From Pseudoclavibacter sp. CFCC 11306 (GTDB taxonomy: Bacteria > Actinomycetota > Actinomycetes > Actinomycetales > Microbacteriaceae), in contig NZ_WBKF01000003.1 in the NCBI RefSeq assembly GCF_008831235.1, positions 62,001-126,000 on the forward strand: a stretch of 64,000 nt of DNA, given 5' to 3'. The position numbers and the translations under genes were made by a program. Below, in pieces: positions 1 through 64,000 of the stretch. The notes under the pieces were generated by a model that made no database searches, was not told where the DNA came from, and saw only the letters and a list, made by a program, of their open reading frames with translations. Each line of letters starts with the position of its first letter. Position 1 is the first letter of the stretch.

Positions 1-644
1 GCGGGGTCGTCTGCGATCTCGGCCTTGCGGGCCCGAGCTGCGCGGCGGCGCACTCCTGCACGCCATGCCTGAGGGTTGCTCTGCTCAAGTGCGGAGAGCC
101 AGGCGCGGGCATCGTGCTCGGTGCGCCCGCCTTTGACGAGCTCTGTCACCCACATCTCAGCTGCGACGTCGTCGAACGGGTTGGAGCCGGCGACGGTGCT
201 GACCATCTGATAGGTCAAGGCGGTGAGGTCGCCGAGGTGCTGCGGGTCTTCGGAGACCGCAGGCTCGGGCGACGCCGCCTGGTCTGTGGCGCCGGTCGCC
301 AGACCGCTCGCCGTTCGCCCCCACTGCTGACGGATGGTCACTGTCGGCGCGAACACGACGGAACGCCGACCATCGCGCATGGCGAGCAAGAGCCCGACAA
401 GCGTCTTGCCCGAACCCGGTGGTGCGACAATGTGCAGGCTTTCGTGGCTGCCCACCTCGATGCGCTGCAGAATGTCGCGCTGATACGTGCGCAGCGTGCC
501 GGTGAACTGCCACGCGCTCAGCGGATGCTGCGAGTCGGCGCGAACTCCTCTGACAGGTTCTGCGTGCGCAGACGACGGTTCGTTCTGCGGTGCGGCGACA
601 GAGACTCGCTTGTTCGCAGGCCTCTTCTTCTTTCGCTTTTCCAC
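1..644 (-). CDS. DEAD/DEAH-box helicase, N-terminal part (runs off the window)
   Basis: About 214 residues are visible before the left window edge. The start is a GTG at 644-642, with an in-frame TAA five codons upstream and an AAGGTG ribosome site about 10 nt before it. A Lys/Arg-rich N-terminus leads into a Q-motif-like stretch (LRTYQRDILQRI). A Walker A motif follows (APPGSGKT, around residue 80) and then a short beta strand (SVVFAPTVTIRQQW), as in superfamily 2 helicases. Motif II lies beyond the edge, so substrate and subfamily cannot be stated. It follows the SCO4848-like gene by 12 nt and is probably co-transcribed with it. Confidence 0.8.
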   Translation of the reverse strand, partial: MEKRKKKRPANKRVSVAAPQNEPSSAHAEPVRGVRADSQHPLSAWQFTGTLRTYQRDILQRIEVGSHESLHIVAPPGSGKTLVGLLLAMRDGRRSVVFAPTVTIRQQWGRTASGLATGATDQAASPEPAVSEDPQHLGDLTALTYQMVSTVAGSNPFDDVAAEMWVTELVKGGRTEHDARAWLSALEQSNPQAWRAGVRRRAARARKAEIADDP

Positions 645-656
645 AGCTGTCGCACC

Positions 657-893
657 TTAGGCAGCGGTCGCAGCGCTCACCAGACCGATGACCCCGGCGA
701 CTGCACTCACTGCGGCGAGCATCAAGGCGATCGCGATGAGAATCTGGTGCACTCGCAGAAAGCTCGTGGCCTTGCCGTTCTCGTCGCGAGCGCGCTTATC
801 CTGCGACACACGGCGCAGAAACTGCGGCCAGACGATCACATTGAAGAAGGCGTTGACGAGCAAAACCACTGAGATGAAGATGAGCATGCACAC
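657..893 (-). CDS. SCO4848-family small membrane protein
   Basis: This is a 78-residue protein with two hydrophobic segments (about 3-20 and 50-75). They are joined by a charged loop containing RARDENGKATSFLRVHQ. The pattern of an N-terminal helix ending in a Trp, an RA+DE-G-T-F--VH motif and a C-terminal helix ending in GxIG is what I know of the SCO4848 family of actinobacterial membrane proteins, whose function is unknown. It lies 12 nt upstream of the helicase gene on the same strand. The assignment rests on motif recollection only. Confidence 0.7.
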   Translation of the reverse strand: MCMLIFISVVLLVNAFFNVIVWPQFLRRVSQDKRARDENGKATSFLRVHQILIAIALMLAAVSAVAGVIGLVSAATAA

Positions 894-1012
894 AGCCTAG
901 TTGCTGCGCTTCATTCGAGCTCCGGTTCAGACGCTCGCTGCGCAGTCAGCAGTCAGCCGACAACAGACAACAGACAACAGACAGGGCGTACCCGTGTAAC
1001 GAAGTCGACGGG

Positions 1013-1405
1013 TTCTACGCACTCGCACGAGGAAGTCGACATGTTCTACGCACTAGACGATCAGTGCAGCAGATTCTCTACACTCACGAGCTCTCTCCGG
1101 CATCCCCAACCGCGAAAGCACAGAACCAGCGACTATCAGCCGCGCATGGCCACACATTCTGCACACTCACGCCAGAAGGCCGACAGGTTCTACTCACTCG
1201 CGCTGGAGATCGGTCGGTTCTACGCACCCGTACAAGGAGGCCGACAGGTTCTACTCACTCGCGCAACGAAGTCGACGGGTTCTACGCACTCACCAGCCGT
1301 CGCATGCAGTCCGAGCTTCGAATGCGCAGATTCTGTGGCTATCAGCCGCGCACGGCCACACCTTCTACACACTCGCCGAGCATTCGACAGGTACTGCACA
1401 CTCGG
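1013..1405. repeat. Degenerate 30-31 bp periodic repeat block (intergenic 894-1470)
   Basis: The gap between the SCO4848-like gene and the kinase holds ten copies of a degenerate core close to GGTTCTACGCACTCGC. The cores begin (at TTCT or its equivalent) at 1013, 1044, 1074, 1157, 1188, 1218, 1249, 1280, 1363 and 1392. Neighbouring copies are 29-31 bp apart. Both larger gaps (1074 to 1157 and 1280 to 1363) are exactly 83 bp and share a related insert (CTATCAGCCGCGC, seen at 1133 and 1339). A short CAACAGA triplication precedes the block at 960-982. Open frames across it have repeat-driven composition and no known motif, so I treat it as non-coding. Confidence 0.75.
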
Positions 1406-1470
1406 CAGGACAAATACATGAGCCCAGCCACGAAAGCGCAGAACCCGCGAACAGAGTCCGCACCCCGAAC

Positions 1471-2283
1471 TCAGCAGTAGCGTCGGGCCAGGTTCACAGC
1501 CGCTTCGATATATCCGCCCGCGTATTTGTACGCATGCATGATGATCATGGCCAGTTCGTGCAGACCGACTCTTTCACGCCACCCGTCTGCCAACGGTGAG
1601 ACCTCATCGTAGGCGGCCACGACATCCGCACGAAGGGGCAGACCGAAGACCGCGAGCGACGCGAGATCGGTCTCGGCGTGCCCGCCCTGCGCATACGGAT
1701 CGATCAGCGTCACCCCGGTCGGCCCGCCGTCGTACATCACGTTGCCGCCCCAGAGGTCTCCGTGATTGCGGGCGACGGTGTGGCCTGCTTCGCGCACGAG
1801 CGCAGGCTGAACGACGTCGAACTCCCCGGCACGCAGCCGGTCGCAGAGTCGATCGAACACGGCACGCTGGGCAGCGTCGATGTCTCCGCGGTCGCTGAGA
1901 CGCTCGGCGAACACCTCAATGCGGCTGTCGGCATAGAACGTGCCCCAGTTCAGGGCCGCCTGCGTCTCGTCGAGTACGAGCGGGGTGTGGGAGTGGCCGA
2001 CCCACGACGGTCCCACCCAGTCGTCCGGCGGGCACCCCCACCACGGAGCCCCAGCGGCATGCGTGTGCGCGAGGGCGCGTCCGAACGCTCGCGCGGATGC
2101 CGCAGTCGGCATGGTCTCGTGCACCCGCTCGATGGCGAGCTCGTTCTCGTCGACGCGGAAGACTCGGGCGATGTGCACTCCCCCGTCGGGCTCGGCTTCG
2201 GCCAGCCAGCGCAGACTCGCCGCTTCGCCCGGAAGATTGTCACCAGGCCGCTTGGTCTTCAGAAAGATGTCGAGATCTTGCAC
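1471..2283 (-). CDS. Fructosamine kinase family / APH-like phosphotransferase
   Basis: A 270-residue protein of the fructosamine-3-kinase/ketosamine kinase branch of the aminoglycoside-phosphotransferase fold. These enzymes phosphorylate sugars attached to amines or proteins to trigger deglycation. The catalytic loop NHGDLWGGNVMYD (around residue 174) and the metal-binding motif LIDPYAQGGHAETDLA follow the family pattern (HGDLWxGN, then IDPxxxxGxxExDLA). The tail contains HELAMIIMHAYKYAGGY. Length is normal for bacterial members. It is divergent from the YchJ-like gene. The physiological substrate cannot be told from sequence. Confidence 0.85.
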   Translation of the reverse strand: MQDLDIFLKTKRPGDNLPGEAASLRWLAEAEPDGGVHIARVFRVDENELAIERVHETMPTAASARAFGRALAHTHAAGAPWWGCPPDDWVGPSWVGHSHTPLVLDETQAALNWGTFYADSRIEVFAERLSDRGDIDAAQRAVFDRLCDRLRAGEFDVVQPALVREAGHTVARNHGDLWGGNVMYDGGPTGVTLIDPYAQGGHAETDLASLAVFGLPLRADVVAAYDEVSPLADGWRERVGLHELAMIIMHAYKYAGGYIEAAVNLARRYC

Positions 2284-2342
2284 GTGGCGAGTCTACGACG
2301 CGAGACTGTACGGCCTGGGCATATGTGGGCGCGGCGCGATCG

Positions 2343-2357
2343 TAGACTCACCCTGTG
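2343..2357 (+). promoter_or_regulatory. Leaderless-type -10 box before the YchJ-like gene
   Basis: TAGACT at 2343-2348 is followed by six bases and then the GTG start at 2355, so transcription should begin at or next to the start codon. No ribosome site is visible. The same hexamer occurs in every CRISPR repeat (minus strand), which supports reading it as a usable -10 box in this genome. Confidence 0.5.
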
Positions 2358-2741
2358 ACCAATGATCATTCCGCATCGACCGATCCGTCCGCCGATTCAG
2401 CGCCCTCATCGTCGACCAGCGCGCCCGAGGCGTGGCCCGAGACCGCCGAGGCGCTGATGCGGTCACGTTTCGAGGCGTTCCGTCATGAGGATGCCGCCTG
2501 GCTGCTCGCCTCCTGGCACCCGCGCACGAGGCCTGCTGAGCTTCGATTCGATCCCGAGGTTCGATGGAGGGGGCTGCAGATCGTCGACACAGTCGCCGGT
2601 GGGCCCGACGACGCCGAGGGAATTGTGGAGTTTCGCGCCACATACATGACTGACGGCGAGCGCGGTGTTCAGCACGAGCGGTCCCGGTTCGTGCGCGACG
2701 ACGGCCGCTGGGTCTACCTCGACGGCGAGGTGCGCGACTGA
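2355..2741 (+). CDS. YchJ-like NTF2-fold protein (UPF0225-type)
   Basis: A 128-residue protein with a Ser/Pro-rich disordered N-terminus (about 1-28). A core domain carries the YchJ signatures: ALMRSRFEAF, WLLASWHP, VEFRATYM and HERSRFVRDDGRWVYLDGEV. YchJ proteins normally also carry Cys-rich SEC-C segments. None is present here, so this is the central NTF2-like domain alone, as is common in Actinobacteria. Function is unknown in the family. Start: GTG at 2355, six bases after a TAGACT box. Confidence 0.75.
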   Translation: MTNDHSASTDPSADSAPSSSTSAPEAWPETAEALMRSRFEAFRHEDAAWLLASWHPRTRPAELRFDPEVRWRGLQIVDTVAGGPDDAEGIVEFRATYMTDGERGVQHERSRFVRDDGRWVYLDGEVRD

Positions 2742-2758
2742 CTCAGACCGGTGGTGTC

Positions 2759-2878
2759 TCAGCCGCGGGGCAGGCGGGCCGCCACGTCGTCGAGAAAGTC
2801 GTCTACGGCATCCTGCGCATAGCCGAGCTGAAAGCGCACGACCGGAAAGCGCTTGCTGCGCAGCCGGTCGACCGTCAT
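2759..2878 (-). CDS. Very short DivIVA-domain protein
   Basis: A 39-residue product from the ATG at 2878. It contains RLRSKRFPVVRFQLGYAQDAVDDFLDDVAARL, split here by position: KRFPVVRF (about 8-15), GY (18-19), then a VDDFLD motif. That is the membrane-binding N-terminal signature of DivIVA-type proteins (a Phe/Arg hook, GY, then VDxFLD) without the coiled-coil body. A frame open to 3004 would add an Arg/Cys-rich N-terminus that looks unnatural, so I prefer the internal ATG. It converges on the YchJ-like gene with 17 bp between stops. It may be a short stand-alone gene or a relic. Confidence 0.5.
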   Translation of the reverse strand: MTVDRLRSKRFPVVRFQLGYAQDAVDDFLDDVAARLPRG

Positions 2879-3072
2879 GACGCTCGTGGCCCGCTCGCCG
2901 CGTTCGATCTGTTTGCCGCGTTCGACCTGCTCACACAACAACTCGTTGCACACGACCCCAGCCTGCGTCTCGGCCGACCTTGCACGCGATCTGGGCCCAC
3001 ACACGTACGCCGTGAGCCTGGCCTCCGGGCAATTCAGCCGTCTTGTGATCCCATCCTTGCAGAGGCGGACGG

Positions 3073-4068
3073 TCAGTCGCCGAAGACCCGAGCGCGCAGC
3101 TCGCTCTTGTCCTCTGCATCGAGGAACGTCGCGTTGACGGAGTTGTTCAGCAGCCAGCTCTGATCTTTGTCTGGTATCACCTCGGCGGCGATCTTCATCT
3201 CACGCCGCAGCGTCGTCGGAAAGAGGGATGGGTCATCGGAGTTCACCGTCACGTGCAGCCCCCCGGCGACCATTCCAGCAACAGACTCACGGCGCCACTG
3301 CAGCAGGGCTCGTCGCGACGTCGTGAACGCGATGTTGAAGATCGTTCCCTGCTCGGCGCACCGTTCGACCAACTGGGGATCACGCAGGATCTGATACCCG
3401 TGGTCGATACGATCGCAGCCCAGAACGTCAAGAGCGGTCGCGACCGTCGCCGCAGTCGGCGCATGCTCTCCGGCATGAGCTGTCCGGTGCAGCCCGTGGC
3501 GGCCGGCCAGCTGAAAGGCTGCGGCGAATTTCTCAGGAAAGCCTGCGAGCTCGTAGAAGTCGAGTCCGATGCCGACGATGTCATCGCTGGGGTTGTCGAT
3601 GACGGTCTGAACCATCTGTTCGGCGACAGCTGCTGTGTCTTCGCGGTTGACCGCCGCGATCGCCCGCCCGTCGACTCCGAGTTCGCTACGAGCGCGCGAC
3701 AGCCCATCGGCGATACCGGCGGCCATCTCGCCGTAGGCGACACCGTTCTGCATGTGCACTGACGGGCTGAACGCCAGCTCGGCATAGCAGAGGTCGCTGT
3801 CACGCTGACCGTCTTCGAGCGCTTCGAAGACGACACGCGCGAAGTCTTCACGGGTCTGGAGGCTGTCAGAGATCAGCTCGTAGACGCGCAGCAGCGGAAA
3901 CCACGGTCCGTGTGATCTCTCGGCCTCGGTCGGGTCGGAATTGATGCGTGGGTACAGGTCGGCAGCCGGGAGGGGCAGCGCGACGCTGTTCTTGTCAGCG
4001 AGCTCCTGCAGCGTGGCGGCACGAACTGTGCCGGGCAGGTGAATGTGCAGATCGATCAGAGACGGCAT
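3073..4068 (-). CDS. add: Adenosine deaminase family protein
   Basis: A 331-residue metal-dependent deaminase of the adenosine/AMP deaminase family, converting adenosine (or a related aminopurine) to the inosine-type product plus ammonia. Metal and catalytic motifs are present in order: DLHIHLPG (HxH near residue 7), GLDFYELAG, TAHAGEHA (about 200), DRIDHGYQI and the terminal zinc motif VNSDDPSLF. The ATG at 4068 places the HxH motif directly at the N-terminus, as in the family. A frame open to 4131 overlaps the upstream permease and is not favoured. It lies 14 nt after azgA and is probably co-transcribed, so the pair would import and deaminate purines. Confidence 0.88.
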   Translation of the reverse strand: MPSLIDLHIHLPGTVRAATLQELADKNSVALPLPAADLYPRINSDPTEAERSHGPWFPLLRVYELISDSLQTREDFARVVFEALEDGQRDSDLCYAELAFSPSVHMQNGVAYGEMAAGIADGLSRARSELGVDGRAIAAVNREDTAAVAEQMVQTVIDNPSDDIVGIGLDFYELAGFPEKFAAAFQLAGRHGLHRTAHAGEHAPTAATVATALDVLGCDRIDHGYQILRDPQLVERCAEQGTIFNIAFTTSRRALLQWRRESVAGMVAGGLHVTVNSDDPSLFPTTLRREMKIAAEVIPDKDQSWLLNNSVNATFLDAEDKSELRARVFGD

Positions 4069-4082
4069 TCGAGAGCTCTTTT

Positions 4083-5423
4083 CTACGCGACAGCGATGAA
4101 GAAGTAGACGAGGAAGGGAGCCATGACCCACATGCCGGGGTGAACGTCACGCCACTTGCCGGCAAGCACTTTGACCAGTACGAAGCACAGCAGTCCAGCT
4201 GCGATGCCCGTTCCGAAGTTGCCCCAGAAGATCGTGCATGCGAGCACCATGGCGGCGGGAATCAGCTCGGTGAGGTCGTCGGTCGAGATGCGGCGAAAAC
4301 CTGAGAGGATTTTGAGCCCGACCACGATCACAACAGGTGCGGTGGCCGCAGCGGGAATCGCCGCCGCCAGCGGCGTGGCGAACAGCAGCACCAAGAAGCA
4401 CGCTGCCGTCCAGAGTGACGACGCACCCGTGCGACCGCCGGCCTCTGCACCAGCAGTGGACTCTGCATATGTGGTGACTGACGGGGCGCCGAAGAGCGAA
4501 CCGCCGATGATCGTCGACGAGTCGACGAGAAATGCCCGCTTCGGGTCGACCAGTGCTGGGCTGCCCGGATGCTTCGCACGGCCCAGATGATCGGTGACCG
4601 TCATGATCACACCGGTCGTCGAGAAGAACTCCGATGCGAAGAAGGCGAAGAGATAGGGCAGGTAGTGCGGCGACAGCGACGTGACCAAGTCGATGTGGAA
4701 GAGCAGTGAGCCGTCGAACTGCGGCAGCGAAAACGCGGAGCCGTGCAGCTGAGTGAGCCCCAGAGGAATGCCCACCAAGGTGGCGGCGACGATGACGATG
4801 ATGAATGCGCCCGGAACTCTGCGCGCGACCAGAGCGATGAGCACCACGACCGCGGCAAGCGTCAGAAGAGCTGCCGGGCTGCCAAGATCGCCGAGCTTCA
4901 ATGATGACTTGCCCGGAACCACCAGCCCGGCTGACCGAAAGCCGACGAATGCGATGAACAGGCCGATCGCCGGGCCGATGGCGAGTCGAATCGAGGCGGG
5001 TATGATGCGCGTCACCAGGCTGCGGATGCCGAAGAGGGTGAGCAACAGGAAAACGACGCCCGACCAGAACACCATGCCCATGGCCACTGGGTACTCGATC
5101 TGTCCGTCAAGCACGAGGGTGTAGGCGACCAGAGACACGCCGCCCAAGCCAGGAGCCAGCACCATCGGAAGGTTGCCGAAGACGCCCATGGCCGCCGTGC
5201 CGAGAATGATCACGGTGATGACGCACGTGGTGATTGCGGCCACGGGCAGCCCGGCGTCTTCCAGCATGCCGGGAATCACGACGACGGTGTATGCCGTGGC
5301 CAGGAACATGCTCAGGCCTGCGATCAGTTCGCGAACAGGGGTCGACCCGTTCCCGACGATGTCAAAGAGTGGCCGCGACCGTCTGCGAACGGGCGTCGAG
5401 GTCTTGGTGGTGTTACCGGGCAT
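4083..5423 (-). CDS. AzgA-type adenine/guanine/hypoxanthine permease (NCS2/NAT fold)
   Basis: A 446-residue membrane protein with about 12-14 hydrophobic segments. It has the AzgA-family features ELIAGLSMFLATAYTVVVIPGML (shown here as residues about 27-49), NLPMVLAPGLGG (variant of the APGMG motif), IGPAIGLFIAFVG, and ALVDPKRAFLVDSSTIIGGSLFGAPSVTTYAES (split motif: DSS, then GTSxxTTYxES-like). It imports nucleobases by proton symport. A strong AGGAGG ribosome site lies 5 nt before the ATG at 5423, so the upstream frame is excluded. It heads an operon with the adenosine deaminase and is divergent from a LacI regulator. Confidence 0.88.
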   Translation of the reverse strand: MPGNTTKTSTPVRRRSRPLFDIVGNGSTPVRELIAGLSMFLATAYTVVVIPGMLEDAGLPVAAITTCVITVIILGTAAMGVFGNLPMVLAPGLGGVSLVAYTLVLDGQIEYPVAMGMVFWSGVVFLLLTLFGIRSLVTRIIPASIRLAIGPAIGLFIAFVGFRSAGLVVPGKSSLKLGDLGSPAALLTLAAVVVLIALVARRVPGAFIIVIVAATLVGIPLGLTQLHGSAFSLPQFDGSLLFHIDLVTSLSPHYLPYLFAFFASEFFSTTGVIMTVTDHLGRAKHPGSPALVDPKRAFLVDSSTIIGGSLFGAPSVTTYAESTAGAEAGGRTGASSLWTAACFLVLLFATPLAAAIPAAATAPVVIVVGLKILSGFRRISTDDLTELIPAAMVLACTIFWGNFGTGIAAGLLCFVLVKVLAGKWRDVHPGMWVMAPFLVYFFIAVA

Positions 5424-5473
5424 GGATCCTCCTCGAGCGGCTCGTGGCAGAGCCTGCCAAGAGAACGAGCCGC

Positions 5474-5491
5474 AATGCAAGCGCTTGCATT
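5474..5491. promoter_or_regulatory. 18-bp perfect palindrome, LacI-family operator
   Basis: AATGCAAGCGCTTGCATT is a perfect palindrome with the central CG step typical of LacI/PurR-family operators. It sits 51 bp before the azgA start and 92 bp before the regulator start, and two TATGAT hexamers (5494-5499, 5505-5510) flank it. It is the likely binding site of the divergently encoded regulator. Confidence 0.8.
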
Positions 5492-5582
5492 ACTATGATG
5501 AGGCTATGATAGCGCGGTCGGACGCTGCACTCCTGTGCACAGCGCTGCTGACGGTCTGCCGTCTGCGAAAGGAGCCCTGTCG

Positions 5583-6587
5583 ATGGTGACGCTGCACGAT
5601 GTCGCGACGCACGCAGGCGTCTCGACGGCCACAGTCTCACGTGTGTTCGCACGACCCGACAAGGTCAGCCCGGCCACAGCAGATCGGGTCATCCGAGCGG
5701 CAGACGAACTCGGCTATGTTCCGAATGGTGCTGCACGAGCTCTTGCCACAGGCCTGACCGGGCTCATCGGCCTCGTCGTGCCCAGCCTCTCGAACAGCTA
5801 CTTCAGCCCTATCATCACCGCAGTGCAGGCGACGCTGGAGCAAGCAGGATTCGAGCTGCTGGTGGCCGACTCTCACGGTGAGGCCGCACGCGAAGCACAC
5901 ATACTCACACGTCTGCGTGGCCGTGTTGACGGGGTGATCACGGCGAGCCCACGGTCAGCCGACGAAGTGATCGCAGCGCATGCGGCGGTCATGCCCCTGG
6001 TCACCATCAACGCCCAGGTACCGGGCGTGGCTTCGGTCGCGGTGGACGTGCACGCCGGCCTCGCCGAGCTCTGTTCATGGCTGCTCATGCGCGGGCACCG
6101 CAATCTGGTCTACCTGGGTGGCCCCGCGGGCTCGCGATACGATGACGCCCGATACGCGACCATTCGTCAGCACCTCGATCAGCATGCGGCTGCGGTCACC
6201 CGCCTGGGACCTGTGCCGCCGAAGGCCGTGGCCGGCGCGAAGGTCCTGCCTGAGATTCGGGCGACCGGCGCGACTGCAGTCATTGCGTACAACGCGCTCG
6301 TAGGCAGCGGGATCGTCTCTGCCGCAGTGCATGCCGGCGTGCGAGTGCCCGATGAACTGGCGGTCGTGGCCGTCGATGACCTCGTCGATCTCGGGCTCGG
6401 ACTGCCCGCTATGACAGCGATCAGACAGCCGATGTATCAGGTCGGCGTCACATCCGCAGAGCTACTTGTCGAGCTCGCTGCCGCAAGCCGCAGAACGCAG
6501 CGCACACAGTCGACTGAAGATGCCGGCACCACTCCGGCGCAGCACCGTGTGCTGCCGACAACGCTCGTGACGGGAGCCACTGCCTGA
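5583..6587 (+). CDS. LacI-family transcriptional regulator
   Basis: A 334-residue repressor. Residues 1-20 hold the LacI helix-turn-helix (MVTLHDVATHAGVSTATVSR). The hinge helix is GAARALATG, followed by a periplasmic-binding-protein-like effector domain (LIGLVVPSLSNSYFSPI, then AVVAVDDL near residue 265). The ATG at 5583 has an AAAGGAG ribosome site; the open frame from 5535 is not needed. Its position next to azgA/add and the palindrome at 5474 suggest that it regulates purine uptake and salvage, with a purine or nucleoside as likely effector (inference). Confidence 0.9.
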   Translation: MVTLHDVATHAGVSTATVSRVFARPDKVSPATADRVIRAADELGYVPNGAARALATGLTGLIGLVVPSLSNSYFSPIITAVQATLEQAGFELLVADSHGEAAREAHILTRLRGRVDGVITASPRSADEVIAAHAAVMPLVTINAQVPGVASVAVDVHAGLAELCSWLLMRGHRNLVYLGGPAGSRYDDARYATIRQHLDQHAAAVTRLGPVPPKAVAGAKVLPEIRATGATAVIAYNALVGSGIVSAAVHAGVRVPDELAVVAVDDLVDLGLGLPAMTAIRQPMYQVGVTSAELLVELAAASRRTQRTQSTEDAGTTPAQHRVLPTTLVTGATA

Positions 6588-6948
6588 ACGACCGCAGAGC
6601 CCCAGCGCTCGCGTTGCGGGAAAGAGTCCTGAGACTCCGCTCGATCCTGTGCAGCAGGTCAGGGGATGTCAGTCTGCGTGAGGATGTGGACGCGGCTGGT
6701 GAGGAATCGGAGTCGCGGATGACTTCGCCGAAATGCAGCTTGTCTGCGTCGAGCTCGTCCAACTGTGCAGTCGGCCGGCGCAGCTCATACGTAAGCTGTT
6801 GAGCCGCCTCAGGAACTCTGTGGCGTTGTCGGTCAAGACGCAGTGCCGTGCCGATCCTGTTATGCGGACTGCACTGCTGCCGCTCGTTCGTGCCAAATGT
6901 ATCTTACGCACGGGTGATCTCGAATCGGCTAGAATAGAATACGTTCAC
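6588..6948. other. Intergenic stretch with no recognisable gene
   Basis: I see no supported gene between the lacI-type gene and the membrane protein. Short open frames here lack motifs and ribosome sites. Base composition drops toward the right end (AT-rich near 6925-6955), continuing into the lower-GC membrane protein gene. Confidence 0.5.
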
Positions 6949-7779
6949 CTATTTTTGCGTTAGGCGTAGGAGCTCTTCCACCGCCTCCGAATCACGACTT
7001 GCCAACCGCACTTCCGTGACCTCCTGAGTCGTCGTCTGGAAGATGCCCGTCAAGCTGCAGGTTACCGGCTCTTTCAGCCTGATCGCGATTGAACAACCAT
7101 CTGGTCCGGGGAACCGCGCAACTCCTCCTTCGACCGAGTCTTTCAATGTCGAGATGTCCATGACTTGTTGCACTGATTCAACTTGAGAAAAGTCGAACTT
7201 CGTTGCCAGACGATGCCCCGAGCGCAAGATCAGTGTTTGACCATCTACATAGTGTGGGAACTGCTTTGGAAGGACCAAGAGCCCCAGCGCAAAGATAACT
7301 GCGTAAATATGCAAGAAGGCCAAAACAGCTTGAGCGACAGGCCATCGGCTGAATACGACATGTAGGATACCGCCCTCGACGACCAGCATGCCAAGAAAAA
7401 TCGGAAGAACCACCCCTGTCTTTGGTGGCCTAAGAACATAAGCTCGACGGGGTACACGCGCAGGAAGCCGGAGCGCCGTTCGTGTCACCGACAGCAAGGC
7501 AGCGATCTCATTGCTTACAAGACGCCTGACGACAATGGGAATCGCGTCAACGAATATCAGCTTCCAGGTTGAAATAATTCCCAAGCCACGTCGGTTGACG
7601 ACGAGAGAGATTGTCACGATAGAGACCCAAATGACGTCAGCAGCAAACAGCTCTACGATGACTGCTGGCCGTGTGGCTCCATTCAGATATAAGGTCAGCG
7701 CTGTGGCGCTCAATAGAGGAAGCACGCACAGGACTCCGCGTAACAGCATCTTCGGCAGCTTGAGCGATGACGTTGGCAC
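6949..7779 (-). CDS. Uncharacterised multi-pass membrane protein
   Basis: A 276-residue protein not recognised. Hydrophobic segments lie at about 10-30, 38-58, 125-140 and 145-170. A Leu/Arg-rich loop separates the first and second pair, and a soluble C-terminal domain (about 175-276) contains short beta-type stretches (YVDGQTLILRSGH, SIAIRLKEPVTCSLTGIF). The layout of paired helices followed by a beta-rich cytoplasmic domain is reminiscent of bacterial PH-like membrane proteins, but I cannot assign it. Codon use and GC are visibly lower than in neighbours, suggesting transfer. It is not linked to an operon. Confidence 0.65.
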   Translation of the reverse strand: MPTSSLKLPKMLLRGVLCVLPLLSATALTLYLNGATRPAVIVELFAADVIWVSIVTISLVVNRRGLGIISTWKLIFVDAIPIVVRRLVSNEIAALLSVTRTALRLPARVPRRAYVLRPPKTGVVLPIFLGMLVVEGGILHVVFSRWPVAQAVLAFLHIYAVIFALGLLVLPKQFPHYVDGQTLILRSGHRLATKFDFSQVESVQQVMDISTLKDSVEGGVARFPGPDGCSIAIRLKEPVTCSLTGIFQTTTQEVTEVRLASRDSEAVEELLRLTQK

Positions 7780-7873
7780 GAATTCGACCCCCTAGTGCGA
7801 ACTGCTGAAAGCGTCGCGCATGGTGATGAATTTATCAGACGCTGAGTATGTGTTGATATAGCAGAATGGATCC

Positions 7874-8482
7874 ATGCCCCAGATCACTTATTACGCTGCC
7901 TCGACGCTCAACGGCTTTCTCGCGTCGACCGACGACTCCCTCGACTGGCTGCTCCAAGTGCCGCAGGATGACGCACTCGGCGCAGCCGACGCCTTCATGG
8001 AACGTGTCGGCGTGCTGGTCGAGGGCTCGGCGACCTATGAGTGGATGCTGCGCGAGAATGATCTGCTGAATCATCCGGAACGCTGGCAGGAGTTCTACGG
8101 CGAGCGCCCGACCTTCGTGTTCTCGTCACGCGGGCTTCCGCTCGTTCCCGGCGCCGACATCCGCTTGATCTCTGGCGAAGTCGGGCGGCATCTCGCAGCG
8201 ATCTCCGAGGCCGCAGACGATCACGACATCTGGGTGGTGGGCGGTGGCGAGCTCGCCGGGCAGTTCGTTGATGCTGGGGCGCTCGACGAGATCATCGTCA
8301 CGATCACACCGGCGACGCTGGCGCAGGGCAAACCGTTTCTGCCGCGAGCGCTGAGCTGGCGCGAACTCGAGCTGATGGGCACACGCCAGATCGGACGGTT
8401 CGCGGAGCTGAGTTATGCGGTGCGGTGGGAGGGTGGCAGCGACACTGCTGAGACCGCTGGCCCCGAGACATTGCCGGGCTAG
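7874..8482 (+). CDS. RibD C-terminal / dihydrofolate reductase-fold protein
   Basis: A 202-residue protein of the YyaP/YwjB branch of the DHFR/RibD C-terminal fold. Visible features are the N-terminal strand and loop ITYYAASTLNGFLAS, the EGSATYEWML segment, and the nucleotide-binding VVGGGELAGQF (about 124) followed by LDEIIVTITPATLAQGKPFLP. Members are NADPH-dependent reductases, mostly of unknown substrate. Length is normal. It stands alone between the low-GC membrane protein and the FadR-like regulator. Confidence 0.82.
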   Translation: MPQITYYAASTLNGFLASTDDSLDWLLQVPQDDALGAADAFMERVGVLVEGSATYEWMLRENDLLNHPERWQEFYGERPTFVFSSRGLPLVPGADIRLISGEVGRHLAAISEAADDHDIWVVGGGELAGQFVDAGALDEIIVTITPATLAQGKPFLPRALSWRELELMGTRQIGRFAELSYAVRWEGGSDTAETAGPETLPG

Positions 8483-8735
8483 CCCCAGACTTCACCCCGC
8501 AGCTCCAACGTCAAGAGGTCGTACAGCCCGCATCGATCGAGTGGTCGAGAACCAGTGCGTTCTCACTGCCCCGAATCGGGCGCGCACTTCTTGATTCCGT
8601 TGTCTGCTGACCCTTTGAGAGCTAGGAGAAGGTGCGTTCGTCTACGAAGGCTTCTTGGTGCGGACAGATGGCAGCTATCCTGTCTGCCTACTGTCGTGTC
8701 TCGCGCTGGAGCATGTCGACACACAGGCCACCGAT
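8483..8735. other. Upstream region of the FadR-like gene, no gene seen
   Basis: About 250 bases without a convincing gene. A small open frame (8555-8803) is Arg-rich and lacks motifs. The stretch ends in the operator/promoter of the following regulator. Confidence 0.4.
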
Positions 8736-8757
8736 CTGACATTGTTGTCAGTACAGT
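8736..8757 (+). promoter_or_regulatory. Inverted repeat and -10 box before the FadR-like gene
   Basis: CTGACATTGTTGTCAG (8736-8751) has perfect 6-bp arms around a 4-bp centre, in the range of FadR/GntR operators. TACAGT (8752-8757) directly follows and fits an actinobacterial -10 box. Autoregulation is the likely role. Confidence 0.55.
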
Positions 8758-8813
8758 AATGGCTAATCTCTCACATGTCGGTACGAGAGTTCTCAGCCGT
8801 TGAGAGGAGTCTC

Positions 8814-9638
8814 ATGTCCAGTGTGCCGGGAGCTGGGGCACTCCATCGGGCAGTTGAGCCGTTTGCCATCGCATTTGATCGAGTCAAGCCGACTCGTGAC
8901 ACAGTGATCCGCGGCATACTCTCAGTAGTAGAACGTGGCGAAATAGCTCCCGGTCAGCGGTTCCCACCGGAACGTGAGCTTGCCAAAAGCATGGGGGTCA
9001 GTCGAGACACTCTGCGCGAAGCCATTCGTGCACTTTCGCAGCTCGGATACGTCGAGACTCGCCGGGGACGGTACGGGGGCACGTTCGTCTGCGAAGATCT
9101 TCCGCAAGAACTGCGAGCCGCACCACATTCTGCCTCGTCCAAGGTTGCTCGCCACGGGCCAAAGCCCGCATTCAGTCAGAGCACTCAAGACCACGATACC
9201 CAGCGAAATCTCGCAGAGTCGCCACTTCTCGATCAGGTGGCCGAGCTGGTGTCGACGCTGCGCGTAGTCCAGATCGGTGCAATCATACAGCTCGCAGCAG
9301 CACACGACCTCGACAACCGAGTCGCCGCTCTGTACGAACACCAAAGGCAGATCGCTGGCTCCGATGTTGCCTTCTGCCGAAGCGAAGATGCTCGATTCCA
9401 TCTTGCCCTCGTGCGTCTGAGCGGCCTCAAACATCTGGTGGACCCCACAGCTGAGGTCTGGAACCAGGTCGTAGAGTTACTCCAGCAGGTTCCGTCCACC
9501 ACTTGTACCCGTGCCACCAACAATGACGTCCATCTGCGTATCGCCCATGCCCTGCAAGAGCGAAGGGTCGATGATGCCGTTGAGACAGAGCGGTTGCACC
9601 TCGCCACACTCGAATGGGTGCTGCGCAACGAATTGTGA
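8814..9638 (+). CDS. FadR/GntR-family transcriptional regulator
   Basis: A 274-residue regulator. The winged helix (about 30-95) includes RFPPERELAKSMGVSRDTLREAI and a wing with YVETRRGRYGGTFV. A helical FCD-type effector domain follows (EDARFHLALVRLSG, then NDVHLRIAHAL, with metal-ligand His residues at family positions). The linker (about 100-135) is long and Ser/Gln/His-rich. The ATG at 8814 has a GAGAGGAG ribosome site; the ATG at 8775 does not. It lies 36 bp before the ABC ATPase gene and probably controls this uptake locus in response to a small organic acid or amino-acid-like ligand (inference). Confidence 0.87.
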   Translation: MSSVPGAGALHRAVEPFAIAFDRVKPTRDTVIRGILSVVERGEIAPGQRFPPERELAKSMGVSRDTLREAIRALSQLGYVETRRGRYGGTFVCEDLPQELRAAPHSASSKVARHGPKPAFSQSTQDHDTQRNLAESPLLDQVAELVSTLRVVQIGAIIQLAAAHDLDNRVAALYEHQRQIAGSDVAFCRSEDARFHLALVRLSGLKHLVDPTAEVWNQVVELLQQVPSTTCTRATNNDVHLRIAHALQERRVDDAVETERLHLATLEWVLRNEL

Positions 9639-9674
9639 CAGATCAACTCGCACAAAGTCGACCATTGCACCACG

Positions 9675-11285
9675 ATGATTCTCATGGTGCTCGACGTCAA
9701 CGATCTTTCTGTCTCTCTTACGCACGACCCCGAACAGCAGCTTTTGCGAGGGGTGTCGCTAAGCATCGCTCACGGGGAGACCCTCGCTGTCGTCGGTGCC
9801 TCGGGATCAGGTAAAACGACCCTCGCGAACGCCGTTCTGGGTCTGCTGCCGAGCACACTGACCGTCAGTAGTGGAGGCATTGAGCTCGATGGTCAAAATC
9901 TGTCTGCAGCCACGGAGACTCAGTGGCGGCAGTTACGCGGCTCAGCCCTCGGGTTGGTCCCGCAAGATCCTCTGTCCAACCTCGACCCGCTCTACCGTAC
10001 TGGCCGCCAGGTCGAAGAAGTCATCACGCTGCATCAGCGCATCTCATCACACGAAGCTCGTGAGCGTTCGCTCGCCGCACTCGAGAATGCTGGACTGAAC
10101 GAGCCTGCAGAACTCGCCGAACGCTATCCGCACCAACTCTCAGGCGGGCAGCGACAGCGCGTGCTCATCGCCATTGGCACGGCCAACGCTCCGAAACTGC
10201 TCATCGCCGATGAACCAACCTCTGCACTCGACGTGACGGTGCAGCGCCGTATCCTCGACCGGCTGCATACCATTCAGAATGAGACGGGCACGGCGATCCT
10301 ACTGATCACCCATGATCTGCGCCTGGCCGCCGAGCGGGCCCATCGGGTGGTTGTGCTGCATGACGGCGTCGTCGTTGAGACCGGTGAGTCATCGACCGTG
10401 TTCACTCACCCAATGCAGGCGTACACGAAGGCGCTCGTCGCCGCGGTGACCGATGTCCCGGTCACCCAGGTGCCGGTCGCCGAGGTGGCAGCCGCGTCCG
10501 CAGGCGAGAGTGCCGCCCGTTCACTGCTCGATGTGCGCGACCTCACCTACACGTATCCGCGGGCCTCCGCGCCAGCGCTGCAGGAGGTTTCACTGAGCAT
10601 CGCACCAGGAAAGACCCTGGCGCTCGTCGGAGAATCCGGTTCGGGCAAAACCACGGTGACCCGCGCTGTGTTGCAGCTGCTGCACGGCCCGATGAGCGGC
10701 GAGGTTCTGATCGACGGCACGAACATCCAGAACACCTCTCGCACTGATCGTGCTCGCTATCGCCGTGATGTGCGGGCCGTGTTCCAAGACCCCGGTGCGT
10801 CGCTGAACCCGACCCGATCAGTCGCTGCTTCGCTACTCGAGCCGCTGCGCAGCCTAGGCATCGATACCAGTGGCAGGCCCGATGAGGTGGTCGCCGAGGC
10901 GCTCGCCGCCGTCGGTCTCGGCCCGGAACATGCCGACCGCATCCCACGTGAACTCAGCGGTGGGCAGAAACAGCGCGTGGCGATCGCCCGGGCACTGATC
11001 ACCAACCCGAAAATCGTGATCTGTGACGAGCCGATCTCTGCGCTCGACGTGCTTGTGCAGCGCCAGGTGCTCGATCTGCTCGCCCAGCTGCAGGCCGACC
11101 TCGGCGTGAGTTACCTCTTCATCACCCACGATCTCGCGGTCGCTCGTCGCATCGCCCACGAGACTGCGGTGATGCACCAAGGCCGCGTCGTTGATTCCGG
11201 CAGCACTGAGCGCGTCTTCACCGAGCCTCGCAGCGACTACACCAGAGAATTGCTCTCGGCGATTCCGGCGTTTTCGGCGGCATGA
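9675..11285 (+). CDS. ABC transporter, fused double ATP-binding protein (dipeptide/nickel/opine type)
   Basis: A 536-residue protein with two complete nucleotide-binding domains, equivalent to DppD-DppF or GsiA. Domain 1 has Walker A GASGSGKTT (about 38), signature LSGGQRQRV and Walker B LLIADEPTSALD. Domain 2 has Walker A GESGSGKTT (about 315), LSGGQKQRV and IVICDEPISALD. It powers the permeases encoded on the opposite strand at 13941-15736. An in-frame ATG at 9684 is an alternative start. Its last 49 bp overlap the convergent FAD/NAD(P)-binding gene. Confidence 0.92.
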   Translation: MILMVLDVNDLSVSLTHDPEQQLLRGVSLSIAHGETLAVVGASGSGKTTLANAVLGLLPSTLTVSSGGIELDGQNLSAATETQWRQLRGSALGLVPQDPLSNLDPLYRTGRQVEEVITLHQRISSHEARERSLAALENAGLNEPAELAERYPHQLSGGQRQRVLIAIGTANAPKLLIADEPTSALDVTVQRRILDRLHTIQNETGTAILLITHDLRLAAERAHRVVVLHDGVVVETGESSTVFTHPMQAYTKALVAAVTDVPVTQVPVAEVAAASAGESAARSLLDVRDLTYTYPRASAPALQEVSLSIAPGKTLALVGESGSGKTTVTRAVLQLLHGPMSGEVLIDGTNIQNTSRTDRARYRRDVRAVFQDPGASLNPTRSVAASLLEPLRSLGIDTSGRPDEVVAEALAAVGLGPEHADRIPRELSGGQKQRVAIARALITNPKIVICDEPISALDVLVQRQVLDLLAQLQADLGVSYLFITHDLAVARRIAHETAVMHQGRVVDSGSTERVFTEPRSDYTRELLSAIPAFSAA

Positions 11286-13093
11286 GGCTGATCGATCAAT
11301 CTCTCCCAGACCACTTGGGCCGCGATGTCGGTGCCTGCAAGGAATGACCCGCCGGAGTGCGGCACTGCGGCCTGCCCTGCGCCGGGCTGATACTGCCCAG
11401 CCACGCAGCCGATGACCACGCGCTGGGTGAGCACCGTGCCATCCTCGGTGATCGGATGCAGCCTCTGCGGAGTAACGGCGAGCGAATGCACATTGCGCGC
11501 ATCTGCCGGCCACCCGAGTGGGGCGAGGGTGGCCTCACCACGCTGAAGCCACCCTGCCAGCAGGGCGTCCTCGGTCTTGCTGAGTGTGCCCCACGCCTGA
11601 TGGCCAGCGAGCCAGTACTGCGCATGCACCTCACTGCCGGCCACACGTGGTGACCACGCCGTATAGCCGTCATCTTCGGCGCGTACCCGAAGTTCTGGGC
11701 CGATCAACTGCACAAATCCCTGACGGCGCAGTGCCGCGAGTCGTTCGAAGCGGAACGACGGCGGCCCGCTGGCCAGGATGTTCGCCGCAGGAAGCAGATC
11801 GCGCTCGATGTAGCGCTGCTCGGCTTCGGAGGTGAATACCCCCGCGATGCGAGCACGCTCGGTGAGTGCGCGAAGGTGACCGGCGAGCTGGTGAACGCCG
11901 GTCCAGGGGCTCGCATCGGGGGCGCTCAGACTAATGAACTCCCGGATGAAATGCTCCTCGATGAAGGCGTTCCATTCGTCGGCGTTCGCGAAGTCACGGC
12001 CGAGTGTGGGGTCTACCAAACGCTCCCATTCGAAATCGACGTCGAGGCCCAAGTGCTCGGCACGGGTGCGGAACACCGTCCCGGCCTGCGCCAAGAATGC
12101 CGGCCAAAGATCGTCAACGAAGGTGAGGTCATGCCGATTACGGTGCTCCTCGATGAGGGCCGCCGTCGCCTCCGGGGCGAACAGCGGGATACTCGGCGCT
12201 GCATACTGGTCAGGGCCGTTGAGCCGCTGGCTGCGGTGCGGGAGGCCTGAGCGCGACCCTGCGAACATGCGTGGTTCGCGACCGGAAGGATGGTAGATCA
12301 GCGTGCCTTCGGCGTCGCGCTCGAAACGGCCGCCGCGCCCTTCAAAGAAGGTGCCGATGAAATCGAAGAACGTCGCCCCGAGGCCGGATACGGCGACGGA
12401 TGCACCGGCCGGGATGCGTTCGAGCGGCAGGTCAGCGGCCAGGCGAGCAGGTAGCGCAGTGCCGTCGACGGAGTCATCGGCCAGACGGTCAGGCACGAAC
12501 CCCTGTGCCGAGACGACCACGTCGGCGAGCAGAGTCTGCGTTTGGTCGGCATCAGTGGGGAGGTAGGTCAACACCTGCGGATCGATGCCGGTGCCCCTGA
12601 CGTCGGTGACTGTAGCGCGATGCGTGGTGATGTGCACCCAATCGGGTGCCTGTGCCCGTACCTGCTCGAAGACCCAGTGGAAGTACTCGCCCTGCAGGCG
12701 CCGTGATGGCTTATGCCAGGGGGACACATCACGCAGTTCGCGGGCGAAGTCAGGATCGTCGGCAAGTGGCAGTGCAGGCGCGATCTGCTCGGCCCATTCG
12801 GCGACCGAAGGGCCGGTCACGACGGGGCCGCCGTCGAGCGGTACCTCGGCGTCGGTGTACAGCGTGTTGTTGCGGGCACTCGTGTTGTTGATGAACCATG
12901 GGCTCTGGTCGTTGCGCCAGACCTGCCCGGCCCCGATCGGATACGGGTCGAAGATGTCGATGTGTAGCTCGGGCGCGTGCCCGTCATCTCTCGCGAGTCG
13001 AGTGAGCGCAAAATTCGGGTCGTTCGCTCTGGCGATGAGCCGCTCGATCACTGAGGTTCCGCGGGGGCCACCGCCGATGATGGCTACTCTCAT
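11237..13093 (-). CDS. FAD/NAD(P)-binding protein (NAD_binding_9 type)
   Basis: A 618-residue flavoprotein-like enzyme. The N-terminal dinucleotide-binding motif is MRVAIIGGGPRGTSVIERL. An FDPYPIGAGQVWRNDQSPWFINNT segment follows, typical of the large FAD-NAD(P)-binding family (residues about 49-71), and then VVVSAQGF and VAVSGLGATFFDFI. The family is poorly characterised; members occur with siderophore, opine-like and amino-acid transport loci. Here it ends an operon of binding protein, permeases and SDR, suggesting oxidation of the imported compound. It overlaps the convergent ATPase gene by 49 bp. Confidence 0.8.
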   Translation of the reverse strand: MRVAIIGGGPRGTSVIERLIARANDPNFALTRLARDDGHAPELHIDIFDPYPIGAGQVWRNDQSPWFINNTSARNNTLYTDAEVPLDGGPVVTGPSVAEWAEQIAPALPLADDPDFARELRDVSPWHKPSRRLQGEYFHWVFEQVRAQAPDWVHITTHRATVTDVRGTGIDPQVLTYLPTDADQTQTLLADVVVSAQGFVPDRLADDSVDGTALPARLAADLPLERIPAGASVAVSGLGATFFDFIGTFFEGRGGRFERDAEGTLIYHPSGREPRMFAGSRSGLPHRSQRLNGPDQYAAPSIPLFAPEATAALIEEHRNRHDLTFVDDLWPAFLAQAGTVFRTRAEHLGLDVDFEWERLVDPTLGRDFANADEWNAFIEEHFIREFISLSAPDASPWTGVHQLAGHLRALTERARIAGVFTSEAEQRYIERDLLPAANILASGPPSFRFERLAALRRQGFVQLIGPELRVRAEDDGYTAWSPRVAGSEVHAQYWLAGHQAWGTLSKTEDALLAGWLQRGEATLAPLGWPADARNVHSLAVTPQRLHPITEDGTVLTQRVVIGCVAGQYQPGAGQAAVPHSGGSFLAGTDIAAQVVWERLIDQPHAAENAGIAESNSLV

Positions 13094-13164
13094 ATCTGTA
13101 CCCTGGGCCGAACTGCCCGTGCCTTTCTCTCGTGCTGTGCTGTGCTGTGCGTGCGAGTCGACGA

Positions 13165-13917
13165 CTATCGTCGCGGACGCACCCAGAGCTCGGTGAACTG
13201 TGAATCTGCCGGGGCCTCGATGACGAAGCGGACGGCCGCGGCCACCGACTCGGGATGCGATGGGGCATCCTGCGGCTCGATCACTGGATAGTCATCTCTC
13301 ACGTGCGCGAGCGGGGTCTCTGTCGGCCCCGGGGCGACGGTAGCCACGCGAACGCCGTGCGCAGCCTCCTCCCGACGCAGCCCGTCTGCGAGCGCGAGCA
13401 GGGCGTGTTTCGAGGCAGAGTAGATCGTTAGATAGGGCACCGCTCTCCGCGCCGCGCCAGAGCTGATGAACACCACGGTGCCCTCGGCGGCACGAATCTG
13501 CGGCAGCAGAGCGCGGGTCAGCTCGGCCGGGGCGATGACGTTCGTGCTCAGAACTCGCTGCCAGTCGTCGACGGTGGCATCTTCGAGGGTGCTGCGCTCA
13601 GAAATCGCCGCGTCGTGAACGAGCACGTCAACGCGGGGCAGCGCAGCCACGGCCTCTTGCAGGGCATCAACCGGCGTCAGATCGAGCGACAGCGGCAGGA
13701 TACGCCCCGCGGCTTCGGCATCGACTGCCAGTGCCGCAAGCCGTTCGGTACTGCGCGCGATCGCGACCACCGCATGGTCTGCGGCGAGGTTCAGTGCGAT
13801 GGATCGCCCGATGCCACTGCTCGCGCCGGTCACGACGGCCACCGGGTCGTCGATCTCGCGCAGCCGCTGCACCAGATCGGGCGTCACACGCGTGAGGACC
13901 TCAACGGATGTGCTCAT
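13165..13917 (-). CDS. Short-chain dehydrogenase/reductase
   Basis: A 250-residue classical SDR. It has the cofactor motif TGASSGIGRS (about 35-44), HDAAIS in place of the usual NNAG, and the catalytic set Ser (VFISSGAARRAVPY) with YSASKHAL (Tyr-x-x-x-Lys). A PGPTETPL loop follows. The ATG at 13917 has a GAAAGG ribosome site, so the longer frame to 14001 is rejected. It lies between the ABC permeases and the FAD/NAD(P)-binding gene and is likely part of the same catabolic operon. Confidence 0.87.
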   Translation of the reverse strand: MSTSVEVLTRVTPDLVQRLREIDDPVAVVTGASSGIGRSIALNLAADHAVVAIARSTERLAALAVDAEAAGRILPLSLDLTPVDALQEAVAALPRVDVLVHDAAISERSTLEDATVDDWQRVLSTNVIAPAELTRALLPQIRAAEGTVVFISSGAARRAVPYLTIYSASKHALLALADGLRREEAAHGVRVATVAPGPTETPLAHVRDDYPVIEPQDAPSHPESVAAAVRFVIEAPADSQFTELWVRPRR

Positions 13918-13940
13918 GATAATGACCTTTCTGAAACGAG

Positions 13941-14792
13941 TTACTCGCGGATTGACCTGGCGTTGGCCCCGCGGCGCAGCCCGTCGCTGAGCAGGTTCCA
14001 CGCCACCGACATGAGGACGAGCGAGATGATCGGGCCGACGAACAACAGCGGTGCCGACTGAATGTACTGACCGAACTCCTGCACCATCTGTCCGATCGAA
14101 GGGTTCGGTGGCTGGATACCCTGGCCGAGATAGCTCAGCGCAGCTTCAAGAGCGACCGCCGCCGCCGCGGTAGCTGCCAGCTGCACCGAGACGGGGGTCG
14201 CCGCATTCGGCAGTAAATGTCGCACGACGATCGTGACCCCCGACACGTTGTCGAGTTCGGCTGCCTGCACATAGGCGCGGTGACGAATCTCATGGGCCGC
14301 CCCGTAGGCGATTCGGGCGATGCTGGGTGCGAAGAGCACGCCGAGCGAAAGGATGAGCGTGGGCGTTCCCGCCCCTAGGATCACGCGGATGGTCAGCGCG
14401 AGCAGGATGCCGGGAATCGCCAGGCCGACATCGACGAAGCGCATGATCACACTCGCGACCGGCCCTTCGAGATAGGCAGCGGTGAACCCGACTGTGACCC
14501 CGATGACGCCCGCGATCACGGTCGCACTCAACGAGATCAGGAGGCTGGTGAGCGATGCCGACGCAAGTCGCGTGAAGCTGTCGCGGCCGATGTTGTCGGT
14601 CCCTAACAGGTGCTGGGCCGACGGGCTGAGGAACGGATCGGCGGTCGTCGCGTAGGAATCGAGGCCGGGCAGCAGCCAGACGATCAGGCCGGCCACCGCG
14701 ATGACGGCGATGATGACAGTTGCGACGATAACCTCCCAGCCGATCTCGAAACGTCGGGTGCGCGTGCGGGGACGCTGAGCGGTCGTGGTCAT
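13941..14792 (-). CDS. ABC transporter permease, DppC type
   Basis: A 283-residue inner-membrane permease with about six helices. It contains HLLGTDNIGRDSFTRL (the DppC/OppC family entry motif) and an EAA-like coupling loop YVQAAELDNVSGVTIVVRHLLPN. The C-terminal SYLGQGIQPPNPSIGQMV motif is also typical. It pairs with the DppB-type permease, whose stop overlaps its start by 4 bp (ATGA). Confidence 0.92.
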   Translation of the reverse strand: MTTTAQRPRTRTRRFEIGWEVIVATVIIAVIAVAGLIVWLLPGLDSYATTADPFLSPSAQHLLGTDNIGRDSFTRLASASLTSLLISLSATVIAGVIGVTVGFTAAYLEGPVASVIMRFVDVGLAIPGILLALTIRVILGAGTPTLILSLGVLFAPSIARIAYGAAHEIRHRAYVQAAELDNVSGVTIVVRHLLPNAATPVSVQLAATAAAAVALEAALSYLGQGIQPPNPSIGQMVQEFGQYIQSAPLLFVGPIISLVLMSVAWNLLSDGLRRGANARSIRE

Positions 14793-15736
14793 TCAGCCAC
14801 CGCCAATCGGGGATCGATCACCGGATGCAGCATGTCGACGGCGAAGTTGATGAGCAGGTAAATGGTGCCGATCACCAGAATTGATGCCTGGATGGTCGGG
14901 TAGTCGTTGGTGGAGATCGATTGCACGAGCAGGCTGCCGAGGCCGGGCAAGGCGAACACACGCTCGATGACGACGGTTCCGCCGACCAGGTTGGCCAGCT
15001 CCAGACCACCGACCGTCGTCACCGGCAGCAGACCGTTGCGCAGCACATGTCGGCGGCTGAGCTGCCGGTCGCTCAGCCCCTTCGCTCTCAAGGTGCGCAC
15101 GTAGTCCTGCCCATACTCGTCGACCATGCTGGCGCGAATGTAGCGAGCGAGCACCGCAGCGGCCTGCAGACCGAGCAGCAGAGCCGGAACGAACATGATC
15201 TGCAGATGCAGAGCGGGATTCACGGACGAGGGCTGGTAGCCGATGAGCACGAGCTTGATCGTGGCCGAGTTGACGATGAGCAACACGGCGCCGAGCACGA
15301 AAGCCGGCACCGACATGAGGGTGAATGTGCCGACACGCAGCACGCCGTCGATGAGGCCACCGCGGTGACGCGCTGCCCAGACCCCCACCGGAATGCCGAT
15401 GAGGAAGGCGAGGACGGTGGCGAGGACGGCAAGCTCAAGCGAGACGGGCAGTCGCTGGGCGAGCTGCTCGCTGACGCTGTAAGGCGTCGAGATGCTGGTG
15501 CCAAAGTCACCGCGAAGGATGCCTCCGATCCAGGTGAGGTACTGCACAGGCCAGGGCTTGTCGAGGCCGAGCTTCGCATGAATCGCTGCGATGTCTTCAG
15601 CGGACGGCTGCCCGTCACTGTCGAAGAATGCCGCGGCAGGGTCGCCCGGCATGAGGCGCACGATGCCGAACGCCAGCAGTGAGAGTAGAACCAGCACGGC
15701 CAGACTGGAGCCCAGTCGGCGAACGATGTATTTCAT
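14789..15736 (-). CDS. ABC transporter permease, DppB type
   Basis: A 315-residue inner-membrane permease. It begins with the family N-terminus KYIVRRLGSSLAVLVLLSLLAFG (positions 2-24), followed by RLMPGDPAAAFF and LGLDKPWPVQYLTW. The coupling loop is YVRTLRAKGLSDRQLSRRHVLRN. The start ATG at 15736 has a GAGGAA ribosome site; the frame to 15787 adds a non-family N-terminus. It forms a heterodimer with the next gene. Confidence 0.92.
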   Translation of the reverse strand: MKYIVRRLGSSLAVLVLLSLLAFGIVRLMPGDPAAAFFDSDGQPSAEDIAAIHAKLGLDKPWPVQYLTWIGGILRGDFGTSISTPYSVSEQLAQRLPVSLELAVLATVLAFLIGIPVGVWAARHRGGLIDGVLRVGTFTLMSVPAFVLGAVLLIVNSATIKLVLIGYQPSSVNPALHLQIMFVPALLLGLQAAAVLARYIRASMVDEYGQDYVRTLRAKGLSDRQLSRRHVLRNGLLPVTTVGGLELANLVGGTVVIERVFALPGLGSLLVQSISTNDYPTIQASILVIGTIYLLINFAVDMLHPVIDPRLAVAE

Positions 15737-15833
15737 GAAGTTCCTCGGCGATGCCGTGGGCCGAGGCCCGAGTCGGTCGCAAGCCATCTCGACGTGCGGC
15801 CAGCCTCAGGCCTCAGCGGTGGGTTCAGACGGT

Positions 15834-17426
15834 TCAGCGACCAATCCATGTGGTCAGCAGAGAAGTACGTGAATCGAAGGGATCGGGGCTGTAACCGTGC
15901 ACCTTGCTCGTCGATAGGCTGTAAGACAGCGGGGTGGCATAGGCCACGACGATGAATGACTGCTCCGCGATCTCCTGGTTCAGGTCGTTGGCCACCTGCA
16001 GGCGCTTCTGATCATCAGCCTCAGACGTCAGCTGGCCGAACAGCTCCTGCAGACGCGCGGTCTGGGTGCTGCCCTTGAACGCGTTCAGGTTCGCGCTCTC
16101 GGGCACCCACTGGTTGAAGTCGCCAGCCACGTCGGGGCGGCCGACGTTCTGTACGGCGATGATGTCGCCGAAGAACGGAGCACCTGAGGTGAATACCGCT
16201 TGGATGCGTGAGTACTCGACCGGCTGGAGGTCGACGGTGATGCCGGCCTCGGCAGCCTGCTGCTTCAGCAGTTCCCAAGTGGACTTATCGTTCGAGTCGG
16301 CCTGATACACCAGGCTGATCGTAGGGTTGGTCTGGCCGGCCTCGGCGAGCAGCTGCTTGGCACCTTCGACGTCACGCTGGTAGTTCGGCGTGCTGTCGTT
16401 CGGCGCATCGACACCGATCTGGGTAGGTTCGGTGACGAAGGACACCTCACCGAACCCCTGTGCGCCGACCTTGGCCAGCTGGTCGCGATCGACGGCCTTC
16501 GAGAACGCCTGGCGCACGCGCACATCGTTGAATGCACCCTCAGAGTTCAAGTACAGCACGCGAGTGCTGGTGCTCTGCAGCTCGCCCAGGGTCAGACCAC
16601 TGTCCTTGCCCTGTTGCGCGAGAGTGGAGTTCCAGAACCAGCCAGCATCGATCTGGCCGCTCTGCAGCTGTGTGAGCAGGGTGTTCTCGTCGGGGACGAC
16701 CTTGAAGGTGATGCCGTCGAGGTAAGGCTTGGGCTGATCCCAGTACTTCGAGTTCTTCGTCAGCACGACCTCGACGCCCTGCGTCCAATGGTCGAGGCTG
16801 AAGGCACCGGATGCGTTGGCGGTCTTCTGTCGGTCCTGCTCGCTCGTCGTGTCGTACCAGTTCTGGCTGACGATGAAGAAGCTCTTGCGATCAGAGACGA
16901 TGTTCAAGAAGGCGGGGTTTGACTTATTGAAGGTGAACGTGACTGTGCGGGCTACCGCATCGGTGGTCAGCCCTTTCAGATCGGTGAGGTAGCTCTTCTT
17001 GCTCAGTGTTGATTCGCGCACCTTGTTGAAGCTGAAGGCGACATCGTCCACCGTGATCGGGCTACCGTCGGCGAAGGTCGCTCCGTCGCGGATGGTGAAC
17101 ACGAACTCGGTTTTGTCGTCGTTAGTGGTCCATGATTCGGCGATGAGCGGTCGCAGCGTGCCGTCGTTGTCTTTGGTGAGCAGAGTGTCATAAATCAGGG
17201 CCTGAATGGCCGTACTCGAGTACACCGCCGTCGAGAACGGGTCGAGGCCGCCGTTGCCGGGCTCGCTCTTCGTGCCATACACAAGAGTGCCGCCGGGCAC
17301 TGGATCGCCGTCTGACGATGAGGATGCATTGGTGGACGTTGTAGTGACGCAGCCTGCGAGCAGGAGTGCTGTCACACCGACGCCGGCTAGGGCAAGCAGG
17401 CCGCGACGAGTCACGCTGGAGTTCAT
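15834..17426 (-). CDS. ABC transporter substrate-binding lipoprotein (family 5)
   Basis: A 530-residue extracellular solute-binding protein. A twin-Arg-like start (TRRGLLALAGVGVTALLLAGC) ends in a lipobox LAGC, so the mature protein is lipid-anchored at Cys 26. A Ser-rich linker follows. The family 5 pattern is seen in the LRPLIAESWTTNDDKTEFVFTIRDGATFADGSP region (about 90-122) and in VRQAFSKAVDRDQL. It is the first gene of the minus-strand transport operon. Ligands of this family are peptides, glutathione, opines or metal chelates; none can be chosen from sequence. Confidence 0.92.
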   Translation of the reverse strand: MNSSVTRRGLLALAGVGVTALLLAGCVTTTSTNASSSSDGDPVPGGTLVYGTKSEPGNGGLDPFSTAVYSSTAIQALIYDTLLTKDNDGTLRPLIAESWTTNDDKTEFVFTIRDGATFADGSPITVDDVAFSFNKVRESTLSKKSYLTDLKGLTTDAVARTVTFTFNKSNPAFLNIVSDRKSFFIVSQNWYDTTSEQDRQKTANASGAFSLDHWTQGVEVVLTKNSKYWDQPKPYLDGITFKVVPDENTLLTQLQSGQIDAGWFWNSTLAQQGKDSGLTLGELQSTSTRVLYLNSEGAFNDVRVRQAFSKAVDRDQLAKVGAQGFGEVSFVTEPTQIGVDAPNDSTPNYQRDVEGAKQLLAEAGQTNPTISLVYQADSNDKSTWELLKQQAAEAGITVDLQPVEYSRIQAVFTSGAPFFGDIIAVQNVGRPDVAGDFNQWVPESANLNAFKGSTQTARLQELFGQLTSEADDQKRLQVANDLNQEIAEQSFIVVAYATPLSYSLSTSKVHGYSPDPFDSRTSLLTTWIGR

Positions 17427-17683
17427 GGATGCTACTTCCTCGGAAATCGGGTACTAATCGGTTCTTTGCGCCGAAGCGCCGCGGCTCATTCCACCAGCCG
17501 GGTTTATGCTGCACCAAATGAGTTGGATTATTTCGTCACAAAACCGACCAATAGATCTCAGTGGCATTGAATAGGCTCACTCAACTCGTGAGGTTCGTTT
17601 CGCTTGTGTCTCACGAGGAGTGCTCAAATATCGCCGAGCGTGACTCGCAGGAGCAGCACGCGCTCACAACAGAAAGTATCCCG

Positions 17684-18082
17684 ATGACTGACGCCACCGA
17701 AGAACATAAGATCCACAATCCCGGTAACCTCATCTCCCCTGACGAGGCGGTTGAGCGGCATGCGAATGGCGCTGTGCTCATCGACGTGCGCGGTCCGATC
17801 ACGCGCGGTAAGCAGGGGCTCGTCGACGATGCAATTGTCATCGACAAGGCACGCACTGCCGAGGTGCTGAATCCAGATTCTGACGAGCGCATCGCTCAGC
17901 TGACTGGCGACCTCGATCAAGACGTCGTCGTGTTCTGCGGCAGCGAATTCGGTTCAGACCCGGTTGTCGACCAGCTCAAGGAGTACGGATACCAGAATGT
18001 GCACCAGATTGCCGGTGGCATCACCCGTTGGCTGGTCGAGGGCAAGCCGACGACGCCTGCACCCGCAACGTCTGAAGTTTGA
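17684..18082 (+). CDS. Rhodanese-like domain protein
   Basis: A 132-residue single rhodanese domain. AVLIDVRG is the first strand and loop (with the family Asp-Val-Arg). The active-site Cys lies in VVFCGSEFGSDPV, and the C-terminal GGITRW motif is present. These proteins carry or transfer sulfane sulfur. The Cys loop (CGSEFGS) lacks the usual Arg. The ATG at 17684 is preferred; the frame is open upstream to 17561 but has no domain there. It is divergent from the uptake operon, compatible with a sulfur-containing substrate (weak inference). Confidence 0.8.
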   Translation: MTDATEEHKIHNPGNLISPDEAVERHANGAVLIDVRGPITRGKQGLVDDAIVIDKARTAEVLNPDSDERIAQLTGDLDQDVVVFCGSEFGSDPVVDQLKEYGYQNVHQIAGGITRWLVEGKPTTPAPATSEV

Positions 18083-18144
18083 CGATGTGCCCCTCTGCGG
18101 GCATCCGAAGTAGAGGATATCGTTCGCTCTGATGCCCGCAGACT

Positions 18145-21100
18145 TCACCCCGCCGCGCCCAACGTCAAGAAGTCGTACAACCCCGCATCGACCGCATGCT
18201 CGAGGTGCAGCGTCGTGCGAACCACCGACACTTCACCCTTCTCAGCCGGCATCGTGAGCTGCTGTGCTTCGGCCGCCGCGGTCGTGACACGTCCCAGGTA
18301 GTAGAAATCGGTGCCCTCGGCATCACTCTTCTTCACGAACAGATGCAGCGCGATCTCACCGCCGAGAATCTGGCGCACATCCTTCGACTCCAACGTGCGC
18401 CGACTCTTCGAGAACCAGGTGAACGTGCGCTCGTCGACGAACGCGTCTTCGTACCGAGTGGTCTCGGCGATCTCATCACTCTTGTGATAGGTCACGAAGA
18501 TCGGGCAGGTGGCAGTCACCGGGTCGACCTTGTACCCGTACACCGTGCTCGCTTCGTTCGACGCCCAGTTGAGCACCCGCAGCGCATCTTTGCGCCCGTA
18601 CTTCTGCCCCACCACGAGATCAGAGCTGCCCACATATCGCTGAGCGTTGACGAGCAGCCCGGTCGCGATCATGTCGTCCAAGACGGATGCGAAGAATCCG
18701 TTGGCCAGATAAGCGTCAGTCAGGTCGTCAGTCGCCTTGCCGTCGATCACCAACGGCTGGCTGCTGTACTTCTTGCGTTCGGCCTGCGTGAAGAAGCTGA
18801 GGTCGAGCACGCGCCCCGCTGAACGTGCGCGCAGTTCCGACCTACCAGGCCCTATCGAATCTGCAACGCTGTCGGCTAAGTCAACCACCGCATCCGCATC
18901 ATGGCGCAGCCTTGCGAGCGCGTCACGCAGCACCACGAGCTCGGCGCGCCGCCGCCCGTTGAGCAACTCTTTCGTCACGAAGGTGAGCACGGCATCCTGC
19001 CATGGCGGCAGCACCGGCACCTCTTCGTGCGCCGCGGTCAGCAGCCGAGCGTAGTTCTCGAAGCCGTTCGCCAACACAACTGGGTCGACCGCTCCGGCCT
19101 CGGCGAAGTCAGCCAACCGCGGCGGCTCAGCCTGACGTGCACGCAGCTCGCGGTAGGCGTCGAGCAGCTGGCGTTTGGTATCGATGCGCGCGGTGTCGAT
19201 TGAGGCGAGCACCCGCTCGGCGGCGATTCTGTCAAAGCTCACCGTCGAGAGCCCGCTGAGTGTGCCCTCGCTGATCGCCCGACGCATCTGCTTGCGCAGG
19301 GCGTCACGATTGCGTGAGCGGTCGCCGAAGAGCGCGATCGGGATCATGTAGTTGTTCTGATAGTTGCCGATGAAGTCGACGACCACCAGGTACTCCTTGC
19401 CCGGCGCCTTGCGCAGCCCGCGACCGAGCTGCTGCACGAACACGATGCTCGACTGCGTCTGGCGCAGCATGATGATCTGGTTGACCTCGGGAATGTCGAT
19501 GCCCTCGTTGAAGATGTCGACGGTGAGCAGATAGTCAAGGCGTCCCTCGCGCAGATCGAGCACGAGCTCGTCGCGGCGCTGCTGATTGTCGCGTCCGCTC
19601 ACGGCAGCCGTGCGCAGCGGCCGACCGCCCAGGGTGTGCGTATTGAACTCGGCTGCGAGCGCCGCGGCCTCGGCGTTGCGACTGCAAAAGATGATGCCTT
19701 TGGGGGCGATGCCGGCCTGAGCGTGCAGCTCGATCTGACGCAGGATGTAGTGCGCACGCTCCGAGTCAGCGAGGCGCATCAATGTGCTCGGATCGTCGCC
19801 CAGTTCGCCGGCGTTCGTGAGGTACTCGGTGACGCCGTAATAGTGGAACGGGCAGAGCATCTCGGTTTCGAGCGCCTCGTTCAGGCGAATCTCGTAGGCG
19901 GTGTTGTAGTCGAACGCTCGAAAGATGTCGGCGCCGTCGGTGCGCTCCGGCGTGGCAGTCATACCGAGCAGGAACTTCGGGGCGAAGTGATCGAGGATGC
20001 GCTGGTAGCTGCCCGCCGCAGAACGATGCACCTCGTCGATCACGATGTAGTCAAAGGCATCTGGCGCGAACTGACTCCACGCGTCACCCGCGTTCAGCGA
20101 CTGCACTGTGGCGAAGACGTACCTGGCCGCAGCGTTCTTGTGCTGCCCGGCATAGAGGGCGAAATCTGGCGCGTCACCGTCGAGCACTTGCTGATACTCG
20201 GTCATCGCGCGGCGCAGAATCTGTTCGCGATGCACGACGAAGAGCATGCGACCGGAGCCCGTAGACTCGTGTTCGTGCACTGCACGCACGTCGAAGGCAG
20301 ACAGCAGCGTCTTGCCCGTGCCGGTCGCCGAGATGACGACGGCACGAGTCTCGCCCGCGTCGCGCAGCCGCTGCAGCGCATCGAGTGCACGCGCCTGCAT
20401 CGCGTTGGGTCGCAGACGTTCGACGACGTGCCATGCTCGCTCCCCCGGCCTGACCGACGGCGCCGACCCCGGCATCCGCGCCGGCGTCTGATCGGGCGCA
20501 TTCTCAGCTTCGGGCAGCTCGATCTCGACCTGCGCATCGCCCGGCCAGAAGACGTCGACTCGCTTGGGCACGAAGGTGCGCGCATACTCGTCGACCCACG
20601 ATTCGGTCAGCGGAATGCTCTCGGCCAGCTGCGCCTCGAGTTCGCTGTCGAGCATCGCCGTGATGCCGCTGTGGTGCAGGGCTGAGACGCGCAGGTTCCA
20701 TTCGACGTTGCCGTCAAGCGCCGCCTGGGTCAGGTTCGAACTGCCGACGATGCCCGTCGTGATGTCGCCCTGGCGAAACAGGTAGCCCTTGGCGTGAAAC
20801 GGCCGCCGGGCACTCGACGCACGATCACCTTGGAAGATGTACGTGGTGATGTTCGGCAGCGCGAGCAGCTCGCGAAACGCCCGCGGACTGTTGAACTGCA
20901 GGTAGTCAGAGGTGATGATGACGCCTCGACCTTCGAAGTCGATGAGCTCCTGCTTGAGCGTCGCGATCGCACCCGGAGTCACGAACGCAACTGAGAACGT
21001 GAACGAGTCTGCGATGCGCAGCTCGCGCCGCAGCGCGCGCAGCATGGTGTTGCCGTCGCGGTTGGCAATGAGCGTCGGCGCCAGCCGTGTGGTGGTCACC

Positions 21101-21168
21101 TGATCGGCGTCGACGAACCCATGCTGCAGGCCGGCCTGCAGCGCGCTGAGTTCGTTGTCTGGGTACAT
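18145..21168 (-). CDS. PLD-like nuclease / DEAD helicase / DUF3427 protein
   Basis: A 1007-residue, multi-domain protein. N-terminal phospholipase-D-like domain (about 45-200): the FHAKGYLF and GSSNLTQAAL motifs give an HxK and N set. Superfamily 2 helicase (about 250-640): AVVISATGTGKTLLSAFD (Walker A), VIDEVHRS (motif II, DEVH), GMTATPERTDG (motif III), and FVQQLGRGLRKAPGKEYL (motif VI). DUF3427 C-terminal region (about 700-1007): KYGRKDALRVLNW and FVTYHKSDEI. Such proteins resemble type III restriction helicases and are frequent in defense islands. It follows the NUDIX gene by 9 bp. The start is the ATG at 21168 (a TTG lies one codon upstream). Confidence 0.9.
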   Translation of the reverse strand: MYPDNELSALQAGLQHGFVDADQVTTTRLAPTLIANRDGNTMLRALRRELRIADSFTFSVAFVTPGAIATLKQELIDFEGRGVIITSDYLQFNSPRAFRELLALPNITTYIFQGDRASSARRPFHAKGYLFRQGDITTGIVGSSNLTQAALDGNVEWNLRVSALHHSGITAMLDSELEAQLAESIPLTESWVDEYARTFVPKRVDVFWPGDAQVEIELPEAENAPDQTPARMPGSAPSVRPGERAWHVVERLRPNAMQARALDALQRLRDAGETRAVVISATGTGKTLLSAFDVRAVHEHESTGSGRMLFVVHREQILRRAMTEYQQVLDGDAPDFALYAGQHKNAAARYVFATVQSLNAGDAWSQFAPDAFDYIVIDEVHRSAAGSYQRILDHFAPKFLLGMTATPERTDGADIFRAFDYNTAYEIRLNEALETEMLCPFHYYGVTEYLTNAGELGDDPSTLMRLADSERAHYILRQIELHAQAGIAPKGIIFCSRNAEAAALAAEFNTHTLGGRPLRTAAVSGRDNQQRRDELVLDLREGRLDYLLTVDIFNEGIDIPEVNQIIMLRQTQSSIVFVQQLGRGLRKAPGKEYLVVVDFIGNYQNNYMIPIALFGDRSRNRDALRKQMRRAISEGTLSGLSTVSFDRIAAERVLASIDTARIDTKRQLLDAYRELRARQAEPPRLADFAEAGAVDPVVLANGFENYARLLTAAHEEVPVLPPWQDAVLTFVTKELLNGRRRAELVVLRDALARLRHDADAVVDLADSVADSIGPGRSELRARSAGRVLDLSFFTQAERKKYSSQPLVIDGKATDDLTDAYLANGFFASVLDDMIATGLLVNAQRYVGSSDLVVGQKYGRKDALRVLNWASNEASTVYGYKVDPVTATCPIFVTYHKSDEIAETTRYEDAFVDERTFTWFSKSRRTLESKDVRQILGGEIALHLFVKKSDAEGTDFYYLGRVTTAAAEAQQLTMPAEKGEVSVVRTTLHLEHAVDAGLYDFLTLGAAG

Positions 21169-21177
21169 CAAGTCGCG

Positions 21178-21630
21178 TCAGTCGTCGTTGTCGGCGGATG
21201 CTGCGGCGCCCGCCTGCAGCCTCGCCTCGATCTCGTGCAGGTCGGCCTGCTGCAGCGCCTTTGCGGCGGGGATGTCGGCCGGGGCCCAGTCGAGGTCGGC
21301 CAGCTGGTCTTGGCCGAACCAGGTGAGGTGCGAGTGTTCGGTGAGCGTCGGGTGTCCGTCGGTGAGCACGGCGTAGTACGTGGTCAGCTGGATCGTGCCG
21401 AAGTCGTACTCATACGTCGTCGTCTCTATCCGCGACCCCACCTGAATGCTGCAGCGCAGCTCTTCGTGAATCTCGCGCACCAGCGCCTCGGCGCCGGTCT
21501 CGCCCGCCTCGATCTTGCCGCCGGGAAATTCCCACTTGCCTTCGAGTGCACGCCCCGGCCCGCGCTGCGCACACAGGATGCGACCCTTATGGACGATAGC
21601 GGCACCGACGACGGTGATGACCTTACTGAT
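21178..21630 (-). CDS. MutT-like NUDIX hydrolase, apparent ATC start
   Basis: A 150-residue protein beginning (M)SKVITVVGAAIVHKGRILCAQ. The NUDIX box GGKIEAGETGAEALVREIHEELRC has the catalytic Glu residues, but Arg replaces the usual Gly near its end. WEFPGGKIEAGE is typical of 8-oxo-dGTP diphosphatases. The first possible ATG in frame is at 21480, inside the NUDIX box, and no ATG, GTG or TTG exists between there and the upstream stop. The ATC at 21630-21628 lies 5 nt after a perfect AGGAGG and matches the family N-terminus. It is co-transcribed with the DUF3427 gene; DUF3427 and NUDIX genes are often neighbours. Confidence 0.8.
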   Translation of the reverse strand: MSKVITVVGAAIVHKGRILCAQRGPGRALEGKWEFPGGKIEAGETGAEALVREIHEELRCSIQVGSRIETTTYEYDFGTIQLTTYYAVLTDGHPTLTEHSHLTWFGQDQLADLDWAPADIPAAKALQQADLHEIEARLQAGAAASADNDD

Positions 21631-21932
21631 GGCTGCCTCCTGGCTGGGCTGGTCTACGCTGGGTGCCTCTCTTTGCAGGACACCACACGAATACCAGGAT
21701 AGGGGAAGCCTATACAGCCTTGCCTTGTCATCCCTACGCGCAGCGGCTAGAGGATCTTTCGTCCGTCTTGATCAGCTGCGAGAGATGACGCATTATCATG
21801 TCGCTGAGCCCCGCGAATGACTTTGCACCAAGTACACACGACCACACACGCAGACTATGGCGTCAGGGTAGCTGTTACGTCTTCTACAATGCCTCTGACT
21901 GCGCATCAACCCCACGCAGCTGCGCGTCCATT

Positions 21933-23738
21933 TCATCGTTCTTGGCGAGAAGGCACCAACGATTTGAGCCTCTCCTTGAGCTCCGCATCACACACATACA
22001 CATACGTTCCGAGCATGCCGCGAGTCATCAGCACTCGATAGATGTTGCGCACGAACTTCAGCAGCTCTTCGTCACTGTAGGTGATCCCAAGCTGTGCGTT
22101 GTTCTCTTTGCCCTTCTTGTCGTAGTAGTCGTCCCGGCTGAACATGAGCCTGCCGGTACTCCGGTCAAGCTGCAGATCACGACCGATGATCACACCCGCA
22201 TAGTTCAGCTCGTACCCCTGTACCGTGTGAATCGACCCCACCTGATCAATCGCATGCGGCGATGCGATCCAGTCGGTCTGTGCCCAGTTCCACTGCAGCG
22301 CCACGCCATCCTCAACGATGTCGGGCACTGACTTGTCATTCTTACTGTTCCACGGCCATGCGAAACCGGCGACCAGACGTGACAGCCCGACCTCGGCATC
22401 CCGTTTGCGTATCTCTTCGTGCATCTCTCCGAGATCGTCGAAGAAACGCAGATCGTATGCGTCACCGAAGCTCTTCGGTGCTGGCGGCTCATCACTCAGA
22501 AGACGGCCGACATACTCGATGTAGTCGCTGCCGCCTTTGACACGCAGTTGCGACGTCAACCGCAGCAGCCGATCACCGCGGCACGCAGCATCCAGCACCG
22601 ACCGCAACGTCGGTGTCGGCAGGTCGCTCGGCCGAACGGTCTGATCCGCGTCGATCAGCAGAATCTGGTTCGTGCTGCGTGCACGTATCCAGTCGAGCTG
22701 CGTGTAGTGCAGGTCATCTTCGCCGAAGAGCTTCGTATTGATGTCGATGAACTTCTTGTTCTGCGTACCGGACGACTGGTTCGCGCGCTGGCCCAGACGA
22801 TGGGCCTCGTCGACCAGCAGCAGGTCGTAATAGTCATCGCCGCTGCCGACGTCGAAGGGGGTGAGGACTTTGACCTCGCGCATATTTGGAATGCTCTTGA
22901 ACACTCGCCGCATCGATGTCCGCAACGACTGCTGCGGAACCACGATACCGATATCCATGTGCTGCAGCGCCTCGCGGTGCTCGCCGGCGAAGAAGTCAGA
23001 GAACAGAGAATTCATCTCGAACAGGTCGTCGTCGCTCGTGTTGCCGATGTCACGCAGCAGTTTGATCAGATAGATCGCGACGATGGTCTTCCCCGTGCCA
23101 GGATCTCCCTGGACCACAATGGTGCTGCCTCGCTGCGCTGCGCGATCGGCGCTCAGCGTCTCGAGAATCTGCTCGATCGCGACAGACTGATCAGTCGTCA
23201 GGCTCTTGAACGGCGATAGCTTGAACAGCTCGCTGTTCTCGATCTCGGGGATGCTGTGCGTAAAGACGCCCTCGGCGCGCAGCCGTTCGAAAATCTCGTG
23301 GAATCTCTTGCGATACGTTTCCCGGTCGAAGTAGTCAGCATCGACCAGCCCGGCATTGCGGTTAAGCACCTGGAAGGTGCCGTCTCCTTGGCACCATCCA
23401 ATCAGCTGGGACTCGAGGTCGAGACAGGCAGATTTGTTGAACGTCTCGTCGATAATCACGCGCACCTGCTCGAGATCACGCTTGACCTCGTTCTCGTGGT
23501 GCTGCCGCATCCTGGCGAGCGCATTGCCGGTCTCACCGACATAGATGCGCGGCCGGTGGATGCCATGGGCGCGTTGCCGCCGTCTGACTTGAGACGTCTG
23601 GTTGGTCTCGGCGTTGGCGCCGTCAATCAGATATACGACCGGCCAGTTCGTCAGTTTGTCATTGAGCGTGGCGTGCGTCTGGACATCGTCGATGTCGAAC
23701 GTGATGTGCTCGATGTCAAAGTCGGTCATACTTTGCAC
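21933..23738 (-). CDS. GIY-YIG nuclease fused to DUF2075 (Schlafen-like) helicase
   Basis: A 601-residue protein. GIY-YIG domain (about 33-115): VVYLIDG, then RIYVGETGNALARMRQH with the catalytic Arg, and LESQLIG with the Glu. DUF2075 ATPase (about 175-601): VVQGDPGTGKT (Walker A, near 210), YDLLLVDEAHRLGQ (Walker B), LLIDADQTV (motif III), LTSQLR (motif IV), SIHTVQGYELNYAGV (motif V) and YRVLMTRGM (motif VI). All ATPase motifs look intact. It likely acts on nucleic acid. Its start overlaps the MazG-like gene by 23 bp (ATG at 23738; 23729 is also possible), so both are translated from one mRNA with the RhuM gene. Confidence 0.9.
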   Translation of the reverse strand: MQSMTDFDIEHITFDIDDVQTHATLNDKLTNWPVVYLIDGANAETNQTSQVRRRQRAHGIHRPRIYVGETGNALARMRQHHENEVKRDLEQVRVIIDETFNKSACLDLESQLIGWCQGDGTFQVLNRNAGLVDADYFDRETYRKRFHEIFERLRAEGVFTHSIPEIENSELFKLSPFKSLTTDQSVAIEQILETLSADRAAQRGSTIVVQGDPGTGKTIVAIYLIKLLRDIGNTSDDDLFEMNSLFSDFFAGEHREALQHMDIGIVVPQQSLRTSMRRVFKSIPNMREVKVLTPFDVGSGDDYYDLLLVDEAHRLGQRANQSSGTQNKKFIDINTKLFGEDDLHYTQLDWIRARSTNQILLIDADQTVRPSDLPTPTLRSVLDAACRGDRLLRLTSQLRVKGGSDYIEYVGRLLSDEPPAPKSFGDAYDLRFFDDLGEMHEEIRKRDAEVGLSRLVAGFAWPWNSKNDKSVPDIVEDGVALQWNWAQTDWIASPHAIDQVGSIHTVQGYELNYAGVIIGRDLQLDRSTGRLMFSRDDYYDKKGKENNAQLGITYSDEELLKFVRNIYRVLMTRGMLGTYVYVCDAELKERLKSLVPSRQER

Positions 23739-24045
23739 TGCGCCCCTTCGCCTTCTCGACAGGGTACTTCTCTGCCGTCACCTGCAGCTTCTCTTCGACG
23801 ATCGTGTCTGGGTCGAGGCCGAGCGCATCCGCCAGATAGAGGCAGTAGGTCAGCACGTCGGCAAGCTCGCCGCGCACGGCATCGTGGTCAGCCTCTGCCG
23901 GATCTGTCGACCATTGGAAACACTCGAGCAACTCAGCAGCCTCGATGCTGATGCTCTTCGCCAAGTTCTCTGGTGTGTGAAACTGCTGCCAGTCGCGTTC
24001 AGCGGTGAAGGCCCGCAGTTTCTGCATGAGCTCGATATTCCCCAT
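23716..24045 (-). CDS. MazG-like nucleotide pyrophosphohydrolase
   Basis: A 109-residue all-helical NTP-PPase of the MazG/RS21-C6 type. The EExxE-like motif is in SIEAAELLECFQW, the second metal site in GELADVLTYCLYLAD, and the tail motif is EKYPVEKAKG. Such enzymes hydrolyse dNTPs to the monophosphate, which in a defense setting could deplete or purge nucleotides. The gene is sandwiched between RhuM (gap 3 bp) and GIY-YIG/DUF2075 (overlap 23 bp). Confidence 0.9.
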   Translation of the reverse strand: MGNIELMQKLRAFTAERDWQQFHTPENLAKSISIEAAELLECFQWSTDPAEADHDAVRGELADVLTYCLYLADALGLDPDTIVEEKLQVTAEKYPVEKAKGRSAKYDRL

Positions 24046-24048
24046 AGA

Positions 24049-25119
24049 TCAGGACTCCCTGCTGTCACCCTCATCGATCAGCCCCAGAGCAAACCGATCA
24101 AAGTCGCTTATGTACTGATGATCTTGTACAATCCGATACTTCTCAAACTCGGTCTCAGCGTGCAGTTTGGCCTGCTCATGTGAGATACGACCAGGGCCTG
24201 TGAGTATTTCGGTCTCGTTGAACTCCAAGAATCCATCGAGGCGACTGGCCCAATCTTCCATTGACATGGGAATCTTGCGAGAAGCCTGTAATTCTGCGTA
24301 GTCCAAGTACATCGAAACAAGCCGGTTCAAGAAGTCCAGTTCAGCGCTGGCGAGATAGTTCTTGGCGACCGAGACATCGGAACGCACGATCTTTCCGTGC
24401 GGAGCCGCTGCCCAAGTCGTCAGCCCCATCCGCTCTCGGTCAGCATCCGCACGCTCGACGATGAGTTCGGCTGCCGTATGTCGGTGCGTAGCCCAGTGCA
24501 ATTTGTTCTGCACGAGTGCAAAGAAGGCGTGTGTTGTTGCAGCGTCAGGATCATAGTCGAAAGCCGTTGCATAGAGATCAGTGACTTTCTGATAGAACTT
24601 ACGCTCGGACGCGCGAATCTCACGGACAAGGTCGAGCTGGCGCTCAAAGTACTCATCGGTGAACATGTGTCCGCTCTTCAGCCGCTCAGCGTCCATGACC
24701 CATCCTTGGATCGTGAAGTCTTTCACGACCTGCCCCGCCCACTTACGAAACTGCACTGCGCGAGCGTTGTTCACCTTGAATCCGACCGCAACAATCGCCT
24801 GGAGGTTGTAGTGCTTGGTTCGATAGCGTTTGCCGTCACTCGCAGTTATTCGGAAATCCCGAATAACTGCTTTCTCCGCGAGCTCACCGTCTTTGAAGAT
24901 CCGTTTCAGGTGCTCGTTGATCGTGGACACGCTCGTGCCATACACCTCAGCCATGAGCTTCTGACTCAACCAGATGTTCTCGTCTTCATAGCGCAACTCA
25001 AAGCTCCGCTCGTCGGCCCCTGTTCCTCCACTCGCCGCAATGAAGGTCAGATACTCCGCAGCGGATGAGCGCACGACGCGCTGATTCGACGCCCCATCCT
25101 CATTCCCATTGTTCGCCAT
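24049..25119 (-). CDS. RhuM-family protein
   Basis: A 356-residue protein of the virulence RhuM family. Residues about 40-135 hold the conserved block ENIWLSQKLMAEVYGTSVSTINEHLKRIF (an HTH-like segment), AVIRDFRITASDGKRYRTKHYNL and AIVAVGFKVNNARAVQFRKWA. A helical C-terminal part includes REIRASERKFYQKVTDLYATA and WASRLDGFLEFNE. The biochemical role is not known; RhuM genes are common in defense islands and pathogenicity loci. It is the first gene of the three-gene operon and is transcribed away from the CRISPR locus. Confidence 0.87.
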   Translation of the reverse strand: MANNGNEDGASNQRVVRSSAAEYLTFIAASGGTGADERSFELRYEDENIWLSQKLMAEVYGTSVSTINEHLKRIFKDGELAEKAVIRDFRITASDGKRYRTKHYNLQAIVAVGFKVNNARAVQFRKWAGQVVKDFTIQGWVMDAERLKSGHMFTDEYFERQLDLVREIRASERKFYQKVTDLYATAFDYDPDAATTHAFFALVQNKLHWATHRHTAAELIVERADADRERMGLTTWAAAPHGKIVRSDVSVAKNYLASAELDFLNRLVSMYLDYAELQASRKIPMSMEDWASRLDGFLEFNETEILTGPGRISHEQAKLHAETEFEKYRIVQDHQYISDFDRFALGLIDEGDSRES

Positions 25120-25148
25120 TCTCCACCCATCGATCGCCCTTCAAGATT

Positions 25149-25177
25149 TTGACTTGTTCAATACCTCAGCCTAAACT
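25149..25177 (+). promoter_or_regulatory. Promoter P1 for a long tracrRNA
   Basis: TTGACT (25149-25154), 17 bp, TAAACT (25172-25177), pointing toward cas9. This is the best -35/-10 pair in the island. Transcription would begin near 25184 and run through the 9-bp stem at 25188-25214, the repeat-mimic and the tracrRNA. Confidence 0.6.
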
Positions 25178-25187
25178 GACCATAGCA

Positions 25188-25214
25188 TGCTTGTATGGTT
25201 TATAAATACAAGCA
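25188..25214. promoter_or_regulatory. 9-bp inverted repeat between RhuM and tracrRNA
   Basis: TGCTTGTAT and ATACAAGCA are perfect arms around a 9-bp AT-rich centre. It may be an operator for the divergent RhuM operon and tracrRNA, or the 5' stem of the long tracr transcript starting near 25184. Confidence 0.45.
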
Positions 25215-25241
25215 CGCCACTAGTTGACACTTTGTATTCAT

Positions 25242-25299
25242 GTTGGGTCGACTCGTTCCCTGGGGCGGCAGGGCCCTGCGCCCTGCCGCCCCGACCAGG
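25242..25299 (+). other. CRISPR-repeat mimic followed by a 12-bp hairpin
   Basis: Bases 25242-25261 match the first 20 nt of the crRNA-sense repeat at 16 or 17 positions (GTTGGG and ACTCGTTC are identical). They can pair with the tracr anti-repeat at 25362-25377 through 15 bp interrupted by one small internal loop. A perfect hairpin follows (GGGGCGGCAGGG/CCCTGCCGCCCC, 25262-25292, reinforced by CCTGG/CCAGG). No T-run follows it, so it is not a normal terminator. Confidence 0.6.
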
Positions 25300-25324
25300 A
25301 CAATGTCTAGCTCGTCGCGATTAG

Positions 25325-25355
25325 TTGCGCCACCGCACGGTCCACGCGCTAAACT
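25325..25355 (+). promoter_or_regulatory. Promoter P2 for the short tracrRNA
   Basis: TAAACT (25350-25355) lies 7 nt before the anti-repeat, with a weak TTGCGC (25325-25330) at 19 bp. Initiation near 25362 would give a tracrRNA whose 5' end is the anti-repeat itself. Confidence 0.45.
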
Positions 25356-25359
25356 CGCT

Positions 25360-25445
25360 GTGAACGAGTAACCCAATAAGGCTTCCTTCTCGGAAGCTTG
25401 ATTTCTCCAGTGCCCCCGGCTCCTGTCGGGGGCACTTCGTCTTTT
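25360..25445 (+). ncRNA. tracrRNA (type II-C)
   Basis: The anti-repeat GTGAACGAGTAACCCAAT (25360-25377) pairs with the crRNA-sense repeat GTTGGGATTACTCGTTCAC: 12 bp, a one-base bulge (A7 of the repeat), then 6 bp including a terminal G-U. Two stem-loops follow, GCTTCC/GGAAGC (25381-25397) and a perfect 9-bp GTGCCCCCG/CGGGGGCAC (25410-25435). The RNA ends at TTCGTCTTTT. It lies directly upstream of cas9 on the same strand, the usual place for Cas9 partner RNAs. It guides RNase III processing of crRNA and binds Cas9. Confidence 0.9.
25410..25445 (+). terminator. tracrRNA terminator
   Basis: A 9-bp GC-rich stem with an 8-nt loop is followed by a short T-rich tail (TTCGTCTTTT). It doubles as the last tracrRNA stem-loop and overlaps the -35 area of the presumed cas9 promoter (TATATT at 25463-25468). 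Confidence 0.7.
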
Positions 25446-25542
25446 GGATGTCGTACGCACGGTATATTCTGAGCAGAGCTTCAAGTTCTGCTTCACAGCT
25501 AGCGTTTCACGCCGTCATTCATCGGTCACCGGGGGAAACTGC

Positions 25543-28500
25543 ATGATTACTCACTTTGATAGCCAAATCAAGTATCGAATCGGCATCGACGTCGGCGAAT
25601 CTGGAATCGGCAAGGCTGCCATCCAAGTCGATGATGATGGCAATCCGATCGCCATTTTGAACGCCACAGTCACAATCATCGACGGTGGCAAAGACCCATC
25701 CAGCGGCAAGACGCCGCAGTCACGACTTGCGGTCTCAGGCTTGGCAAGACGTACTCGCAGGCTGCTGCGCCATCGCCGCAAACGTATCCTTGCGTTGCAA
25801 AAGCTTCTGGACGAGTTGGGCATCATAGATATGCGTCCAGCTCTCAGCCCCTACATCAACCCTTGGCAGGCACGGCACGACCTCTATCTCAAGGATGAGA
25901 CCGATTACATCCAACGGCAAGCGAAGCTACGGATCGCGATTGAGCATATTGCCCGACACCGAGGATGGCGTAACCCCTGGTGGAGCCTCGAGCGCCTTCG
26001 CGCATCTGCTGCTGAAGGCCCCACTGCGGCTTTCGTTGCGACCCAAGAACGGGCTTCTGAGACGCTTAACGTGGCGGTCGAAGACCTGCCATCGCTCGGA
26101 GCAATCGGCGCGCTGACTCCTCCTGAGGTGCCGTTGCGTCCAAGAACAGGCAAGAAGGCCCTCGCACAAACGAAGAAGTTCAGAATCTTCGCCGAAAAGA
26201 TTCTGCAAGAAGACCAGCTGAGAGAGCTCGAAGCAATCCTCGTACAGCAGGGCGTTCCAGAGAAGGACCGCCAGAGAATCGTCGCGGCGGTCTTCCACAC
26301 CGAAAAGCCAACTGTTCCGAAGGAACGCGTCGGCAAGGATCCATTCGACGGATTGCCCCGTGTCCCACGCACCTCGCTCGAGTTTCAGGAGTTTCGCATC
26401 CGGTCAACGATTGCGAATCTCACAGATCGCACCCGCGGCAAGGATGCCCGGCTGACGAAAGCGCAACGCGATGTCATCATTGACAAGCTTCTGGCGTGGG
26501 AGGATGAGGTGTCGCCGACGTGGGAGGAGCTCGCGTCGTGGATCGATCGCGAGAGCTCGCAGGTGACGTTCCCCATCTCTGATGATCCTCATCTTTCCTC
26601 TCCTCCGGTTGACAAGACCGCCGCGGTTCTCGCGCGGAACCGAAAGAAGCTCCCGAGTCTATCTGTGCTCTGGGAAAAGCTGTGGACCGATGCTCAGCGC
26701 AGTGAGTTTGCCGTGTATCTCGGAGAGACGACCGCATTTGACGAGGACTCTCTGATTGCAGAAGACCTCACTGAGCTTCCTGAAGGTGAACGCGAACTCC
26801 TTGATCAGATCGATGCATTTGACAAGAGCCGAGCATCATATGGCATCGAAACCTTGCGCAGGCTCAACGATCACATGCGCACCAGCGAGACTGGCTCGCT
26901 AACGGAAGCACTCAAAGAGGTCTTCAAGAAAGACCCAGGGTGGAAGCCCGCTCCGGAGAGTCTATTTGACCATGTCGACCACCCAGTCGTCGATCGCGTG
27001 CTGACCGATGTCGGTCGCTGGCTCAAGACCATTGTGGACAGATACGGACTCCCTCAGCAGGTGAACGTCGAGCACGTGCGCAGTGCTTTCCTCGGCCCTG
27101 AGGCGAAGGCGGAGTACAACCGTGAGATCAGCTCGAACCGCATCCGCAACGAGCGCGCACGCCAAGAACTGCACGTGGCTAACGTCGAGCACACTCGCCG
27201 ATCTGACCTTCGCCGCTACGAAGCAGTGCAGATGCAGAACCAACAGTGTCTGTATTGCGGAATCACGCTCAACGTTGAGCAGCCGGACAAGGTGTTCAAT
27301 TTTTCCCAGGTCGAGATGGATCACATCGTGCCGAGAGCCGGTGGTGGTTCGAACAGGCGAGAGAATCTTGTCGCCGTCTGCAAGCCATGCAACAGTCGCA
27401 AGTCCAACGAAATTTTCAGCGTCTGGGCAACCCGTGAGGAACAAGAAAGGCGCCCTGGGGTCAGTGTCGCAGAGGCGTTGCAACGAGTCCGCGACTGGCA
27501 AAAGCCGAATGGCATGACTTATGCCAGGTTTCGACAGCTCCAGAACAGTGTTCGGCTGCGGCTCCGCAGAACGACAGAAGACGCGCCGCTCGACGAACGC
27601 GCAATGGCTTCCACCGCATATTCTGCGCGCGTCGTCACGGAACGTATCGACGGTTTCCTGCGTCAGCACCTTAAAGACATCCGACGCACCGATCCATCTA
27701 TCCTGACAACGATCGACACGTCGACTGGCGAAGTCACACCTCTTCCGATGCACAACTGGGTGCAGGTGTACCAGGGACGCATCACAGCAGAAGCACGAAA
27801 ATCCAGCGGCGTCGAAGGCAAACTGAGCCTCCGAGCGGCCCAGCACAAGACGCGCTTTGATCGTAGACATCACGCGGTGGACGCCGCGGTCATTTCGCTC
27901 ATGGGAGTGAAGCCTGCCCGTGTGCTCGCCCAGCGCAGTGAGCAGCGTGACAGCGCACGCCTCGCCAGCTCCACCGGGCCAGAAACCAAGGAGTGGAAGA
28001 CCGTCGGTAACACCGATGACGCGTTCATCCGCTGGAGGCAGGCGATGCACCAACTCGCAGAATTCGTCAAGCAAGCCATTGCCGACGACGAGATCGTCGT
28101 CATGCGGCCGCTGCGTCTCGGCCCCAACGTTGGTGCGTTACACAGCCCGAACCCCGAACCGCTCGTCAGCAAGCCGGTCAGTGAGCCGTTCACCTCTCAA
28201 GAAGTGCTCCGCATTGTGGACCGTGACCTCTACGAGACCGCTGAGAGATTTCAAGGCGATATCGATGGCATGGCAGCATTACCTGACAGGCCTCATACCG
28301 GCACCATCCTCGATGTGCCCGATGCCAGCATCAAGCTCTTTCAATCGGCTTCCTCGGGGTTGAGTCCGAAGCTTGCGCTCCGCGACGGTGCAGCTGAGAT
28401 CGGTAGTTCTCAGCATCACGTCCGTGTTTATGCCTTCCGCGATAAGAAGGGGAAGATCATATACGCGCAGCTTCGCGTGTTCGCTGGGGAGTTTGCTCGT

Positions 28501-29034
28501 ATCGGATTCTTGAAATCGGGAGTTGATCTGTTCACTGCTCCGCTGCCATCCTGGTCACAGGCCATGCGCTGCGCACCATCAAAACTCCGTGAATCAATCA
28601 AAGATGGCACTGCACACCAAATCGGATGGCTGGTGAGAGGAGATGAACTAGAGTTCCCGGACGCTGCTGAGGTGATGAGTATCGGTGAGGTCAGCGGCAT
28701 TACTTGTGGTGTAACCCGAGAGCGGAGGTGGATCGTCACCGGGTTCGAGACCAACGTCATCCTGAACTTGAAACCAGCCTACTTAGCTGAGGAAGGCCTC
28801 CCTCCGGTCTCGTCCGCACACTCCAGCGAAGTGTCCGCCGAGACGAGGAAGGCCATCCAACGCGGATGGCGAGCTTCGCTCAATAAAGTTCTGCAGATGA
28901 ACCCAACGATCATCAGGCGCACGGCAAGTGGTTCGCCACGCTGGCGCGACGCTCACGACGGACTGCCCGTTTCTTGGAATGTGTTGCAGTCAACAGCAAA
29001 GGTGTTTGGTGATGGCACAGTGGCGAGTTCTTGA
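25543..29034 (+). CDS. cas9: CRISPR-associated endonuclease Cas9 (type II-C)
   Basis: A 1163-residue Cas9. RuvC-I is YRIGIDVGESGIG with Asp16. An Arg-rich bridge helix spans about 67-88 (LARRTRRLLRHRRKR). RuvC-II is VNVEHVRS with Glu510. The HNH domain has QVEMDHIVPRAGGGSN with Asp593/His594, Asn608 and Asn617, plus two Cys pairs (569/572 and 613/616) that look zinc-binding. RuvC-III is DRRHHAVDAAV with His777 and Asp780. All nuclease residues are present, so it should cut both strands. The ATG at 25543 follows a GGGGGA ribosome site and places RuvC-I at residue 11; the frame open from 25444 lacks family sequence. The 3' end overlaps cas1 by 23 bp. No csn2 or cas4 is present. Confidence 0.97.
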   Translation: MITHFDSQIKYRIGIDVGESGIGKAAIQVDDDGNPIAILNATVTIIDGGKDPSSGKTPQSRLAVSGLARRTRRLLRHRRKRILALQKLLDELGIIDMRPALSPYINPWQARHDLYLKDETDYIQRQAKLRIAIEHIARHRGWRNPWWSLERLRASAAEGPTAAFVATQERASETLNVAVEDLPSLGAIGALTPPEVPLRPRTGKKALAQTKKFRIFAEKILQEDQLRELEAILVQQGVPEKDRQRIVAAVFHTEKPTVPKERVGKDPFDGLPRVPRTSLEFQEFRIRSTIANLTDRTRGKDARLTKAQRDVIIDKLLAWEDEVSPTWEELASWIDRESSQVTFPISDDPHLSSPPVDKTAAVLARNRKKLPSLSVLWEKLWTDAQRSEFAVYLGETTAFDEDSLIAEDLTELPEGERELLDQIDAFDKSRASYGIETLRRLNDHMRTSETGSLTEALKEVFKKDPGWKPAPESLFDHVDHPVVDRVLTDVGRWLKTIVDRYGLPQQVNVEHVRSAFLGPEAKAEYNREISSNRIRNERARQELHVANVEHTRRSDLRRYEAVQMQNQQCLYCGITLNVEQPDKVFNFSQVEMDHIVPRAGGGSNRRENLVAVCKPCNSRKSNEIFSVWATREEQERRPGVSVAEALQRVRDWQKPNGMTYARFRQLQNSVRLRLRRTTEDAPLDERAMASTAYSARVVTERIDGFLRQHLKDIRRTDPSILTTIDTSTGEVTPLPMHNWVQVYQGRITAEARKSSGVEGKLSLRAAQHKTRFDRRHHAVDAAVISLMGVKPARVLAQRSEQRDSARLASSTGPETKEWKTVGNTDDAFIRWRQAMHQLAEFVKQAIADDEIVVMRPLRLGPNVGALHSPNPEPLVSKPVSEPFTSQEVLRIVDRDLYETAERFQGDIDGMAALPDRPHTGTILDVPDASIKLFQSASSGLSPKLALRDGAAEIGSSQHHVRVYAFRDKKGKIIYAQLRVFAGEFARIGFLKSGVDLFTAPLPSWSQAMRCAPSKLRESIKDGTAHQIGWLVRGDELEFPDAAEVMSIGEVSGITCGVTRERRWIVTGFETNVILNLKPAYLAEEGLPPVSSAHSSEVSAETRKAIQRGWRASLNKVLQMNPTIIRRTASGSPRWRDAHDGLPVSWNVLQSTAKVFGDGTVASS

Positions 29035-29887
29035 CTTCCAGAAGTACGAAGGCCCAATAGCTGCGAGACAGGGCAAGCTCTTCGCCGGAGAACGGAGCGT
29101 TCCACTCGCCGATATCTCGACGATTCTCACGGGCCCGCGCTGTTCGCTTCATGCGAGCTTGCTCGATCGAGCTGCACATTTTGAGATCATTCTGCTCGCA
29201 TGCGATTGGCGTGGCGTACCGATCTCGGCTGCACTCCCTTGGAGCTCGAATACACGGGTTGGAGCAAGACACGCTGCGCAGAGCCAGCTGAGTGAAGGCA
29301 GGCGGAAGAACGCGTGGATGCAACTGGTCAAGGCAAAAATCGCAGGGCAACGAGCAAATCTTCATCCTGAGTCTGCCGCGTACCGTTCACTGCAGCGGTT
29401 GCAGCAGGAAGTTCGATCAGGTGATCCTTCAAATACTGAAGCACAAGCGGCAAAGCTGTATTGGAAGAGTGTATTTCTCGATGAGCCTGGCTTTGTGCGA
29501 GACGCGGCCATGAGTACTGATAGAAATGCACTACTGAACTATGGATACACAATCCTGAGGGGCGCCGTGATCCGTAACATTGTCGCTGCCGGGCTCTGGC
29601 CGACACTGGGGTTCTGGCATCATCACCGCGGCAATGTGTTTGCACTCGCAGATGACTTGATCGAGCCGTTCCGTCCTGTTGTGGACCACGTCGTTCAGGG
29701 GTTCTCAATTGATACTGAGCTGGGCGATCTAGGTGTGCGTGCGAGCCTCGTCGCAAGTCTCGACATGCCGTTCGCGACTAATGGCCATACGGTCGGAACC
29801 ATGATCATGGAACTCGCACAGACGGTCGGCGCATACGTTGAAGGAGAGGGTACGCGCCTGCAAGTATCTTCTTGGCGAGTGGCCTAA
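29012..29887 (+). CDS. cas1: CRISPR-associated integrase Cas1 (type II)
   Basis: A 291-residue Cas1, starting MAQWRVLDFQKYEG. The active-site region of the C-terminal domain is seen in LNYGYTILRGAVIRNIVAAGLWPTLGFWHHH (with the preceding Asn-Tyr and His-His-His stretch) and VFALADDLIEPFRPVVD (Asp/Glu metal ligands). The order matches type II Cas1, and the length is usual. Its start codon lies inside cas9 (23-bp overlap), implying translational coupling. It forms the Cas1-Cas2 spacer integrase. Confidence 0.95.
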   Translation: MAQWRVLDFQKYEGPIAARQGKLFAGERSVPLADISTILTGPRCSLHASLLDRAAHFEIILLACDWRGVPISAALPWSSNTRVGARHAAQSQLSEGRRKNAWMQLVKAKIAGQRANLHPESAAYRSLQRLQQEVRSGDPSNTEAQAAKLYWKSVFLDEPGFVRDAAMSTDRNALLNYGYTILRGAVIRNIVAAGLWPTLGFWHHHRGNVFALADDLIEPFRPVVDHVVQGFSIDTELGDLGVRASLVASLDMPFATNGHTVGTMIMELAQTVGAYVEGEGTRLQVSSWRVA

Positions 29888-29891
29888 GCGG

Positions 29892-30236
29892 ATGGCTGAT
29901 CCAGTGTGGCTCCTTCTTATGTTCGATCTGCCAGTCGTAACGAAGTCGCAGCGCCGAGAAGCAACCCAGTATCGCAAGATGCTGCTCGACTTCGGTTTCG
30001 ATCAGGTGCAATTGAGCGTGTACTGCAAGTACGTCATCAACGCCTCTGGGCTACGCAGCATCGTACGCCCAATCAAGCATCAGATTCCGCTAGAAGGGCA
30101 GGTGCGGGTCTTGCAACTAACTGACACTCAGTGGGCCAGCCAGTACCGTTTTTGGGGCCCTGCAAGTCAGGATCCCGAGAAAAGGCCCGAGGCTCTTGAA
30201 CTATTTGATACTTGGGACTTGCCTGGATCCGCATAA
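29892..30236 (+). CDS. cas2: CRISPR-associated protein Cas2
   Basis: A 114-residue Cas2. MADPVWLLLMFDLPVVTKSQRREATQYRKML shows the beta1-strand Asp (FDLPV) and the following helix (positions 1-30). GFDQVQLSVYCKYV is the second strand region. It bridges Cas1 dimers during integration. The ATG at 29892 lies 4 bp after the cas1 stop. The stop codon sits in the loop of a perfect 16-bp hairpin, 23 bp before the first repeat. Confidence 0.93.
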   Translation: MADPVWLLLMFDLPVVTKSQRREATQYRKMLLDFGFDQVQLSVYCKYVINASGLRSIVRPIKHQIPLEGQVRVLQLTDTQWASQYRFWGPASQDPEKRPEALELFDTWDLPGSA

Positions 30237-30256
30237 AACCGCGGATCCAGGCAAGT
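30217..30256. terminator. Perfect 16-bp inverted repeat spanning the cas2 stop codon
   Basis: ACTTGCCTGGATCCGC and its exact complement flank an 8-nt loop (ATAAAACC) that contains the cas2 TAA. It ends 4 bp before the first repeat. No T-run follows on the plus strand. Since crRNA transcription comes from the other side, it may stop or process transcripts from both directions. Confidence 0.55.
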
Positions 30257-30259
30257 GCT

Positions 30260-33200
30260 CAAGTCTAGCTGGGATAGTGAACGAGTAATCCCAACACTCA
30301 GCTCGGCGGTGCTCCTTGCTGGTCAAGTCTAGCTGGGATAGTGAACGAGTAATCCCAACTATCCCACGGGTTCGTTGACGGGTCAGGCAAGTCTAGCTGG
30401 GATAGTGAACGAGTAATCCCAACTCCGGCATCAAGAACATCGAGAACTTTCCAAGTCTAGCTGGGATAGTGAACGAGTAATCCCAACAGAGGAATGGACG
30501 GTGACCGTCGAGGACCAAGTCTAGCTGGGATAGTGAACGAGTAATCCCAACCGGTTCTCAATGCTGCAGATGGTGATGTCAAGTCTAGCTGGGATAGTGA
30601 ACGAGTAATCCCAACTTTCGGCGTACGTGCCGATGCGCCACCTCAAGTCTAGCTGGGATAGTGAACGAGTAATCCCAACACAAGGCTGACGTCAATGCTC
30701 ATCCGCTCAAGTCTAGCTGGGATAGTGAACGAGTAATCCCAACAAAACGACGAGCGACTGCTCGACGACCTCAAGTCTAGCTGGGATAGTGAACGAGTAA
30801 TCCCAACTCGGGCAGCCGAGGAAAGCGCGCGCTGCCAAGTCTAGCTGGGATAGTGAACGAGTAATCCCAACTCGCGGAAATGCAGAAGAGCGGGTTCGAC
30901 AAGTCTAGCTGGGATAGTGAACGAGTAATCCCAACCGGATCGTTGTTCAACCGCGCCTTGGTGCAAGTCTAGCTGGGATAGTGAACGAGTAATCCCAACA
31001 GCATGCTCGGGCTCTTGCGGGTCTGTCCAAGTCTAGCTGGGATAGTGAACGAGTAATCCCAACTGTGCCCAATCGTGGCGGACACCCACCTCAAGTCTAG
31101 CTGGGATAGTGAACGAGTAATCCCAACCATCGCGTCACGCGCTTCGACTCGGCGACAAGTCTAGCTGGGATAGTGAACGAGTAATCCCAACCGTGGAGAG
31201 GGATCGGCGAGCGTTCGATCAAGTCTAGCTGGGATAGTGAACGAGTAATCCCAACTGCCCGATTCGTCGTCGGTGTCCGCTGACAAGTCTAGCTGGGATA
31301 GTGAACGAGTAATCCCAACGTGATGAAGATGACACGCTGTTTTACATCAAGTCTAGCTGGGATAGTGAACGAGTAATCCCAACCGGACGGGGCTGTGCAG
31401 ATGATCGGGGGCAAGTCTAGCTGGGATAGTGAACGAGTAATCCCAACCCGCCGGATCTGTCGCGAAGAACGCGCACAAGTCTAGCTGGGATAGTGAACGA
31501 GTAATCCCAACACGTCCGCCGGTATGACGAGTGGGCTGCCAAGTCTAGCTGGGATAGTGAACGAGTAATCCCAACACGTCCGCCGGTATGACGAGTGGGC
31601 TGCCAAGTCTAGCTGGGATAGTGAACGAGTAATCCCAACTTGGCGCGCATGTGGCGCGTCTGCCGGACAAGTCTAGCTGGGATAGTGAACGAGTAATCCC
31701 AACGGGCTGCAGCGCGTTCGTGGCTGCGGCACAAGTCTAGCTGGGATAGTGAACGAGTAATCCCAACACCAGGCGGATGTCAACGCGCATCCGCTCAAGT
31801 CTAGCTGGGATAGTGAACGAGTAATCCCAACTTGACGGTGTGCGATCTGCGACCGTTGGCAAGTCTAGCTGGGATAGTGAACGAGTAATCCCAACGCAGC
31901 CCCGTTCGGAGCTAGTGGCGTGTCAAGTCTAGCTGGGATAGTGAACGAGTAATCCCAACCGCGTGCAGAATGATCCGGCGAAGCTCTCAAGTCCAGCTGG
32001 GATAGTGAACGAGTAATCCCAACATCGGCTCGTCGCTATGGCTATGGAGGTCAAGTCTAGCTGGGATAGTGAACGAGTAATCCCAACGAAACGACGCGGG
32101 GCCGCCGGGCGATTACAAGTCTAGCTGGGATAGTGAACGAGTAATCCCAACTGTGGCTCCGGCTCCGGCTGCGGCGCCTCAAGTCTAGCTGGGATAGTGA
32201 ACGAGTAATCCCAACTACGTCTTCTTCTCTCTCGTATTCGTCACAAGTCTAGCTGGGATAGTGAACGAGTAATCCCAACCCGTCCAAACTTCGCACCGTC
32301 GACCACTCAAGTCTAGCTGGGATAGTGAACGAGTAATCCCAACAACCGGTGCGGTGGCCCAGCGGACACCGCAAGTCTAGCTGGGATAGTGAACGAGTAA
32401 TCCCAACCCCTGTCGAAGCCAAAACTAACGGCGGTCAAGTCTAGCTGGGATAGTGAACGAGTAATCCCAACTCGTGGCTGCTCGGTGGCGTCCTGGCTGC
32501 AAGTCTAGCTGGGATAGTGAACGAGTAATCCCAACGGAAATACCCGTCTTTGTCTCGGATCTCCAAGTCTAGCTGGGATAGTGAACGAGTAATCCCAACT
32601 GTCCGGTTTGCAACGCGAAGATTCAGGCAAGTCTAGCTGGGATAGTGAACGAGTAATCCCAACAGCGACGACCGCCGACGGGCAAGACAACCAAGTCTAG
32701 CTGGGATAGTGAACGAGTAATCCCAACGCGACCGCACCGGACGCCAACGACACGTCAAGTCTAGCTGGGATAGTGAACGAGTAATCCCAACTTATCGCAC
32801 CGCGCCCAGCCAGGGCAGGCAAGTCTAGCTGGGATAGTGAACGAGTAATCCCAACGACGTGTCGTGCCTGCCGCGCGGGCAATCAAGTCTAGCTGTGATA
32901 GTGAACGAGTAATCCCAACGACAGATGATACGCGGGATGCCCGCGCACAAGTCTAGCTGGGATAGTGAACGAGTAATCCCAACCGATGCTCAATGCTGCA
33001 GAGGGTGATGTCAAGTCTAGCTGGGATAGTGAACGAGTAATCCCAACTAGTTATGGCGCAGCGTGAGCGCTCCGACAAGTCTAGCTGGGATAGTGAACGA
33101 ATAATCCCAACTGCCCTTTCTCTTGTGGTCTGCCCGTCGCAAGTCTAGCTGGGATAGTGAACGAATAATCCCAACAGCAGCTGCCGTTCGATGTCGGCGA

Positions 33201-33751
33201 TGCCAAGTCTAGCTGGGATAGTGAACGAGTAATCCCAACAACATCCAGGGTGACATCGCAGACGCGACAAGTCTAGCTGAGATAGTGAACGAATAATCCC
33301 AACTCAGTCTCACCCGCTGCAATGATGTACGCAAGTCTAGCTGGGATCGTGAACGAGTAATCCCAACACCGCCGACGGGTGGCAGCGCATCCTCACAAGT
33401 CTAGCTGGGATAGTGAACGAGTAATCCCAACGGCCTCATCGGGCACCGCCAGGTCGGTTCAGGTCTAGCTGGATAGTGAACGAGTAATCCCAACGGGACG
33501 GAAGTGTGCTGGCGCAGGTCTACAAGTCTAGCTGGGATAGTGAACGAGTAATCCCAACTGCGGTGTAAGCTTGCCGGTAACCCATTCAAGTCTAACTGGG
33601 GTAGTAAACGAGTAATCCCAACTCACTCACGACGGGCAGACGGTCACGACCAAGTCTAGCTGGGATAGTGAACAATTAATCCCAACGGCTCAACCATAAT
33701 CAGGTTGATCAGACTCAAGTCAAGTTGAACTAATGAATGGTTAGTTTTATG
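30260..33751 (-). CRISPR. Type II-C CRISPR array, 55 repeats (last degenerate), 54 spacers
   Basis: The 36-bp repeat in the crRNA sense (minus strand) begins GTTGGGATTACTCGTTCACT and ends ATCCCAGCTAGACTTG. Units repeat every 64 bp (36 + 28) with only three 1-bp exceptions, at the right end. Variants cluster to the right: repeats 28, 42, 45, 46, 48, 49, 51 (35 bp), 53 and 54 have changes, and the one at 33716 is largely lost. The first 27 appear identical. Hence the integration end is at cas2 and the oldest spacers are on the right. Spacers 20 and 21 are identical; 5/43 and 7/24 are near-identical pairs. Each repeat ends (minus strand) in TAGACTTG, a possible -10 box. Confidence 0.98.
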
Positions 33752-34711
33752 CGGCCACATGGACAGTGCCGTCACCGACCCTTTGAACGGCAGAGACCTG
33801 CGCATTTGCGCCAATGGCTCTCTGCACTACCAAGCAGCTAGTGGTCCCATTGAATCTTCAATGAAACGCATCGCCAGCACCGGGCACGAACGCATGTGCC
33901 CGAGCTGATCGGCCAGCGCCACAATCTCGTCGGCATCATCCTGAAGTCGGCTGCGCCAGAGTTCAGGAACTGCAGACCAGCCGTAGGAAGCACATGCCAA
34001 TTACCCATCAATGGCGCCGATCCGAGCTGCGGTCGTTGCCGCTTCCCCGGTGCGAGTGCGGATTCAAGCCCACTCGAGACCTATCCTCCAGGAGGAGCAA
34101 CTCGTGGAACTCGAAAGCCGACGATCCCTGAACCTATCAGCATTGTGTTCAGAGTATGGCACTGTACTGGCCTCGCTTTCAAGGCTGAAGTGTGTCTTCG
34201 CAGCAGACAGGGCAGTCAAGTTCTTAGTCTCGACCAACGTCAGCGCCACCCCCTCGACGGCAAGCGCCACCCGCGACAATCGAATCATTGCGTCATTGCC
34301 GGCAGAGTTCGTTTTGGGGCATCTACAGACACTACCGCTTCACGAATTACCGCGAAGACCTTGAGCTCTCGCGGGGTCTGCACTCCGACGTTTTCTCCCT
34401 GACAGGTTAAGCTGCTCACGCCATCATGCACCCGTAGGGGCAGTCGGCGTACGACCTTTGGCCGATGCACGGCTGACCAGAATCGACCACATCGCTGCCT
34501 CGATGTTCGTGATATATCGCGATCGTCTTCCACAACACCGCTTGCTATCTGCCAGATTCCAGAGCCCCTTCTCGAACAGCGGGAGAATGAAGGTAGCGGC
34601 AACGAGTAGCGTCGGTCGACGCCTCTGTACATCTCAGGTCAGTGGCCTGTCTTAGGCTGCAAATGGATCTAAACACTGCAAGATACGTCTACAAGGGGAC
34701 TAAATAATCGG
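33752..34711. other. Trailer side of the array, apparently decayed DNA
   Basis: About 960 bp without a gene I can support. Open frames on both strands (for example 33896-34402 plus, 34285-34632 minus) have no ribosome site, no recognised motif and mixed codon use. The region likely consists of fragmented genes left by past insertions. Confidence 0.45.
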
Positions 34712-35140
34712 CGATGTCGACAACAAGCGCATTCAACAGGCCATTCGCCTTGCAGGCGAGGCCCACAGCACCGATCGCTGAGGAACTATCAGTACATGGT
34801 TCATCTCGCTCTAACAGCGACCATTGTGCGTGAGCTCTGCGGCGATCCCCATGTGGAACAGGCCGCATGGTTGCATGGTTTGATCGAAGACCACTCAGAG
34901 TTTCATGAACGCCTCGAGTCGGAGTTTCCCCACCTGGTCGAGAGCCTCGCAATTGATTCTCGCCGCGAAGACGAGACCTACCACGAATTCATTGATCGCA
35001 TTCTCGCGTCTGAGAATCGCATCGCCATCACAGTGAAGCCTGCCGATATGAGTTCAAACCTGAGCAACAACCCGCCTCAGTACCTGCGTAACCGATATGA
35101 GCGCAATATCGGGCGACTGTGTATGGCAGTCAAGTTATGA
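34712..35140 (+). pseudogene. Frameshifted HD-domain (ppGpp hydrolase-like) gene remnant
   Basis: Two frames together give the start and body of a MESH1/SpoT-type HD hydrolase. The first is DVDNKRIQQAIRLAGEAHSTDR ending in TGA (34712-34780, written here by position with key motif AIRLAGEAH). The second, about 10 nt on, is YQYMVHLALTATIV, AWLHGLIEDH, YHEFIDRILAS and IAITVKPADMSSNL (34787-35140). The family motif HD-x-x-ED is HG-x-x-ED here, so a metal ligand is lost. The lack of a good start plus the frame change argues for a dead gene. It probably marks the edge of the acquired island. Confidence 0.6.
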
Positions 35141-35223
35141 CGCTTCACACGCTCTGAGTACCACCGAGCGCAAGGAAGCCCGGCACACCGCATGCATGTC
35201 CTCGCTGCGTGCGCCAGCATCCA

Positions 35224-35275
35224 CCAAAAACGCAGAGAACCCGCCCGCGCGACCGAAGTCACACGAGCGGGTTCT
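35224..35275 (-). terminator. Terminator of the D-lactate dehydrogenase gene
   Basis: AGAACCCGC and GCGGGTTCT arms (35236-35244, 35267-35275) with a GC-rich interior. On the minus strand the stem is followed by CTGCGTTTTT. It lies about 50 bp downstream of the dld stop. Confidence 0.7.
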
Positions 35276-35326
35276 TGAGTCAGACAACGCGCTACCGCTC
35301 AGCAGCGCACCGCTGAGCGCGCTACA

Positions 35327-37042
35327 TTACTTCCAGTTCTTCTTGGGCGACGTGCCGCCGATGCCTGCGTTGAAGGTGTTCGTCGGGTCGAGCTCTTTGA
35401 AGTGCTCCACCATCGACTCGGGCATGTGGTACAGACGCCCGTAGTTGTGCTCGGCCGGCAGCTTCGCGCCGCGAGCCTCGAGCAGCTCCTGAATCTGGTC
35501 GTGCAGCTTCTCGGGGTCGACGCCCTTCTTGGCGACGTAGTCCTGGTGCATCACGTGGCAGAAGAAGTGACCGTAGTATGCAGTCACCTCAAGCTGATCG
35601 GCGATCTCCTTGGGCAGCACCTCGAGCCAGTCCCAGTCGTCGCGGCGCAGAGCCACGTCGATCGGAATCAGGCCTGCGATGTGCTTGCGCTTCATGTTGG
35701 CGTAGCGAGTCGCAGCGCTGGCCGCACCGAAGCGGTTCAGCGAAGCACTCTTCTCTTCGTCGGCGGTGCAGACGAAGAAGTCACCCTTGTGCTCGGGCTC
35801 GGCGAAGAACGCTTTGAGCATCTTCTCGCTCTCGACCTTCTGGTCGGCGCTCACGGTGAGCAGCAGGTGGTGCTCGAAGCGGTTGCGGTACTCCATCAGT
35901 CGCTTCGGCAGTTGGTTCGGCAGCAGGTCGAACGCGACCTGTGACACGGTGTCAGCGAAGGTCGGGCCGATGCCCGGGATCTTGCCGAAGACACCGTTTG
36001 CCCAAGTCTTGAACGAGAACATGCGGGTCTGCAGGCCGGCGCTCATGAACTTCAGGAACACATAGGTGTCTTTGCCGTATTTCTCGGCCAGATCGAAGGC
36101 GCTGCGGCCCATGTACTCACCCGAGATGGGCAGCGGCATGTCGGCCTCGAGGAACATACGGCGAATCTCTTCGAGCTCGTGCGTGCTGTTGGTGCCGATG
36201 TAGAACATGGTGGGGTTCACTTCGAGCGGGAAGGTACGTGTGCGCACGGCGAAGACCATGAGCTTGCCGGCTGAGCCCGACGCCTCGAAGAGGTACTCGG
36301 GGTTCGCGTTGTAGCGGGCCGGAGTCGGCTCGATCTTGCGCAGGTGCTCGGCGTACTCAGTCTCGCTGGTGTCAGCCGGTGCCGGAGTGACGTCTGCGGG
36401 CGACCAGTCGCCGCGCTGCAGACGGTCGAGGGCGACCTCGGGGTCGTCGCCGAGCGAGATGCCGAGGTGGTTGACCAGCTCGACCTTGCCCTGCTCGTTC
36501 ACCCTGGCGAAGATCGCCTCACGGGTGAAGGCCGGGCCCTTGCGAATCTGGCTGCCGCCCGAGTTGTTCGAGATGCCGCCGATGACCGAGGCGCCGATGG
36601 ATGTCGAACCGATCACCGAGTGCGGCTCACGGTTGTGCTTGGCGAGCTCTTCGGTCAGGTGCGTCAGCGGGGTGCCGGCGAGCGAGATGGCCTCGCGAGC
36701 GTCGTTGATGAGGTACACGTCGTTGATGCGGTGAGTCGAGATGACGACGATCGGCCGGTCGTAGGGCTGGAAGCCCGGGCCCGATCCGCCCGTCAGACCG
36801 GTGTTCGACGCCTGCGGGATGACGATGAAGTTGTTGTCGACGCAGACCTGCAGCGCCTTCCACATCTGAACCAGCGTGGTCGGTCGCAGCACGGCGAAGA
36901 TGGGGCCGCCGCCGAAGCGGTAGCCCTTGCTGAACGGCATGGTGGCGCGTTCTGACGTCAGCACGTTCTCGGCACCAACGATGCTCTTAAAGGCACCGAT
37001 CGCCTGGTGTTCTGCGCCCGTTGTCTCTTGAGAGGGAGTCAT
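35327..37042 (-). CDS. dld: Quinone-dependent D-lactate dehydrogenase
   Basis: A 571-residue peripheral membrane flavoenzyme that oxidises D-lactate to pyruvate and passes electrons to quinone. The FAD-binding PCMH domain has VIPQASNTGLTGGSGP (about 75-90) and SVIGSTSIGASVIGGISNNSGG with GGSQIRKGPAF. The Dld-specific membrane-binding and cap region follows (FKTWANGVFGKIPGIG, LLPNQLPKRLMEYRNRFEHHLLL), ending with YGRLYHMPESMVEHFKELDPTNTFNAGIGGTSP. The ATG at 37042 has an upstream GAAAGAA site. The length matches E. coli Dld. It is divergent from the small ORF/MarR operon. Confidence 0.95.
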   Translation of the reverse strand: MTPSQETTGAEHQAIGAFKSIVGAENVLTSERATMPFSKGYRFGGGPIFAVLRPTTLVQMWKALQVCVDNNFIVIPQASNTGLTGGSGPGFQPYDRPIVVISTHRINDVYLINDAREAISLAGTPLTHLTEELAKHNREPHSVIGSTSIGASVIGGISNNSGGSQIRKGPAFTREAIFARVNEQGKVELVNHLGISLGDDPEVALDRLQRGDWSPADVTPAPADTSETEYAEHLRKIEPTPARYNANPEYLFEASGSAGKLMVFAVRTRTFPLEVNPTMFYIGTNSTHELEEIRRMFLEADMPLPISGEYMGRSAFDLAEKYGKDTYVFLKFMSAGLQTRMFSFKTWANGVFGKIPGIGPTFADTVSQVAFDLLPNQLPKRLMEYRNRFEHHLLLTVSADQKVESEKMLKAFFAEPEHKGDFFVCTADEEKSASLNRFGAASAATRYANMKRKHIAGLIPIDVALRRDDWDWLEVLPKEIADQLEVTAYYGHFFCHVMHQDYVAKKGVDPEKLHDQIQELLEARGAKLPAEHNYGRLYHMPESMVEHFKELDPTNTFNAGIGGTSPKKNWK

Positions 37043-37346
37043 CTCAATTCTTTCTGTCGATAGTTGCTCCCGCATGACGCTTTCGACGCGTCATTGCAGG
37101 GGAGTGTTGCCGTGCATCGTGGTACGGCCACTAGCAATCTTCCGGCCCTGAGCATGGGCTGTCAAGCAGGGGCGGCGGCTGTCCGGGCACTCTATATGCC
37201 TTGTGGCCAGACCATAGGCGGGCACGGAGGTATTTCTGTGAGATACATGTTGTATGCAAGTTCGCGCGTGTCGCGCGACCATTGAATACCCTTCTTCTCT
37301 CTGGGCACACTCCTTGAGCGAAGACCTCTCGCAAACAAAGTCGCAT
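37043..37346. other. Divergent intergenic region between dld and the MarR operon
   Basis: About 300 bp with no supported gene. It must hold the dld promoter. I see imperfect palindromes (ATGACGC..GCGTCAT at 37074-37102) but no certain site beyond the MarR-type operator at its right end. Confidence 0.4.
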
Positions 37347-37367
37347 GTGTACTGACTATCAGTACAC
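37347..37367. promoter_or_regulatory. Perfect palindromic operator (MarR-type)
   Basis: GTGTACTGA and TCAGTACAC are perfect 9-bp arms around CTA, 8 bp before the start of the 72-residue ORF that is co-transcribed with marR. Size and place fit a MarR dimer site for autorepression; it could also act on dld. Confidence 0.75.
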
Positions 37368-37375
37368 TAATAACC

Positions 37376-37594
37376 ATGCCAGATGACATTCCTGCCGAGC
37401 CTCGCAAGCGCACTCTCGCTCAGGGCCGCCCCAATGACAGCAAGTGGACACGATTCCTGCTGAGATTCATCGGCCCGCCGGCGGTCTCTCCCCTCTCACC
37501 CGACGATGTGCGTGCCCTCGAAGAGGTCAGACGCAGAACCTCCGCAGCTCAGCCTGGGCAGGCACAGCCGCGCGACGAGACTCCGTCATTGTGA
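37376..37594 (+). CDS. Small hypothetical protein upstream of marR
   Basis: A 72-residue, Arg/Pro-rich soluble protein not recognised. It contains KWTRFLLRFIGPPAVSPLSPDDV and ends in a Gln/Pro/Arg tail. Its stop overlaps the GTG of the MarR gene (GTGA), and the palindromic operator lies immediately upstream, so it is the first gene of a MarR-controlled operon. Confidence 0.65.
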   Translation: MPDDIPAEPRKRTLAQGRPNDSKWTRFLLRFIGPPAVSPLSPDDVRALEEVRRRTSAAQPGQAQPRDETPSL

Positions 37595-38088
37595 ATACGC
37601 CGAATACTCCCACCGCGCACGACGACGCACTCTCTGACGACGAACTCCTTCGTCTGGAAGCACAGCTCTGCTTCCCCGTCACCGTCGCCGCCCGGCTGCT
37701 GGTTCAGGAGTACCGGCACGTCCTCTCACCAATGGGTCTCACCCATCCGCAGTACCTCGTCATGCTGGCGCTCTGGCAGCATGACCACGACGAGGGGGCA
37801 TCCGAGAGCCCGCTCACTGCGACAGAGCTCTCGGTCATACTCAGCATGGAGACTGCGACACTCACCGGCCTAGTTCGTCGTCTCGAAGCGCAGGGATTGG
37901 TCACGCGAGAGCCAGACCCGCATGACGACCGGCGCCGGCGACTTCTGCTGACGCCTGAGGGCCGGGCTCTGCGTGCGCAGGCGAAGCTTGTGCCCAGGCG
38001 AATGCTCGAACGGCTGCGTCTGGCTCCCGAGCAGGTCGAGCAGATCAGAGATGCCGCATCTCTGCTCGCCGCCGCTCTGCGCACCTGA
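37591..38088 (+). CDS. MarR-family transcriptional regulator (OhrR-like)
   Basis: A 165-residue regulator. The winged helix spans about 50-115: LTHPQYLVMLALWQHD, LTATELSVILSMETATLTGLVRRLEAQGLV (recognition region, about 75-104) and a wing DPHDDRRRRLLLTPEG. FPVTVAARLLVQEY near the N-terminus resembles the OhrR subgroup, but I see no conserved OhrR Cys (the single Cys, in LEAQLCFP, aligns with the OhrR sensing position LxLDxQLCF). It could therefore be a peroxide sensor. GTG start at 37591, overlapping the small ORF. Confidence 0.85.
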   Translation: MNTPNTPTAHDDALSDDELLRLEAQLCFPVTVAARLLVQEYRHVLSPMGLTHPQYLVMLALWQHDHDEGASESPLTATELSVILSMETATLTGLVRRLEAQGLVTREPDPHDDRRRRLLLTPEGRALRAQAKLVPRRMLERLRLAPEQVEQIRDAASLLAAALRT

Positions 38089-38094
38089 TCCGCC

Positions 38095-39009
38095 TCACAC
38101 GGCGAGTCGCAGCCTGCGCCCACCGACACCGACGCGAATCTCCTGCCCCCAACTCGCGGTGAGCCGATCGCTCTCGATGCCGTCGCCGAAGACGACGAGC
38201 CGATCCGATTCGACGGTGACGACCAACTCGGCGGCGCCTCCATCGACGGCACCCGGGCTGGCCGATCCACCCAGCATCCCCTCGATGAGGTTCGCTCCGG
38301 TCGCCGGCGACGGCCAGGCCTCACGCACGAACCAAGCGAGACTCGCGTCGTTCGGCGCAGGCAGGCGTCTGCCTCCGCGGTCGTGCGCAATGGACGCGCA
38401 CCACCCGGTCGCCCCGGTGCCGGTGCCGACGATGACCCCAGAAGACGACTGCCGCTCGCGGTACTCCCCCACCTGCAGCAGGTATCTGGCCGACTGGTGT
38501 GACGGGTGCCCGACGAACACCTCGTTCAGAGCGCAGAGACTCTGGCCGTCGTCGAGCCTCGCCTCGACGGTGGTGAGCCCGGACACCGCGGCCGATTCCG
38601 GTGCCCGCAGCAGCCTCAGCGCCTCGTCAGCCGAGTGCCGCACCAACACCCCGGTGTTGACGCCAGGCTCCGGATCGACCCCGATCACCAGCTGCCCGTC
38701 GAGATACTTGGCCACATTCGCAACGAGACCATCCTGACCGACGACGACCATGACATCCTCAGGTGCCACCAGAAAGCGGCTGAGATCCTCACGCTCGACC
38801 TCGGCAAGCGCCCACCCTTCGGGCAGCCCGCCCGCGACTGCAGCGCGCGCCGCCGCAGCCGGGTCGTGGCGGCGCTGCACCTCGTCGAGCGTGCGGCCAC
38901 GTGTGCGCAGAAAGAACTCGGCCTGTCCCCGGGTGCCGTGGCGATCGAGCAGTTCATCGAGCTCGGTGCGCCGGTAGACGACGACCGCTCTGCTGCGCAT
39001 GGCATTCAC
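38095..39009 (-). CDS. NAD kinase-like protein
   Basis: A 304-residue protein with the core of the NAD kinase/diacylglycerol kinase fold. VMVVVGQDGLVANVAKYL stands in place of the GGDGT motif (G-Q-D-G), followed by VIGVDPEPGVNTGVL, ALNEVFVG (NE-ND-like motif), and GVIVGTGTGATGWCASIA, the family's TPTGSTAY-like loop. The loss of GGDG suggests altered or lost kinase activity. The GTG start at 39009 overlaps the SPFH gene stop (GTGA), so the two are coupled. Confidence 0.7.
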   Translation of the reverse strand: MNAMRSRAVVVYRRTELDELLDRHGTRGQAEFFLRTRGRTLDEVQRRHDPAAAARAAVAGGLPEGWALAEVEREDLSRFLVAPEDVMVVVGQDGLVANVAKYLDGQLVIGVDPEPGVNTGVLVRHSADEALRLLRAPESAAVSGLTTVEARLDDGQSLCALNEVFVGHPSHQSARYLLQVGEYRERQSSSGVIVGTGTGATGWCASIAHDRGGRRLPAPNDASLAWFVREAWPSPATGANLIEGMLGGSASPGAVDGGAAELVVTVESDRLVVFGDGIESDRLTASWGQEIRVGVGGRRLRLAV

Positions 39010-40010
39010 CGCCTTCCGGTGAAGGCGCTCAGCACGTTGGTGAGCAGATCAGGCGTGATCGTCAGATTGTCGATCTTCGGCAGCGCACCAGAGCCGACCA
39101 GTTCTCGCAGCGCCAGCGCCATCAGGGTCTGCCGATCGACGTCGCGGTAGGCGGCGAGCTTCGCCGTCTCGCGCTCGGCCTCGGCCGCACCGACGACGCT
39201 CACCTCCTGCGCCCGGGATGCCGCGTCGATCTCGCGTCGTTCAGACGCCGCTCGAGTCTCGACGAGTGCAGCCGTCGCAGCCTCTTCCGCCTGCCGACGA
39301 GCGTTGGCGCCTTCCTGCACCACCAGCTGTTCGCGTCGGGTGGCCAGCTCGATGCTGCTCGCCAGCTCGTTCTCTGAGATCGCACGCTCTCGCTCGACGG
39401 CGAGAGCTCGCCGTTCGTAGGTCGCGCGATCGGCTTCGGCCTGCAGCTGCTCGCGCACCGGCGTCTGCAGCGCCACCTCGACATCGGCCTCGGGCCGAAT
39501 CGCCAGCACGTGCACGCCGAGCACGGCGAGACCGGTGCTCTGCAGCCGAGTGTCGGCCTGCAGACCACCAACCAAGGCGGCACGCACCTCACTGATCCCA
39601 GTGCGCAGGGCATTCTGCAGCGACATCGTGGCGAGGTGATCGACAGCGATGCTGCGTGCGACCTGACCCACGATCGTGGTGACCTGCTGCAGGCCGGTCG
39701 AGGTGGCATCCGCCTTCGCCGGAAAGATGCCGAAGTCGAGGCGCTGCGACACCGTGACCGGGTCGACGAACCCGAAGGTCACGTTGGCCTGCACGGTGAC
39801 GTCCTGGTGATCGGCGGTGATGGCATGAAACATGAGCGGCAGCTCTTGGTCATCTGAGGGCACCTCGCTGAGCACCGAGGTCGCGGGTGAGAACCAGAAC
39901 GCCTGCCCGACGCCTTCGTGCGTCAGCTGGCCCTTGCGCAGGTGGACGACGTAGCCGGTCGGGGTTCCGAGAAAGCGGCGGACGCCGGGAAGCCTCTTGA
40001 TGGTTGCCAT
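39006..40010 (-). CDS. SPFH/Band 7 domain protein
   Basis: A 334-residue stomatin/prohibitin-like protein without an obvious N-terminal membrane helix. The SPFH domain spans about 18-185 ([64 protein letters not shown]). A long charged coiled coil (about 185-285) rich in Glu/Arg/Ala follows, and a short C-terminal domain. Such proteins oligomerise into scaffolds. It is the first gene of an operon with the NAD kinase-like gene and faces the NrtR-like NUDIX gene over two tandem operators. Confidence 0.85.
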
Positions 40011-40037
40011 GGTGTGCTCCTTCGTTGCGGTTGTTTA

Positions 40038-40054
40038 TGTCAGTCTGACGATAA
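40038..40054. promoter_or_regulatory. Tandem operator 1 (GTCAnnnTGACGATAA)
   Basis: TGTCAGTCTGACGATAA contains GTCA-GTC-TGAC (40039-40049). It is one of two copies 34 bp apart in the divergent region between the SPFH operon and the NUDIX regulator. Probable site for the NrtR-like protein. Confidence 0.65.
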
Positions 40055-40071
40055 CTAGATCTTCGAGTAAA

Positions 40072-40088
40072 TGTCAAGATGACGATAA
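40072..40088. promoter_or_regulatory. Tandem operator 2 (GTCAnnnTGACGATAA)
   Basis: TGTCAAGATGACGATAA contains GTCA-AGA-TGAC (40073-40083) and lies just before the -10 box TATTCT (40093-40098) of the NUDIX gene. The TGACGATAA half is identical to copy 1, consistent with repression of both promoters by one dimeric regulator. Confidence 0.65.
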
Positions 40089-40104
40089 GTGCTATTCTGT
40101 GGGT

Positions 40105-41019
40105 ATGTTCGCCAAGGAGAGCCCGCACCATCGGGCAATGAGCAGAACTCGTCATGATGCTGACGACGCGGCTGACGCTGGGGCACGAGCTGACTGCCGT
40201 AGTGAGACCGATTCGGCAGCGATTCCCCGCACTGCCGCCGACATCGCCGTCACCGTGGATGTCGTGGCGCTGACCGTGCGCAGCCAACGCCTGCAGGTGC
40301 TGCTGGTCGAACGCATGCTCGACCCGTTTCGAGGGTGCTGGGCGCTGCCGGGCGGTTTCGTGCTCCCCGGCGAATCCCTTGAAGACGCCGCGCGACGTGA
40401 GCTCGAAGAAGAGACAGGCGTACAGCCGAGTGCGCTGATTGTGCAGACTCCCACCTCTGACGCACCGACAGGTCAGCACGCGAGCGCGCAACTCAGTAGA
40501 CATATCAGTGGGCATGCAAGCGGACACCTCGAGCAGCTGCGCACCTACGGCCCGCTGCATCGCGACCCACGCGGGCCGGTGCTGTCGGTCGCATACCTCG
40601 CGCTCGCCCCGGCATTCGATGTGCCGAGTGCGGGCGGTGACGCCGCTGAAGTCGCGTGGCATGATGTGGCGGATGTGCTGGGCGATGACGGCGCTCAGCT
40701 GGCTTTCGACCATGCACGGATTCTCGCCGACGGGGTCGAACGTGCGAGAGCGAAGATCGAATACTCCCCCTTGGCGACGGCCTTCTGCCCGCCCGAGTTC
40801 ACGATCGCCGAGCTGCGCGAGGTGTACGAGGCCGTCTGGGGGGCATCGATCGATGCTCGCAACTTTCATCGCAAGGCGGTCGGCACACCCGGATTTCTTG
40901 AGGCAACCGGTTCATCACGCGCGCAGGCAGTGGGCCGCCCGGCCGCCCTCTATCGACTGGCGCCGGGCACCGACGTCACGGATGGTGTGCTGAACCCGCC
41001 GCTGATGCGCTCGCACTAG
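40105..41019 (+). CDS. NrtR-like NUDIX transcriptional regulator
   Basis: A 304-residue protein. Residues about 1-45 are polar and disordered. The NUDIX domain (about 47-205) has an intact box, [24 protein letters not shown] (catalytic Glu residues kept), in the motif WALPGGF. A C-terminal winged helix (about 225-304) contains [29 protein letters not shown] and PAALYRL, as in NrtR regulators of NAD metabolism that sense ADP-ribose. TATTCT at 40093 predicts a transcript starting at the ATG 40105 (leaderless). Divergent from SPFH/NAD-kinase-like genes. Confidence 0.85.
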
Positions 41020-41450
41020 TTTTCACCGGTGATCACTCTGATGATCAGGTGCACCAGCAGCTCTTTCTCTCGCGGGTCAGAGTTCGCGACGAGAAGTGTG
41101 AGCGCGGCAAGTGCCCCATTGTCAATGATCGCGATGCCCGTATCTCGATACAGCAGCCCATGCCCGACGCAAGCTCATCGCTCGAGCGGCTGAGAATCTG
41201 CATGACCTTGCCGAGCTGTTCGAGGCGTTGACGATCAATCGCCACACCGATTAGCAGATAATCCCGCAGTACCAAGGTTGCCCAGCGCCGAAAGCGCACG
41301 CCTTCATGAGATTTCACTCGATAGCCAACCGAAATATCCACGTCAAGGTTGCAGAGAGCGACGCTGTAGGTCTTGCCATCTCAGCCAGTTGTTGCAAGAT
41401 CTGCAACAACTGCCTCGCCTTCGAGTCTGACCTCCAGACGCACCGCGCCG
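41016..41450 (-). pseudogene. RhuM-Fic gene relic (stop, frameshift, internal deletion)
   Basis: Reading from 41450 leftward, the frame gives EAVVADLATTG, an in-frame TGA, then DGKTYSVALCNLDVDISVGYRVKS and FRRWATLVLRDYLLIGVA, all hallmarks of a RhuM-family N-terminus. After DELAS the frame shifts to IAIIDNGALAALTLLVANSDPREKELLVHLIIRVIT, which resembles the C-terminal end of RhuM-Fic fusion proteins. The Fic domain between is missing. The stop overlaps that of the NrtR-like gene by 3 bp. An 11-bp inverted repeat (CAGTTGTTGCA, 41386-41412) lies in the relic. Confidence 0.65.
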
Positions 41451-41650
41451 AAAGCGGCTTCACAGAATCTGGATCGAACCGCCTGACACACGGCAGTCGT
41501 CGGGTACCGGTAGTCTTGACCCACGTTCAAGAGTTGTGGCTGACAGTACCTGGCTGGCCGCACGGCAACCCGATCCATCTTTCCGGGTGCCCCAGGAGAA
41601 GAACGGGCATGTGACAGACGTCGCGCGCAAGCTCTGATGGAAGGCACACC

Positions 41651-42460
41651 ATGTGCAAAGACACCGATTCCCCGAACCTGCCCGGCGACCGCGAGCAGAG
41701 CCACCACGACGCCACGCCCCGTGTGGCACGAATCCGACTTGGCGTGCGCTGGTCTCAGGCTCCACTGATCATCGCTGCACGTCTGGATCAGCTCACCGGA
41801 GCCGAACTCCTGCGGGTGACGGCGATGAATAGAAACAAAGTGGTCGGGTCGACCGATCTCACCCGCGCTGGCGGAAGCACCGGGCCAGACGAGGCGAGTC
41901 CGGCATCCGCCGAATCGCTCAGCAGCCAGTCTGCGCAGGCCTTCATCGACAGGCAGAACGACCGCATCGTCGCACAGCTTGAGACGTTGCGCCTCGCAGC
42001 GGGGCTTGCGCTCGCCGACGATGGCGAGACCGGAGTTCAGTTTCGGACCCAGCACGCCGTCACCGACGCGTCAGGTGAGCCACAGCTTGATGACGCCGCC
42101 ACAGAGGCCGACCGGGAGGCCGCACATGCCATGGCCTTCCGCCTTGACCGGAGTGCTCTGGGAGCGCTCATTCGCTTCGACCATCCTGTTCCGCTCAGTC
42201 GAGGCATGACTGAGCGCTACGTCACCGAGCACTTTCCCGGTTGGAACTGGCCGCAGATGGACCGGCTGCTGACCACGTCAGACACGAGGTTCATCACCCC
42301 GGCGCGACCGACCGACCGCGGCATGGCTATGCCGACGGTGCGTGCGAATGTGCATATGCTGCACTTCAGCGCCGACGACGACTGGGTCGTCGAATGGATG
42401 GACGGTGCGGTGACTCGGTCACCACGTCGCGTCATCGACCACGAGCCGCGACTCTGTTGA
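41651..42460 (+). CDS. Hypothetical protein, 269 residues
   Basis: Not recognised. It is soluble and acidic, with an N-terminal polar stretch including two Cys/His-rich starts (MCKDTDSP, REQSHHDATP). A middle part has RLDQLTGAELLRVTAMNRNKV, and the C-terminal half contains GMTERYVTEHFPGWNWPQMDRLLTTSDTRFITPARPTDRG and a run ending in VVEWMDGAVTRSPRRV. High GC and coding bias match the neighbours, and an AAGG ribosome site precedes the ATG, so it is probably a real gene of this lineage. No operon partners. Confidence 0.65.
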   Translation: MCKDTDSPNLPGDREQSHHDATPRVARIRLGVRWSQAPLIIAARLDQLTGAELLRVTAMNRNKVVGSTDLTRAGGSTGPDEASPASAESLSSQSAQAFIDRQNDRIVAQLETLRLAAGLALADDGETGVQFRTQHAVTDASGEPQLDDAATEADREAAHAMAFRLDRSALGALIRFDHPVPLSRGMTERYVTEHFPGWNWPQMDRLLTTSDTRFITPARPTDRGMAMPTVRANVHMLHFSADDDWVVEWMDGAVTRSPRRVIDHEPRLC

Positions 42461-42690
42461 TCGGCCCGTCGGCGCGCTGAGAAGAGGCCATGCGCGGGCA
42501 GAGCCGACACCAGACGGACTCTGCCCGCGCGACCTTGCCCGCACGCCACCGCTCAACTATCGTGGCTCCCAGCATCTCTGTGGCACACGGCCGCTGTGAG
42601 AAGAGATGAAGTGCAAAGGCATCACGTTGAGGGCATTCGGTTCCAGCATCCATCGCTGACCAACCCCTGCGCCGACTGTCGCGCGGTCTC

Positions 42691-44376
42691 GTGTCAGCAT
42701 CCTCTGACACTCTGGAGACCATTTTGCCGACCCACCACTCCCTTGGTACCTCTACGCCCGCATCCTCCATCGCGCTGCACGACGCGAGCTTCGCCTGGCC
42801 CGACGGCCGCAGCATCCTCACGCACGTGACCGCCGCGTTCCCGACCGGCCGCACCGGCCTCATCGGCGACAACGGCGCCGGCAAGTCGACCGCTCTCGCG
42901 CTGCTCGCCGGTCGCCTGCAGCCGACGGATGGCCGAATCACGCGCTCGGGCGTCGTCGCGTGTCTGCCCCAACGATTCGATCCCGACCAGACGGTCGCCG
43001 AGCTGCTCGGTGTGTGCGCGGTGCTCGACGCGATCGCTGCCGTGGAGCGCGGCGGCGTCGACCCCGAGCTCTTCGAACGCATCGGCGACGACTGGGATAT
43101 CGAGGCGCGGGCGAGCGCCGCCCTCGCCGCGGTCGGCGTCGATCTGGGCCTGGACCGCACTGTCGACACGCTGTCGGGCGGCGAGGCGATGCTCGCTGCG
43201 ATCGTCGGCGTGCAGCTCGCGGTGCAGCGCTCCCGAGCTGACATCGCGCTGCTCGACGAGCCCACCAACAATCTCGACACCGACGCGCGCCAGCAGGTCT
43301 ATCGTCTGATCGACGGATGGCGCGGCGCCCTCATCGTGGTCAGTCACGACCGCCAGCTGCTCGAGCATGTCGATGCGATCGCCGAGCTGCGCGATGGGCG
43401 CATCACTCTGTACGGCGGGGCGTTCAGCGCGTACGAGGCTCAGGTCACCAACGAGCAGCAGGCCGCCGAACAGGCGCTGCGGTCGGCCGAGCAGGGACTG
43501 AAGGCCGAACGCCGGCAGCGCACGCAGGCCGAGCAGCGCATTGCGCACTCCGCGCGGCAGGGGCGCAAAGACGCCGTGAATCGGAAGTTCGTCAAAGCCG
43601 TGATCAACGACCGGCGCAATTCGGCCGAGAAGTCGCAGGCTGCCCGCCGCGGCACGCTCGACGACCGGGTGGATGCCGCACAGCGCGCCGTCGACGATGC
43701 CGAGTCACGGGTGCGCGACAACGAGCACGTCGTGATCGAACTGCCCGACCCCGACGTGCCGGTGGGCCGCCGCATCGCGTGCCTGACCGGCGCCGACGGG
43801 CGTGAGTTCGTGGTGCAGGGCCCGGAGCGCGTCGCCCTCACCGGCCCGAATGGCGTCGGCAAGTCGACGCTGCTGCGTGCGATGCTCTGCGATCAGATCG
43901 ACGTTGCCGCAGCAAGGCCTGGCAGTGCTCGGGCGAAGACGGCGCACGGCAAGCTCTTCGTCGAGCACGTCGGATACCTCTCGCAGCAGCTCGCCTCGCT
44001 GCACGACGACGAGAGCGTGGTGCAGAACGTGGCACGCTTCGCTCCGGGCTTGGGCGACCGCGAACTGCGCAATCAGCTTGCTCGGCTGCTGCTGCGTGGC
44101 CGTATGGCGGATGCTCCGGTCGCCTCGCTCTCCGGCGGCGAGCGTTTCCGTGTGGCATTGGCCCAGGTACTGCTGGCGACTCCGGCTGTGCAGGCGCTGG
44201 TGCTCGACGAACCGACGAACAGTCTGGATATGGCGAGTGTCGACCGACTGGTCGAAGCACTCGACGCATATCGCGGTGCGGTGATCGTGGTGAGCCACGA
44301 TCGGGCGTTTCTCGAACGCCTGCACCTCGACGTCGAGTTGCGGCTCGACAGCGCAGGCGTCCTGACCCGGTGCTGA
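42691..44376 (+). CDS. ABC-F family ATP-binding protein
   Basis: A 561-residue soluble protein with two ABC ATPase domains and no membrane segments. Domain 1: GDNGAGKST (about 58), LSGGEAML and DIALLDEPTNNLD. A charged linker (about 255-350) is the P-site tRNA-interaction region of ABC-F proteins. Domain 2: GPNGVGKSTLL (about 388), LSGGERFRVAL and ALVLDEPTNSLD. ABC-F proteins act on ribosomes, in antibiotic protection or translation control. Start: GTG at 42691 here; a TTG at 42724 has the better ribosome site (GGAG) and may be the true start. Confidence 0.92.
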   Translation: MSASSDTLETILPTHHSLGTSTPASSIALHDASFAWPDGRSILTHVTAAFPTGRTGLIGDNGAGKSTALALLAGRLQPTDGRITRSGVVACLPQRFDPDQTVAELLGVCAVLDAIAAVERGGVDPELFERIGDDWDIEARASAALAAVGVDLGLDRTVDTLSGGEAMLAAIVGVQLAVQRSRADIALLDEPTNNLDTDARQQVYRLIDGWRGALIVVSHDRQLLEHVDAIAELRDGRITLYGGAFSAYEAQVTNEQQAAEQALRSAEQGLKAERRQRTQAEQRIAHSARQGRKDAVNRKFVKAVINDRRNSAEKSQAARRGTLDDRVDAAQRAVDDAESRVRDNEHVVIELPDPDVPVGRRIACLTGADGREFVVQGPERVALTGPNGVGKSTLLRAMLCDQIDVAAARPGSARAKTAHGKLFVEHVGYLSQQLASLHDDESVVQNVARFAPGLGDRELRNQLARLLLRGRMADAPVASLSGGERFRVALAQVLLATPAVQALVLDEPTNSLDMASVDRLVEALDAYRGAVIVVSHDRAFLERLHLDVELRLDSAGVLTRC

Positions 44377-44455
44377 TGCGCGAGTCACGCAGGTGTCGGG
44401 TGCGAGTGCAGCCGTCAGGGCCGCTTCGTCGTTCGCCCGTTCAATCGATCGCCAC

Positions 44456-45151
44456 TCAGTGCGGTGCACCGTGCGGCGCGCAGCAGTCGTCGTGACGTTC
44501 GTCCTCCGTTTCGTCTGCAGCGATCGCAGTCGCCGCCGATGAGGCGCAGCAGGCGTCACCCCGCCATGCCTCGATGCCCTCGCGAACGGCAAACACGGCG
44601 ATGGCCAGCGCAGCGACCGAATCAGCCCATCCCCAGCCCAGCAGGCTGTTCAGCAACAGGCCGACCAGCACTGCTGCAGAGAGGTACGTGCAGATGAGAG
44701 TCTGCTTCGAGTCGGCAACGGCCGAAGCAGACCCGAGTTCCCGGCCTGTGCGCCGTTCGAACCAGCTCAGCACGGGCATCACAACGAGGCTGAGCCCTGC
44801 GATGACGATGCCAACCGGCGAGTGCTCCGGCTGCTGCACGCCGAACAGCGTGAGCAGCGCATCTGCCGTGACGTAGAGCGCAAGCCCGAAGAACGAGAAC
44901 GCAATGACACGTAGAGCGGTACGTTCCCGACGTTCAGGAGTCGGCGAAGCGAACTGCCAGGCGATCGCGGCTGCCGAGAGCACCTCTACGACCGAGTCGA
45001 GGCCGAAACCGATCAGTGCAGCCGACGATGCCGCATGACCGGCGAGCAACGAGATCATCGCTTCGATGACATTCCAGACGATGGTTATGGCCACGATGCC
45101 TCTGATGCGCCTGCGCAGAACAGCCGAACGTTCGCGAGTCAGAAGTGTCAT
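44456..45151 (-). CDS. Cation diffusion facilitator family transporter
   Basis: A 231-residue membrane protein with about six helices. It has the CDF helix II motif GHAASSAALIGFGLDSVVEV (metal-site Asp in D-x-x-x-E) and, in helix V, VADSKQTLICTYLS and WGWADSVAALAIA. The C-terminal tail is rich in Cys and His (CCASS, DDCCAPHGAPH), suggesting thiophilic-metal binding. Its ATG overlaps the cmtR stop (TGATG), so it is under CmtR control and likely exports Cd/Pb/Zn-like ions. Confidence 0.9.
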   Translation of the reverse strand: MTLLTRERSAVLRRRIRGIVAITIVWNVIEAMISLLAGHAASSAALIGFGLDSVVEVLSAAAIAWQFASPTPERRERTALRVIAFSFFGLALYVTADALLTLFGVQQPEHSPVGIVIAGLSLVVMPVLSWFERRTGRELGSASAVADSKQTLICTYLSAAVLVGLLLNSLLGWGWADSVAALAIAVFAVREGIEAWRGDACCASSAATAIAADETEDERHDDCCAPHGAPH

Positions 45152-45483
45152 CACAGCGCTCGCCTGCATTCGTCGATGCAGGGCACACCCTCATCGACTG
45201 CAAGAGTGACGTCGATCAGGGCGTCGAGCGCCGCTGAGAGATGGGGGTCGGCTATCTTGTAGCGGGTGCGCCGACCCTCTGGTTCGGCCACCACGATGCC
45301 GCAGCCACGCAGACAGGTGAGATGGTTCGAGACGTTTGTTCGGGTGAGCCCCAAGTCGTGCGCCAGGCGAGCCGGATATCCCGGCTTGCGCATCAGCGAC
45401 AGCAGGATGCGTGACCGGGTGGGATCGGCCATCGCACGTCCCAGCCGATTCATGACTTCAATCCGAGATGCAATGGTCAGCAC
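45151..45483 (-). CDS. cmtR: ArsR-family metal sensor, CmtR type
   Basis: A 110-residue winged-helix repressor closely following Mycobacterium CmtR (Cd/Pb sensor): MNRLGRAMADPTRSRILLSLM, YPARLAHDLGLTRTNVSNHL (recognition helix), TCLRGCGIVVAEPEGRRTRY, and a C-terminal VDEGVPCIDEC. Cys in CLRGC and in the VPC tail match the CmtR metal ligands (Cys57, Cys61, Cys102 in M. tuberculosis). Start taken at the GTG 45483, aligned with the MLT start of CmtR. The operator palindrome overlaps this start. Confidence 0.88.
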   Translation of the reverse strand: MLTIASRIEVMNRLGRAMADPTRSRILLSLMRKPGYPARLAHDLGLTRTNVSNHLTCLRGCGIVVAEPEGRRTRYKIADPHLSAALDALIDVTLAVDEGVPCIDECRRAL

Positions 45484-45492
45484 ATGCTGACC
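45475..45492. promoter_or_regulatory. CmtR operator-like palindrome
   Basis: GGTCAGCACATGCTGACC has perfect 8-bp arms around a 2-bp centre and covers the cmtR start codon. A further AATGCTGACCTG half-site lies at 45500-45511 on the same face. Autoregulation and control of the CDF exporter is the likely role. Confidence 0.65.
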
Positions 45493-45655
45493 ATACAGCG
45501 AATGCTGACCTGTTGCAATCCTCGTGCTGACACCTGGATTCCGTGTCACAGTGTTGGCGCCGCTGACCACGCACCAGAGCGGCCGTTCCGACAAGACACC
45601 CGCTGTGCAGCAACGGTGTCTGTCCCCACCCCTCGCGTGCGAAGCGCTCAGCCCG

Positions 45656-45670
45656 TAGGCTGTGCGCATG
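45656..45670 (+). promoter_or_regulatory. Leaderless-type -10 box before the pRiA4b-like gene
   Basis: TAGGCT at 45656-45661, six bases, then ATG at 45668. No ribosome site is visible, consistent with a leaderless transcript. Confidence 0.45.
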
Positions 45671-47296
45671 ACCGCCGCAGACGCAGAGAACGGCCCAGAC
45701 AAAGAGAACGATCCAGACCGCAGCGACCGCGATCTGCAGCAGCGGTTCGCCGCACTCGTCGGTCAGTTCTCTGCTGAAGAGGCCCTGCAGCTGCTCAACG
45801 AGATCGACGAGCCGCAGCCCGACACCATATTGTCCGAACTCACCGAACAGCGCCCGAGCCTTCGCCGGCCTCGACTTGCGCGACCGGCGATGCTGCGCAT
45901 CCGCGTTGATCTCGACCTCGACATCGATACCTCACCCGACGCGACCGTTGCCAACAGTGTCAAGTCGACCTCAGCCACGCAGCCCACGCCCCATGAACGG
46001 CAGATCTGGCGCCGTCTCGATCTGCGCAGCGACCTCACGCTCGATCAGGTGCACCAGATTCTGCAGGCCGCGTTCGCCTGGCAAGACACGCATCTGCATC
46101 GCTTCGCGCTCGGCGGGTCGCCACTCAGCCAAGGCGTCGAGCCCTTCATCTGCGAGTACGACCTCGAAGAGGGCGACGCCGAAGGCACACCCGAGGCCTC
46201 AGTGCACCTCGACGAGGCCCTGCAGCAGCCGGGCGACCGGCTGTTCTACGTCTATGACTACGGCGATCACTGGCAGGTGACGCTGCGTCTCGAGCGTGTC
46301 GTCGAACTCTCTGAGACACCGGGGGCGTCGACCGCGGATGCCCCTGCCGCGACCTGCGTCGACGGCCGCCGGGCCGCCCCGCTTGAGAACACGCGGGGGC
46401 TGGTCACGGCGGGTGACCCGTCGGCATTCGCCGAGCGCGCCCCAGACCGGTTCTCGGTCGCCGAGGTGAATGCGTCGATCGACCTGTTGGCAGCTCGACG
46501 GCTCGAGCACCTGGGCGCTACGGTGCAGCGACTCGTGCGGCTGGCACCGGCGTCGATCGCCGAAGAGACCCTGCATCGCGCGCAGATCGTCGACGGCCTG
46601 CTGCGGGCGCACGATGGCGCGGCGGGCGCGGGCGCGGCATCCACCGACGACGCACAGCGCGACCCCCTGTTCGCCGCAGCGTTCGCACCGATCATGGCCG
46701 TGCTCGACCTCATCGGGAACGACGGGGCCGAGCTCACCGAGGCCGGGCGGCTGCGCCCGCGCATCGTGTCGGCCGTCGCGCAGCTGCTGCCCTCGTGCGA
46801 CGGCTGGCCAGGCAGCGCCACACGCGAGGATTCGACCCCGCCGGTCGCGAACCTGCGCACACTGCTGCAGCGGCTCGGGCTGCTCTACGTGCGCGGCGGG
46901 CGGCTTCTGCTGTCACGCGCCGGGCGCCAGGCCCGCACCGATGCGGCGGTCTTCGTCACCGCGTTGCGCGCACGGCTGGGCGCCGAGACTCTGGACGATC
47001 CGCGAGAGTTCATCCGGCTGCTCTACCTGCTGCACGTCGCCGCCGAGGGCCGCGAGCCCGAGATGCGTCTGATCGCCGCCGAGATGACCGCGTTCGGCTG
47101 GCGCACGGCAAGCGGGGGCGGCGTCGACGAGTCGGCTCTGTATGCCGACGTGAGCAGCTATGTCACCCTGTTCGCCAATCTCGGGGATGTTCGCGAGACC
47201 CGAGAGAAGCGCCTCGCCCCGCGAGCGGAGCCGGCCGGACACAGCCGCATCTCTCCGGCTGCCGCGGCGCTCGCGGCCGAGCTGCTGCGCGGGTGA
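45668..47296 (+). CDS. Plasmid pRiA4b ORF-3 family protein
   Basis: A 542-residue protein. The pRiA4b ORF-3 (IS1096 passenger TnpR-like) domain lies at about 75-215: LRIRVDLDLDI, IWRRLDLRSDLTLDQVHQILQAAFAWQDTHLHRF and LFYVYDYGDHWQVTLRLE, with the W-DxHLH-F and YDYGDxW signatures. The C-terminal 300 residues are helical, Ala/Arg/Leu-rich and resemble the second half found in actinobacterial homologues. Function is unknown; despite the name, no mobile element surrounds it. Confidence 0.82.
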   Translation: MTAADAENGPDKENDPDRSDRDLQQRFAALVGQFSAEEALQLLNEIDEPQPDTILSELTEQRPSLRRPRLARPAMLRIRVDLDLDIDTSPDATVANSVKSTSATQPTPHERQIWRRLDLRSDLTLDQVHQILQAAFAWQDTHLHRFALGGSPLSQGVEPFICEYDLEEGDAEGTPEASVHLDEALQQPGDRLFYVYDYGDHWQVTLRLERVVELSETPGASTADAPAATCVDGRRAAPLENTRGLVTAGDPSAFAERAPDRFSVAEVNASIDLLAARRLEHLGATVQRLVRLAPASIAEETLHRAQIVDGLLRAHDGAAGAGAASTDDAQRDPLFAAAFAPIMAVLDLIGNDGAELTEAGRLRPRIVSAVAQLLPSCDGWPGSATREDSTPPVANLRTLLQRLGLLYVRGGRLLLSRAGRQARTDAAVFVTALRARLGAETLDDPREFIRLLYLLHVAAEGREPEMRLIAAEMTAFGWRTASGGGVDESALYADVSSYVTLFANLGDVRETREKRLAPRAEPAGHSRISPAAAALAAELLRG

Positions 47297-47396
47297 TTTC
47301 GGCACTCGCTTTCAGCCGCTGTTGTCACCGGTACCGGGTAAGATGGAGGCTGACGCGCCGATCGAAATGCGGTCGGCAGCTTTTAGGAGTTTTCAG

Positions 47397-48371
47397 ATGA
47401 CTGAACAGTCTCAGCAGCCCGACCGCAACCTTGCGTTGGAGCTGGTGCGTGCCACTGAGGCCGCAGCGATCCGCGGGTCGGTGTGGGTCGGCCGTGGCCA
47501 GAAGAACGAGGCCGACGGGGCCGCTGTCAACGCCATGCGCCAGTTTCTGCACACTGTTGCATTCGACGGCGTCGTGGTGATCGGCGAGGGTGAGAAAGAC
47601 CGCGCGCCGATGCTCTTCAACGGAGAGCACGTGGGTGACGGCACCGGCGTTCAGGCCGACATCGCAGTCGACCCGATCGACGGCACGACGCAGACCGCGG
47701 CTGGCCGCCCCAACGCCGTGTCGATCATGGCCGTCGCTGACCGCGGCAGCATGCTTGACGCCTCGACGGTGTTCTACATGGACAAGATCGTCACCAGCTC
47801 GATCGGCGAAGGCGTCGTCTCGCTCGAGATGACCCCAGAAGAGAACATCCGCGAGCTGGCCAAGGCACTCGGCAAGCCCGTCAGCGAGATGACCGTCATC
47901 GTGCTCGACCGCCCGCGTCACGAAGAGCTGATCGAGCGCATTCGCTCGGTCGGGGCGAAGACCAACCTGATTCTCGACGGCGACGTCGTCGGCGGCATCA
48001 ACGCGGCAAGCCCTTGGGGCGACGCCGACATGCTGCTCGGCCGCGGCGGCAGCCCCGAAGGCGTGATCACCGCAGCGGCGATCAAGGCGTTCAAGGGCGT
48101 CATGCAGGGTCGTCTGGCGCCGAAGGATGACGCCGAGCGTCAGCGTGGCATCGACGCAGGTCTCGACATCGACAAGATCTACACCGATTCCGAGCTGGTC
48201 GCCAGCGACAACACCTACTTCGTCGGCACTGGTGTGACCGACGGCGTGCTGCTGAAGGGTGTGAAGGGGCCGCGCAACGGCTACATCCACACGCAGAGCA
48301 TCGTGCTGCGCTCGAAGTCGGGCACCGTGCGCTGGATCGAGGCCGATCACCTCGCCTCGAAGTGGGCGTGA
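47397..48371 (+). CDS. glpX: Class II fructose-1,6-bisphosphatase
   Basis: A 324-residue GlpX. VWVGRGQKNEADGAAVNAMR, VVIGEGEKDRAPMLFNGEHVG and IAVDPIDGTTQTA (lithium-sensitive phosphatase metal motif DPIDGT, near residue 87) are diagnostic. LILDGDVVGGINAASP and MLLGRGGSPEGVITAAAIK follow. It catalyses the gluconeogenic hydrolysis of fructose 1,6-bisphosphate; it is the normal FBPase in Actinobacteria. The ATG at 47397 has a TAGGAG ribosome site. A TAAGAT box at 47339 may be its -10. Confidence 0.95.
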   Translation: MTEQSQQPDRNLALELVRATEAAAIRGSVWVGRGQKNEADGAAVNAMRQFLHTVAFDGVVVIGEGEKDRAPMLFNGEHVGDGTGVQADIAVDPIDGTTQTAAGRPNAVSIMAVADRGSMLDASTVFYMDKIVTSSIGEGVVSLEMTPEENIRELAKALGKPVSEMTVIVLDRPRHEELIERIRSVGAKTNLILDGDVVGGINAASPWGDADMLLGRGGSPEGVITAAAIKAFKGVMQGRLAPKDDAERQRGIDAGLDIDKIYTDSELVASDNTYFVGTGVTDGVLLKGVKGPRNGYIHTQSIVLRSKSGTVRWIEADHLASKWA

Positions 48372-48406
48372 TCACTCTGCTCGTTTGAGCCGAGCCACTG
48401 AATTCG

Positions 48407-48437
48407 ATGGGGTCGCCGATTCGTTCGGCGGCCCCAT
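48407..48437 (+). terminator. glpX terminator hairpin
   Basis: ATGGGGTCGCCGA and TCGGCGGCCCCAT pair over 13 bp (one G-U) around TTCGT, 36 bp after the stop. The tail is only weakly T-rich. Confidence 0.6.
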
Positions 48438-48471
48438 CTCTGTCTCTCACAGATGCCCGTCACGCCGCACT

Positions 48472-48746
48472 CAGACATGGGAATGACGCCGCCACCCATC
48501 GAGACATGGGAAATGACCTCAACAACCATCGAGACATGGAACTTGGCATGACTCGATGGACTGGGACAGCATTTGCCATGGATCGATGCGGGCTTGTACC
48601 GGCAGGACGGGCAGAACGTGTGGTGCAGCGAGCACGAACCGGCCTGGCCAATGAGAAAGTGCACCGAGTACAGACCGGGCGCGCCAAAGGGACGGTGAAC
48701 CGGGGCGTGGGCCGGCCTAGGAACTGCGAAAGTGCACTGAACACAC
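48472..48746. repeat. Short direct repeats in the glpX-hemL gap (48438-48922)
   Basis: CAGACATGG or GAGACATGG recurs at 48472, 48501 and 48531 (29-30 bp apart) in the context CCATCGAGACATGG. Further right, GAAAGTGCACCGAGTACA (48655-48672) and GAAAGTGCACTGAACACA (48728-48745) are imperfect copies, both preceded by GGCCT-rich sequence. The ORFs across the region follow the repeats and show no known domain. It may be an insertion remnant or a small repeat family. Confidence 0.5.
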
Positions 48747-48750
48747 CCCG

Positions 48751-48788
48751 AAGAGGCTTCCGGCACCGCGAAATGCCGGAAGCCTCTT
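48751..48788. terminator. Strong hairpin between glpX and hemL
   Basis: AAGAGGCTTCCGGCA and its exact complement (15 bp) around CCGCGAAA. It lies about 135 bp after the hemL stop on the minus strand and could end the heme operon transcript, or act in both directions. Confidence 0.65.
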
Positions 48789-48922
48789 GCCGTCTCCCGC
48801 CTCAGCTCAATCTGCTCCTGGCTGAGCAGGTGGCTTCACCGAAGTGTCTTCGTCTGCTTGACGTCGGCTGTGCCAGGTACCCTCAGTAACGGGACGGCTT
48901 GCCCGCGCCAGGACTGCCGCCA

Positions 48923-50275
48923 CTACCCGCCGATCGGCGGGGTCGCGGGGCGCTCGGCAGCGGCTGCCGCATGAGCGGCGGCAGGCAGCACCTCGGCAAT
49001 GCGGTCGATCACGCTCTGGTCATGAGCGGCCGAGACGAACCACGCCTCGAACGCCGACGGCGGTGCCGCGACTCCCCCGTCGAGCAGCGCGTGGAAGAAC
49101 GGCGCATACCGCCACGTCTCGCTCGCCTTGACCTCGTCGTAGTTCACCAGAGCACCGTCGTGCTCACCGAACGCGATCGAGAACAATGACCCCGCACGCT
49201 GGATGCGATGCGCGACGCCGGCAGCATCCAACGCCTCGGACACCGCGCCCTGCAGCGCCTCGGAGGCAGCGTTCACCCGTTCGTAGACCGAGGCGTCTGC
49301 GAGCCGCAGCGTGGCGAGCCCGCCGGCGATCGCCAACGGATTGCCTGACAGCGTTCCGGCCTGATACACCGGGCCGAGCGGCGCGAGCAGGTTCATGTAC
49401 TCTTCTGCGCCACCCACGGCAGCGATCGGCATGCCGCCGCCGATGACTTTGCCGAAGGTCATCAGGTCGGGACGGTACGGCTCGGCCGCATCGGCGTTCT
49501 CGAACCCCCACCAGCCGGCGTCGCTCACGCGGAATCCGGTCAGCACCTCGTCGAGCGTCACCAGCGCGCCATGCGCATGAGCGACCTCGATCAGCTCGGC
49601 GTTGAAGCCGGGCAGCGGCGGCACGATGCCCATGTTCGCCGCAGCAGCTTCGACGATCACGCCGGCGATCTCGTCACCGCGCTCGGCGAAGAGCGCACGC
49701 ACGGCCTCGATGTCGTTGTACGGCAGCACGATCGTCTGCGCGCTGACCGCCGCCGTCACACCGGCAGAGGCGGGCAGGCCGAACGTCGCAAGACCCGACC
49801 CGGCATCCACCAGCAGCGAGTCGCTGTGGCCGTGGTAGAGACCGGCGAACTTCACGATGAGATCGCGGCCGGTTGCCCCGCGCATGAGTCGAATGGCGGT
49901 CATGGTCGCCTCGGTGCCAGTCGACACGAAGCGCAGCCGCTCGACAGGGGCGACCCCGCCGCGACGCACACGCTGCGCGACGACCTCGGCCAGCTCGGCC
50001 TCGCCTTCGGTCGGAGCGCCGAACGACAGCCCTCGAGCTGCGGCGGCCTGCACCGCAGCCACGACCTCAGGCTGCGCGTGGCCGAGCAGCGCCGGCCCCC
50101 ACGACCCGACGAGGTCGACGAATTCGTTTCCCTCGACGTCGCGCACGTGCGCACCCGAGGCGCTGGCGATGAAGTTGGGCACGCCGCCGACCGATCCGAA
50201 GGCCCGCACCGGCGAGTCGACACCGCCCGGAATGATGCGCTCACTGCGCTCGAACAGCTCTGCGTTCGTAGTCAT
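48923..50275 (-). CDS. hemL: Glutamate-1-semialdehyde 2,1-aminomutase
   Basis: A 450-residue PLP enzyme converting glutamate-1-semialdehyde to 5-aminolevulinate. [14 protein letters not shown] at the N-terminus, [27 protein letters not shown] and the PLP-lysine motif [17 protein letters not shown] are typical, then GTLSGNPLA. Length is normal apart from an Ala-rich tail. The ATG at 50275 has a GAGAGGTGA ribosome site. Last gene of the hemE-L operon. Confidence 0.95.
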
Positions 50276-50429
50276 GTTCTGTGTCACCTCTCGATTGTGA
50301 TGAAGTCATTTCTGCGGATGCGCCGCTCGCGCCCGCCTGTTGCCCACGTGGTCGTGTGGTCGGCTGCACATCGCGCGCAGACCGCGCAGACGCTGCGCAC
50401 CCGGACCGACTGGGCGCGCAGCGGCAGGG

Positions 50430-51515
50430 TCACTCCCCGAAGCTGCCGCGTTTCAGACGGTCGGCGACCTCGAGTGCCCAGTAGGTCAGCAGGGCCTCTG
50501 CCCCGGCGCGGAAGATGCCGGTGACCGACTCGTCGATCACCCGTTCGCGATCGAGCCAGCCGTTCGCGGCGGCGGCCTCGATCGAAGCGTACTCGCCCGA
50601 GACCTGGTAGGCCCAGACCGGCACCGGACTTATCTGCGACACCCGGTAGAGCACGTCGAGGAACGACGCAGCCGGCTTCACCATCACCACGTCGGCCCCC
50701 TCGGCGATGTCGAGCTGAGCCTCGCGCACGCCTTCGCGACCGTTCGCGGGATCCTGCTGGTAGGTGCGGCGATCGCCTTTGAGCTGCGAGTCGACGGCCT
50801 CACGGAACGGCCCGTAGAACCCAGACGCGTACTTCGCCGCGTAGGCGAGCAGCATGACGTCCTGGTAGCCGTTGGCGTCGAGCACATCGCGCAGGTAGCC
50901 GATCTGGCCGTCCATCATGCCGCTCGGCGCGAGCATGTGCGAACCAGCCTCGGCCTGAGCCAGCGCCATCGCGCCGTAGCGCTCCAGCGTGGCGTCGTTG
51001 TCGACGCGACCCTGCGCATCGAGCACGCCGCAGTGGCCGTGGTCGGTGAACTCGTCGAGGCACAGATCGGTCTGGATCACGATCGCATCGCCGACCTCTT
51101 CGACCATCGCACGCACGCCGCGCTGCACGATGCCGTCTGCGGCATCCGCCTGCGACCCGACGGCGTCGAGGTGCGCCGGAATGCCGAACAGATTCACGCC
51201 GCCGATGCCGGCCTCAGCAGCGCGGGCAGCGATGCGACGCAGCGAGTCGATGGTGTGCTGCTCCTGGCCGGGCAGTGCCGAGATCGGCACCGGCTCGGTG
51301 GCGTCTTCGCGCACGAACAGCGGCAGAATCAGCTGCGACGGCTCGATACGGGTCTCTCGCACCATGCGGCGCACGGCCGGCGACTGGCGCAGACGCCGAG
51401 GACGCACACGCGGGAAGGCCGCGAGCGCCGGGGCCCCGGGATCACCGGGAACGTGGGATCCTCCGGCGGGCAGGCCCCGGGCAGAGCTGATGTCGTGAGA
51501 TGTGCTGTCGTTCAT
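50430..51515 (-). CDS. hemB: Porphobilinogen synthase (delta-aminolevulinate dehydratase)
   Basis: A 361-residue enzyme condensing two 5-aminolevulinates. RLRQSPAVRRMVRET, ILPLFVREDATEPVPI, DLCLDEFTDHGHCGVLD, and the two Schiff-base lysine regions (YAAKYASGFYGPFR and VVMVKPAASFLDVLY) are present. It has Asp/His in place of the Cys-rich zinc site (DEFTDHGHCG), so it is probably of the Mg-dependent type. The N-terminus is about 30 residues longer than usual. Confidence 0.95.
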   Translation of the reverse strand: MNDSTSHDISSARGLPAGGSHVPGDPGAPALAAFPRVRPRRLRQSPAVRRMVRETRIEPSQLILPLFVREDATEPVPISALPGQEQHTIDSLRRIAARAAEAGIGGVNLFGIPAHLDAVGSQADAADGIVQRGVRAMVEEVGDAIVIQTDLCLDEFTDHGHCGVLDAQGRVDNDATLERYGAMALAQAEAGSHMLAPSGMMDGQIGYLRDVLDANGYQDVMLLAYAAKYASGFYGPFREAVDSQLKGDRRTYQQDPANGREGVREAQLDIAEGADVVMVKPAASFLDVLYRVSQISPVPVWAYQVSGEYASIEAAAANGWLDRERVIDESVTGIFRAGAEALLTYWALEVADRLKRGSFGE

Positions 51516-51524
51516 GCTGACTCC

Positions 51525-52451
51525 TCAGTGGTTGTCGTCTGTGATGTCTGTTGTGCGTGCAGGTGCGGCGTGCGCCGACGCAGCGCCGGGTGCGCGCATG
51601 CTGGGTGCACGCGAGATGGTGGTGGCCGCGCCGGTGCGACGGCGGCCTGCGGCGACCTCGGCGAGGGCGTCGAGCAGACCGGGGATGCTGTGCTCGCGCG
51701 CCGTCGCCGCGACGTTGAGGCCGAGTGTCTCGGCGTCGTTCGTCGTCTGCTCTCCGATCGAGACGAGCACGGTCTGCGCGGCGGATGCTCCGAACTGGAT
51801 GGCGACCTGCTGCGCCACCGTGCCGCTGGTGACGAGCACGGCGTCGATCGCTCCGCGGCGCACGTCTTCGATGGCGTGCTGCGACAGTGCGATGCCGATG
51901 GTGCGGTAGGCGTCGACGGTGTCGACCTGCCATCCGAGCGCGCGCAGCCCCCGTTCGAGCGAGTCATGTGCCTGCGCCGAGTGCGGCAGCAGAAGCCGGG
52001 CACGAGCGTGGTCAGGTCGTGGAAAGACGTCGAGCAGGCCGTGCGCACTCTGCTTCTGCGGGAGCAGATCTGGGCTGAGTCCGAGCCTCGCCTCCGCAGC
52101 TGCGGCCGTCGTGGCGCCCACGCACGCGGTGCTGAAGCCCGGCGTGCCGGCAGGCGCTGAGAACGTCAGACCGCAGTCGGCGAGGGCATCGACCGTGCGC
52201 TGACTGGTGAGCACAAGCCAAGCGTAGTCTCCCGACTGCAGACGCTCGACCGCCTCTTCGAGCTTCGAGGCGTCTGCTGGCGGAATGCTTCGGATCAACG
52301 GCGCGACGACAGGCTTCCCTCCCCGAGCGGCGACCTCAGCGGCGATGCGCTCACCGCCTGGCCCGCCGCGAGGCACAAGCACACGCCATCCGCGCAGCCC
52401 TGCGCTGGCAGCCTCGTGTGCGTCGGCGCTGACAGCTGCGCCGTCGGTCAC
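51525..52451 (-). CDS. hemD: Uroporphyrinogen-III synthase
   Basis: A 308-residue HemD. It shows the weakly conserved two-lobed family pattern: GWRVLVPRGGPGGERIAAEVAARG, PLIRSIPPAD, DYAWLVLTSQRTVDAL, FSTACVGATTAAAAEA and DAVLVTSGTVAQQ with VSIGEQTTNDAETLG. It cyclises hydroxymethylbilane with ring D inversion. The GTG start at 52451 overlaps the hemC stop (GTGA). The tail (about 270-308) is Ala/Arg/Pro-rich. Confidence 0.88.
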   Translation of the reverse strand: MTDGAAVSADAHEAASAGLRGWRVLVPRGGPGGERIAAEVAARGGKPVVAPLIRSIPPADASKLEEAVERLQSGDYAWLVLTSQRTVDALADCGLTFSAPAGTPGFSTACVGATTAAAAEARLGLSPDLLPQKQSAHGLLDVFPRPDHARARLLLPHSAQAHDSLERGLRALGWQVDTVDAYRTIGIALSQHAIEDVRRGAIDAVLVTSGTVAQQVAIQFGASAAQTVLVSIGEQTTNDAETLGLNVAATAREHSIPGLLDALAEVAAGRRRTGAATTISRAPSMRAPGAASAHAAPARTTDITDDNH

Positions 52452-53461
52452 TCCGACCTCCGTGCGTCTGCCGCTGCGATGATTCGGGCGGCGCCTTCGG
52501 CGATCAGCTGCTGCGCGACGCGTTCGCCTTCCACAGCGGTCCACGCCTCGATCGCCGCTGCGTCGGCCGCACCAGCTGCACTGAGCTGCCGGGCGCCGTG
52601 TGCAGCACCCGCGCCGAGCATCTTCCCGAGTTCGAGAACCTCGTCGACGGCGACGTCGTGCTGCGCGTCATACAGGTCATAGACGCGGGCATGCAGCTCG
52701 ACCGACCGCAGGTCAGACGCGACGATCGCGTGCACGCCGACCGGAGCGGCGCATCCGCTGCCGAGGCCGCCGAGCACAGCACGCTCGAGCGTCGCAGCAA
52801 GACGCGTCGGCGCATGGTCGAGGGTCGCGACCAGGCTGCCTTCTCCCTGCCTCGTCTCGACGGCGAGCACACCCTGCGCCGGTGCGGGAACCCAAGTGTC
52901 GACGGGCAGAGCCTCGTGGTGGTGGGCGGCCGCCGAGGGCAGCCGTTCCAGCCCCGCGGCGGCCAGCACGACGCCGTCCAGATCGTCGTAGACCCGACCG
53001 ATGCGGCTGTCGATGTTGCCGCGGATGTCGACGATCTCGACATCGGGGCGTGCCCGGCGCAGCTGTGCCTGACGACGTGTCGACCCGGTGCCCACCCGAG
53101 CCCCCTGCACGAGACCGCTCAGGCCCTCACCGCCACGGGTCACGATCACGTCGCGCGAATCAGCTCGCTCGGGCATCGCGGCGATGTCGAGGTGCTGCTC
53201 CTGCGCGGTGGGCAGGTCTTTGCACGAGTGCACGACCACGTCGTAGTCGCCGGCGGCGAGCCCCTGCCGCAGGGCGGTCGCGAAGACGCCGACGCCGCCG
53301 ATCTGCGCAAGCGATGCCTTGGACACATCGCCGTGGGTGACCACCTGCACGAGCTCGACGGAACGTCCGGTCGCCTCTTCGAGCGCGTCGGCGACCAGCT
53401 GCGACTGCGCCACCGCCAGTCGAGACCCTCGTGTGCCGAGACGAATGGTCATGCCTGTCAC
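52448..53461 (-). CDS. hemC: Porphobilinogen deaminase (hydroxymethylbilane synthase)
   Basis: A 337-residue enzyme. IRLGTRGSRLAVAQSQ, VVVHSCKDLPTA (D-x-P motif), VGTGSTRRQAQL, ILDIRGN-like VDIRGNIDSRIG, and the dipyrromethane-cofactor Cys in GLGSGCAAPVGVHA. It polymerises four porphobilinogens. GTG start at 53461 overlaps the upstream stop; an ATG three codons on (53452) is an alternative. Confidence 0.95.
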   Translation of the reverse strand: MTGMTIRLGTRGSRLAVAQSQLVADALEEATGRSVELVQVVTHGDVSKASLAQIGGVGVFATALRQGLAAGDYDVVVHSCKDLPTAQEQHLDIAAMPERADSRDVIVTRGGEGLSGLVQGARVGTGSTRRQAQLRRARPDVEIVDIRGNIDSRIGRVYDDLDGVVLAAAGLERLPSAAAHHHEALPVDTWVPAPAQGVLAVETRQGEGSLVATLDHAPTRLAATLERAVLGGLGSGCAAPVGVHAIVASDLRSVELHARVYDLYDAQHDVAVDEVLELGKMLGAGAAHGARQLSAAGAADAAAIEAWTAVEGERVAQQLIAEGAARIIAAADARRSE

Positions 53462-55020
53462 TTTGCCACCTCTTCATATGTTGTGTCTGCTGTGCTCGCA
53501 CCCGATGCGCCGCTTCGAGGGCGATCGTGGCGAGCCAGCAGTCTCAGTGTCTGTTCACGAGCGTACGGAAGCACCGAGGCCAGACCGGTTCCCGAACGCC
53601 ACGACCCGACCACCGCGAGGTCTCCGAGATTCGCGACCACGGCATCCACCGTCTGCCGGATCTCATCAGCCCGAGCACTCGGCTGCACGTTGAGCCAGCG
53701 ATGCACCGCCGTCGCCGCCACAGCCCGATCGGCGATGTCGACGTCGGTGAGCACGCGCACGTCGCGAACGGCCTGTGCGCACAGCTCGTCGTCGGTCATC
53801 GTGCTCGGCTGGCCCGCGCGGCCGTAGCTCAGCCGCAGCACGTGGCGGCCGGGGTGCGCCGATGCTGCAGCGTCGGCGATCCAGCGCCATTTGGCCGAGG
53901 CATGAGTCATCGCCTTCGCCTGCACATCAGGCGCATCTGCGGCGACGAGCATTCCGGTGCCGCGCGGTTCGACGTCGAGTCGCGCATCGTCGACGACGAG
54001 CGTGACGAGGGCGACTGCAGCAGGATGCGCCCACGGGCCCGCCTCTGAGAGCTTGAGCAGCCGCAGGGCAGGGTCGGCCGTGGTCGCCAGCACGAGCTGG
54101 GATGCGGTGTGACATGCCTGCGAGCCGGGATGGCACGCACCCGGAGACATCGGCGACCCGCTGCTCGGGCGGTCTCCGACCGCAGCGACCCGCACGCGCC
54201 ATCCCTCGTCCGTGCGTTCGATGCGATCGACCTCTCGGTGCAGCAGGATGCGACCACCGGCCGCGACGATGCGGTCTCGCAGTCGATCGGTCAGCGTGTG
54301 CATGCCCCCGACGAGGCCGCGCACAGCAGACCCCGGAGCCCGTTGCGCCTGCAGATGCCGCACCGCGCCGCTGAGCGTTCCGACCTCGACGAGCGCTGAG
54401 AGCAGGCCGTGCGCAACCGACTCGACGGGCATCTCATACGGGTCGCCCGAGTAGATGCCGCCGGCGACCGGCGCCACAAGACGATCGATCACCGCACGAC
54501 CCATGCGCGCCTCGACCAATGCGCCGAGGGTCGTCGCGCCGGGATCGGTCGCGTCGACGCCCACCGTCGGCGGCAGGGTCAGATCACGTCGAGCAGCACG
54601 AGCTCCCTCGGCCCCAATGGCTTCGACGAGCTCGCCGTATGCTGTGCCGTGCTCGTCGAGATCGCCCGGAATGCCCAGCATCCCCGTGCGCGGCAGACGA
54701 CTTGCGGCGAAGCGTCCCCGATAGCGGTACCCGACCCACGCACCCACCGGGTTCGGCTCGACCACCCGGTCGGCCAGCCCGAGCTCGGCCAGCAGCGGTT
54801 CGACCCGGCCCCCGCGGGTCGCGAACGATTCGGTGCCGGCGTCCATCTCAAGGCCGACGAGCACGTGCGACGCAACCGGCCCGCCCACGTGGTCTGCGGC
54901 CTCGAGCACGGTCACACGTCGCCCGGCCTCAGCAGCCGTCCAGGCGCTGACCAGCCCGGCGATGCCGCCGCCGACGACCAGCAGGTCGGCGTCGAGCTCA
55001 GCGTCGCGTTCGTCGGTCAC
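53458..55020 (-). CDS. hemY: Coproporphyrinogen/protoporphyrinogen oxidase
   Basis: A 520-residue FAD-dependent amine-oxidase-type enzyme. ADLLVVGGGIAGLVSAWTAAEAGRRVTVLEA is the N-terminal dinucleotide-binding fold (positions about 11-41). YSGDPYEMPVESVA and a GGMHTLTDRL segment match HemY/CgoX, as does LPYAREQTLRLL near the end. In Actinobacteria this enzyme mostly oxidises coproporphyrinogen III in the coproporphyrin-dependent route (established for the phylum; not proven here). A Ser/Pro/His insertion lies near 285-310. The GTG start at 55020 overlaps the hemE stop. Confidence 0.9.
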   Translation of the reverse strand: MTDERDAELDADLLVVGGGIAGLVSAWTAAEAGRRVTVLEAADHVGGPVASHVLVGLEMDAGTESFATRGGRVEPLLAELGLADRVVEPNPVGAWVGYRYRGRFAASRLPRTGMLGIPGDLDEHGTAYGELVEAIGAEGARAARRDLTLPPTVGVDATDPGATTLGALVEARMGRAVIDRLVAPVAGGIYSGDPYEMPVESVAHGLLSALVEVGTLSGAVRHLQAQRAPGSAVRGLVGGMHTLTDRLRDRIVAAGGRILLHREVDRIERTDEGWRVRVAAVGDRPSSGSPMSPGACHPGSQACHTASQLVLATTADPALRLLKLSEAGPWAHPAAVALVTLVVDDARLDVEPRGTGMLVAADAPDVQAKAMTHASAKWRWIADAAASAHPGRHVLRLSYGRAGQPSTMTDDELCAQAVRDVRVLTDVDIADRAVAATAVHRWLNVQPSARADEIRQTVDAVVANLGDLAVVGSWRSGTGLASVLPYAREQTLRLLARHDRPRSGASGASTADTTYEEVAK

Positions 55021-56129
55021 CGCTCGGTCGCCTCCCATGCGTGCACGTGTGCGACGAGGCGCGTGAGCACGTCGGGGTCGGTCGCCGGAGGCACACCGTG
55101 ACCGAGGTTGAACACATGCCCGGCAGCTCGCTGCCCGGCCCGCAGAATACGATCGGCCGCTGCTTCGCGCACGGCGGCCGGGGCGCCCAGCAGCGCCGGG
55201 TCGAGATTGCCCTGCACGGGCACGTCGACGCCCAGACGGTCGATCGCGTCGGCGAGTTCGGTGCGATAGTCGACGCCCACCGCGTCAGCGCCCGCATCGC
55301 GCAGGTCGCAGAGCAGCTCAGGCCCGGCGAGACCGAAGTGGATGCGCGGCACGCCGCGTCCGTCGGCAGTGCGCAGATCGGCGACGCTGGCGAGCACGCG
55401 AGCGGATGCCGGGCGCACATGAGCACGGTAGACGGTCGGTGCCAGCGACCCGACCCACGAGTCGAAGAGCTGCACGGTCGAGGCACCGGCAAGCACCTGC
55501 ACGCGCAGGAACGCCGCCGAGTAGTCAGCCATCTTCATCACGAGACGATCCCAGACCTCGGGTTCGGCGAACATGAGCGTGCGCGCGGCCAGATGGTCTT
55601 TCGACGGGCCGCCCTCGACCAAATAGGCGGCGAGAGTGAAGGGCGCACCCGCGAAGCCGATCAGCGGAGTGTCGCCCAGTTCGGCGACGGTGAGACGCAC
55701 GGCCTCGGCGATCGGGGCAAGCTGATCGGCGGTGAGCTCGGGCAGTGCATCCACATCGGCCGCGGTGCGCACCGGCGAGCCGAAGACGGGGCCCCGCCCC
55801 GCAACGATGTCGACATCGACCCCGGCCAGCTTCAGAGGAACGACGATGTCAGAGAAGAAGACCGCGGCATCCACATGATGGCGGCGCACCGGCTGCAGGG
55901 TGATCTCGGCGGCGAGATCGGGCCGCAGGCAGGAGTCGAGCATTGCGATGCCCTCGCGCACCGAGCGATACTCAGGCAGCGACCGACCCGCCTGTCGCAT
56001 GAACCACACCGGCACGTGGTCGACCGGCTCGCCCCGCAGAGCGCGCACCAGGGCCGAGTCAGCCGTGGACTTCGGGGGGTTCGATGCCTGAGAAACCGGG
56101 TTCAGGGGATGTGCGGCAGAAAGACTCAC
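55017..56129 (-). CDS. hemE: Uroporphyrinogen decarboxylase
   Basis: A 370-residue enzyme producing coproporphyrinogen III. VPVWFMRQAGRSLPEYR (substrate-binding Arg), FFSDIVVPLKLAGVDVDIV, GFAGAPFTLAAYLVEG and VQLFDSWVGSLAP are diagnostic, then VQGNLDPALLGAP and FNLGHGVPP. It is the first gene of the minus-strand heme operon, 55 bp from the divergent hemA start. Confidence 0.95.
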   Translation of the reverse strand: MSLSAAHPLNPVSQASNPPKSTADSALVRALRGEPVDHVPVWFMRQAGRSLPEYRSVREGIAMLDSCLRPDLAAEITLQPVRRHHVDAAVFFSDIVVPLKLAGVDVDIVAGRGPVFGSPVRTAADVDALPELTADQLAPIAEAVRLTVAELGDTPLIGFAGAPFTLAAYLVEGGPSKDHLAARTLMFAEPEVWDRLVMKMADYSAAFLRVQVLAGASTVQLFDSWVGSLAPTVYRAHVRPASARVLASVADLRTADGRGVPRIHFGLAGPELLCDLRDAGADAVGVDYRTELADAIDRLGVDVPVQGNLDPALLGAPAAVREAAADRILRAGQRAAGHVFNLGHGVPPATDPDVLTRLVAHVHAWEATER

Positions 56130-56184
56130 GACCCCATTCTCGCAAACATCTGACGATTTAGAGAATTGACACCAAACGCCTAGA

Positions 56185-57657
56185 ATGTCAGACGTGCTTC
56201 TCTGCGTGTCGTCCAGTCATAAAAACGCGCCGTTCTCCCTGCTCGAGGGACTTTCCGGCGCCGCTGACGCTGCGCGCACCCTCACGTCGCGAAACGAGTT
56301 CTTCAGTGGCGCCGTCGTCGTCGCCACCTGCAACCGCTTCGAGGCGTACCTCGATGTGCGCCAGCCCGAAGGGTCCGATCCCCGTCTCGCGGTGGTGGCC
56401 GCCTGGCAGGCGGTCTGTGCGCACACCGGTGTCGAATACGAAGATCTGAAGACCGGCAGTGCGGTCTATGTCGGCGATGCCGCCGCCCAACATCTGTTCT
56501 CGGTGACTGCCGGGCTCGAGTCGCTGGTCGTCGGAGAGACAGAGATCTCTGGCCAAGTCGCCAACGCGCTCGAGCACGCTCGCGAGATCGGCACCACGAC
56601 CTCTGACCTTGAGCGGCTGTTCCAGACCGCAGCGAAGACCTCGCGCGATGTGAAGAATCAGACCAAGCTCGGCCGCATGGGCCGTTCGATCGTGCAGCTG
56701 GCGCTCGACCTCAGCGACAGCCGCATCGTGGACTGGTCGAAGCTGCGCGTGCTGCTGGTCGGCACCGGACAGTACGCACGCGTCACCGTCGCCGCGCTGA
56801 AGACCCGCGGGGTCACAGACATCGCCGTGCACTCGGCCAGCGGCCGCGCCGAGCACTTCGCCGAGATGCGCGAACTGCGCGCGGTGAGGCCAGAGCGCCT
56901 CACCCACGAGCTCGCCTGTGCCGACCTGATCGTCACCTGCACGACGTCGCCGCACACGGTGATCGACGCCGCACTCCTGCGCGCCAGCCGCACCGAGGCC
57001 GCCCACACCGGGGTGTCCCCCACCGCTGTCGATGCGACGGTCAGCGATTCCGAAGCCACGGGGTGCCCTTTCGATCACGGCTCCGTCGGTTCGGTCGCAG
57101 CAGTGCCGAACCTGCCCGCGCGCCAGCTCGTCATCGACCTCGGTATGCCGCGCAACGTGGCCGTCGACGTCACCGACCTGCCCGAAGTGGAGCTGCTCGA
57201 TCTCGAGACGATCAAGCTGCACGCGCCGCTGAGCGAGCTGAGATCGAGTGACGACGCACGTTCGCTCGTCGACGAGGCTGCGCAGAGCTTTCACCAGCAG
57301 CGCAATCAGCAGCGTGTGGGCCGCGGCCTCGCCCAGCTGAAGGCGATGTTCTTCGACAAGCTCGATGCCGAGATCGAACGGTCACGACGCCATGAGCCGA
57401 GCCAGGCGAACACTGAGAAGGCCCTGCACCACTTAGTCGGGGTGCTGCTAAACACGTCGATGCAGCGTTCGCGCGACCTGGCGGCCGAAGATCGTCCGCA
57501 CGATTTCGTCGATGCGCTCGAAGCGCTCTACGGCATCCAGGCCGACATGCCTGACGAAGACGCCGAAACCTGCGGCCGCTGCCCGATCGCGCATGAGCTG
57601 TTGGGGCCGCACACGCATCGTGCCGATGACGATGGCTCGCTGCGCTCGGTGAGCTGA
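56185..57657 (+). CDS. hemA: Glutamyl-tRNA reductase with two Cys-Pro-x-x-His motifs
   Basis: A 490-residue NADPH-dependent reductase, first committed step of C5 heme synthesis. Catalytic Cys49 in VVATCNRFEAY; GLESLVVGETEISGQVANAL; NADPH fold in LRVLLVGTGQYARVTVAAL; C-terminal dimerisation helices. The usual SxSRT/HLF region shows VYVGDAAAQHLFSVTAGLES. Unlike many homologues it has a loop insertion with CPFDH (Cys294-His298) and a C-terminal CGRCPIAH (Cys463, Cys466-His470). TAGAAT at 56181 would place a leaderless transcript start at a GTG (56194), giving MLLCVSSSH, which matches the family N-terminus well; the ATG at 56185 is the alternative. Confidence 0.93.
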   Translation: MSDVLLCVSSSHKNAPFSLLEGLSGAADAARTLTSRNEFFSGAVVVATCNRFEAYLDVRQPEGSDPRLAVVAAWQAVCAHTGVEYEDLKTGSAVYVGDAAAQHLFSVTAGLESLVVGETEISGQVANALEHAREIGTTTSDLERLFQTAAKTSRDVKNQTKLGRMGRSIVQLALDLSDSRIVDWSKLRVLLVGTGQYARVTVAALKTRGVTDIAVHSASGRAEHFAEMRELRAVRPERLTHELACADLIVTCTTSPHTVIDAALLRASRTEAAHTGVSPTAVDATVSDSEATGCPFDHGSVGSVAAVPNLPARQLVIDLGMPRNVAVDVTDLPEVELLDLETIKLHAPLSELRSSDDARSLVDEAAQSFHQQRNQQRVGRGLAQLKAMFFDKLDAEIERSRRHEPSQANTEKALHHLVGVLLNTSMQRSRDLAAEDRPHDFVDALEALYGIQADMPDEDAETCGRCPIAHELLGPHTHRADDDGSLRSVS

Positions 57658-57690
57658 GTCGGCAGAAGGCGGCCTGCAGACCGCCGCACC

Positions 57691-58461
57691 TCACAGTGCA
57701 GCACGCACCGGGTTCGTGAGTTCGCCGATGCCCGTGGCCGCGACTGTCACGGTGTCTCCGGGCACGATCGGCCGCACGCCTGCAGGCGTTCCCGTCAGAA
57801 TCACATCGCCCGGCAGAAGAGTGAACGCCTGGCTGATGAACTCCAGCAGGGTCGGCACATCGAAGATGAAGTCTTTCGTCTCGCCCGACTGCGCAGCTTC
57901 GCCGTTGATCGACGAGGTCACCGTCACCGCCGCCGGATCCAGCTCGGTCTCGATCACGGGGCCCAGCGGGCAGAACGTGTCCATTCCCTTTGCACGAGCC
58001 CACTGCCCGTCGCCCTGCTGCAGCGTGCGCGCACTGACGTCGTTGCCCAGCGTGTAGCCGAACACCGCCTTCTGCCAGTGCTCGCGTGGCAGGTTCTTCA
58101 CGACCTTGCCGATCACGATCGCCAGCTCTGCCTCGGGCTCGACGGTTCCGGCGAACTCCGGAATCACGATCGGGTCGCCCGGGCCGACCACCGAAGTGTT
58201 CGGCTTGAAGAAGAGCAGCGGATGCGTCGGCACCGCGTTGCCCTTCTCGGCCGCGTGCGCAGCATAGTTGCGCCCCACCGCGATGACTTTCGAGCGAGGG
58301 ATGACCGGGGCGAGCAGGTGCGCCTCGGCAAGCGGAACGCGATCGCCCGTCGTGTCATAGCCGGCGAACATCGGGTCTCCGCTGAGGACGACGATCTCGT
58401 CCCCGTCAATGATTCCGAATGCCGGGTCAGCGCCTTCGTGGCTGAAACGTGCGATCTTCAT
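57691..58461 (-). CDS. Fumarylacetoacetate hydrolase family protein
   Basis: A 256-residue FAH-superfamily hydrolase/isomerase. VIAVGRNYAAHAAEKG, PLLFFKPNTSVVGPGDPIVIP, EPEAELAIVIGK (metal-binding Glu residues), GYTLGNDVSARTLQ and the C-terminal DVILTGTPAGV are the family landmarks. Substrates are 2-oxo or 1,3-dicarbonyl acids; many such genes in Actinobacteria act as acylpyruvases or HpcE-like enzymes. It lies between hemA and ilvE without a clear functional link. Confidence 0.92.
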   Translation of the reverse strand: MKIARFSHEGADPAFGIIDGDEIVVLSGDPMFAGYDTTGDRVPLAEAHLLAPVIPRSKVIAVGRNYAAHAAEKGNAVPTHPLLFFKPNTSVVGPGDPIVIPEFAGTVEPEAELAIVIGKVVKNLPREHWQKAVFGYTLGNDVSARTLQQGDGQWARAKGMDTFCPLGPVIETELDPAAVTVTSSINGEAAQSGETKDFIFDVPTLLEFISQAFTLLPGDVILTGTPAGVRPIVPGDTVTVAATGIGELTNPVRAAL

Positions 58462-58552
58462 GCTTCACTCCATTGGTCAAGTCAGGCGGCGACACCTGCG
58501 CAGTTCGCACGAGTGCCGCCGCCTTCGGATGAGAGACTGGCTCTTAAACGGC

Positions 58553-59656
58553 TCAGGCCAGACGCGTCAGCCAGCCGCGCTTGTCTTCGACGCGGCCGAA
58601 CTGGATGTCGGTGAGTGCCTTGCGCAGACCCGAAGTGATCTTGCCAGCGGTCTCGGCCGGGGCTGCGATCGTGAAGTCCGGGCTGCGCAGCTCGGCGAGC
58701 GGGTTGATGACCGCTGCGGTGCCGCAGGCGAAGATCTCGGTGATCTCGCCCGAAGCCACGCCGTCGCGCCACCAGTCGAGTGACACCGAGGTCTCTTCGG
58801 TCTTCAGACCGAACTCCTCTTCGGCAAGCTGCAGCACCGACTCGCGAGTCACACCGTGCAGAATCGACCCGGTGAGCTTCGGCGTGACCAGGCGGCCGTC
58901 CTTGGTCACGAACATGATGTTCATGCCGCCCAGCTCGTCGACGTTGGTGTGCGTCTCGGCGTCGAGGAAGAGCACCTGCGAGCAGCCGTTGCGGTAGGCC
59001 TCTTCCTGCGGCTCCAGGCTGGCGGCATAGTTGCCGCCGCACTTGGCCTCGCCCGTGCCGCCCAGGGCCGCGCGCGAGAAGTCGGTCGACAGCCAGATGT
59101 TGACAGGCTTGACGCCGTCTTTGAAGTACGGCCCCGCCGGGCTGGCGATCAGCACGTACTTGACCTCATGCGCCGAGTGCACGCCGAGGAACACCTCGGT
59201 GGCGATCATGAACGGGCGCAGATACAGGCTCTTCTCGCCCTCAGCGTCGGGCACCCAGTCGGCGTCGACCTCGACGAGCTCCTTCAGCGACTGCACGAAG
59301 GTGTCGACCGGCAGCTGCGGCAGAGCCAGGCGCTCGGCCGAGCGCTGAAAGCGGTGGGCGTTGCGGTCGGGACGGAACGTCCACACGCTGCCGTCGTCGT
59401 GGCGAAACCCTTTCAGCCCCTCGAAGATCTCCTGCGCATAGTGGAAGACGCTCGCCGCCGGATCGACCGAGAGCGGCCCGTACGGCAGCACCTGCGCATC
59501 ATGCCAGCCCTTGTCCTGGCTGTAGTCGATGGTGACCATATGATCCGAGAAGTTCACGCCGAACCCCGGATCTTTCAGAATCTCGCTGCGCTTCGCCGCA
59601 TCGGTGGGGTTCGTGGTCAGGTGCTTCGCGAAAGTCATCGCGTTCGTCTCGGTCAT
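58553..59656 (-). CDS. ilvE: Branched-chain amino acid aminotransferase
   Basis: A 367-residue class IV PLP aminotransferase. MVTIDYSQDKGWHDAQVLPYGPLSVDPAASVFHYAQEIFEGLKGF spans the first domain (about 38-82), then FRPDRNAHRFQRSAERL. The lysine region is KCGGNYAASLEPQEEA, followed by DELGGMNIMFV and EIFACGTAAVINPLAEL. It performs the last step of Val/Leu/Ile synthesis. A ribosome site (GAGGAAGGAC) precedes the ATG. Confidence 0.95.
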   Translation of the reverse strand: MTETNAMTFAKHLTTNPTDAAKRSEILKDPGFGVNFSDHMVTIDYSQDKGWHDAQVLPYGPLSVDPAASVFHYAQEIFEGLKGFRHDDGSVWTFRPDRNAHRFQRSAERLALPQLPVDTFVQSLKELVEVDADWVPDAEGEKSLYLRPFMIATEVFLGVHSAHEVKYVLIASPAGPYFKDGVKPVNIWLSTDFSRAALGGTGEAKCGGNYAASLEPQEEAYRNGCSQVLFLDAETHTNVDELGGMNIMFVTKDGRLVTPKLTGSILHGVTRESVLQLAEEEFGLKTEETSVSLDWWRDGVASGEITEIFACGTAAVINPLAELRSPDFTIAAPAETAGKITSGLRKALTDIQFGRVEDKRGWLTRLA

Positions 59657-59801
59657 TTCGTCCTTCCTCAGAGAGGTCTACAGAGTTCTTGTCGTGGTGC
59701 AGCTGCCAGCTCGGGGATGGTGGAGCGCGGGGCGCACATGGGGCGCGATCGTGTCGCGCGAGGCGGCCTCGACGCCGCGCTCTCTATCGTACCGCGCATG
59801 G

Positions 59802-59850
59802 CGCCAGGCCGCGGTATGCTCGCCCAGATCAGTCAGACCGCGGCCTGGCG
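59802..59850. terminator. leuB terminator hairpin
   Basis: CGCCAGGCCGCGGT and ACCGCGGCCTGGCG form 14-bp arms around a 21-bp loop, between the leuB stop (59871) and ilvE on the minus strand. There is no clear T-run. In the following 130 bp, TACGAT (about 59785-59790, minus strand) may be the ilvE -10. Confidence 0.55.
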
Positions 59851-59870
59851 GTATGGTCAGGCGCATGTGG

Positions 59871-60917
59871 TCAGGCGCGCAGTCGCGCGACGATCGCGTC
59901 GCCGATCTCGGCAGTCGAACGCACCGCATCCGCCCGCGACGCGGTGTCGGCCCGTACTGCCTCGACGATGCGAGCGGCCGAGTCGGCATGCCCCTGCGTC
60001 TGCAGCATGAGGGCGACTGACAGGATCGCTGCGGTCGGATCGGCCTTCTGCTGGCCGGCGATGTCGGGCGCAGAGCCGTGAATGGGTTCGAACATGCTGG
60101 GTGCGGTGCCGTCGGCGTTGATGTTGGCCGACGCCGCCAGCCCGATGCCGCCGGTGACCGCGGCAGCGAGGTCGGTGAGGATGTCGCCGAACAGGTTGTC
60201 GGTGACGATCACGTCGAAGCGTGCGGGGTCGGTCGTCAGGAAGATCGTGGCAGCATCGACGTGCAGATAGTCGTGGGTCACGTCGGGGAACTCGGCGGCG
60301 ATCTCGTCGACCAGACGCTGCCACATGCCGCCGGCGTTCACGAGCACGTTCTTCTTGTGCACGAGCGTGACGTGATGACGCGGGCGCTTCGCCGCCGTCT
60401 CGAACGCGTAGCGGATCACCCGTGCCGCACCGAACGCCGTGTTCACCGAGACCTCGGTGGCGACCTCGTGCTCCGTGCCCACCCGGAGCGCTCCCCCGTT
60501 GCCCGTGTAGAGCCCCTCTGTGCCCTCGCGCACGACCACGAAGTCGATGTCGCCGGGGTTCGAGAGCGGCGAGCGCACACCCGGGAAGAGCTCGACCGGG
60601 CGCAGGTTGACGTACTGGTCGAACGCGAAGCGCAGCCTGAGCAGCAGGCCGCGCTCGAGCACGCCGGCGGGCACGCGGCGCGGATCGCCGACGGCGCCGA
60701 GCAGCAGTGCGTCGTGCTGACGCAGTTCGCCCAGAGTCTCGTCGGCGAGCACCTCGCCGGTGCGCTCATAGCGGCGTGCGCCCAGATCGTAGTCAGTCGT
60801 GGCGAAGGCGAACCCGTCTGCGGCGGCGACCGCGGTGAGTACTCTGAGCCCCTCGGCGACCACCTCTGGCCCGATGCCGTCACCGGCGATGACTCCGAGA
60901 TCGATCTGTGTGCTCAC
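59871..60917 (-). CDS. leuB: 3-isopropylmalate dehydrogenase
   Basis: A 348-residue NAD-dependent decarboxylating dehydrogenase of leucine synthesis. [20 protein letters not shown] at the start, [44 protein letters not shown], and the metal-site [25 protein letters not shown], followed by [13 protein letters not shown]. The GTG at 60917 follows GAGGAGGAAAC; the frame open to 60971 is not used. Divergent from a rhodanese gene. Confidence 0.95.
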
Positions 60918-61068
60918 CGTTTCCTCCTCAGCATTGACCCGCGAACAGGGCGCTGCAGCGCCTCCGGGCATGACGTGTTCCAGCCTAGCGGCAGCGCAGG
61001 TACAGTGTCAGAAAAGACAGATCACTGAATCGGCGCGCGACGCGCGGATTCGCACACGAGGAGTCACC

Positions 61069-61371
61069 ATGGTCGAGCAGATCACCCCGCAGCAGGCACT
61101 CGAACGGCAGGAGGCCGGCGCCGTCATTCTCGATGTGCGCGAGACCGACGAATTCGCTGCGGGTCATGCGACGGGCGCGGTGAACATCCCGCTCTCCGAG
61201 CTGCAGTCGCGTCTGGGCGACGTGCCCGACGCCGACGATCTGCTGATCATCTGTCAGGCCGGCGGACGCTCACAGCAGGCCGCGCTGTGGCTCGATCAGC
61301 AGGGCGTCGCCGCCGCGAACGTCAGCGGCGGCACATTCGCCTGGGCCTCAGAGGGCCTGCCCGTCGACTGA
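61069..61371 (+). CDS. Single-domain rhodanese
   Basis: A 100-residue sulfurtransferase domain. ITPQQALERQEAGAVILDVRETDEFAAGHATGAVNIP covers the first half (positions 4-40), and the active-site loop is LIICQAGGRSQQAA with catalytic Cys. GGTFAWASEGLPV ends it. Such proteins carry persulfide sulfur. The ATG at 61069 has a GAGGAGT ribosome site. It is convergent with the small membrane protein operon. Confidence 0.9.
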   Translation: MVEQITPQQALERQEAGAVILDVRETDEFAAGHATGAVNIPLSELQSRLGDVPDADDLLIICQAGGRSQQAALWLDQQGVAAANVSGGTFAWASEGLPVD

Positions 61372-61403
61372 GCGAGGCTCACCTCAGCCGCTTCGGCTCA
61401 GTC
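61366..61403. terminator. Bidirectional terminator overlapping two convergent stops
   Basis: GACTGAGC and GCTCAGTC are perfect 8-bp arms, with smaller pairings inside. They cover the rhodanese stop and reach the end of the convergent gene at 61398. Confidence 0.35.
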
Positions 61404-61913
61404 GCCGAAGAGCAGGTGTGAGAGCACGATGTCGTTGACCTGCGGGTTGGCCATCACCAGCTGCTGCACCGAGATCATGATCAGCGGCACGATCGCCCAC
61501 CCGGTCGCATAGGCCAGCAGATGACGCCACCAGGTCATCCCACGAGTGATCCACCATGACGCGGCCAGCAGCGCGAGCGGCACGACGAGGCCGACCAGCA
61601 GCAGCGTCCATCTGACCCAGCCGAGCCCGCCGAAGACGGCCTGCCAGCCGGTGTCTGAGTTCGCGAATGCGAACGCGAACGCCTGCCACACCGGGTAGGC
61701 GAAGAGCACCGCCGCCAGCACACCCCAGAGTGCGTCTGAGACGCGGATGCTCAGACCGCCCGGCTGTTCGGCTGCGGCCCCAGCATGATCGGCGTTCGAC
61801 TGCCCGCCGAGCCGCTGGACGTCATCGCCGAGCACAGCGGTGTCGACGTGGTCAGTGCTGCTGCGGTTCATGCGCGCACCACTCGTCTCGTTCAGTTCGT
61901 CGCCGGTGTTCAC
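61398..61913 (-). CDS. Hypothetical membrane protein (four helices)
   Basis: A 171-residue protein. It has a polar N-terminus (about 1-55), then hydrophobic segments at about 60-80, 90-115, 125-145 and 148-165, with VRWTLLLVGLVVPLALLAASWW and IVPLIMISVQQLVMANPQVNDIV. Not recognised. The GTG start at 61913 overlaps the stop of the upstream membrane protein (GTGA), so the two form a translationally coupled pair. Confidence 0.7.
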   Translation of the reverse strand: MNTGDELNETSGARMNRSSTDHVDTAVLGDDVQRLGGQSNADHAGAAAEQPGGLSIRVSDALWGVLAAVLFAYPVWQAFAFAFANSDTGWQAVFGGLGWVRWTLLLVGLVVPLALLAASWWITRGMTWWRHLLAYATGWAIVPLIMISVQQLVMANPQVNDIVLSHLLFGD

Positions 61914-62416
61914 TGTGCGCCTCCGTTGCTCGCGGTGATCAGTGTGATGATCCAGGGCCACGGTGCCAGCAGCACCAGCCCCAGCACCAGCCAGAGCGTC
62001 TGCCAGTACCAACGACGGCCGCGCACGAAGAAGAAGGCGAACACGACCCACAGAGCGGGGCCGGCGAGCCCCAGGAGCATCTGCGCACGGTCGATGCCGT
62101 CGAGCAGAGGCTGCGGCGGGGTCGAGAGACGCTTGAGCAGAATCGTCACCCACGAGATCGTGTAGACGAGAAAGACGCCGAGAATCGCGCCATACCCGAC
62201 GAGCACGCCGGAGGGCAGCTGGTCGATCGCGGCGAGTGCGCTGCGGTCTTCTTCGACCACCGGCACCTCGTCATACTCTGTCGATCGGCCTCCCGGGACG
62301 ACGGCCGACGTATCGAGCCGGTCTGACTCCCAGACGAGCGCCTCGTCGTCGGTGCCGTCGCGTTCTTTGTCACCCATGCTGTCAGGCCTCGCCATCTCCG
62401 GTTGTGCGAACGTCAT
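61910..62416 (-). CDS. Hypothetical membrane protein (three helices)
   Basis: A 168-residue protein with an acidic N-terminal region (about 1-60, rich in Asp/Glu) and three hydrophobic segments. These are VLVGYGAILGVFLVYTISWVTIL (about 71-93), MLLGLAGPALWVVFAFFFV and WLVLGLVLLAPWPWIITLI. Not recognised; in related Actinobacteria similar small proteins occur alone. An in-frame ATG at 62377 could be the start. Coupled to the next gene. Confidence 0.7.
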   Translation of the reverse strand: MTFAQPEMARPDSMGDKERDGTDDEALVWESDRLDTSAVVPGGRSTEYDEVPVVEEDRSALAAIDQLPSGVLVGYGAILGVFLVYTISWVTILLKRLSTPPQPLLDGIDRAQMLLGLAGPALWVVFAFFFVRGRRWYWQTLWLVLGLVLLAPWPWIITLITASNGGAQ

Positions 62417-62523
62417 CTTGTCGGGCGTGATCTGCCCGAGCGTCCGCCCTCAATGATACCGATCCGTGGCACTGCACGGTCGAGCTGCCACTGCGCCTGA
62501 GACGACCACGTCTGCAGAGACGA

Positions 62524-62560
62524 CTGAGGGCCGCCCGAAACGAGTTCGGACGGCCCTCAG
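62524..62560. terminator. ilvC terminator
   Basis: CTGAGGGCCG/CGGCCCTCAG continued by CCGAA/TTCGG with one mismatch, 54 bp downstream of the ilvC stop on the minus strand. No long T-run. Confidence 0.65.
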
Positions 62561-62614
62561 GGTCTGCGTCACCTCATCTGTACGCGGAGGAGGTCACATG
62601 GTGAGCAGCGCGGA

Positions 62615-64000
<1,386 letters not shown>

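Follow-up and report, generated by a model that had tools for sequence, protein, structure and literature searches.

The window analysed here, a 64,000-nucleotide stretch of DNA from a member of the Microbacteriaceae whose genome comprises 2.35 Mb in 3 contigs, contains a CRISPR-Cas locus in which a tracrRNA gene, cas9, cas1, cas2 and a CRISPR array follow one another (Table 1). Among the genes tested from position 18145 up to the array we found cas9, cas1 and cas2 and no fourth cas gene, which is the gene content that defines type II-C, and there is no position for csn2, the array lying directly after cas9-cas1-cas2. The array adjoins cas2 and the genes tested upstream are not cas genes, and the layout is therefore that of type II-C. 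The cas1 reading frame as listed overlaps cas9, and its true start is probably further in. Divergent from cas9, the interval 18145-25119 holds likely defence genes, which include a DUF3427 helicase with a PLD-like domain (PADLOC mREase_IV), a Schlafen-type helicase, a MazG-like protein and a RhuM-family protein.

Table 1. Features of the cas9 locus, given as positions within the window.
Feature	Position	Strand	Basis or remark
RhuM-family gene	24049-25119	divergent from cas9	upstream of cas9; PADLOC PDC-S05
Candidate promoter of the putative long tracrRNA	25149-25177	+	TTGACT-17-TAAACT; predicted start near 25184
Hairpin TGCTTGTAT...ATACAAGCA, 5′ end of the putative long RNA	25188-25214	+	sequence, MFE structure
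Guide-like segment	25214-25241	+	taken as 28 nt like the array spacers; last 20 nt are 25222-25241
Repeat mimic	25242-25261	+	shares 16 of 20 nt with the start of the crRNA repeat; complementary to the anti-repeat
13-bp G+C-rich hairpin between mimic and anti-repeat	25262-25292	+	predicted fold
Likely -10 box of the short tracrRNA	25350-25355	+	TAAACT; family-conserved position; predicted start near 25362
tracrRNA anti-repeat GTGAACGAGTAACCCAA	25360-25376	+	complementary to the crRNA repeat
First tracrRNA stem-loop after the anti-repeat (nexus position)	25379-25399	+	predicted fold
tracrRNA terminator	25409-25445	+	hairpin 25409-25436 and T-rich tail; predicted fold, terminator call
cas9	25543-29034	+	1163 aa from ATG 25543 (start chosen in this analysis); TIGR01865, 3.9e-50
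cas1	28928-29887	+	ORF from the first GTG; TIGR03639, 1.8e-59
cas2	29838-30236	+	ORF as listed; TIGR01573, 3.6e-14
CRISPR array	30260-33686	- (crRNA strand)	repeat GTTGGGATTACTCGTTCACTATCCCAGCTAGACTTG, 36 nt

The anti-repeat, stem-loop and terminator of the tracrRNA gave the expected predicted fold, and because the plus-strand anti-repeat carries the complement of the repeat, the crRNAs are read on the minus strand. In type II-C systems crRNA promoters are known to lie inside the repeats. To place the locus among its relatives we compared it with 80 and then 20 further loci whose Cas9s are about 30-40% identical to that of the window; these yielded 83 tracr loci (the window and 82 others, from Actinomycetota, some records being duplicates). 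In the crRNA sense, 64 of 65 arrays have a TANNNT box within the final 11 nt of the repeat, the sole exception (L005) apparently owing to the script having taken that array in the wrong orientation, and such repeat ends fit predicted promoters inside the repeats across these II-C arrays. Similarly, a TANNNT box stands just before the anti-repeat in 79 of the 83 tracr loci, whereas 200 shuffles averaged 34.4 and never exceeded 46; the anti-repeat is followed by TAA in 79 of these loci as well (window included). Given this conserved box, a short tracrRNA whose start falls within the anti-repeat is probably what the compared loci normally make, and the working form here. An Rfam search of the window gave no tracrRNA match, a result that is uninformative in that the model was silent in 14 of 14 control genomes as well.

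About 0.1 kb upstream of the anti-repeat, and on the correct strand, lies a segment that the earlier note had described as a close copy of the 5′ end of the crRNA repeat. Indeed, GTTGGGTCGACTCGTTCCCT is identical to the repeat GTTGGGATTACTCGTTCACT at 16 of 20 positions, whereas the next 16 nt agree at only 5 positions, a chance-like level (Fisher p 0.006 for the difference). On either strand of the window, array excluded, no second site reaches 16 of 20 and one other reaches 15. When the genome was searched with GTTGGGATTACTCGTTC, allowing up to 3 mismatches in 17, 55 matches were returned, namely 54 in the array and the mimic; the reversed pattern, used as a control, gave 1. The mimic also keeps the first six bases of the repeat and the length of the repeat before ACTCGTTC, which argues that it copies the repeat and is not merely an inverted anti-repeat. 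Its duplex with the anti-repeat is predicted at -22.7 kcal/mol, as compared to -27.8 kcal/mol for the true repeat. This energy was reached by 0 of 1000, 1 of 300 and 3 of 5000 shuffles, run on slightly different segments, and by 1 of 5000 once the G+C-rich hairpin had been cut out; when 1469 window segments outside the array were scored, just two formed a better duplex, both of them over the anti-repeat's own antisense. A chance origin is thus unlikely, at roughly 1e-3 to 5e-5 from the shuffles and from an estimate based on the genome match count. By match, position, strand and predicted fold the likeness is real and well placed, and we read it as a genuine copy of the repeat kept ahead of the tracrRNA gene.

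Two further candidates in this region were rejected. Read backwards the mimic resembles an anti-repeat, and we therefore considered a second tracrRNA on the minus strand; that strand carries no terminator there and, on inspection by eye, no TAAG with a stem-loop downstream. In addition, CAATGTCTAGCT (25300-25311) looks like the opposite end of the repeat taken in antisense, and backwards it holds a TAGACA box comparable to the TAGACT of the repeats. As a piece of a split anti-repeat it is too weak, since 8 sites in the window with the array excluded, this one among them, match equally well.

An RNA reading from the candidate upstream promoter to the tracr terminator (25184-25445) has a predicted minimum free energy of -124.4 kcal/mol, against -83.1 kcal/mol (sd 4.7) for 200 shuffles, a z of -8.8 that is helped by the G+C-rich hairpin. 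From its 5′ end the predicted parts are a hairpin, a guide-like stretch that is mostly unpaired, the mimic, hairpins, the anti-repeat, a stem-loop and the terminator, so that the fold supports the single-guide order proposed in the earlier note. Forcing the mimic (25241-25261) to remain unpaired raised the energy to -109.9 kcal/mol, a cost of 14.5 kcal/mol. The 15 bp of pairing claimed for mimic and anti-repeat proved about right: the predicted helix has 16 pairs, 14 with 25360-25376 together with G25242-U25377 and U25241-A25378, of which 15 have a probability of 0.97 or more and the last 0.81, and the anti-repeat nucleotides pair with the mimic at a mean probability of 0.93. An unpaired step at mimic positions 8-9 adjoins the place of the bulged A in the crRNA repeat, which is position 7. 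A crRNA repeat supplied in trans together with the long RNA gave -137.4 kcal/mol when paired, as compared to -124.4 and -1.0 kcal/mol for the two apart, and on modelled energy alone the repeat can still displace the mimic. The G+C-rich hairpin was not called as an intrinsic terminator.

The promoter from which such an RNA would start is less distinctive. The TTGACT-17-TAAACT arrangement is present as described, but it could not be upheld as a good promoter: in the 601 bp scanned for consensus promoter sites one was found, against a shuffle mean of 0.5 (sd 0.7), and this chance-level match is weak evidence for a promoter when taken alone. The inverted repeat TGCTTGTAT/ATACAAGCA just downstream lies within an A+T-rich stretch (25120-25241 has 41% G+C, the window 63%), and it could be a candidate operator for the divergent RhuM gene.

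We then asked what the guide-like segment might recognise. Folded alone, 25215-25242 has an energy of 0, i.e. it is unstructured, and the 28 nt allotted to the guide is also the length of 51 of the 52 intervals of the array. Its 3′ ends of 11 and 9 nt, TTTGTATTCAT and TGTATTCAT, have no second copy genome-wide, a guide 17-mer allowing up to 3 mismatches found only itself in the genome, and no other site in the window shares at least 8 nt of the 3′ end. As had been noted earlier, the guide end and the cas9 leader have only the 6 nt ATTCAT (25517-25522) in common. Up to 2 mismatches from CTTTGTATTCAT, two other sites occur in the window, at 22731 and 41825, which is no more than chance (6 of 100 shuffles equal that count). 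Around the starts of cas9 and the RhuM gene, the 20-nt guide agrees best with a minus-strand site at 25202, where 13 of 20 positions are shared but the 3′ seed is just 2. We therefore rejected autoregulation by way of a genomic target for any guide that ends at 25241, the match near cas9 being 6 nt at most. A phage search with 25178-25262 gave no match, an IMG/VR search limited to an exact 19-mer gave none, and a plasmid search with 25100-25360 gave no match to the guide, its two weak hits both being to the G+C-rich hairpin part. A fixed anti-phage or anti-plasmid guide accordingly found no counterpart in the phage, plasmid and IMG/VR sets searched, and was set aside.

The same mimic and anti-repeat complementarity, for which the earlier note had looked to homologous loci, did not recur in those compared. 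The duplex test covered 83 of 101 sequences, those in which the tracrRNA was located, and the window had the lowest z of all 83 tracr loci (-4.2), followed by L040 at -2.4 (p 0.03); only 1 of the 83 reached a p of 0.01 or less. A comparable mimic was thus found in none of the 82 other tracr loci, nor in three near relatives (L033, L034 and L036) from the remaining 18 sequences, whose anti-repeats were picked by eye. Similarly, in an automatic screen of 64 other array-bearing loci, none of the top three sense matches in each equalled that of the window near a located anti-repeat; sense matches in L067 and L110 that score at least as high as the window's were discarded, as they lie over the tracrRNAs of those same loci on the opposite strand. 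Genome samples from the family (398), order (396), class (394) and phylum (396), which overlapped in part and in the case of class and phylum were searched only at E <= 1e-180, held no Cas9 relative above about 40% identity. The best identity was 40% in these samples and 38% in a separate search. A search of genome contigs for closer relatives found nothing, plasmids returned none at E <= 1e-50, and IMG/VR returned none in a search that reaches close relatives only. The mimic is therefore lineage-specific as far as these loci go, with Cas9s only about 30-40% identical to that of the window, and it is not thereby meaningless.

The closest parallel is the long tracrRNA of Streptococcus pyogenes type II-A, tracr-L, a natural single-guide RNA (Workman et al. 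2021, as presented in the portions consulted of PMC8616872 and PMC11417352). According to the same portions, tracr-L relies on 11 matching nucleotides in the cas promoter, next to a PAM, and a short tracrRNA form arises from another promoter of the same locus (PMC8616872, PMC11417352); it is reported only in some type II-A systems in what was consulted of PMC8616872. The present locus resembles it in having, by sequence and predicted fold, a repeat-like segment upstream that pairs in cis with the anti-repeat. The TAAACT at 25350, in the -10 position seen in 79 of the 83 loci, is a candidate box from which a short form may start. The locus differs in being type II-C and not II-A, in having a guide without a match in the cas promoter or elsewhere in the genome, and in that its long transcript is a prediction. 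Among the open-access papers that our literature searches listed, none was seen to describe a type II-C tracr-L.

Other non-canonical RNAs offer more partial likenesses. In Francisella, a hybrid of tracrRNA and scaRNA guides Cas9 to repress host genes (PMC8616872, in part), and the II-C system of Neisseria meningitidis has a scaRNA described, in the part consulted of PMC13431127, as a non-array RNA with a non-immune role. Like the scaRNAs of Francisella novicida and N. meningitidis, the putative RNA considered here would come from a type II locus but not from its array and would have a non-immune role, the Francisella one working as a hybrid with tracrRNA; in contrast, the mimic lies in cis, on the same strand upstream of the tracrRNA with no terminator called between them, and a chromosomal target for the 3′ part of the guide was not found. 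The Racr RNAs, anti-CRISPRs that viral genomes carry as solitary repeat mimics (PMC10651486, in part), are likewise repeat-like RNAs that could occupy an effector, but they are found in viruses whereas this mimic sits beside its host's own tracrRNA. With other Actinomycetota type II-C tracrRNAs the locus shares the succession of anti-repeat, TAA, stem-loop and terminator close to cas9, and it is set apart from the 82 others by the upstream mimic. A study of II-C loci examined helices formed inside the array's upstream region, together with those joining that region to the spacer of the extraneous crRNA (PMC12080349), and the region upstream of the tracrRNA is not treated in the part of that study consulted.

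How, then, might a repeat mimic have come to lie upstream of this tracrRNA? Our tentative preference, one we hold as possible and not as established by the modelled fold, is a lineage-specific, minor long tracrRNA that would form a single-guide RNA either without a target or with one still to be found. The main rival, close behind and itself a somewhat doubtful one, is a decayed CRISPR repeat of no present function, either the sense copy left behind or a repeat caught there as the locus took shape. A proposed origin of tracrRNAs is from copies of the repeat in inverted orientation, and such a relic would account for the lack of a guide target and of conservation, for the weak promoter match, and for a second repeat-like scrap nearby, even though CAATGTCTAGCT is matched equally well at other places in the window. 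A decayed repeat would be expected to show similarity over its whole length, yet here the similarity is confined to the part that pairs, as the Fisher test above indicates, although insertion of the hairpin could have displaced the 3′ half. Mere chance similarity within an unconstrained intergenic region we regard as improbable: a few shuffles do reach the duplex energy (3 of 5000), the feature is absent from the homologues tested and the reversed control also gives one genome match, yet the one such match in 4.7 Mb of strand sits on the correct strand and only some 0.1 kb away from the anti-repeat, for which the probability is about 5e-5 (an estimate for a 200-nt target) or, by shuffles, about 6e-4.

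Two further readings would give the upstream RNA a guiding role. In one, to which we attach little credence, an RNA from 25149 would end or be cut near the G+C-rich hairpin and act like a scaRNA, its guide and mimic pairing in trans with the short tracrRNA. Modelled on its own, the fragment 25184-25300 does fold and carries the hairpin on its 3′ side, and the Francisella tracrRNA-scaRNA hybrid is a precedent (PMC8616872, in part), yet no intrinsic terminator was called at that hairpin, the guide has no genomic target, and guide and mimic partly pair with each other within this 5′ fragment. Autoregulation of the S. pyogenes type, by which a long tracrRNA would send Cas9 to its own promoter and repress cas9-cas1-cas2, is very improbable, and less probable than any of the others. 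The order of parts is the same as in tracr-L, and ATTCAT is common to guide and cas9 leader; however, the known system uses an 11-nt match and a PAM (PMC8616872 and PMC11417352, as far as consulted), here at most 6 contiguous nucleotides at the 3′ end agree near cas9, and neither the 9-nt nor the 11-nt guide end recurs in the genome. The S. pyogenes-style repression of cas9 that the earlier note had taken as its model is thus not borne out by the genome search. With no genomic partner for the 3′ part of the guide, a long form would probably not work as a promoter-directed repressor, and with the short tracrRNA as the family norm it would not be needed.

On the preferred reading of a minor long tracrRNA, we infer that a small amount of transcript from the candidate promoter at 25149 would read through to the tracr terminator. 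The mimic would then fold onto its own anti-repeat in two stems, the lower of 6-8 pairs and the upper of 8, parted by an unpaired step (mimic positions 8-9) that falls near the bulge of the crRNA:tracrRNA duplex (repeat position 7), and Cas9 could bind the long RNA as a ready-made single-guide RNA, while the short tracrRNA from the 25350 -10 box would serve normal immunity. If active, the long RNA would more likely tie up Cas9, the anti-repeat or both, as a brake or sponge; alternatively, its guide may be aimed at an element outside the collections searched. That type II-C independently evolved a natural single-guide RNA without a chromosomal target, part of the tracrRNA locus being transcribed as a self-paired guide that works as a sponge or brake and limits active Cas9, we consider unlikely. 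Should the long RNA exist, type II-A would no longer be the sole home of natural single-guide RNAs, and its lack of a chromosomal target would point to Cas9 being controlled by occupancy instead of promoter binding. If the mimic is instead a decayed repeat, it would offer a rare glimpse of the origin of a tracrRNA gene.

Several features of the window stand apart from the mimic. A phage search with the array, made to infer the PAM, gave no match. Spacers 7 and 24 (30680-30707 and 31768-31795) are near-copies of each other whose differences fall mostly in one codon position, and the same is true of spacers 5 and 43 (30552-30579 and 32984-33011), as if each pair came from homologous genes of related phages; degenerate patterns for both pairs had no match in IMG/VR. 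Elsewhere in the array, spacers 20 and 21 (31512-31539 and 31576-31603) are identical. Most of the variant repeats and a damaged unit lie in 33076-33686, at the end far from cas2, an arrangement that points to spacer acquisition next to cas2 even though the crRNAs are read towards that end. Beyond the array, a SAM-IV riboswitch is present at 41525-41639 (Rfam RF00634, 72.7 bits).
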